Source: a virus
Strand: one strand, 5' to 3'
Virus record (IMG/VR): IMGVR_UViG_3300037264_000448
Span: 1-29,707 of that record
DNA: 29,707 bases
The notes beneath the pieces were generated by a model. That model was not told the origin of the DNA, did not search any database, and saw nothing but the letters and a program-made list of their open reading frames with translations. Of the stretch, positions 1 to 29,707 are shown one piece after another. Both the position numbers and the translations under genes were made by a program. The stretch's first letter is position 1. Each line of letters starts with the position of its first letter.

Positions 1-1
1 A

Positions 2-3000
2 GCTGACGCTTTACGTATCGCACCGCCCGCCCCTACTGGCGGCGCAGGTGCTCCCCCATCACCACCACCTCCTGGGGCTCCGCCAGGTGCACCGCCTGTT
101 GAACCGCCTGGTGGTGGAGGTTTTGACTATGATGCGGGTAGGGAAAGAGCAGCCCGCACAATTGGTGAGATTTTGCTGGATGAACGCGCTATTCTGGTTA
201 TAAACCAGCTCCAAGTAATTGCGGTTGAGGCAAAGAGAAAAGCCCTACAGGCTTATGTTACCGAAAGGAGAGCTGAACTCGATGCGCTTCGGAAGATGCC
301 TGAAGGATCTACTGTACCTGATGCGATTGGTGGAAACCGTGAGGGTCGCATCGAGTCAATCCGAAATGAGTTAGCGGAACGTAGTAAGCTTATCAAGGAG
401 CTTAGTGCTGAACTACAACTAAAGAAAGCGCATGCTGTTGCCCAAGAGAAAATTGTTGCGGGTGTACAAGCACAAGTGAAAGCGGAAATTGCGGCAAAGC
501 TTGCACAAGCGGGTAAGAAGGTCGACGTAGAGCTCTCCTTCATACAAGACCGTATCAACCTGCTAAAGCAAGAAGCCGAAGCAATGCAGGCGGTAGGAGC
601 TAAGAAGGGTGAACCCGAGTTTGACAACCTAATCAAACGTACCAAGGAGTTACAGCTTGAGTTACGGTTACTAAACAACGAGCGTCAGAATGCTGCCCGG
701 CTAGCAAAAATAAGTGCAGCTGACGACCAGAAAGCTGCAACCGCGGCCCAAGCTCTTGCTGATGCCAAGATGGCTGAAGTTGAAGCCGCTCAGTTACAGG
801 CAGCAAGCGATCTGTATCGAAAGAAGGGTGAGTCTGCTACTGCTGGCGATGCTGGTGTTAACACACTTAAAGACGAAGCGATAGAGCTTCAGGATGTCGC
901 GACGAAGAAACAGGTCTACGCAGACGCATCTAATGTAGCTGCGGGTGCTTTGGGCGTACAGGCTGAGATGACGAAGCAGGCCGCTTTCCAAACAGGCATT
1001 TTGGGTCAACAACTAAATAACACCAGTAAAGAAACCACGGACTGGACTAATCGTTTGTTCTCATTAGAGAAGATCGCTCGGATCTTCTTTGGTACTCTGC
1101 TAAGTAGCATCGCGTTTCAGGCGTTGCAGTCGGTACGACAGAGTTTCACGTCAGCTATTGAATACTCTAGAGACCTCGAGCAGTCTATTGTACGACTCAA
1201 TATCGCTATCCGTGCTAACCAACGAACCTTTGGTATGAGTGCAGGTACACTTGAAGAGTGGAGCGATTTCATAGAGCAACTACGTGTACAATACAAGATC
1301 TTTACACAGGAAGAACTTGCTCAGGGTATTGCGATCCTGAATAATCAGGGTCGTGAGTTGAAACTAAACGCTGAGCAGATGATGGCTTTAGCCAATGCGG
1401 CAGCCATCTTAGCAACTACAAATCCCACAAAGTCATTTGATCAAGCTGCTGAAGCTGTCGGTCGAGCTGTAGCGGGTTCAGGTCGAGCATTATACGACTT
1501 CGGATTGTTCGATACCGCAATTGCACGCAGTACTGCATCATTGAGAATGTTTGGTGTGGAGTACGATACCTTATCTAAGGCCAATCAAGTCCTTGTAGAT
1601 ATGGACATTGTTCTCCGAAATACGGCTGCTTCACAAGAAGATATGGGTATAGCCGTTAGTACTTCTGCAGCCGCAATCGAAGGAGCTCACAAGAGAATAA
1701 AGGCGTCGTTCTCTGGATTAGGTGATGTGATCAACACTGTCTATATTGTTATATTAGCCAGCCTCTTAGGCGATATGGAATTGATGAAGATCGCTTACGA
1801 TAAGACGTGGGGTGCTACTGTCGACTTCGTAGCCAGCGTCGTTGCGGAGCTACTTAGATTAACATACATACTGCAGAACCCTGTAGCTGCTATAACGAAC
1901 TTTTCAGACACTTGGATAAAAGCCACAGAGCTTGCTACCGCCGCGGCGCGAAGAATGTCTAACGATATGCGGCAAGCGATGGGCGTACCCTTGAGGTTTG
2001 CTGATATACAAGCACCTAAGATCTTAGGTGTTGAACAGCTTAATGCAAGCATCAACGCTATCTATGCAATGACTAATGCAGCATTCGCCGGACTGTCTGA
2101 TCTACAAAATAAGTATGATCAGGATCTTGCTGACCTTAGCCGTACGAACAACCAATCCAAACTCAGGCTCATCAAGGACGAACTCGACGCTGAAGAAGAG
2201 GCAACTAGACAGTACAACGAAGACTTGTTGGCTATGGACAGCCAACAAGGAGTTGACCGAAATCGGATTACCGCGGATTACTACGATAGCCGTGACGACA
2301 TAATAGCGGATTCTATACGAAACGAGATTCGGTACCTCGAAGACTTAAACCTTGCTAAACAAGAGTTGATTGACGACCACAACCAGTCGGCAGAAGATGC
2401 TGAGAGGGATCACCACAAACGTCTCAAGAAAATCCTTGACGACTCGTTCTTTAGGATCATGGACGCTGTACGTGAACAAGACGCACGTGGCGTGCTTATG
2501 GCTTTACGTGACCGCGGCCGAGCTGTTGACGATGAGAACGAGAACTACGAAGATGATAGAACCAGTCGTGATAGAGCACTTGCTAACAGACTTGCTGACC
2601 TTGACGCCGCATACGCATTAGAAAAACAACGTCGCGACGAAGATAATGCCCGACGTCTTAAAGAGCTTGAGGAGCAGTACAGAAAAGAACTAAGTCAGGG
2701 TTCCGGTGCCTCCGGACAAAGTAGAGCACAACGTAAGGAGGCTTATGACAAGCAGATCGCTGATCTAAGAGATGGGTTAGGGAAACAGAAGACTGTTCTT
2801 TCTACTGACTTCCACAATCAAAAGACGAAACTAAAGACCGAGCTAAAAGATCAAACTGACGAATTTACAAAGTCATGGAAAGCTAAGTTTGATGTAACCA
2901 AAGCTAACCTAATACTTATCTATAACCTCTTAAGACACTGGCTAGGTCCTGAGGGTGAAGTAGTTGATCTATTCCGGGCAGCAATCGATGCTATCAACAA

Positions 3001-3319
3001 GATCAGGCCTCCAGGGAGTCAACCACCACCAGTCCCGAACGATGGACATAATTGTGATCCTGGTACGGTTTGGGATCCTGTTACTCAGGAGTGTCGCTCA
3101 AGGGAGCGGAGCAACACTCCTATAAACGTCTTAAGTAATAGCGTCGACACGACGTCGTCGGCTGTATTCAACAACATATCGCGGCAGCCCGCAAAAGTCC
3201 GATGGGACATCGTCATTACTGCCGACGAACACTTCAGCATCGACTTCGAAGAGCGTGTACTCGATACGATCTCAGACGTGGTTGAAAGTGCCACGCCAGT
3301 AAGAGGGACGTTTAGATAA
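2..3319 (+). CDS. Tail tape-measure-like protein (5' end outside window)
   Basis: Tape-measure proteins set tail length and line the tail tube. The frame is open to the left edge, so the true start lies upstream; a TTG at 173 is only the first possible internal start. At least 1105 residues are visible. They begin with a Pro/Gly/Ala-rich linker (nt 20-120), then a long charged, Ala-rich coiled-coil region, hydrophobic stretches near nt 1080-1140 and 1735-1775, and a second charged coiled coil (nt 2090-2900). The middle (nt 1430-1700), with the GSGRALYDFG stretch, resembles the conserved core of tape-measure proteins. The C-terminus has a Pro-rich linker and a two-cysteine knot-like motif (CDPGTVWDPVTQEC, about nt 3055-3096). 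The stop overlaps the next start (TAATG). The call rests on length, composition, the core and the tail-gene context. Confidence 0.75.
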   Translation, partial: ADALRIAPPAPTGGAGAPPSPPPPGAPPGAPPVEPPGGGGFDYDAGRERAARTIGEILLDERAILVINQLQVIAVEAKRKALQAYVTERRAELDALRKMPEGSTVPDAIGGNREGRIESIRNELAERSKLIKELSAELQLKKAHAVAQEKIVAGVQAQVKAEIAAKLAQAGKKVDVELSFIQDRINLLKQEAEAMQAVGAKKGEPEFDNLIKRTKELQLELRLLNNERQNAARLAKISAADDQKAATAAQALADAKMAEVEAAQLQAASDLYRKKGESATAGDAGVNTLKDEAIELQDVATKKQVYADASNVAAGALGVQAEMTKQAAFQTGILGQQLNNTSKETTDWTNRLFSLEKIARIFFGTLLSSIAFQALQSVRQSFTSAIEYSRDLEQSIVRLNIAIRANQRTFGMSAGTLEEWSDFIEQLRVQYKIFTQEELAQGIAILNNQGRELKLNAEQMMALANAAAILATTNPTKSFDQAAEAVGRAVAGSGRALYDFGLFDTAIARSTASLRMFGVEYDTLSKANQVLVDMDIVLRNTAASQEDMGIAVSTSAAAIEGAHKRIKASFSGLGDVINTVYIVILASLLGDMELMKIAYDKTWGATVDFVASVVAELLRLTYILQNPVAAITNFSDTWIKATELATAAARRMSNDMRQAMGVPLRFADIQAPKILGVEQLNASINAIYAMTNAAFAGLSDLQNKYDQDLADLSRTNNQSKLRLIKDELDAEEEATRQYNEDLLAMDSQQGVDRNRITADYYDSRDDIIADSIRNEIRYLEDLNLAKQELIDDHNQSAEDAERDHHKRLKKILDDSFFRIMDAVREQDARGVLMALRDRGRAVDDENENYEDDRTSRDRALANRLADLDAAYALEKQRRDEDNARRLKELEEQYRKELSQGSGASGQSRAQRKEAYDKQIADLRDGLGKQKTVLSTDFHNQKTKLKTELKDQTDEFTKSWKAKFDVTKANLILIYNLLRHWLGPEGEVVDLFRAAIDAINKIRPPGSQPPPVPNDGHNCDPGTVWDPVTQECRSRERSNTPINVLSNSVDTTSSAVFNNISRQPAKVRWDIVITADEHFSIDFEERVLDTISDVVESATPVRGTFR

Positions 3320-3687
3320 TGACATACAAACTTAATGGTGTAGCACTTGATCCGCAACCAACAACCGGTCGTTGGGTACTTCTAGAGCCACTCGACGAAG
3401 ATGGTAATGGTCGGCCGCTATACTCGGGCCTCATGTCATTTGAGATGATGTGGCAGTTGGCGGCACCGACACTATTTGCATCACTCTTGTCGACGTGGGT
3501 ACAGCAGTCAGCATCAGGTACGGTTGTGGCTGATCTACCTAAGTATAATTCGAGTACATACACGTTCTACGGGTACTCGGGTTGCATTCTGGAGAGGCCG
3601 ACGATCGATCCGTACTTCCAGCAACACGAAACTAACGTCAAACTGGTAGTGAAAAATATCCACCCCCTCGCCGTCGCAGCTAGCTAA
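3319..3687 (+). CDS. Small tail/baseplate protein, 122 aa
   Basis: A 122-residue protein that starts inside the tape-measure stop (TAATG), which suggests translational coupling. It has mixed hydrophobic and polar strands, a Trp-rich segment near residues 40-65 and no recognisable catalytic motif. Its position directly after the tape-measure gene and before a large baseplate-like gene suggests a distal-tail or adaptor role; that is inference from synteny only. Its last 12 codons overlap, in another frame, the upstream coding extension of the next gene. A +1 shift near the five-C run at 3663-3667 would fuse the two reading frames. Confidence 0.55.
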   Translation: MTYKLNGVALDPQPTTGRWVLLEPLDEDGNGRPLYSGLMSFEMMWQLAAPTLFASLLSTWVQQSASGTVVADLPKYNSSTYTFYGYSGCILERPTIDPYFQQHETNVKLVVKNIHPLAVAAS

Positions 3688-3853
3688 TACACGTACTCGT
3701 CCAGTCGAGACGCGTCTCCACTTCGGAATTTACACTCCGGCAGTTCTACTCGCTTGCCAAATCAACGACGCGAACATAGCTAAGGGTAGCGTCACCGTTA
3801 CGTACGACAATGTTACGTCAGGTAGCTATCTAAACGTCAGCGAACATACGACG
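3653..3853 (+). other. 5' coding extension of the baseplate gene without a canonical start
   Basis: The frame of the downstream gene is open from just after a TGA at 3650-3652, and its translation looks like real protein continuous with the N-terminal domain (for example TRLHFGIYTPAVLLA). No ATG, GTG or TTG lies in this frame before 3854. Options are an ATA start at 3656, which would add 66 residues beginning STPSPSQLANTRTRP; a +1 shift from the preceding gene at the CCC-C run (3663-3667); or a one-base error in the sequence. The ATA option gives the most natural N-terminus but has no clear ribosome binding site. Confidence 0.6.
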
Positions 3854-6649
3854 ATGTACGTCGGTTCCGTAAGCGGTGGTCGCGATATCGGTCGAGTACG
3901 TGTGCGTAGTGCTACATCAACCATTATAACACTGGGTCGCAACAATCATATTAAGTGGTTGGATAACCTGTTTTTAACGGTTGTCGACTTTATCGAACCA
4001 CAAGCTGTGTTCTCAAAGATTACCACTGACGAAGTTACAGGTAGCGCCACGTCGTGGTTCAAAGACGATACCATTACGTATACGGACCAGAACAGTAAGA
4101 TGGACCCCGTCGTGCTCATGGGGGCACACCAAGCCCTCTTCAAAGGAGAGTCAATCGATTGGCATTCGTCAGGTACGTTTAGTCCTGTAGGTGCGTCTCT
4201 ATCGACCTATTCCTGGACAATCAATAAGGGGTCAAGCGTTGTTAGTAGTTCAGCGGCACATCCTGGACCCCAAACTTACCCGACCGCAGGTAACTTTAAG
4301 ACAACACTGGCTGTAACTGATAGTAACGGCAAAACGTTTATAGGCTCACGTTACGTTCACATAAAGGATTCTCCTGAAGCACAGCCACAATCGTGGGGTA
4401 TTGAGTCAATCGAAGGCGATCGTGAACAAGGTGGTTGGCGTGTTAATATGTGGGTAAGGTCTTCGGAGGTCGCTGGTTTGAAAGAAGGCGGACTTATTTT
4501 CGTTTGGGCTGAGGATTGGTACAACGGAGTCAAACTACCAATCCCTGACAATTCTATATTCGTCGGTTACCTACAAGATAAGTCCATTTACTATAACTGG
4601 TACGAGAGTAAGGTCAGTTTCACGGCGCTTTCCGTGACGGGAATTGCAGGACTACGTGAAACCTTTGGTTGGGCGTTAGACGAATGTGCAGTTGGTAATG
4701 ACGACCAGTGGTATAAAATGCCTAACATCACAGTCGACAAGGCGTTAATCCACTATCTACGTTGGCAAACTACCATCATGCACATAGCCGATTTCACCCA
4801 AACAGGTGGAACACGTCTAAAGTCTGGTGCTGATTTTGCGCGGGGTCCTATTTATGGAATGGCACAGACCTACCTACAGGCTAACCTACTGGCGAGTATG
4901 GTTGCAAATCGTAAAGGACAACTCTACTGTGAGGTCGACATAAATTACGTACCTAGCGGTTCACGCATCTACCCAACAGCATTGAACATGGAAAGGGGTG
5001 ACTGGCGTGGACAGCCTGAAATCAATCGTACCTTAGCTCAGCCGCTTAGCTATGCTGAGCTTGGTGGTGTTGCGTGGTCCGGTATTGTTACTGGAACGTT
5101 TGCTGCGTGTCTTGCGGGAGCACCCGGAGTAGTTCCATCGTTCCAAGGCACGCCACAAACACTAAACAATCTTAACATCTCTGGACAAGAGCAGATCAAT
5201 CAATTGGCGGGCGACTACTACGCCGATGCGAATAGTGAATTTTCACGTATAACCTTCCCAATGGCTGGACATTACCGTTTCATCGACATTGCGCCGCAAG
5301 AACGTGTTGCTGTAGATTTGGCTGCAGCTGATAATTGGGATGAACTAGTCTGGAACGACAAGCTCTTTATCCCACAAGCCATTCAACATCAGTACCTATC
5401 CGATAAGCATGTACTGCTTTCGGATATTACCTTCAAGGAAGAAACTTCTGGGTTTCCAGGAGATACAATTATTATTCCCGTAGAACCTCCAGATGGCGGC
5501 GGTGATCCTCCACCAACTATAGACCCGCCTCCACCTCCAGAAGCCCCGGATATAATGTATGTGGCTTACTCTGGAAAAGTACTTAGAACACGTAATTTTA
5601 GTAGTGCCAGCCCGACATGGGAGGTTATTTTCACGACTGGTAGCATACATTCCTTTATTCTTGATCCGTGGGACCCAGGAAACTCTGCATGGGTGCTAGT
5701 AAATCTCCCTACCGCTGTTTATTATTGTGGTAATCTAAACTCAGCGACACCCACTTTCTCGGTTGTTCTAAACAGCGCGATCTCGACAGCGCAAACAGGA
5801 ATAGACCTTGATGATGCCAAGCAACTCCATGCTAGTATTCATCAGCAAGGTCGCATCTATCTCATTGGTCGTCCGGGCGGCATTCCTCGTGTGTGGACAT
5901 CTACCAACTACGGCACAAACTGGAGCGTTGGGGCAAGCTTCGGCAGTAACATTCCCTACCAATCTATTGAGGCGTCTGACCATAACGTAGGTGTAATCTT
6001 TGCCACCGGAAACGGTAATGATACCTACAAGAGTTCTAATCACGGTGCGACATGGACCCTAGCATTCAATTGGGTCATCGACAATACGTCTTGGTCGTCA
6101 TCACAAGTATTTCTGCCCTATGATGGAAATACCTCTGACCAAGTTATATTGATAGCTGGTGGTTTTGGTTCTCCAGCAGAAGCGGCATTTATTGCAAAAT
6201 CTACGGATGGTGGCGCAACTGGTGTAGATATTTCACCGGTTATTTTGGGCGTACCCTGGGGCGGCGGTTACAATGGTTCTCACTATGCTATGACAGGAAA
6301 TCTAACCAATCTTTATTTACTAGGCTATACCGGAACAACCGTGGATCAAACATCAGTTCCAAAGCTATTTTACTCTACTGATGGAGGTTCTACGTGGGCG
6401 GTTCAATTTACATTTACCAAGCTTGGTGATGGTGTTGGTGATGGTGCCTATGGTGCATTAGGTCTTTGGCCCTATGATTCCAGAATGGTATTTATTCTTT
6501 CAAACGACACGGGAGGACCGTTAGTCTCATTTGATCGCGGATTGACGTGGAATGGCAGAAGCGGCAATATGGAGGCACTATTAGGTACAACGATTGAGTT
6601 GGGAGCTGGTTATCCCGTATCTATGGTTCCGGTTTGGGTGACAGTCTAA
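3854..6649 (+). CDS. Large baseplate/receptor-binding protein with PKD-like domain and Asp-box beta-propeller
   Basis: A 931-residue product counted from the first ATG; the coding frame extends upstream (see the 3653-3853 entry). Visible layout: a beta-rich N-terminal domain; a PKD/Ig-like domain (about residues 90-170, with YPTAGNFKTTLAVTDSNG); a large domain to about 540; a Pro/Gly linker (nt 5480-5550); and a C-terminal beta-propeller. The propeller carries five Asp-box (BNR) type motifs of the S-x-D-x-G-x-T-W kind near nt 5898, 6028, 6196, 6371 and 6527, the clearest being STDGGSTW. Asp-box propellers are common in sialidases and carbohydrate-binding proteins, so adsorption to a host surface glycan is plausible. 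No sialidase catalytic set was identified. The stop abuts the next ATG (TAAATG). The tail role is inferred from context. Confidence 0.7.
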   Translation: MYVGSVSGGRDIGRVRVRSATSTIITLGRNNHIKWLDNLFLTVVDFIEPQAVFSKITTDEVTGSATSWFKDDTITYTDQNSKMDPVVLMGAHQALFKGESIDWHSSGTFSPVGASLSTYSWTINKGSSVVSSSAAHPGPQTYPTAGNFKTTLAVTDSNGKTFIGSRYVHIKDSPEAQPQSWGIESIEGDREQGGWRVNMWVRSSEVAGLKEGGLIFVWAEDWYNGVKLPIPDNSIFVGYLQDKSIYYNWYESKVSFTALSVTGIAGLRETFGWALDECAVGNDDQWYKMPNITVDKALIHYLRWQTTIMHIADFTQTGGTRLKSGADFARGPIYGMAQTYLQANLLASMVANRKGQLYCEVDINYVPSGSRIYPTALNMERGDWRGQPEINRTLAQPLSYAELGGVAWSGIVTGTFAACLAGAPGVVPSFQGTPQTLNNLNISGQEQINQLAGDYYADANSEFSRITFPMAGHYRFIDIAPQERVAVDLAAADNWDELVWNDKLFIPQAIQHQYLSDKHVLLSDITFKEETSGFPGDTIIIPVEPPDGGGDPPPTIDPPPPPEAPDIMYVAYSGKVLRTRNFSSASPTWEVIFTTGSIHSFILDPWDPGNSAWVLVNLPTAVYYCGNLNSATPTFSVVLNSAISTAQTGIDLDDAKQLHASIHQQGRIYLIGRPGGIPRVWTSTNYGTNWSVGASFGSNIPYQSIEASDHNVGVIFATGNGNDTYKSSNHGATWTLAFNWVIDNTSWSSSQVFLPYDGNTSDQVILIAGGFGSPAEAAFIAKSTDGGATGVDISPVILGVPWGGGYNGSHYAMTGNLTNLYLLGYTGTTVDQTSVPKLFYSTDGGSTWAVQFTFTKLGDGVGDGAYGALGLWPYDSRMVFILSNDTGGPLVSFDRGLTWNGRSGNMEALLGTTIELGAGYPVSMVPVWVTV

Positions 6650-7471
6650 ATGAGGGCACGGAGAAGGCTTAAGGCGTCCTTAACACGCCTACAGGAAACT
6701 AAACAAGACAAACCTGAGATCATACACGGACTACTTGGTATCATCCTTAATGGAACTCCTACTGTTTTACATCCAACACGTGCAGGATGGAACTATGTTA
6801 GGGTTCGCGGTGACACGTCTGAAGTCGTTGTAGCTTTTAACGACCAAGTTCAGCCTGTCTACAACCTGCCTGTTCTTCTTCAACGTGACTCAATCAACCC
6901 AAGCTTCTACCACGTAGCTGGTAGAGACATAGGTGTATATGGTTCTTGGGGTGGAGGACAAACAGGTGGTATAGCACGTCATCACGAAACGCATGAACGT
7001 AATCCTGCTGCTCCTGGTAGCGACATCGTTGATGTTTACAAACAACAATTCATGCCGTTGGCGCTTACACCAATAACGCCTTCCGGTACAATGTCGGTAT
7101 ATGTTCAATCTGACTTCTACTTAGACGATACAATACAACGTTGGTGGCCAGGTTCAGGCACAGTAAGCTTTGCATCTTTGAGGCCGGCAGATCATAGAAA
7201 ACGGTTCGTATCAATTTGGTTAGACTCTCAACTAGGTAATCTCTATTACTTAACTGGCACACCATTCGTAAGCGTTCCACTCATTACTAGCTATTTACCG
7301 TATATTCCTCTAGCGGATATGACGCGTTATATTCCTATTGGTGCAGTTCTACTTTTAAGTGGAACAGTCGCGTTAGGATATTCAGATTTCCTTGACCTAC
7401 GCCACATAGCAGGTTTTACGGTTCGCGGAACTGACTATATCGCACGTGCGATGACCTGGATGGGTTTGTAA
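6650..7471 (+). CDS. Tail/baseplate-associated protein, 273 aa
   Basis: Starts immediately after the TAA of the baseplate gene. The N-terminus is basic and helical (rich in Arg/Lys up to residue 25), perhaps an anchoring helix. It is followed by a beta-rich body with many aromatic residues and Gly-rich loops, including YGSWGGGQTGG near residues 97-107. No enzyme motif, signal peptide or membrane helix is evident. It sits between the propeller protein and a run of small fibre-like genes in the same operon, so a structural tail role is the best guess. I do not recognise a named family. Confidence 0.55.
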   Translation: MRARRRLKASLTRLQETKQDKPEIIHGLLGIILNGTPTVLHPTRAGWNYVRVRGDTSEVVVAFNDQVQPVYNLPVLLQRDSINPSFYHVAGRDIGVYGSWGGGQTGGIARHHETHERNPAAPGSDIVDVYKQQFMPLALTPITPSGTMSVYVQSDFYLDDTIQRWWPGSGTVSFASLRPADHRKRFVSIWLDSQLGNLYYLTGTPFVSVPLITSYLPYIPLADMTRYIPIGAVLLLSGTVALGYSDFLDLRHIAGFTVRGTDYIARAMTWMGL

Positions 7472-7488
7472 TACAGCGGAGCTAATTT

Positions 7489-7824
7489 ATGCCATTCTCA
7501 TACGGCAACCAAAGCGGTAAAATTCTAACGGGTCAAGCACAAATACTCGTAACGGCACCTACTACCAACCAACAAAGAGCAATACGATCACTCAGAATTG
7601 CTAACTCCAAGTCTGGTAGCGCAACCATTGAGTTTTCTCTTTGGTATCGTGATGGTTCTGTGGACAGCATCATAACAGAATCACAGTTGTTACCTGGTCA
7701 ACAAGCGATCCTAGGTCCTGATGATCTTCTCGTATTAGATAACACACTTGCTACGATTGTCGGTAAAGTGGTTAGTGGAACTAAAACCCTAGACTACATC
7801 GCTTCGTACGGAGATCTATCGTGA
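7489..7824 (+). CDS. Small beta-rich tail protein, 111 aa
   Basis: A 111-residue protein with a GGAG ribosome binding site about 8 bases before the ATG. It is made of alternating beta-type segments with few charged residues and contains a PTTNQQRAIRSLRIANS segment, typical of small phage structural proteins that build a beta-sandwich. Its stop overlaps the next start (GTGA). Function is inferred only from its place among tail genes; a head-tail or neck fold cannot be excluded. Confidence 0.5.
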   Translation: MPFSYGNQSGKILTGQAQILVTAPTTNQQRAIRSLRIANSKSGSATIEFSLWYRDGSVDSIITESQLLPGQQAILGPDDLLVLDNTLATIVGKVVSGTKTLDYIASYGDLS

Positions 7825-8354
7825 TCGTAGTCGACCAGTACGGCCGCGTCATCTCCGCGGCACATCCTCTAGATATCGCAGCACCCGGGGTGAATGCTCC
7901 CCCTTATGCGGGTACGCCCGGTCAAGTACTTGCTATTAACGCGGCGGGTACAGCTCTAGAATGGGTCTCGGTTGTACCTGCTGTACCCAGTATACTTGAT
8001 GCTACGATCAACATCGTTATCGATGGCGGTGGGGTAGTTCTTACTACTGGCATCAAGGTTGATTTGATCGTAGATTTCGCATGTACTATTTTAAGCGCAA
8101 CCTTGCTTGCTGACGTAAGTGGATCGATCGTCCTGGATATTTGGAAAGACACCTACAGCAACTACCCGCCGACCGTAGCTGATACGATCACAGCCGCAGC
8201 CAAACCAACTCTTTCTGGGGCTATCAAGAGCCAGGATACAACGCTGACCGGTTGGACTACGACAATTGTAGCCGGTAACACGATTCGAGTTAACGTTGAT
8301 AGTGTAGCAACTGTAACCAGGGTCCTGCTGGCCCTGAAAGTCAGGAGAACCTAA
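7821..8354 (+). CDS. Tail fibre-like protein, 177 aa
   Basis: Begins with GTG overlapping the previous TGA. Residues 31-50 (GTPGQVLAINAAGTALEWVS) match the pattern of short repeats common in phage tail fibres, a G-x-x-G-Q-V-L-x-x-N ... G-x-x-W unit. The rest is a Thr/Val/Ala-rich all-beta domain of the type found at fibre tips. There is no catalytic motif. The neighbouring lectin-like and repeat proteins support a role in the adhesion apparatus. The stop overlaps the next ATG (TAATG). Confidence 0.6.
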   Translation: MIVVDQYGRVISAAHPLDIAAPGVNAPPYAGTPGQVLAINAAGTALEWVSVVPAVPSILDATINIVIDGGGVVLTTGIKVDLIVDFACTILSATLLADVSGSIVLDIWKDTYSNYPPTVADTITAAAKPTLSGAIKSQDTTLTGWTTTIVAGNTIRVNVDSVATVTRVLLALKVRRT

Positions 8355-9358
8355 TGACCCGCATATTTACTGAAGGCTTCGAGGGTGGGGATCTGTTGTT
8401 TTTTGACTCGACTACCGGCTCAATTGCTATCACATCATCTAACCCGCGATCGGGGATCTACGCTGTAGCAATTGGCGCAACAGCTCAAAGCATCGCATAC
8501 AAAGGAATTCCAGCGGTTAGCGAGGGCTTTGCAAGAATTGGTTTTAGAAAGACAAGTAATCCAGTCGGTTCTGTAGATACGTTTCAGTGGGCTTCTGGCA
8601 GCATTGTTCTGGGATACATAAGATTGGCCTCAACAGGCCAATTTGAACTGATTGTTGGTGCTCCTAATAGTAACGTTGTAGCAACCGGTACGGCTTTGCC
8701 AGACGCCACCCATATGTTGCTGGAAGTTCGTATCAAGATTCATGATACAACCGGAGTGATTGAACTTAAGGCTGACGGTATAGTCAACGCCACTTTTACC
8801 GGCGATACTAAGCCAGGAGCCGCAACCACGTTCGACACTCTACAGTATCGAAATTCTGCTTCTTCGATATCTGGAGCACAGATCGATGATCTGGCCTTTA
8901 ATGATACGGCTGGTGGCGCCGATGATGGTTATTGTGGAGATGGCAAGATCACCGGGTACGTGGCTAATGCAGCTGGAGATGTGACCCAACTGACGCCCAG
9001 TGCGGGTAGCAATTACCAATGCGTAGACGAGGTACCACCCAATGGTGATACCGATTACGTGTCATCGGCCACGCCGGGTCAGTATGATCTCTACAACATC
9101 GCCGACTATACTCCCACGGCCGGCAGTACGATCCGTCGCGTGTGGGTAGAGAGCCGGTCACGTGAAGAAAGCGCTGCCGCAGATACGATTCAGTTAGGCG
9201 TAAAGAGTGGAGGAACGGAATACTGGGGTACGGCTCGGGCGGTGACCACCACCTACGATCAATATGTGGGGAACGATCTGAAAGTTGACCCGTTTGATTC
9301 AGTCGCATGGACCGAGGCTGACATTGATGGGTTGCAGATTGGTGTCAAGGTTGTCTAA
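8354..9358 (+). CDS. Tail protein with lectin-like N-terminal domain, 334 aa
   Basis: The ATG overlaps the previous TAA and has an AGGAG site about 6 bases upstream. Residues 1-190 look like a concanavalin A/LamG-type jelly-roll: an FTEGFEGG start, a GFRKTSNPVG strand pair and a closing AQIDDLAFND strand. Residues 195-334 form a second beta-rich domain starting DDGYCGDGKITGY, a pattern I associate with phage tail proteins. A role in binding host glycans is inferred. No hydrolase residues are evident. The stop overlaps the next ATG (TAATG). Confidence 0.6.
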   Translation: MTRIFTEGFEGGDLLFFDSTTGSIAITSSNPRSGIYAVAIGATAQSIAYKGIPAVSEGFARIGFRKTSNPVGSVDTFQWASGSIVLGYIRLASTGQFELIVGAPNSNVVATGTALPDATHMLLEVRIKIHDTTGVIELKADGIVNATFTGDTKPGAATTFDTLQYRNSASSISGAQIDDLAFNDTAGGADDGYCGDGKITGYVANAAGDVTQLTPSAGSNYQCVDEVPPNGDTDYVSSATPGQYDLYNIADYTPTAGSTIRRVWVESRSREESAAADTIQLGVKSGGTEYWGTARAVTTTYDQYVGNDLKVDPFDSVAWTEADIDGLQIGVKVV

Positions 9359-9606
9359 TGCCAACCACTCGGAGAACAACCCAGGTTGGTCTAAGCGTTG
9401 AGGAGCAACTCGCCGCAAGTCGGCGCACCACTCAGATTGCACTCCAGGTTGAGCAATTACTCGCTGCCAGCAGGCGTACCACTCAGGCCTCGCTTATGGT
9501 TGAGCAGTTGTTGGCTGCTAGTCGGCGTACAACTCAGATCATGCTTATGGTTGAAGAGCTTCCACCACCGACAAGGCCGAGTACATATGTTATCATCGTA
9601 GGCTAA
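9358..9606 (+). CDS. Short protein of four 17-residue repeats, 82 aa
   Basis: An 82-residue protein built almost wholly of four tandem 17-residue units. Each begins RRTTQ, and the first three end LAAS; the fourth ends in a Pro/Thr turn followed by STYVIIVG. Each unit has one short beta-prone stretch (such as IALQVEQLL) and a basic turn, which suggests a regularly coiled or fibrous fold. Similar R-x-T-Q ... VE-x-L units occur in tail proteins of other phages (from memory). It is coupled to the upstream gene by a TAATG overlap. The function is unknown; a fibre spacer or tail decoration is possible. Confidence 0.55.
   Translation: MPTTRRTTQVGLSVEEQLAASRRTTQIALQVEQLLAASRRTTQASLMVEQLLAASRRTTQIMLMVEELPPPTRPSTYVIIVG
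9370..9573 (+). repeat. Four 51-bp tandem coding repeats
   Basis: Four units at 9370-9420, 9421-9471, 9472-9522 and 9523-9573. All start with codons for RRTTQ, and the last unit diverges at its 3' end. Synonymous differences between units show that the repeats are kept at protein level rather than being a very recent copy. Confidence 0.9.
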
Positions 9607-9612
9607 GAAAGT

Positions 9613-10344
9613 GTGACAACATTGGCTGATCAATGGATAGATGTTTCGGGTTATCAAAATCCGGCCAAAATGAGCTGGCACGTTTGGGGTATTCCCCGAG
9701 GCCAGTATCGGTTATTTCTAGGAAGACGTCTTGATCCAACTGGACCTCTTCATCGTATCAATATGCGTCAGGCAGGCATGTTGACCGGTTCATATGCCGT
9801 GCCGGTAGAATACGCCCGAATCGTCGATCAAGCCTGGGCCTGGGTTGACGCTATCCCCGACGACGACGAAAACGACGACTGGGTAGACGCTGAACGGGCG
9901 TTACTGACTGAGGCAATGCTAGATGCTTATTGCAGTACGTACGATCAACGCTCGACGCGGCAGCGGCTTGCGATGTATACCGGCTGGCCGTGGTGGATGA
10001 CACACGTCGTAGCTCTAGGTCGACAAGAACGTTATGCGCGTTATCCACTCATCATCGCAGCCTATCCGTTTGACACTCCTGCCGGCCAACCTGTGCCAAT
10101 GGACCCTGTGTCGGTCGCGCTTCGTTCCAATCCACCTATGAACCGTCGCCCACCCATTCCCCCACCGTGGACTATCGAGTCGGGTTGGCAACACTCTGGT
10201 CAAGGAAGCAAGTCAGGCTATCCTAGGTTTCTGGACCACGGTATCTACCAAGTCAATCCTGGTACCCAACCGCTTAGTAGCACACACCTAGACAGAATTA
10301 TGGATAGTGTCGTAGCGATCGAAGCGGAGTTAGGAGAGGAATAA
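9613..10344 (+). CDS. GH25-like lysozyme (putative endolysin)
   Basis: GH25 lysozymes cleave the MurNAc-GlcNAc bond of peptidoglycan. The product starts with WIDVSGYQ (residues 8-15), the typical GH25 first strand with its catalytic-site Asp (D10), and has WVDAE at 90-94, matching the family's D-x-E catalytic pair. A barrel-like run of strands follows, and a final WQHSGQG ... GIYQ segment resembles the last barrel strands. At 243 residues it is a single-domain enzyme without a clear separate wall-binding domain. The start is GTG with a weak ribosome binding site. The stop overlaps the ATG of a second hydrolase. A tail-associated lysin is also possible. No holin is recognised nearby. Confidence 0.6.
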   Translation: MTTLADQWIDVSGYQNPAKMSWHVWGIPRGQYRLFLGRRLDPTGPLHRINMRQAGMLTGSYAVPVEYARIVDQAWAWVDAIPDDDENDDWVDAERALLTEAMLDAYCSTYDQRSTRQRLAMYTGWPWWMTHVVALGRQERYARYPLIIAAYPFDTPAGQPVPMDPVSVALRSNPPMNRRPPIPPPWTIESGWQHSGQGSKSGYPRFLDHGIYQVNPGTQPLSSTHLDRIMDSVVAIEAELGEE

Positions 10345-11621
10345 TGCACCTACAACGCTCGACCCCCGGATGGACGAAAGCACTTGAGTCGCCGCAGAAA
10401 CGTTCCCCGGACGGTACCGTTCGTCGGCGAATGGTTAAGGCGTTCGAGGGAGGTATCCTTGTTGACGCAGTTAGTAAGTGGGTTGGGTATGGACACGACC
10501 CCAAGGACATCTACACCGTCTTCCGGTACGGCGACTTGCATTACCCTATATGGGAACGTCCTGAGGGTTGGACGATGGAGCAGGCCAAAGACTTCGTCCG
10601 AGTTGAGATACCTCGTTTCATCGACGCGACGTGGTTGGAGAAGTACGCTCCGTTCGTCGACGCTATCGAAACATGGAACGAACATACTGATGACGACATG
10701 TGCCGCAACCCTGTGCGGTGGGCGCCACACTTACTCTTTGAACGAGCCTTTGCCGAAGTCTGGCGTGACGAATGGCGAGGTAGAATTGTTCCACAGTGGT
10801 GTGAGCTAGTCCAGTTCAACGCTCCCGTGGGTAACTCTACCCCCAAAGAAGCCTACGCGTTAGTGAAAGAGTTCAACAACCGACTTGGCGTCCATACCTA
10901 CTCTCGCTATTGGGACATGGTACGTGAACCGTTCGACTTCCTGTATCTGAGTGGACGCCCCTTCTACGACGAACAACGTTATGGCCCCCAGTACAAGTGT
11001 AAGTACGCAATAACGGAGAGTGGACCTTTTGCGGACGTAGACGCAGGTTGGCGCCACCCCAGAGTACTACGAGGAGACATTAAAGCGCTAGTTCAAGCTG
11101 AAAAGGACTTCACCATTGACCTACGAACGACCGATGCCTGGAAGCGTGGAGACATTGAAGGGCCTGCGTTGTTTACCCAAGGACATGTTGGATGGGAATG
11201 GTATCAGTACGAGGAACCTGAGCTTGTACAATGTTACGAGATGTTTAGCGAAGAGTGGTGGGGGGACATAGAGGAGGCTCTAGTGGGCATGGATCCGGCA
11301 CGCAAAGCACGCATCGAGGAGAAGTTGACGATTATCAGGGACGCGACGAACGCTATTCAAGTGGAACTCGACGCTGAGGTACCGCCCGTACCGGTGGCTC
11401 TGTTCCGGATTCAAATGAGGCTGAACATAACCGTGAACATTCGGAGCACGCCTGTGGTTCAGAACGGACCAGTTCCTCCGTCCAACGACATCGGAGATAC
11501 AACGCCGATCGCGATATACTCAGTGTACGAAGTGTCGCCGGGGGGATGGTACCGCATTGATCCGGTGGCGATGAAGTGGATTAGTGGGGATCCGACGTAC
11601 TCAGTGAGGCTACCACAGTAA
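10344..11621 (+). CDS. TIM-barrel glycosidase-like protein with C-terminal SH3-like domain
   Basis: A 425-residue protein with a strong GGAG/GAGG site just before the ATG. Residues 30-260 look like a clan-A (beta/alpha)8 glycoside hydrolase: ETWNE (109-113) fits the Asn-Glu acid/base motif at the end of strand 4, and AITESGPF (222-229) fits the nucleophile Glu of strand 7. Residues 350-425 resemble a bacterial SH3 domain (NIRSTPVVQNG ... GGWYRIDP), which usually binds the cell wall. Together with the adjacent GH25-like gene this suggests a lysis or wall-entry role; the substrate is unknown. The 3' end overlaps by 41 bp the 3' end of the first gene on the opposite strand. Confidence 0.6.
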   Translation: MHLQRSTPGWTKALESPQKRSPDGTVRRRMVKAFEGGILVDAVSKWVGYGHDPKDIYTVFRYGDLHYPIWERPEGWTMEQAKDFVRVEIPRFIDATWLEKYAPFVDAIETWNEHTDDDMCRNPVRWAPHLLFERAFAEVWRDEWRGRIVPQWCELVQFNAPVGNSTPKEAYALVKEFNNRLGVHTYSRYWDMVREPFDFLYLSGRPFYDEQRYGPQYKCKYAITESGPFADVDAGWRHPRVLRGDIKALVQAEKDFTIDLRTTDAWKRGDIEGPALFTQGHVGWEWYQYEEPELVQCYEMFSEEWWGDIEEALVGMDPARKARIEEKLTIIRDATNAIQVELDAEVPPVPVALFRIQMRLNITVNIRSTPVVQNGPVPPSNDIGDTTPIAIYSVYEVSPGGWYRIDPVAMKWISGDPTYSVRLPQ

Positions 11622-11994
11622 CATCGTCCTCAACGATAATGACGGGTTCCAACTTTTCGGCATGTAGAAGTACCTTTAGCTGATACGCCAAGCCGCGCCG
11701 TTTAGCTCTATCAGTCTCTCTCGAGTAACCAAGCGCTAAACGCAGCTCTTGCTTACGCGTATCAGCTAAAGGGTACTTCAATAATACCAAGCACGCCCTC
11801 TTCAGATCAACTCGTTTAGCTATCGACACGTCGTATATCTTCTTGTGCGGTCGGACGTTAGCAGGTAAGCGACGTGCAATATAGTCTGCGACTACATCCT
11901 CAGACACGTAAAAGTGCATATGCACGTAGCCTTGGTACGTGACGAATAGGTGCCCACGCTCTTCGTATATACTACCCAACGTTACATTAATCAT
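11581..11994 (-). CDS. Hypothetical protein, 137 aa, downstream of the polymerase
   Basis: ATG at 11994 overlaps the polymerase stop by 8 bases; this start is chosen over longer non-coupled ones. The product is a mixed alpha/beta protein with a basic middle and no catalytic motif I can name. Residues 80-110, with a KYPLADTRKQELRLALGYS stretch, faintly recall the region after the motif in LAGLIDADG-type proteins, but no LAGLIDADG motif is visible, so I do not assign that family. It is the last gene of the minus-strand block, and its end lies antisense to the SH3 region of the plus-strand lysin. Confidence 0.5.
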   Translation of the reverse strand: MINVTLGSIYEERGHLFVTYQGYVHMHFYVSEDVVADYIARRLPANVRPHKKIYDVSIAKRVDLKRACLVLLKYPLADTRKQELRLALGYSRETDRAKRRGLAYQLKVLLHAEKLEPVIIVEDDVTVVASLSTSDPH

Positions 11995-14434
11995 CAGTCC
12001 ACCCGCCACTAGAGTCAATCGGATGCAGTGAACCCCAACGTTCACCCGCCTCAGCTTCAGCTTTCCATACAACTTCAGGGAACCACTTAGTTGCGGTATC
12101 TCTCATGTACCACGTCGTTTGAAACGCAACGTCTTTGACGTCTTCAGGACGACACTCTAAAACAATTGAGTCATGCACAAGCATCAAGATGAAGGCGTCC
12201 CATTCATGACTCCTAATTGACTTTTCGACTGCCAATGCTGACAATGTTGTCATGTGAGACGCCGAACCTGCGATGGGTGCATTGAACGAAGCTTTACGTG
12301 CCTCGTCGTTATTTGCATGTGAAATGTAGGGTATACGACGACGGAATCCTGTACGATATTTGATGTAGCCTTTCCGCTGCATTTCCACAAACGATTCACC
12401 CTTCCACGTAGTTAGTCGCGGCATCAACTTGTTATACTCTTTCACGAACTCGGAAGCGACCGAAACAGGCAATCCTGCATCCATAGCGAACGAATACTCT
12501 GAGCCTCCGTACAGGTAACTGAAGTTGAACATCTTACAGTGTACTCGATCCTCCTTTGTGAAGTTGAGTCCAAACATCGCCTTAGCTACTTCAGTATGTA
12601 GGTCGCGTCCATCTGCGTACACCTTCAACAGGAAGGGTTCACCCGACAAAGCAGCTGCGATGCGAAGCTCTGCCTGCGAGAAGTCACAAACCAAAAGAGT
12701 GTAACCTTCGTGTGCTACGAACGAATCCCTAATCACTTTAGACCACGGACTCTCGTAAGGCCGTGGCAAAGTCTGTAGTGCAGGATCGGCAACTGATATT
12801 CGACCGTGCTCGGTACCATGTTGTTTGACGTCGCAGTGTGTATTACCCTCCTCGTCCAACGAACTTAACACAACGTCGATGTACGATGACTTGAGCTTAG
12901 CTAGTTTACGGTGTGCTAGCAACAAGTCGATCGCAGGATGTTTGCCTCGTAGTCCTATTAGTACTTCGTGATTAGTAGAGTTTGATTTAACCTTACGACT
13001 CTTAGGCCGTGGCATCTTAAGAGTGTCATAAATGTACCCTGACAGTTGCTTCGGCGAGTTTAGGTTTTGTACCTCGCCCTTGCTCATGCTAACAAACTCT
13101 TTGGTGATTCGGTCTAACTCCTTCTCGAATACGCCTTGTTGCGACGACAAGTAGGGTGCATCTACCTGGAAACCGCGTAGTTCCATTCGAACAAGCATCT
13201 CGTCGAACGGCATCATCATCTGCTTGAACGGCATATGGTACTGCCCCGACTTCTTAAGCAGTTCTTCCAACACGAACTTGAGATGATAAGTGCAGTAACC
13301 GTCCCACGCAGCGTACTGGCAAATCACCCTCCACGGGATCTTGTTGTAGTAGTCGTTCTTGCTACGAAGATACTTCTTCAACGACACTTCGTAGTCCGCA
13401 ATGTTTAGGTAACGAGCTGCGAGTCCTTTCAGGTCGTGTGTGCCTTTCCTTTCATCTAGGACGTAGTGTGCTAGCATCGTATCAAAATCTACGTGGGCCG
13501 GATGCAATAGAAGGGCCCTTAGGAAGCGAACATCAAACTTGCCGTTGTGCCCAACAAATTCGATAGCAGCACACTCCCAAAAGTCTTTCCACTCCTGCTT
13601 CATCGTCTCACGAGTGCCGTATAATAAATCAATCGGCGCTTCTGGATGCCTTCCAGGGATTATATAGGTCTCCTCGATGCCATTGACTTTCGTGTACAAC
13701 ACAAGCAATAGGATATCGTCGTAGAGCCAGTTGACTTGCGTAGTTTCTATATCGAACGCTACCACAGAATTCGCATTGGCACTGAGTCTCTGAAGTACGT
13801 CACGTAGATCCGCTTCAGTAGCAATGACATTGTATATTGGCTCCGCCGGGAGTTCTTTGGGAGGTGTGCTATGAACGAATTTCTTCAGGTCGTCAATCAT
13901 CGTTCGTGCATCGTCTGGCGACCGTAAGATGAATGCGGGGTGATAAGTAGAGAGGACGTGTCGATCCTTAAACACTGGATTCTGACTCCAACGTCCGTGA
14001 AGAGTTGTAAGTGACTCACCTTCAGATAAACCGAAGAATGCCTCACGAGCAGTTTTGCCTAACGCTAAGATCTTGGATGTTTGCGTCTGACTAATCTCAT
14101 TACGCAAGCGGCCTGAACAACACATGGCTGCTGCAGCGAGTACTTCTTCCTTCTCTTCACGTTCTGTTGGAGGCGAGCAGAGTACTGTATTCGTAACGTT
14201 ACACTGATCACGAGTAACGCCTAGCTGTGCTAACGTTGACCAAAGCATCTTCCCTGAATAACCCGTGAAGCCGGGTTTCTCTTCGCCGTTCTCGGCATTA
14301 CGTACTTCGTTCTGACCCGGCGACTCTCCAACGATCCAATACTCCGCGTTCGGTTGAATCGGATCGCTAGGAACGAGTCTAGCCGACTTTAGAGGACACG
14401 CAGCACAATTGGCGAAAGGTACTTTCGGTTCCAT
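11987..14434 (-). CDS. Uracil-DNA glycosylase / 3'-5' exonuclease / family A DNA polymerase fusion
   Basis: A replicative polymerase of about 815 residues. Residues 1-190 form a family 4/5-type uracil-DNA glycosylase: GESPG at 37-41, the FTGYSGKML loop and TYHPAFILR at 163-171, plus likely Fe-S ligands C10, C13, C86 and C105 or C106. A DEDD exonuclease follows: D228/E230, N297-D301, and Y374 with D378. The polymerase domain has TEHGR, motif A CDFSQAEL (D584), motif B R630, K634, F638, Y642, and motif C H754-D755. The usual HDE of motif C is HDS here. ATG 14434 lies 2 bases after the preceding TAG; a TTG at 14524 is an alternative. Phe at 638 equals E. coli F762. The glycosylase domain may excise uracil or recognise it during synthesis. 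Confidence 0.92.
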   Translation of the reverse strand: MEPKVPFANCAACPLKSARLVPSDPIQPNAEYWIVGESPGQNEVRNAENGEEKPGFTGYSGKMLWSTLAQLGVTRDQCNVTNTVLCSPPTEREEKEEVLAAAAMCCSGRLRNEISQTQTSKILALGKTAREAFFGLSEGESLTTLHGRWSQNPVFKDRHVLSTYHPAFILRSPDDARTMIDDLKKFVHSTPPKELPAEPIYNVIATEADLRDVLQRLSANANSVVAFDIETTQVNWLYDDILLLVLYTKVNGIEETYIIPGRHPEAPIDLLYGTRETMKQEWKDFWECAAIEFVGHNGKFDVRFLRALLLHPAHVDFDTMLAHYVLDERKGTHDLKGLAARYLNIADYEVSLKKYLRSKNDYYNKIPWRVICQYAAWDGYCTYHLKFVLEELLKKSGQYHMPFKQMMMPFDEMLVRMELRGFQVDAPYLSSQQGVFEKELDRITKEFVSMSKGEVQNLNSPKQLSGYIYDTLKMPRPKSRKVKSNSTNHEVLIGLRGKHPAIDLLLAHRKLAKLKSSYIDVVLSSLDEEGNTHCDVKQHGTEHGRISVADPALQTLPRPYESPWSKVIRDSFVAHEGYTLLVCDFSQAELRIAAALSGEPFLLKVYADGRDLHTEVAKAMFGLNFTKEDRVHCKMFNFSYLYGGSEYSFAMDAGLPVSVASEFVKEYNKLMPRLTTWKGESFVEMQRKGYIKYRTGFRRRIPYISHANNDEARKASFNAPIAGSASHMTTLSALAVEKSIRSHEWDAFILMLVHDSIVLECRPEDVKDVAFQTTWYMRDTATKWFPEVVWKAEAEAGERWGSLHPIDSSGGWTDD

Positions 14435-14436
14435 AG

Positions 14437-14682
14437 CTAAAGCTTTATCGCAACAACTGACAGGTCCGGTAAGTTCGTGAATCCTAGCGGCGTTAGCATT
14501 TGGAGTGCTTCGACGTTGGTGCAAATGGTGCTCACGAGAGAGACACGCATGTCCTTAAGTGTGCGGAGTACTAGGCGTAGACTTTCTAAATCGTCGAAGC
14601 GCATGATGATAGCCATGTTAGCTTCGCGAGTAATGACAGCGACGCACGTCTTGTTGTCTTCAGTCGTGAAGGTTAGGTACAT
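14437..14682 (-). CDS. Hypothetical protein, 81 aa
   Basis: Sits between the MazG-like gene and the polymerase. Its ATG lies 23 bp inside the MazG gene, and its TAG is 2 bases before the polymerase ATG. The product has two or three beta strands at the N-terminus (YLTFTTEDNKTCVAVITRE), a helix near residues 30-45 and a closing hydrophobic strand. This is a compact alpha/beta fold without any motif that I recognise. A shorter start at the internal ATG 14616 is possible. Tight spacing on both sides is the main support. Confidence 0.55.
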   Translation of the reverse strand: MYLTFTTEDNKTCVAVITREANMAIIMRFDDLESLRLVLRTLKDMRVSLVSTICTNVEALQMLTPLGFTNLPDLSVVAIKL

Positions 14683-14980
14683 GTGCTTCCAGCTTTCGGG
14701 TTAGCTTGTCAACCAAAGCATCCAGAGCATCGACGCCTTCGACTTGACCTGCTACGATTAGCATCATGATAGCGTCACCTAGTTCTTCGCCAAACTTTTT
14801 CTTGTCCCATTCAGGATGTGTGTCAGGGTTGTTTCTCTTCCAACCACCTTCACGAGCAAGAAGAAGTTCGTACGCTTCACCCATCTCAGTAGTTGCCCAC
14901 GCTAAGTTCTGCCATACGTTACTTTTCTTGAGGTCACGTATGACGTAGTAACGTTGGATGTATTCTCCAAGTTCGCTCAT
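14660..14980 (-). CDS. mazG: MazG-like nucleotide pyrophosphohydrolase
   Basis: MazG enzymes hydrolyse (d)NTPs or ppGpp to monophosphates plus pyrophosphate. In this 106-residue protein the metal-binding pattern is clear: the E-x-x-E motif sits in TEMGEAYELL (helix 2) and the E-E-x-x-D motif in FGEELGDAIMMLIVA (helix 3). A short WKRNN insert lies between the helices. The length fits the single-domain phage MazG type. The gene starts 2 bases after the folE stop (TAG-CT-ATG), so it belongs to the deazaguanine/polymerase operon. Possible roles are shaping dNTP pools or blunting host alarmone signalling; the sequence does not tell which. Confidence 0.85.
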   Translation of the reverse strand: MSELGEYIQRYYVIRDLKKSNVWQNLAWATTEMGEAYELLLAREGGWKRNNPDTHPEWDKKKFGEELGDAIMMLIVAGQVEGVDALDALVDKLTRKLEAHVPNLHD

Positions 14981-14982
14981 AG

Positions 14983-15663
14983 CTATAATCCAGCCAATCG
15001 GAAGAACTCGTCACGAGCAGCAGGTACATGTAGGTAGTTGCCGAGTAGTACCGAAGTTGTCATCTCAGCTCCGACCTTACGAATGCCGCGAGCGCCCATG
15101 CACGTATGTGACGCCTTCATCACGACTGCGACAGCAACAGGGTCAAGCCACTTATTTAGATACTCAGCGATTTGATGCGTTAGCTCTTCCTGTGTCTGTG
15201 GCCTCTTAGCGAAGAATTCGATGAGTCGTGGAACCTTCGATACTCCTACGACAACGTTATTAGGGATGTAACCGACATAGGCTTTACCCATGAATGGAAG
15301 GAGGTGGTGTTTACAGATGCTCGCAAACTCAACGTCACCCACGACGACCTGCGACTTGCTAATAGCAGGGAATGTGGTGAACGCGAAATCTGGTTCTGTT
15401 CTGGGAGCATACTCTTCCAGGAAGCCTATAAAGCGTTCAGCCGTTCGGAGGACATGGTCGTCCCATTTATAATCTGGAAAGACCTCCTGGAGTATAGCGA
15501 CCATGTGGTCAGTCGCGTCAAAGGAGCTTGAGGGCTCCGTGTTCAGGGATGAGGTTTTGTCTCCAACTCGACTCTCTGTAGACCGTCCCCGAGCGACCCG
15601 TATAGTACTCTTCTCTGTAGACCGTCGCCGAGTGACCCGTATAGTACTCTTCTTGCGTGGCAT
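14983..15663 (-). CDS. folE: GTP cyclohydrolase I (FolE)
   Basis: Converts GTP to dihydroneopterin triphosphate, the first step of the preQ0 pathway. Family motifs are strong: SICKHHLLPF with Zn-binding Cys and His, GKAYVGYIP, VVGVSK, the RPQTQEELT stretch and ASHTCMGARG with the second Zn Cys. ATG 15663 is chosen because a GAGGA site lies 6 bases upstream and the queE stop is 8 bases before it; a start at 15696 would overlap queE. The product has 226 residues. The first 45 or so are a basic, Ser/Thr/Arg-rich tail containing a perfect-register 13-residue duplication, absent from ordinary FolE. The enzyme is cytosolic and feeds QueD. Confidence 0.95.
   Translation of the reverse strand: MPRKKSTIRVTRRRSTEKSTIRVARGRSTESRVGDKTSSLNTEPSSSFDATDHMVAILQEVFPDYKWDDHVLRTAERFIGFLEEYAPRTEPDFAFTTFPAISKSQVVVGDVEFASICKHHLLPFMGKAYVGYIPNNVVVGVSKVPRLIEFFAKRPQTQEELTHQIAEYLNKWLDPVAVAVVMKASHTCMGARGIRKVGAEMTTSVLLGNYLHVPAARDEFFRLAGL
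15574..15651 (-). repeat. Two 39-bp tandem repeats in the folE N-terminus
   Basis: Units 15574-15612 and 15613-15651 differ at 2 of 39 bases. On the minus strand they encode KSTIRV-x-R-x-RSTE twice. The length is a multiple of three, so the frame is kept. The near identity suggests a recent duplication of a basic N-terminal tail. Confidence 0.92.
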
Positions 15664-15671
15664 GGTTATCC

Positions 15672-16481
15672 TCACACTCCAGCTTTCTGCCCCCAAACTA
15701 GTGTATGTAATTGCGGTAAAATACGGAAGTCACGGAAGCGGTGAAAGGGATCGTCAAGTGTAGCCAACCAGGTACGACTCAAGTTCTTACACACCTCGAG
15801 TCGAACTGCTTCGATCTGATCGAGATCTTCAGGAGAATCGTTAATGATCTGAAGTGGTGTACCGACGGACAAAAACCATTGTACGTCCTCAACGACCATC
15901 ATGCCTTTGTAGAGTCGGTGTTGTTCGGATACAATCTCCATGTGACGGAGATGACACCAATCGAGATCTTCCGCGTTGAAGGCAACGAATTTGACTGCGG
16001 TTACTTGAGAGGACATGCGTTCGTAGAGTAGGTCTATGACGGTTTCAAGTTTGAACCTGGTATGCATACCTGACGATGGTGGTTTTGGTGAAACAACCAG
16101 ACATTCGATGTCTTGAGACACGTGGTCTTTGAGGTCGACAGATCCTTGCGTCTCCATTGCAAGACGGAAACCTTGCGTGTGGACAAGCTCATCTACAAGC
16201 GCTTCGTCCACAAACAAAGCTGGATTGCCGCCGGACAACGTAATCCAGTCGTCGCGTGAAGCACCTTTAGCTCTAAGCGATTGACCGATGTATTCTGCTG
16301 TCATCATCTTCTTGTGCCACCCAGGATACTTTGGTAGGACTGCGTACTTGGTATCACACCACGAACAATCCCAATCACATCCTGCAAAGCGTAGGAAGTA
16401 GCACTGTAGACCAGCTTGCGGCCCTTCGCCCTGCCTCGTAGGCCCAAACAGTTCCGAGATAGGATACGTATGGTCAGGCAT
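15672..16481 (-). CDS. queE: 7-carboxy-7-deazaguanine synthase (QueE), radical SAM
   Basis: QueE rearranges 6-carboxytetrahydropterin to 7-carboxy-7-deazaguanine using S-adenosylmethionine and a [4Fe-4S] cluster. The radical SAM CX3CX2C motif is intact in GCDWDCSWCDTKYA. Also visible are the N-terminal LFGPTRQGEGPQAG motif, LSGGNPAL, the METQGS strand, VSPKPPSSGM typical of QueE, and a closing PQLHTLVWG. At 269 residues it is slightly longer than minimal QueE; the extra length is mostly between the SPKP motif and the C-terminus. The ATG lies 8 bases before the end of queD, so translation is probably coupled. Confidence 0.95.
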   Translation of the reverse strand: MPDHTYPISELFGPTRQGEGPQAGLQCYFLRFAGCDWDCSWCDTKYAVLPKYPGWHKKMMTAEYIGQSLRAKGASRDDWITLSGGNPALFVDEALVDELVHTQGFRLAMETQGSVDLKDHVSQDIECLVVSPKPPSSGMHTRFKLETVIDLLYERMSSQVTAVKFVAFNAEDLDWCHLRHMEIVSEQHRLYKGMMVVEDVQWFLSVGTPLQIINDSPEDLDQIEAVRLEVCKNLSRTWLATLDDPFHRFRDFRILPQLHTLVWGQKAGV

Positions 16482-16920
16482 AGATAGCTCCTATAAACTC
16501 GGCGTACGTCTTTGGCGTTTCACTAACGATAACGCCTATCAAAGTGATACGTGCACCTTGGTTAGGTAAATTGTCGACAACGTGCTTCCAAATGTGCCAT
16601 GCGAGGTTCTCGGACGTGGTACGTATGCCTACGTCGTAAATCTTACTGGGTGCATTCCATGCTGGTTTAGCCGGCTCATGGCCTTCGGCTATGAACGAGT
16701 GATCCATCGCGTCGATCAACGGCTTGACGACGGCGTCGAGGTCGGCGTAGTCGAGGAGCATACCGTTACTAGATGCTCCTGGATAATACAACTGTTCGCC
16801 TTTCAGCCACACCTCGACGACGTAGGTGTGGCCGTGTAAGCTGGCACACTTGCCGTTATGTCCTACGAGTTGGTGCGCTGCATCAAAGCTGTAACGCTTA
16901 CCTATCTTAACTGTTGTCAT
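16474..16920 (-). CDS. queD: 6-carboxy-5,6,7,8-tetrahydropterin synthase (QueD)
   Basis: QueD turns dihydroneopterin triphosphate into 6-carboxytetrahydropterin. The Zn-binding histidines are visible in FDAAHQL and LHGHTY, and the catalytic Cys sits in GKCASLHGH, as expected for QueD rather than a Cys-less pterin synthase. Other family motifs are LLDYADLD, DHSF, RTTSENLAWHIW and VSETPKTYAEF. ATG 16920 gives 148 residues, close to the family size; a longer start at 16965 would lie inside the upstream zinc-binding gene. The gene overlaps that upstream gene by 14 bp and queE by 8 bp. Confidence 0.95.
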   Translation of the reverse strand: MTTVKIGKRYSFDAAHQLVGHNGKCASLHGHTYVVEVWLKGEQLYYPGASSNGMLLDYADLDAVVKPLIDAMDHSFIAEGHEPAKPAWNAPSKIYDVGIRTTSENLAWHIWKHVVDNLPNQGARITLIGVIVSETPKTYAEFIGAIYA

Positions 16921-17098
16921 TTGTCTGACTCCTTTGCTCGAAACGAGTAACGTACTCCTTACCACATTCGGGACACGTACCTCGTCGAACTACTAAGCCA
17001 TAGATACTTAACTCGTAGTCTTTATCAAGGTACAAAGTTACTGGACCGTGAGGCTTATCTTTCGTACCGTGACAAATGGTAAATGAGTTATGTTGCAT
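16907..17098 (-). CDS. Small zinc-binding-like protein between queC and queD, 63 aa
   Basis: ATG 17098 overlaps the queC stop by 11 bp, and the gene overlaps the queD start by 14 bp, so it is placed inside the preQ0 operon with full coupling. The 63-residue product has a Cys-His pair near residue 9 (TICHGTKDKPHG) and a C-x-x-C knuckle near 42 (RGTCPECGKEYV), a likely zinc-binding pattern, then a charged tail. I do not recognise a named family. Its position suggests an accessory role in preQ0 synthesis or delivery, which is inference only. A longer start at 17164 would run far into queC and is less likely. Confidence 0.65.
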   Translation of the reverse strand: MQHNSFTICHGTKDKPHGPVTLYLDKDYELSIYGLVVRRGTCPECGKEYVTRFEQRSQTNDNS

Positions 17099-17873
17099 CG
17101 TCGTTGAACGGGACGCAATCTTCCCAGTCGATCTCTTCGTCGTTCGCATACTCGATCGGATCAACCCAACCGTTCACTTGAAATGCTTCAACGCGCTCAA
17201 CGCAGGTCGGACACTTGCCACAAGCGATTCGACGCTCGAGATGGCCTTCGATGCTACTCGGCTCGGTTTCGTCAACGACGACGGGAGCGTAGCACGACCA
17301 GGTTAGATTGACAGGTACACCTAACACGTGAGCAAGTACGACGATGTCCTTCTTCATCATCCATTGGAACGGTACCTTCAGACGAACCTTGTGGTAGGTA
17401 CCAACGAATATAGCTGCTGCGAACGGTCCTAGAAACTCAGGTGTACAATCGGGGTAGGCGAACCCTCGTGCGTCTTCGGCATGCATTCCCGCATAAACCC
17501 ATTGTGCATCGTTAGTAACCGCGACGGATGTTGCGAGTGAGAGTAGATTCGCGTTACGGAAGGGAACTACCGTTGGTGATGGGCCGACGCCTTCGGCGAT
17601 CTCTCTGTAAGTGAGCTTCGGCATCTCCACTTCATCCATCAAAGCACTGCTAGCTCCTTTAAATACGTCCGGAAGCTCGTAGAAGAAATACTTTAGATCG
17701 TGACCATTCTCCTTGTACCATGCCACAAGGTCTTGCGCTGCTGTAATTTCAGCATCGGCATGCTTAGCACCGTAGTAAGCGCCGACTGCAATAACCGAGT
17801 CGTTCTCAGATAGTGCCAACGCGAGAGCGGTAGCTGAATCAAGGCCACCACTTAGTAGTACGACTGCTTTCAT
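17088..17873 (-). CDS. queC: 7-cyano-7-deazaguanine (preQ0) synthase QueC
   Basis: QueC converts 7-carboxy-7-deazaguanine to preQ0 with ammonia and ATP. The N-terminal PP-loop is intact (VVLLSGGLDSATALA). Family motifs follow: VPFRNANLLSLA, AGMHAEDARGFAYPDC, and a C-terminal zinc site in SCY ... CGKCPTC-x-ER-x-EAF with four Cys. The ATG at 17873 is chosen over 17906 because AGGAG lies 7 bases upstream and the first residues MKAVVLLSGG match the family. The product has 261 residues, with a short acidic C-terminal extension. No glutaminase-type amidotransferase domain is fused, so preQ0 itself is the predicted end product. The gene starts 23 bases after the primase stop. Confidence 0.95.
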   Translation of the reverse strand: MKAVVLLSGGLDSATALALALSENDSVIAVGAYYGAKHADAEITAAQDLVAWYKENGHDLKYFFYELPDVFKGASSALMDEVEMPKLTYREIAEGVGPSPTVVPFRNANLLSLATSVAVTNDAQWVYAGMHAEDARGFAYPDCTPEFLGPFAAAIFVGTYHKVRLKVPFQWMMKKDIVVLAHVLGVPVNLTWSCYAPVVVDETEPSSIEGHLERRIACGKCPTCVERVEAFQVNGWVDPIEYANDEEIDWEDCVPFNDDAT

Positions 17874-17895
17874 TGATTTCTCCTTTATAGTCCGG

Positions 17896-20457
17896 TCATT
17901 GGTCAACTTTAGGGAAACGGAATGTGACTTCTTTCCAGTTGATGTGGTTAGGTATATCTAATCCCCCTTGTGACGCTGCAACCAGGTCTATGCCGTACAT
18001 CCACGTACCTTCAATCGTCTTTGCTTTATGTATGTACTGACCTTGACCACCGCGAGCAATATCTCGTTCTACTAGCTGGGTACGAATTGCTTCGCGATCG
18101 AGCGTCGTTTGCCGTGCCATATTTCTCTGTCGTAACCACCACTGAAACGCCGTTGCTAACTGAAACCAAAGAACGCCTTGTTCTGTATCAACAGAAGTAC
18201 GAAAGCTGGAGTAATTACTACTTGCACCTGCTACAGAATTAACCACCGCTTCGCAGAATTCATCAGCTAGAGTTGCGCCTCTTCCGAGTTCTGGGGACCA
18301 AACCGATCGTAGAACAGGCTCAAAAGTTTCTCTGACGTTAATGTTGAACGTGCCACGATACTCTGGGGTGTTATTGAATTCGGAAAGAGCCAAAAGCCCT
18401 GCTCGGACGACCACGAGATTGTTGCGTACTCGGTCCGGTAGAGCCATAGGAAAAGCCTCAACAATTTGTCTACGACTTTCAGCAAGTAGATCATCGATCA
18501 TGTCCGGAGTGTAGGATAAGGTATGCTGAATGTAGGGTTTCGCAAAGTTCTCGAGCGGTTCCGCATATACGCCATTGAATGCCGCATAACAAGTCGTACC
18601 CTCCGCGATAGTCTCTGGATGTAATGCGACAGCAATAATTCTTTCTCGGCATGCGGCATCGTTGATGATATCTTCGCCATCCACAGAGAATGGGGCAGAG
18701 AGGGGGTAATCCACCGTAGTTTGATCACCCCGACCTCTGGCGTCGTGTCCTGTGTCGTATGCCAGTAGTACGAACCGGATGAACTTTTCAGCAATACTTC
18801 CGCGAAACTCCGAGAACGCGACCGGTACCGCATTTGAGCTGCCAAGGATCGATAGGATAACGTAGTTCGTCGTCGTAATGTTGTAGGCGGCCGTCTTTTC
18901 ATAACCCAACATCCTTTGACAAAGTCGAATGAGTGATGTCTTACCAGAGCCACGTGTTCCATAAAGGTTTAGAATTGGGAACCGGATGTTTCGTGCTTCG
19001 AACTCTGTCTTGAAAGGCGTCGCTACAAACCATCCTAGGATCGGGAGAACCACTTCGGGTGCGTTGACCAGGGGTAGCTGGGTAAGATTTGGTAACGGCG
19101 GTGCCAGATCGTCTCCAGTAGAGACTCGGAATCGGATGTGAGGAGACTCGCGACCGGTAGGATTATAGACGAGTGGTCCTTCAGCACCAGACCATATAGT
19201 CTCTGCATCCATGGTTTGTCCAGTTCCCACAAAATACTTTCCATGTCGCCCAAGGACAGAGGTGGCCTTAGAACGAGGAAGTCCTTTATCTTGGAGTTTA
19301 CGAAGCAAATAAGGTAAGAGCAAGCGGACGTGATCATCTTTTCCAAGCCAGACGTGGGCACTTGCTCCAAGGTACTTGTCCAAACCTCTTCGATCGTTAA
19401 AGGCGGAGCGTGGGAGTCTAAAGTCTGTCCAGACGTAGCCGTTTGAGTTAATAGTCCCGACAAGTACGTCTTCGGTACCACCAGTCGGTCGTTCAAGTTC
19501 AAGCAACAGTTCTGGTTCGTAAAGAAAGGTGCTAAGACGGAACGTTCCCTTACTTCCTTCAAGATAATAGCCGTCTGGCCCCTCAATGACGTTACTGCTA
19601 CCCCCACCGCCCGGTGGTCGACCACGCTTACGAACGACTTGAACGTTTCGGGATCGATCCCTGACGGCTTCGATAGTATGTGCAAGGTAGTCCTCTGGCT
19701 TCGGCGTTCGTGGATCTCTAAATTTATCTCCGACAGGCTGCGTTATGAAGAGCTGTCGGATAAGTCGGTCATCGGCACCCGCAATGACAAGAGATTCAAT
19801 AACCGCCCAATCACGTTCTGATCTTGACTTATAACCACGTGAATCTCCGGTCCTAATTTTGTGACGCGGTTTATCGCTAAGGAGCTGGAGTATAGCAAAA
19901 TCTCCTTGTTTGTAAATAACTGGACGAGACTGTCTAAGTTCTGCAATGTCGCTGCCCAGGTCATATTTGGAATTTCGGGTTCCGGGAATACGAAGGAGAC
20001 GGTTAGCATTCCAACAACTGTCGGCATATGTATCCTCTGCTAAGGCTTTGTTCGATGCCTCAATAGTCTCGATAGAAGTACACCAATCGTCGAGAAGCCA
20101 GTATAAATGCCAACCACCACCAGACCACACAACCAAAGAAGGTGGAAACGTGTATAGAAGTTGTTGTCCCGGCTTCCAGTTTTTGAGATCGATGTCGACC
20201 CAGAACGCTCTAGTACCATAGACATCTTCCTTTGTGCTTCCGGCTTTGTTACGTAGTGCTACACCGAAGAATGTGTCTTCGACAGACTTGTCGACTAGCG
20301 ACTGTGTTACTAATTCAACATCTCTCGGATTAATGAACGTACGATGTATTTCACCATTGCCGTTGCCGTTACCGTTGCCGTTACCGCTGCCGTTACCAAT
20401 ACTAGTAATTTCGACGAACGTACCTTCTGGTGCTTTTTCAAAAAGTGCATTGAACAC
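17896..20457 (-). CDS. Primase-polymerase / P-loop helicase, 853 aa
   Basis: A bifunctional replication protein. The N-terminal archaeo-eukaryotic primase domain shows the catalytic Asp pair in FWVDIDLKN (87-90), the SGGGWHLYW motif (112-120) and NRLLRIPGTRNSK (152-164). A basic linker near 275-286 contains KRGRPPGGG, an AT-hook-like core. The C-terminal half has a Walker A in LYGTRGSGKTS (499-509) and a Walker B-like VAFSEFRG, consistent with a replicative helicase. Residues 21-35 are a Gly-Asn repeat. The start is GTG with AAGGTG about 8 bases upstream. A 94-bp gap with a strong hairpin precedes the gene. It probably primes and unwinds for the family A polymerase downstream. Confidence 0.85.
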   Translation of the reverse strand: MFNALFEKAPEGTFVEITSIGNGSGNGNGNGNGNGEIHRTFINPRDVELVTQSLVDKSVEDTFFGVALRNKAGSTKEDVYGTRAFWVDIDLKNWKPGQQLLYTFPPSLVVWSGGGWHLYWLLDDWCTSIETIEASNKALAEDTYADSCWNANRLLRIPGTRNSKYDLGSDIAELRQSRPVIYKQGDFAILQLLSDKPRHKIRTGDSRGYKSRSERDWAVIESLVIAGADDRLIRQLFITQPVGDKFRDPRTPKPEDYLAHTIEAVRDRSRNVQVVRKRGRPPGGGGSSNVIEGPDGYYLEGSKGTFRLSTFLYEPELLLELERPTGGTEDVLVGTINSNGYVWTDFRLPRSAFNDRRGLDKYLGASAHVWLGKDDHVRLLLPYLLRKLQDKGLPRSKATSVLGRHGKYFVGTGQTMDAETIWSGAEGPLVYNPTGRESPHIRFRVSTGDDLAPPLPNLTQLPLVNAPEVVLPILGWFVATPFKTEFEARNIRFPILNLYGTRGSGKTSLIRLCQRMLGYEKTAAYNITTTNYVILSILGSSNAVPVAFSEFRGSIAEKFIRFVLLAYDTGHDARGRGDQTTVDYPLSAPFSVDGEDIINDAACRERIIAVALHPETIAEGTTCYAAFNGVYAEPLENFAKPYIQHTLSYTPDMIDDLLAESRRQIVEAFPMALPDRVRNNLVVVRAGLLALSEFNNTPEYRGTFNINVRETFEPVLRSVWSPELGRGATLADEFCEAVVNSVAGASSNYSSFRTSVDTEQGVLWFQLATAFQWWLRQRNMARQTTLDREAIRTQLVERDIARGGQGQYIHKAKTIEGTWMYGIDLVAASQGGLDIPNHINWKEVTFRFPKVDQ
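20353..20397 (-). repeat. In-frame 6-bp repeat coding Gly-Asn
   Basis: About seven units of a 6-base repeat near the primase 5' end encode GNGSGNGNGNGNGNG (residues 21-35). Because the unit is two codons, copy-number change would lengthen or shorten a flexible linker without a frameshift. Confidence 0.9.
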
Positions 20458-20482
20458 TTGTTATCACCTTGAGCATGGTACG

Positions 20483-20532
20483 AACGACGGAAGAACGTTA
20501 CCGGATGGGGACGATAACACTCTTCCGTCGTT
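20483..20532 (-). promoter_or_regulatory. Perfect 12-bp inverted repeat before the primase
   Basis: The arms 20483-20494 and 20521-20532 are exactly complementary (AACGACGGAAGA with TCTTCCGTCGTT), separated by 26 bases that hold a further 4-bp inner stem. The element fills the 94-bp gap between the DUF669-like gene and the primase. No T-run follows on either strand, so a classic terminator is unlikely. On the minus-strand transcript the loop contains TGTTATC, complementary to GATAACA just before the primase GTG. A protein operator or replication origin element is also possible. Confidence 0.7.
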
Positions 20533-20551
20533 GTTTACTGTGATACCAGGC

Positions 20552-21001
20552 TTAGTGCCTGATGCCGTAGCGTTTCACGTTCGCGCGGTCTTGACCTTCG
20601 TATTCGCCGACACCCTTCTGCACCTCAACCAGGCACCACACTGGATCGACGCCCGACATGAACGCAGCCGCTACAGCTTCGACGTTTTCCTTGTTGACGA
20701 CCATCGGCTTCGGCAACAGAGAAAGGATGCCGTAGGCTTTTGCGGCTTGGGTCACGCGGAAAGCGGCAGCCTGCGTGAACGTTAGGTCGTTGAACACCAT
20801 TCGACCGATCATGTCGGGATCGTCGGCACCGGTGACCTTGAGGTGAAGCGTGATCTTGCGGTTATGGTTTTGGCTTACGCCAGGGATCGCCTTGACCGGC
20901 ATCAACTCAAGCTCACCACTTGGCGGAGTATCCGCCTTCTCGAAGTCAATAACGAGCTCCTCATCGACGTCGAGCACATCCACTTCATCTTCGTTAGGCA
21001 T
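20552..21001 (-). CDS. DUF669-like putative ssDNA-binding protein, 149 aa
   Basis: ATG 21001 is chosen because AAGGAG lies about 8 bases upstream. The 149-residue product has a very acidic N-terminus (EDEVDVLDVDEE), then a beta-rich domain with RKITLHLKVTG and a closing VEVQKGVGEYEGQDRANVKRY. This resembles the OB-like layout of phage DUF669 proteins that partner single-strand annealing or Sak4-type recombinases. The acidic stretch is at the N-terminus rather than the C-terminal tail usual in SSB. Its place two genes after the Sak4-like ATPase and just before the primase supports ssDNA binding. Assignment is by pattern and context, so moderate. Confidence 0.5.
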   Translation of the reverse strand: MPNEDEVDVLDVDEELVIDFEKADTPPSGELELMPVKAIPGVSQNHNRKITLHLKVTGADDPDMIGRMVFNDLTFTQAAAFRVTQAAKAYGILSLLPKPMVVNKENVEAVAAAFMSGVDPVWCLVEVQKGVGEYEGQDRANVKRYGIRH

Positions 21002-21017
21002 TACGTGTTCTCCTTGT

Positions 21018-21377
21018 CTAGTTGTTCTCTTTGGTATGGTCCCCATCTAACTGCCAATGATCGAACTGGTCGATCATGTCAGGTTCGAACTTACGTACTA
21101 TGTCCATAATGTTCCTTGCAGCCGTTAGTGCATTATCCACAAGCAACTTAAGCGCATCACGTGCCAACCGCGTCTGTTTATTGGGTGATACAAGTACGCT
21201 TGGGTCGTTAAGCAGATCGTTCACCTCAGATAGCTTATGTACGATCTGTTTTATGCGAGCTGTATTTACATCTAGACTACTTGGTTTGGGCCTAACGCGT
21301 GTCGAAGTACGTACAGAGTTTTTCGTACGTCGGCGTACAGACTTTGTCGAACCACCAACTACCGATTTCCGTGCCAT
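21018..21377 (-). CDS. Hypothetical basic protein, 119 aa
   Basis: The ATG has a near-perfect AGGAGG site upstream. Residues 1-35 are strongly basic and Ser/Thr-rich (RKSVVGGSTKSVRRRTKNS), suggesting nucleic acid contact; residues 38-105 are predicted helical with heptad-like Leu/Ile; the tail is acidic. I recognise no named family. It lies between the Sak4-like ATPase and the DUF669-like protein, so a role in recombination or replication is plausible but unproven. The basic Ser/Thr/Arg N-terminus recalls in composition the extension on FolE. Confidence 0.6.
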   Translation of the reverse strand: MARKSVVGGSTKSVRRRTKNSVRTSTRVRPKPSSLDVNTARIKQIVHKLSEVNDLLNDPSVLVSPNKQTRLARDALKLLVDNALTAARNIMDIVRKFEPDMIDQFDHWQLDGDHTKENN

Positions 21378-21448
21378 TTTGGAAGCCTCCTAGATGACCA
21401 ACTAGTCGATCGAAACGACACACAAGGAGCGTAAACCAAAACCACGCG

Positions 21449-22309
21449 TTATATAGGGAGAAGTGCAAGTGAGCCATATATTGCAGTCATGATGGTAGGA
21501 ATAGTAGGCGAAGCCATGCGAGCCGGAAGCTTGCCACCGTACTGTTCTTTAGCTAGGAACTTACCAACCTGATCGATGTAGCCGGTCGAGTACGCCGGTT
21601 CGTTACTAACGCCGTCCGTTTCTTGTTCAGCAACAAGCTTCTGTTCTTTGGTTGACATCTTAGATCGTCGAACCATTCGCATAGTTAGGAGAGAGTAGCC
21701 AGGAACCTCAGCACGTGCTTGACCCCAAAGACCCGGTCCATAAGAAACCGCTTGTGTTAGACCGTCGATCTCCTGGCGCTCTAGAGCCGAGACGAGTACG
21801 GAGATATTAGGAATGCCGAATAACAGTCGAGCAAGCTTAGTTAGTTTGGAAAGAGCTTGTCCCCAGGTACGTTGGTCGGCGAACGCGAGAGTTTCTCCGA
21901 ACTTACGTTTGTCGTTACCCGTCAATTCGTCCATGCAAATGCGTTGGTAGTCGGTTAAGCCGTCGAACACGACTGTCTTGTACTTCTCTCCCAACGGCAC
22001 TGTTGTGGGTCGGGAGAGAGTAACGCCCATCTTGGTCGCTTCGTCGATGAACTTGTGTTCTGCTGGCTGACCTTTCAAGAGCCAATCGTAAGGTAGATCA
22101 AGATCCTTTGACCCCTCAATCATGAAGATGTGTGGTTGCGGTTTGCGGTTACGAATCGATTGCGGATTTCCACCACAATCAAGCCATAGCACTGGAGACG
22201 TACGCGGATCATCCATCGCACTAGCGAAGAACGTCGTCTTACCAACGCCCGGATCGCCATACACGAACGCCTTCAATGTAATGTCTTTCTCGGTCGTGTA
22301 TGCTTTCAT
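21449..22309 (-). CDS. Sak4-like RecA-fold ATPase (phage AAA_24 type)
   Basis: Sak4-type proteins are RecA-core ATPases that promote single-strand annealing with an SSB partner. ATG 22309 gives 286 residues and overlaps the stop of the upstream micro-gene (ATGA), with GAGGG upstream. Walker A is FVYGDPGVGKTTFF (residues 15-28), Walker B is KTVVFDGLTDYQ, and FADQRTWGQALSKL and NISVLVSAL fit the following helix and strand of the core. No RecA DNA-binding C-terminal domain is visible. Neighbours (DUF669-like protein, nuclease, SNF2 helicase, resolvase) make a recombination role likely. Confidence 0.75.
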   Translation of the reverse strand: MKAYTTEKDITLKAFVYGDPGVGKTTFFASAMDDPRTSPVLWLDCGGNPQSIRNRKPQPHIFMIEGSKDLDLPYDWLLKGQPAEHKFIDEATKMGVTLSRPTTVPLGEKYKTVVFDGLTDYQRICMDELTGNDKRKFGETLAFADQRTWGQALSKLTKLARLLFGIPNISVLVSALERQEIDGLTQAVSYGPGLWGQARAEVPGYSLLTMRMVRRSKMSTKEQKLVAEQETDGVSNEPAYSTGYIDQVGKFLAKEQYGGKLPARMASPTIPTIMTAIYGSLALLPI

Positions 22310-22458
22310 TTCATCATCCCTCGAACCTGAATGATGTCGATGGCCATACACAAGACTGTTAGCAAAATGAACGTAAGAACAAACCACCAGTCCTGAGATA
22401 GCTCCGGCTGAAGCCAGACAAGCATGTACCTCGATACTGTTGCTGCAAGGAGTCTCAT
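22306..22458 (-). CDS. Micro-gene: single-helix membrane protein, 50 aa
   Basis: The ATG follows the upstream stop by one base, and the TGA overlaps the Sak4 start (ATGA), so it fits exactly between two genes. The product has a short N-terminal region with WLQPELSQDWW and one hydrophobic segment, WWFVLTFILLTVLCMAIDII, then a basic RGMMK end. This looks like an inner-membrane single-span protein. GAGGG lies about 10 bases before the start. The function is unknown; its position in a replication block argues against a simple holin. Confidence 0.65.
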   Translation of the reverse strand: MRLLAATVSRYMLVWLQPELSQDWWFVLTFILLTVLCMAIDIIQVRGMMK

Positions 22459-22459
22459 T

Positions 22460-23017
22460 TTACTTTGCCCTCATTTCTCTACGTACTGTAGGTTCGCTAC
22501 AGTCCTCAGGCCACTGCTGTTCTTGGTACGGATACATCGACGGCGCACGAGCGTCTTGCCCTAGCGGATGCATTCGTAACAGCGGTTCGTATGGTGCCAC
22601 TACGCTCGTTGGATCTCTACCCGGAGGGCACACCCCTAAGAAGACCCATCCCTGTTCTCCGTATCTGAAATCTAGCACTGTCGCGATGTTCTTACCGACT
22701 TCTGCTATTTCCTTACGAACGTACACGTTAGCGTAGAAGTCCTTGAGTGCTGAAACGTCGACTGCTAGGCAGGGTCCAAACCAACTCTCGGTTTGTTCAA
22801 CCCAGAACCATCCGATATGACCAAGGTTGGCTGGCGACATTGTCGCGAAGCCACAACGGTCTTTATATGGATCGAGACTGTAACCACGCCAATCTGCATT
22901 GGCTTCGACAAGACGTTGATTCCCGTAAAGAACTATTAAACCTGATGTTGTCCCCTTCATAGGTGTTAACCACGTCGAGATGGCTACGACGTATGTAATT
23001 ACGGTCGTGAAGATCAA
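22460..23017 (-). CDS. Hypothetical protein, possibly exported, up to 185 aa
   Basis: The frame opens at TTG 23017 (185 residues) with GGGAG about 13 bases upstream; ATG 22960 gives 166 residues but no clear ribosome binding site. The longer form begins with a hydrophobic stretch (TTVITYVVAISTWLTP) that could be a signal sequence. The body has RCGFATMSPANLGHIGWFW, a WFGPCLAVDVSA motif and REIAEVGKN, a layout vaguely like a double-psi beta-barrel (RlpA-like) domain, but I cannot assign it. Two Cys (in DRCGF and GPCLA) could pair if exported. Its stop lies 1 base before the membrane micro-gene, suggesting the two act together. Confidence 0.55.
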   Translation of the reverse strand: MIFTTVITYVVAISTWLTPMKGTTSGLIVLYGNQRLVEANADWRGYSLDPYKDRCGFATMSPANLGHIGWFWVEQTESWFGPCLAVDVSALKDFYANVYVRKEIAEVGKNIATVLDFRYGEQGWVFLGVCPPGRDPTSVVAPYEPLLRMHPLGQDARAPSMYPYQEQQWPEDCSEPTVRREMRAK

Positions 23018-23093
23018 GTTAGATTACTTTCTCCCACGCGTACCGCACCAAAGGCCATTGCTATCCGTTGGCTTTAGCCAAGCTCCCTCAGTG

Positions 23094-24392
23094 CTACCAT
23101 TCGATTCGATTCATCACTTCAACGTTGTCCTCATAGCGACGAGTGCGGTAGTCGTGTGTGAGAAGTGTTTGGTAGTTGCCTCCAGCGTTCTTCAAGCGAC
23201 ATGGCGCCTTAAACGGGCACCAGTTACACTTCAACCACTCCGGACTTGGGTAGATAGAGACTGAAGGGCGTACCATCTCGAGACCAACAAGCCATAGGTC
23301 GTCAGCCTGCGCTTGTAGCTCCGCTTGTGTCTTCTGTATGAAGATCTCCTGGAAGTACTCTGCGTGACCGCGCACGAGTAGTTCGTTCAGAACACCTTCG
23401 TACTCCTTGTAGTTGCGATTAACACGGCGGACGAACTCGTCCCACAGTGTACGACGATCGTCGACTGGAACCGTCAATGACGCCATATTTGATGGTTTCC
23501 ATTCACCTACAGCTACAATGAGTGTTTTTAGTACATCGATATCCATAAGTGGGATAGTTACTTGGTGCTTGGCTAACATGTGGTCGAGGACCAGATCGAC
23601 GATGGCTTCTTGGTACATAGCGTACGTCGTCGATAGTTGACTGTTGATTGCTCTTGAGAGAGTGCCGTTCTGGAGTATTCGTGGTTTCTCGGGGACCTTC
23701 TTCATCAAGAACCGGAAATGAACGCCGGCTATGGGCAGGTTCAATACTTGTTGGGCAGCCCATGCGTATGTGGTTGCCTGATTGTCAAGTTCTAGCCATT
23801 GGGGATTAGGCGCACGACCTGCAGTCTTGTACTCGCGAAGCCAAATAAGTCCGGTCTCTCTGTCTCTAACGAGACCATCGAAGCGTCCCGCTAATACGAT
23901 TCGGTTAGACTTACGGCCTGCAGGATTGATTAGTGGTAGGGGTCCAAACTCTTGTTCAGTTGCGATCGTCTCCCAACGCTCGTCAGGGGCTTCAGGTGAA
24001 TGGAGCCATCCCATGTAATTATCAAGCATTCCCTTCCCCAGAAGGAGTGCGTTGTTGAGTTCGGTAAGTTCAATGTCCCACATACCACCAGTCTCTTGTG
24101 TGAGTTGCTCGATAGCTCCTCGCATGTAGCGTTCGAACACGTCTGAGGGATGTTCACCTGATTCGTAGTAGCTACCTAACGAGAAATGGACGGCCTTGCC
24201 GATAGTGAAGAAGATTGGTGTGTAGATCGGTTCGAGGTGGTTGCGTAGTGGAGATGACCAATCCCAACGACGTCGACACGATAAGAAGCCACGTACGTCG
24301 CTGATATGTAGTTCTACTGGCCATTGTCGCACTGGTGTTTGTGTTGTCTGTAATGCTTGTGGTACTCGCGCGGGTGATGCTTGAGCTAGCAT
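23094..24392 (-). CDS. Cas4/RecB-type PD-(D/E)XK nuclease with Fe-S cysteines
   Basis: A 432-residue nuclease. Core motifs: the His helix in GKAVHF (H69), Asp in the GRFDGLVRD strand, the E-x-K pair in WLREYKTAG, and the QATTYAWAA helix of the RecB family. Four Cys fit the AddB/Cas4 iron-sulfur layout: C39 in FLSCRRR and C389, C392 and C398 in CNWCPFKAPC. The enzyme probably trims DNA ends for recombination with the Sak4-like ATPase. The ATG has GGAGGG close upstream. A promoter-like sequence in the preceding 102-bp gap could start transcription here. No Cas1, Cas2 or CRISPR array is present, so a CRISPR adaptation role is not implied. Confidence 0.85.
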   Translation of the reverse strand: MLAQASPARVPQALQTTQTPVRQWPVELHISDVRGFLSCRRRWDWSSPLRNHLEPIYTPIFFTIGKAVHFSLGSYYESGEHPSDVFERYMRGAIEQLTQETGGMWDIELTELNNALLLGKGMLDNYMGWLHSPEAPDERWETIATEQEFGPLPLINPAGRKSNRIVLAGRFDGLVRDRETGLIWLREYKTAGRAPNPQWLELDNQATTYAWAAQQVLNLPIAGVHFRFLMKKVPEKPRILQNGTLSRAINSQLSTTYAMYQEAIVDLVLDHMLAKHQVTIPLMDIDVLKTLIVAVGEWKPSNMASLTVPVDDRRTLWDEFVRRVNRNYKEYEGVLNELLVRGHAEYFQEIFIQKTQAELQAQADDLWLVGLEMVRPSVSIYPSPEWLKCNWCPFKAPCRLKNAGGNYQTLLTHDYRTRRYEDNVEVMNRIEW

Positions 24393-24448
24393 AGTCCCTC
24401 CATGCGTGTCTTATCATCGGTCGCGAAAGTCTGCGCCGTGAATGAACA

Positions 24449-24478
24449 ATTATAGTGCATTACGGTCTGAAAAATCAA
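24449..24478 (-). promoter_or_regulatory. Sigma70-like promoter upstream of the nuclease gene
   Basis: In the 102-bp gap between the helicase stop and the nuclease start, the minus strand carries TTGATT (24478-24473), an 18-base spacer and a perfect TATAAT (24454-24449). This would start transcription about 50 bases before the nuclease ATG, in one of the few true gaps of the block. Confidence 0.5.
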
Positions 24479-24494
24479 GTAGCAATCCTATATG

Positions 24495-25961
24495 TTATAT
24501 TGCGTTGACTGTATCGGCAACGTCTTGCAGCTTACTCGTAACAACTTGTGGGATCGGTACCTTGTGCTTCTCTAGGAAGCGTGCTACAAGGGCTGCATCG
24601 GTTAGTTTCTTGTTGAGACCCTCTAAGTAGATCTCGTCAATGGTCTTCTCAGCGATCAAGTGAAGTATTTGTACTGGTCCGGGCGAATCGATGCGATGAA
24701 TACGGTCTTCAGCTTGTCTCATTGCGATAGAGGATCTGTGCATGTCTGTAAAGATAGCAATGGATGCACGTTGTAGATTGATCGACTCTGACATTGTGTC
24801 GATTGTACCAGCTAAGACACGTACGTCGTGAGTACCGTCTTGGAACGCGGACAGATTGTAGTCGCGTTGTACTTGTGCAACGTCGCCTGAGATGGTGACA
24901 CAGTTGGGAATGTTGATTGGTAGTGCATTGATGAACTTTTTGACCTGTGAGAAGATGACGAACGGACGATCAGGATAATCTGTCATCCAGTCATTTATCC
25001 ACTGAATCTTAGTTGAGGGGAGATCGGTTCCGAGTAGAGTTGGATCGAGTGCCATCTGCTTTAACTTCCAGATGCGCGAAAGGGCGTTGGGAATGAACAT
25101 TTCGTCGTCTGGATCGTCTGTAAGCGAAAGGACGGTTTCACTTTCAAGTCGATCGTAAAGTGCTTGCTGCTTGTCGTTAAGTTTGATTGGAATATAGGTA
25201 ATGGTCTTTTGCGGCATCCCAGGTGCAGTTTCTCGTCGTAGATAGTACGGTGCTACGCGCTCAGCGAAGTGGTTAAGGTTTTTAGGCCCAATAATCGCTC
25301 GACCCCCATGAGGCAGATTATAGTAGTCAACGTAGTAATCGTAGAAGGGCCAGTATGCACGAAACTGTTCAGAGTCGAACCAGTTCAGCAACGACCAAAA
25401 GTCAGCTGGAGACTTATCTTGTGGCGTACCTGTTAGTGCCCACTTCTTCGAACACGAAATCCGCTTGAGTGAACGGCTCATTTGTGCTTTACGGTTCTTG
25501 AAGCGGTGTGCCTCGTCTGCAACAATGAACTCCCAGATCCCGTACTTGATCAGTTTAGACGCTATGTCGCGTTGTACTCCTCCGCCAGGCTTGTACGGCG
25601 TAGCTAACGCTTCGTGATGAAGTAGTAAGTATCCACGTTTACGTTTGTGGGTAGCAGGGTCGGGAGAATTAGGATTACCGAACCACGACTGTACCTTCTC
25701 TTCGTTGTAGATACCTCCAGGTAGTGACGTACAGATCTCAGCACTAGGGTCAATCGCCTTAATCATCTTCCGCCAGTACGGCTTCGCTAACGGTCGGCAA
25801 ACGATAATACCAGGACCATTTAGGTCACGGGTAACGAACAACATCATTACCGTCTTACCCATACCCTGTTTGTCGGCGAGCATTGCATTGGGGTGCACCT
25901 TTAGGAAGTTGATAGCTTCAACTTGATAGTCGTAAGGTACGTACGTTTGCGGATGGGCCAT
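24495..25961 (-). CDS. SNF2-type superfamily 2 DNA helicase/translocase
   Basis: A 488-residue ATPase. Motifs in order: YDYQVEAINFL (Q-motif-like), Walker A in ADKQGMGKT (29-37), IIVCRPLAKP (Ia), VADEAH (DEAH at 149-152), ALTGTP (III, 175-180), then the C-terminal RecA lobe with FVIFSQVKKF (IV), SESINLQRAS (V) and QAEDRIHRIDSPG (VI, with its arginine fingers). The arrangement is that of compact phage SNF2 helicases, possibly for fork or branch remodelling. The ATG has only a distant AAAGGAT, but the HNH stop is 29 bases upstream, so re-initiation is possible. Confidence 0.9.
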   Translation of the reverse strand: MAHPQTYVPYDYQVEAINFLKVHPNAMLADKQGMGKTVMMLFVTRDLNGPGIIVCRPLAKPYWRKMIKAIDPSAEICTSLPGGIYNEEKVQSWFGNPNSPDPATHKRKRGYLLLHHEALATPYKPGGGVQRDIASKLIKYGIWEFIVADEAHRFKNRKAQMSRSLKRISCSKKWALTGTPQDKSPADFWSLLNWFDSEQFRAYWPFYDYYVDYYNLPHGGRAIIGPKNLNHFAERVAPYYLRRETAPGMPQKTITYIPIKLNDKQQALYDRLESETVLSLTDDPDDEMFIPNALSRIWKLKQMALDPTLLGTDLPSTKIQWINDWMTDYPDRPFVIFSQVKKFINALPINIPNCVTISGDVAQVQRDYNLSAFQDGTHDVRVLAGTIDTMSESINLQRASIAIFTDMHRSSIAMRQAEDRIHRIDSPGPVQILHLIAEKTIDEIYLEGLNKKLTDAALVARFLEKHKVPIPQVVTSKLQDVADTVNAI

Positions 25962-25990
25962 TGACTATTCGGTATCCTTTAGTGGGATTA

Positions 25991-26467
25991 CTAACACAAC
26001 AGATCGTCCTGTTGTGGTGGTAGTAACAAACGTGATTTACCTTCGCGTATTGTGTGGTGCTGATGACAAACCCATACGCCTATCCGCCAGTTCTTTAAAT
26101 CGTACGGATCGGGACGCGAGGGTGTGCCCGTATGGTGAAATTCAAGACGTTCGTCTGTACACTCGATACTATATAGGCCGAGGTCTTGACACTGTTTGGG
26201 TTTCACCATTTCGCCACGCTTCAGAGCGTTCTGTACTTCGCGGCGAGCAAACGTTTCGGGTGAGTCGTAACGCTTCTTTTGGTAACGCAGTCGCTTGTTT
26301 CGTGACTTCATCCCCTGCTTACACCAGGTCGACTTACCCCAACGGCTTTTACCCGCACGTGGGTTGTCATAAAACAAGTCGATCGGGTGCATCTTCTTAT
26401 GTTTTGTGCACCAAAGCTCTGTGGGTCGTATTCCAACAGGTTTAGGCTCAGGCTCAGGCTCAGGCAT
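25991..26467 (-). CDS. HNH endonuclease-like protein, 158 aa
   Basis: The C-terminal half carries an HNH signature: LEFHHTG, then LKNWRIGVWVCHQHH, giving the His-His, Asn and C-x-x-H-H order. The N-terminal half has LWCTKHKKMHP and STWCKQGMKSRN, which look like a partial zinc knuckle as in recombination endonuclease VII-type proteins, then a basic helical linker. The first residues are a PEPEPEPKP repeat. It sits between the RuvC/TM genes and the SNF2 helicase, 6 bases after the upstream stop. It could be a recombination or packaging nuclease, or a freestanding homing endonuclease; context favours the former slightly. Confidence 0.75.
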   Translation of the reverse strand: MPEPEPEPKPVGIRPTELWCTKHKKMHPIDLFYDNPRAGKSRWGKSTWCKQGMKSRNKRLRYQKKRYDSPETFARREVQNALKRGEMVKPKQCQDLGLYSIECTDERLEFHHTGTPSRPDPYDLKNWRIGVWVCHQHHTIREGKSRLLLPPQQDDLLC

Positions 26468-26473
26468 CAGTAG

Positions 26474-26857
26474 TTAGCCACTGAGTAAGGTAGCGATCCT
26501 GTACACTATGGCACCCATAGTAACTACTAGCAACACGCCTAGCGCACCTACAACTAGACCCGTAGCGACTCCTTTCGCATATGCTTCTTTGTGGTGTATC
26601 TGTACAGCTAAAGAGTTGCTCAAGAAGATCTTAGCCATTAGTTTAGCACCGGCCACACGTTCTGCACGAGAACCTACCCACCACGAGAAACTTGCGATGG
26701 GCATCTGTTTCCCATCCAATGTCTCATTTGAATGAGGCATTGGCGATGATAGTATGATTGGATTACGTTCAGTAGCCTCGTCGTACGTCGCTCGTACGAC
26801 TGCCCTTAACACTTCGTCTAAGTCGATCTCTCCATCGAAGCCAGTTGTAGAGTCCAT
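26474..26857 (-). CDS. Putative membrane-anchored protein, 127 aa
   Basis: ATG 26857 is chosen because AAAGGATG lies about 9 bases upstream; GTG 26884 and ATG 26869 are alternatives. The gene overlaps the end of the RuvC-like gene by 89 bp in another frame. The product has an acidic N-terminus (DGEIDLDEVLRAVV), a polar middle and a C-terminal hydrophobic helix (TGLVVGALGVLLVVTMGAIV) with short basic ends, so it is probably a tail-anchored membrane protein. The family is not recognised. The next start (HNH) is 6 bases past its stop. Confidence 0.55.
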   Translation of the reverse strand: MDSTTGFDGEIDLDEVLRAVVRATYDEATERNPIILSSPMPHSNETLDGKQMPIASFSWWVGSRAERVAGAKLMAKIFLSNSLAVQIHHKEAYAKGVATGLVVGALGVLLVVTMGAIVYRIATLLSG

Positions 26858-27266
26858 GTTTGAGTGCATCCTTTCTATGTTCACCTACAGGGAGTTCTGA
26901 CAATCCAAGACGTTCGAGCAAAAGTTGATTGGATATTGCTTTCATGTCACTCGGGTTTTGATACATGAGGGTAGCCCCAAGTAAGGCAGCGATGATCTCG
27001 ATTCGGCCACGAACCACTGCAGCCATCTGTTCTTGATTTGTTTGGTACTCGGCCTTACCTGCGAACAGTCGCCACTTCTCAATTACAAAGATGCCGGCTT
27101 GCCAGTCCGCAAGGGCCGAAATTTCTACCTGTCTCATGTACCAATCCGCCAAAGTAGAAGGATCGTCATCGAACTCGTGCGTGTGAAGTACACGAATGGT
27201 ATGTTCGTCGTATTCAAATCGGGCATAGCCGGTCGTTACACCTGGATCCCACGAATGTAGTATCAT
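26769..27266 (-). CDS. RuvC-like Holliday junction resolvase
   Basis: The RNase H-like fold of RuvC is indicated by the first-strand Asp in SWDPGVTTGYA (D7), Glu in FVIEKW (E63) and the C-terminal H-R-K-D-A pattern in EHRKDALKHGL (H130, D133). At 165 residues it matches RuvC length, with a basic tail (LRRSVKGSRTS). It probably resolves recombination or replication junctions before packaging. The ATG overlaps the DpdA stop (ATGA), so the two are translationally coupled. The 3' end overlaps the following membrane-protein gene. Confidence 0.8.
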   Translation of the reverse strand: MILHSWDPGVTTGYARFEYDEHTIRVLHTHEFDDDPSTLADWYMRQVEISALADWQAGIFVIEKWRLFAGKAEYQTNQEQMAAVVRGRIEIIAALLGATLMYQNPSDMKAISNQLLLERLGLSELPVGEHRKDALKHGLYNWLRWRDRLRRSVKGSRTSDVRRGY

Positions 27267-28138
27267 TTATTCCAATCAATTCTACTGTTCGTAACGAACT
27301 GTTGAGAAAGCCGCATACTTAGATAGTCTACATTAGCCATTACTGAAGGAGGCCATGCCAACTCTGCTCCTATCAGCAGTTGTGACTTATCCTTAAAATT
27401 ACCCAAGAAAGGTACTAAAGTGTCGAAGGGCTCAATCTTATGTTTAAATTGTGCAGCAGCAACTGGGAGAGAGGTGTCCCACGATCGAATGCGTTCGCCG
27501 TAAAACATTTCGTTGGCTCCACCCCAAACGCCAAGCATGTGCACTTTGTACTGTTCAGGGACAAGTTGAATGGCACGTAGGCGTGCCTGAGGACTATAAC
27601 TCTCGAGCACTTTGGGGATGCCTACAACTTGGAACATGTCGCCGAACTCTCTAATGCCTGCTATGAGACAATTTTCCCATTCCTGTAGAGAAAGACCTTG
27701 TGGAATGAACATGAATCGGGGATCGCGATCCTGGTTACGTAGCGAATATAATTGTGGGCCGCACGCGTCAAGGAAGTTGAGAGCTGAGATTAGGGTACCG
27801 TGTGCGTCCTGAAAGACGTCAGGAATAACCACTTCTTGCGGTTGTAGTTCTTGGATGACGTCGAAGAACTGTTTAACTGTAATATGGACGTTGCTATCAG
27901 GTGCACCAGTTGAGATGTGTTGCCAGTCGAGGATAGTAAACGCTGCGCCATGACTTACATCAACGGTAGGTTCGCCACCGCCACGAATTAGATCGTACCA
28001 TATTGCGTCAGTTACGATCTGATAGACGTGTCTGTACAGAGGGTATCGAACGTACCAGGCAGCCTGACAAAGGTGTGCATCACCTAAGAGGGTCCAATGA
28101 GGTTCTTGCGGTGGCGCTACAACGATGAGTTTAGTCAT
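27263..28138 (-). CDS. dpdA: DpdA-like 7-deazaguanine DNA transglycosylase
   Basis: DpdA proteins are relatives of tRNA-guanine transglycosylase that exchange guanine in DNA for preQ0 or a derivative. This 291-residue protein shows the family landmarks: VVIPDVFQD (Asp 107 and 111), MFIPQGLS (143-150), VVGIPK (171-176), VHMLGVWG (199-206) and IRSWDTSLP, where D221 is the likely nucleophile. It lacks the C-terminal zinc site of the tRNA enzymes, as phage DpdA types do. A complete preQ0 gene set on the same strand, 9-13 kb away, strongly supports the call. There is no Shine-Dalgarno; the ATG overlaps the upstream stop (ATGA), so expression depends on coupling. Sequence specificity cannot be read. 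Confidence 0.82.
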   Translation of the reverse strand: MTKLIVVAPPQEPHWTLLGDAHLCQAAWYVRYPLYRHVYQIVTDAIWYDLIRGGGEPTVDVSHGAAFTILDWQHISTGAPDSNVHITVKQFFDVIQELQPQEVVIPDVFQDAHGTLISALNFLDACGPQLYSLRNQDRDPRFMFIPQGLSLQEWENCLIAGIREFGDMFQVVGIPKVLESYSPQARLRAIQLVPEQYKVHMLGVWGGANEMFYGERIRSWDTSLPVAAAQFKHKIEPFDTLVPFLGNFKDKSQLLIGAELAWPPSVMANVDYLSMRLSQQFVTNSRIDWNK

Positions 28139-28356
28139 AAAAGGAAGGAAGGTTTCTGGATGCTACGGACGGTTCGAAAAGCAGCGAGTATGACTTGTGC
28201 GCGCCACTCACTCTGGTTAGCTTTGACCTCGACATTGTTGGTTGCGACAGCTTTGGCGCGTTGGGCACGTAGTTCTTCTTCCGTGAACGGCTGTGCCTGG
28301 TTAACGTCGATGAGTCCTTGAACGTAAGACGTCATGACGAATTCTCGCGATGGCAT
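28135..28356 (-). CDS. Hypothetical protein, 73 aa, coupled to dpdA
   Basis: The ATG has AGAGGAT about 8 bases upstream, and the TGA overlaps the dpdA ATG. The product is mostly helical and charged, with PFTEEELRAQRAKAV and SEWRAQVILAAFRTV, and no Cys or membrane segment. No family is recognised. Because dpdA has no ribosome binding site of its own, this small gene probably sets its translation and may encode a partner; the latter is speculation. Confidence 0.6.
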   Translation of the reverse strand: MPSREFVMTSYVQGLIDVNQAQPFTEEELRAQRAKAVATNNVEVKANQSEWRAQVILAAFRTVRSIQKPSFLL

Positions 28357-28388
28357 TTTAATTATCCTCTCTACCTAATTGTAGGTTG

Positions 28389-28535
28389 TCACTTGCGCGG
28401 GTGCGCATGACCCATCTTGTTGCAGCCGGAGCAACGGTACAGGTCGTAACCAGTATCCTTACCCCTTGTGGTTATGATTTTGCGTACGAAGTAGTACAGT
28501 GTGAAGCCGCAAAAGATACAACACCCGAAGATCAT
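28389..28535 (-). CDS. Micro-gene: zinc-ribbon protein, 48 aa
   Basis: The ATG is one base after the upstream TAA (TAA-C-ATG). The product reads with C5, C6 and C9 in MIFGCCIFCGF and a second C-x-x-C in LYRCSGCNK, then a His-rich basic end (MGHAHPRK), so a four-Cys zinc ribbon is likely. About 30 bases separate it from the next gene. The overlapping plus-strand frame at 28386-28580 is its mirror and has no context. The role is unknown. Confidence 0.6.
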   Translation of the reverse strand: MIFGCCIFCGFTLYYFVRKIITTRGKDTGYDLYRCSGCNKMGHAHPRK

Positions 28536-28536
28536 G

Positions 28537-28848
28537 TTATGACCCTAGTGCGGGTAGAGGTAGTGCGGATAGACTTTTAAACTCTACGGCGACCATGCCA
28601 ACGTATACGTGCGCAGGAACACTAGCTGGTTTGGCCCTGAGTAGTTTAACAGACGCCACCATGCTACCATCCTCACATATTTCGAACTCGCCGATGAGAA
28701 GAGCATCAAAGGGTAGACCGGTTTGGCGTTCTAACTCAGTCTCGAATTTGTTTGCTCCTTGCTTGTCTAACCATCGAATGTCAGCGACTGCGACTGCAAC
28801 TACGTTGTTGAGCAACGACTTTGAGTTCTTCGTGAATGTAACCTTCAT
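28537..28848 (-). CDS. Hypothetical protein, 103 aa
   Basis: The ATG lies 6 bases after the stop of the membrane micro-gene, with GAGAGGATG about 12 bases upstream. The product is alpha/beta with VTFTKNSKSLLNNVVAVAVAD at the start, LLIGEFEICEDGSMVASVKLL in the middle and a Leu/Pro-rich end. No Cys pair, signal or catalytic pattern is evident. It is flanked stop-to-start by two micro-genes, so it is part of the early accessory cluster. Not recognised. Confidence 0.55.
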   Translation of the reverse strand: MKVTFTKNSKSLLNNVVAVAVADIRWLDKQGANKFETELERQTGLPFDALLIGEFEICEDGSMVASVKLLRAKPASVPAHVYVGMVAVEFKSLSALPLPALGS

Positions 28849-28854
28849 GTCAGT

Positions 28855-28953
28855 TTAGTCATCCTCTCTGTCGAGCCATAGGGCGAACGCGAACATGATT
28901 GTAATAGCAACTACGAGTGTAATAGCTTCGAGGAGTGGCATCTGGAGCGTCAT
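28855..28953 (-). CDS. Micro-gene: single-helix membrane peptide, 32 aa
   Basis: The ATG follows the upstream TAA by 3 bases, and the TAA is 6 bases before the next ATG. The peptide is MTLQMPLLE, then a hydrophobic span (ITLVVAITIMFAFALWL) and an acidic end DREDD, that is, one membrane helix with a charged tail. Such small phage peptides often act on the host membrane, but nothing here shows a function. Support is from tight packing and composition. Confidence 0.5.
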   Translation of the reverse strand: MTLQMPLLEAITLVVAITIMFAFALWLDREDD

Positions 28954-28956
28954 GAC

Positions 28957-29178
28957 TTAGTCCACTACCATGATGAAAAAGCCGGGGGTGTTCGGCAAAG
29001 GCGTCCATCCAGTAGTACTGAAGCCTGTTGCTAGGATAGCTTCTTCGCTATAGATGGGTATAGCTATGTTATCCTCTCGGATGATGTGACCTTGCGAGTC
29101 ACAAGGCTTGCACCCATCTTCGCACTCCCAATCAGGATTTGTTGTGGTCGGCGACTTGTGCCAATGTATTTTGGGCAC
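28957..29178 (-). CDS. Hypothetical protein with clustered cysteines, 73 aa
   Basis: The start is GTG, 5 bases after the upstream stop, without a clear ribosome binding site, so coupling is likely. The N-terminus has HWHKSPTTTNPDWECEDGCKPC, shown here in part as W-E-C-E-D-G-C-K-P-C, three Cys and several His that could bind a metal. The remainder is beta-prone and aromatic (TPGFFIMVVD at the end). No family is recognised. Confidence 0.5.
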   Translation of the reverse strand: MPKIHWHKSPTTTNPDWECEDGCKPCDSQGHIIREDNIAIPIYSEEAILATGFSTTGWTPLPNTPGFFIMVVD

Positions 29179-29183
29179 GATGA

Positions 29184-29540
29184 TTACGATCTGTATGATG
29201 AACCAGTGTCGGATCGATCCATATGCTTGACGACGAGCTCCGCGTAGTTTCTAATGTCCACCCAATGGTCCCTATCCTGTGGCGATGCGATTGCGCGAAT
29301 GAGCTTGTTCAAGATGATGAACCAGTTGAAGAAGTAACCCGTCTGTTGTAGAAGTGTGGTATATTCATCAAGGATGATAAACGCCCACACACGACCTGTA
29401 AGTAGCCACGCTGCGCCATACTGCGCATTACGAGCAGTCATAACTTCGTCAGGTGTCATTGTCACTGTCTTTTCGATAGTTGGTGGGACAAAGCTCTTTT
29501 TGTCGTCGAACGGATCGAACGGATTGGCTTGGGGTATCAT
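29184..29540 (-). CDS. Nmad1/DUF1599-like protein, 118 aa
   Basis: ATG 29540 overlaps the upstream TGA (ATGA). After a low-complexity start (IPQANPFDPFDDKK), residues 30-110 show the pattern I associate with DUF1599 (nucleotide modification associated domain 1): TARNAQYGAAWLL, then an aromatic helix, KLIRAIASPQDRDHW and VDIRNYAELVVKHM with its Asp-x-x-x-Tyr. These small helical proteins resemble MazG-type folds and occur in phages with modified nucleotides. A link to the preQ0 system is suggestive only. Assignment is by pattern memory. Confidence 0.5.
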   Translation of the reverse strand: MIPQANPFDPFDDKKSFVPPTIEKTVTMTPDEVMTARNAQYGAAWLLTGRVWAFIILDEYTTLLQQTGYFFNWFIILNKLIRAIASPQDRDHWVDIRNYAELVVKHMDRSDTGSSYRS

Positions 29541-29707
29541 GAGACGTACTCGTCGGGACTATAAAGCTCTGGAGCCTGAATCTGTAGCCACTCGGCGAAT
29601 CCCCATAGTACTTCGAACAGCGGAGACCTTTCGGGTACTTCACCGAAGTTTGCGTCACGACTCTCTTGTGAATACTTGTCGTATAGCTCGGTGAGCTTGG
29701 TCTTGAC
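29537..29707 (-). CDS. C-terminal fragment of a gene cut by the right edge
   Basis: The minus-strand frame is open from the right edge for 56 codons to a TGA that overlaps the next start. The visible end reads VKTKLTELYDKYSQESRDA, then a region with RSPLFEVLWGFAEWLQIQ and APELYSPDEYVS. It is helical and charged. The function cannot be told from the fragment; coupling shows it belongs to the same operon. Confidence 0.6.
   Translation of the reverse strand, partial: VKTKLTELYDKYSQESRDANFGEVPERSPLFEVLWGFAEWLQIQAPELYSPDEYVS

Follow-up and report, generated by a model that had tools for sequence, protein, structure and literature searches.

The preQ0 gene block

The window, by which we mean the whole stretch of DNA analysed here, is a linear virus record of 29,707 bases (IMGVR_UViG_3300037264_000448) and is probably part of a tailed-phage genome. 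The closest complete relatives of this phage have genomes of 52.9–69.9 kb, so that the window represents about half a genome, and genes lying beyond it may therefore be missing from the inventory given below. Tail-type genes occupy the plus strand, and the minus strand carries a replication block holding the preQ0 genes, which in minus-strand reading order are queC, a small ORF, queD, queE, and folE (14983–17873). The queD and queE genes overlap by 8 nt, a gap of 8 nt separates queE from folE, and Shine-Dalgarno-like sequences lie upstream of the starts of queC, queD (AAAGGAG), queE, and folE.

The four biosynthetic genes are real, intact, and tightly ordered. As judged by profile and structure matches, queC (17088–17873) encodes a 7-cyano-7-deazaguanine synthase of 261 residues (Pfam QueC, 1.2e-46; PHROG 1550, 1.4e-59; PDB 2pg3, 7.1e-16), queD (16474–16920) a 6-carboxytetrahydropterin synthase of 148 residues (Pfam PTPS, 4.6e-30; NCBIfam QueD, 2.1e-24; PDB 4ntm, 8.3e-9), queE (15672–16481) a radical SAM 7-carboxy-7-deazaguanine synthase of 269 residues (NCBIfam TIGR03365, Bacillus subtilis-type QueE, 1.6e-49; PDB 5tgs, 2e-35), and folE (14983–15663) a GTP cyclohydrolase I of 226 residues (Pfam GTP_cyclohydroI, 5.7e-48; PDB GTP cyclohydrolase, 4.5e-34). 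All four score somewhat under the strict NCBIfam cut-offs, and are thus divergent members of their families. An initial annotation of this DNA had proposed a folE-queE-queD-queC operon and an HMM search as a check on it; the Pfam and NCBIfam profiles, the PDB matches, and the coordinates bear the operon out, with each of the four genes matched far above chance.

That annotation had also described the key motifs as intact, which holds for FolE (C-x-H-H and H-x-C-M, the zinc ligands being present in alignment to solved structures), QueD (KC..LHGH and MDH, the catalytic Cys and His aligning with those of 4ntm and the zinc His being present), QueE (CX3CX2C, present as CDWDCSWC in alignment to a solved structure), and the SGGLDS, VPFRN, YPDC, and CY motifs of QueC, but overlooks two departures in QueC. 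The canonical YxQxHxxE reads YGAKHADAE, in which the tyrosine is kept, the glutamine is replaced by alanine, and one residue is extra, and the zinc motif has the spacing C(x)23CxxCxxC in place of the canonical C(x)8CxxCxxC. The four residues found essential by mutagenesis in Escherichia coli (Y35, R99, Y131, and Y189; PMC13329287) are all retained in the window QueC, and the YxQxHxxE glutamine is not among the mutated residues reported in the available text of that paper.

Between queC and queD lies a putative gene of 63 codons (16907–17098, minus strand) with one CPEC knuckle, for which a Pfam scan gave no match above cut-off, phage searches gave no relative (best E about 2), and IMG/VR gave a single match over 21 residues. 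The initial annotation had counted this extra zinc gene and the polymerase fusion of the window among possible novelties, and neither can be upheld: the former is a tiny ORF with no convincing relatives, and the fusion also occurs in Brevundimonas phage vB_BpoS-StAshley, in the IMG/VR record L067 (IMGVR_UViG_3300009604_000029), and in SPO1-like phages.

The DpdA-like transglycosylase

The gene at 27263–28138 (minus strand, 291 codons), about 9 kb upstream of queC, had been suspected to be DpdA-like. No Pfam model matches its product. A weak match leads to a gene lying among the preQ0 genes of Bacillus phages, and when the protein is compared directly with its counterpart in Weizmannia phage Youna2 the two match at 5e-8. 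Single-sequence searches of IMG/VR with this protein and with QueC returned no relatives, and profiles were required. An AlphaFold2 model built from 39 sequences was confident (pLDDT 81.9, pTM 0.82; a single-sequence model, with pLDDT 39.8, was discarded), and in a Foldseek search of the PDB the best 50 matches listed were all tRNA-guanine transglycosylases (TGT), with a top E value of 4.3e-7. Matches in the viral library included annotated queuine ribosyltransferases and a 464-residue protein of Vibrio phage nt-1, the same length as the described nt-1 DpdA2. The suspicion is thus confirmed by the TGT fold of the model and by the company of preQ0 genes described below. A profile search of PDB sequences gave chance matches only, and when the family was compared by profile with DpdA1 and DpdA2, represented by two sequences and by one, respectively, nothing emerged, those profiles probably being too shallow.

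In an alignment with 44 relatives, D71, D107, and D221 are invariant and are retained in the window protein, as are the likewise invariant R186, H200, L202, and G203; P106 of the P106-D107 pair is also kept. The three aspartates are probably equivalent to D102, D156, and D280 of TGT. The window protein alone has LDWQHISTG in place of the loop LDNSxxELG, and so has lost E76, N72, S73, and L77, which are conserved in 44/44, 42/44, 43/44, and 42/44 of the relatives, respectively. An alternative placement of the loop, on TVDVSHGAAF, was rejected in view of the even alignment between GAAFTILDWQ and the GDFVILDNS of the relatives. The protein also forms a long branch, is only about 20–25% identical to members of the family, and falls outside the clade that contains Campylobacter phage CP220. 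The enzyme could be inactive or changed in specificity.

Relatives and gene neighborhoods

Genes for preQ0 synthesis adjoin members of this DpdA family in most of its IMG/VR relatives. With the family profile, 15 of 15 loci had preQ0 genes within 10 kb, and in a wider set of 41 distinct loci with shorter flanks at least one core preQ0 gene was found in 23 and queF only in 6 more; as a background, QueC occurs in 267 of 50,697 phage records (0.5%). The queF genes belong to the clade on the side of Flavobacterium phage immuto and the Campylobacter phages, and are absent from the polA-linked relatives nearest the window.

Among cultured phages, Youna2 and the Bacillus phages BSTP12 and BSP7 carry the same DpdA family and share with the window a matching order of helicase, exonuclease, Sak4-like ATPase, primase, queC, queD, queE, folE, and polA, although their proteins are only about 25–42% identical to those of the window. 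Their DpdA proteins retain LDNSxxELG, whereas that of the window does not, and their dpdA adjoins polA, as it does or nearly does in StAshley and in the polA-linked IMG/VR relatives, whereas in the window it is displaced. StAshley resembles the window in having queC, queD, queE, and a DpdA-family gene, there adjoining a uracil-glycosylase/PolA fusion, and differs in having folE about 7 kb from dpdA and a canonical DpdA motif; its proteins are about 27–40% identical to those of the window.

Also in the family are the annotated DpdA of immuto and, from the Campylobacter phages CP220, CPt10, CP21, and IBB_35, a protein that carries no such annotation. The immuto and CP220/CPt10 proteins share the invariant Asp, His, Gly, and Arg residues with the window protein, but belong to a different clade and to far larger genomes, and immuto, unlike the window, carries QueF and a formyltransferase-like gene. 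In CP220 (L074) the gene lies at 11995–12771, where it is annotated as a 'hypothetical phage protein', and its product, 44% identical to the immuto DpdA, may be the enzyme responsible for the total replacement by dADG reported for that phage. A subfamily DpdA3, said to have been named by Cui et al. in 2023, reportedly permits complete replacement, and the complete replacement of G in CP220 suggests, as a lead only, that the window/CP220 family may be DpdA3. In CP220 and CPt10, 100% of dG has been reported as replaced by dADG (PMC8306585), the DNA of Campylobacter group II phages is cut efficiently by enzymes with AT-only sites (PMC4546147), and in a survey of 2019 the Campylobacter phages were grouped with phages that have pathway genes and lack DpdA (PMC6884629). 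The present results join the CP220-type transglycosylase in one family with those of Bacillus, Weizmannia, Brevundimonas, and many uncultured phages, and such a single family makes base specificity directly testable.

Proposed pathway and identity of the base

A full GTP-to-preQ0 pathway, encoded on one strand with a transglycosylase of the DpdA type, supports the prediction, made in the initial annotation, of 7-deazaguanine-modified phage DNA, and the window adds a divergent member to the systems already known by which phages modify their DNA with 7-deazaguanines. We consider it highly probable that the phage makes preQ0, or its amide 7-amido-7-deazaguanine (ADG), from GTP, swaps it for guanine in its own DNA, and in this way blocks restriction enzymes. 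FolE would convert GTP to dihydroneopterin triphosphate, QueD would convert this to 6-carboxytetrahydropterin, QueE would form 7-carboxy-7-deazaguanine, and QueC would take the latter through ADG to preQ0; through the transglycosylase, preQ0 or ADG would then take the place of guanine in the phage DNA, and the new bases, lacking N7, may block host restriction enzymes. In this way a known anti-restriction strategy would extend to a deeply divergent phage lineage.

As for the base itself, phages that carry a DpdA with FolE, QueD, QueE, and QueC, and in which no amidotransferase or QueF is found, have dPreQ0 in their DNA (PMC6884629). CAjan and Rosebush are such phages, and in CAjan dPreQ0 disappears when dpdA is lost, with restriction enzymes becoming effective again (PMC6884629). 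They share this minimal gene set with the window, although their DpdA proteins come from other subfamilies with no recognizable sequence similarity to that of the window. Searches for QueF and for a GAT-type amidotransferase found neither of them in the window, the complete genomes of Youna2 and BSTP12, or the nearly complete stretch of StAshley, which favors preQ0; the assessment of ArcS was limited to Pfam scans of the window genes and the annotations of the relatives. Weak matches to QueF, seen in the window and in both BSTP12 and Youna2, proved to be their FolE genes, which share the T-fold. The earlier conclusion that the base is preQ0 itself nonetheless goes too far, since the window is incomplete and ADG fits as well: preQ0 and ADG are both consistent with the sequence evidence. 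That the same system inserts chiefly ADG, possibly at very high replacement, is somewhat unlikely but deserves weight, since the DpdA family includes the CP220, CPt10, CP21, and IBB_35 proteins, dADG is reportedly total in CP220 and CPt10, ADG is an intermediate in the QueC reaction (PMC13329287), and the window QueC deviates from the canonical motif; set against this are the low identity of the window DpdA to its family, its place outside the CP220 clade, and the dPreQ0 of CAjan and Rosebush.

The remaining alternatives appear less probable. A QueF, a formyl- or methyltransferase, or an ArcS encoded in the unsequenced part of the genome could process the base further, to preQ1, archaeosine, or another derivative; a linear fragment about half as long as related genomes leaves room for such genes, and queF does lie near dpdA in immuto and many IMG/VR relatives, but its confinement to the immuto/Campylobacter-side clade, and the lack of QueF or GAT-type domains in Youna2, BSTP12, and most of StAshley, make this improbable. 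The loss of the otherwise invariant E76 and its neighbors, the long branch, and the displaced position could mean that the window DpdA is a decaying or repurposed paralogue, the working enzyme being encoded elsewhere in the genome or by the host; the full-length frame of 291 codons, the retention of all other invariant residues including the three conserved aspartates, and the confident predicted fold make this quite improbable. It is very unlikely that the genes instead stimulate tRNA queuosine or folate metabolism in the host through a DpdA-like protein that does not act on DNA: folate synthesis also uses FolE, phages lacking DpdA may work in this way (PMC6884629), and the DpdA loop of the window is divergent, but the transglycosylase family is tightly linked to preQ0 genes, DNA modification is reportedly total in CP220 and CPt10, and Q-specific enzymes were not seen in the window.

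The paired changes in near-invariant pocket motifs, YGAKHADAE in QueC and LDWQHISTG in DpdA, might mean that the system has moved to another 7-deazaguanine base or mode of insertion, and that the window represents a functionally distinct branch of the transglycosylase family, which we regard as a doubtful though conceivable outcome. A window DpdA with a rewritten near-invariant loop offers a natural test of the residues that set the choice of base.

Other genes of the window and its relatives

The polymerase fusion of the window (11987–14434, minus strand) joins a family-4 uracil-DNA glycosylase to a family-A DNA polymerase (Pfam UDG, 1e-20; DNA_pol_A, 3.3e-79); its coordinates are counted from an ATG, with a possible TTG start upstream at 14524. 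Immediately upstream of queC is a primase-like replication protein (17896–20457, minus strand; PHROG 10514, 1e-11) that is 37% identical over 838 residues to a protein of L045 (IMGVR_UViG_3300031539_002757). This record is close to the window's replication block, with dpdA between primase and polA in the order exo-sak4-primase-dpdA-polA; preQ0 genes were not found within its 8 kb.

Adjoining folE is a weak candidate for a MazG-like pyrophosphohydrolase (14660–14980, minus strand; Pfam MazG E 0.036, under the cut-off, with ExxE...ExxD recognized by eye), and genes of the MazG-like or pyrophosphohydrolase kind likewise lie close to the preQ0 genes of immuto and L067. The gene at 9613–10344 probably encodes an endolysin belonging to glycosyl hydrolase family 25 (E 3.6e-5, just under the Pfam cut-off). 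In L067 (5857–10438), and also in L064 and L065, a DpdA-family gene with the motif MDNGVVETG has queD, queE, and a phosphoribosyltransferase-FolE fusion upstream of it, and directly after it come an adenylosuccinate synthase gene and then a uracil-glycosylase/PolA fusion. For the synthase gene of L067 an identity as PurZ was rejected, because it scores as PurA.
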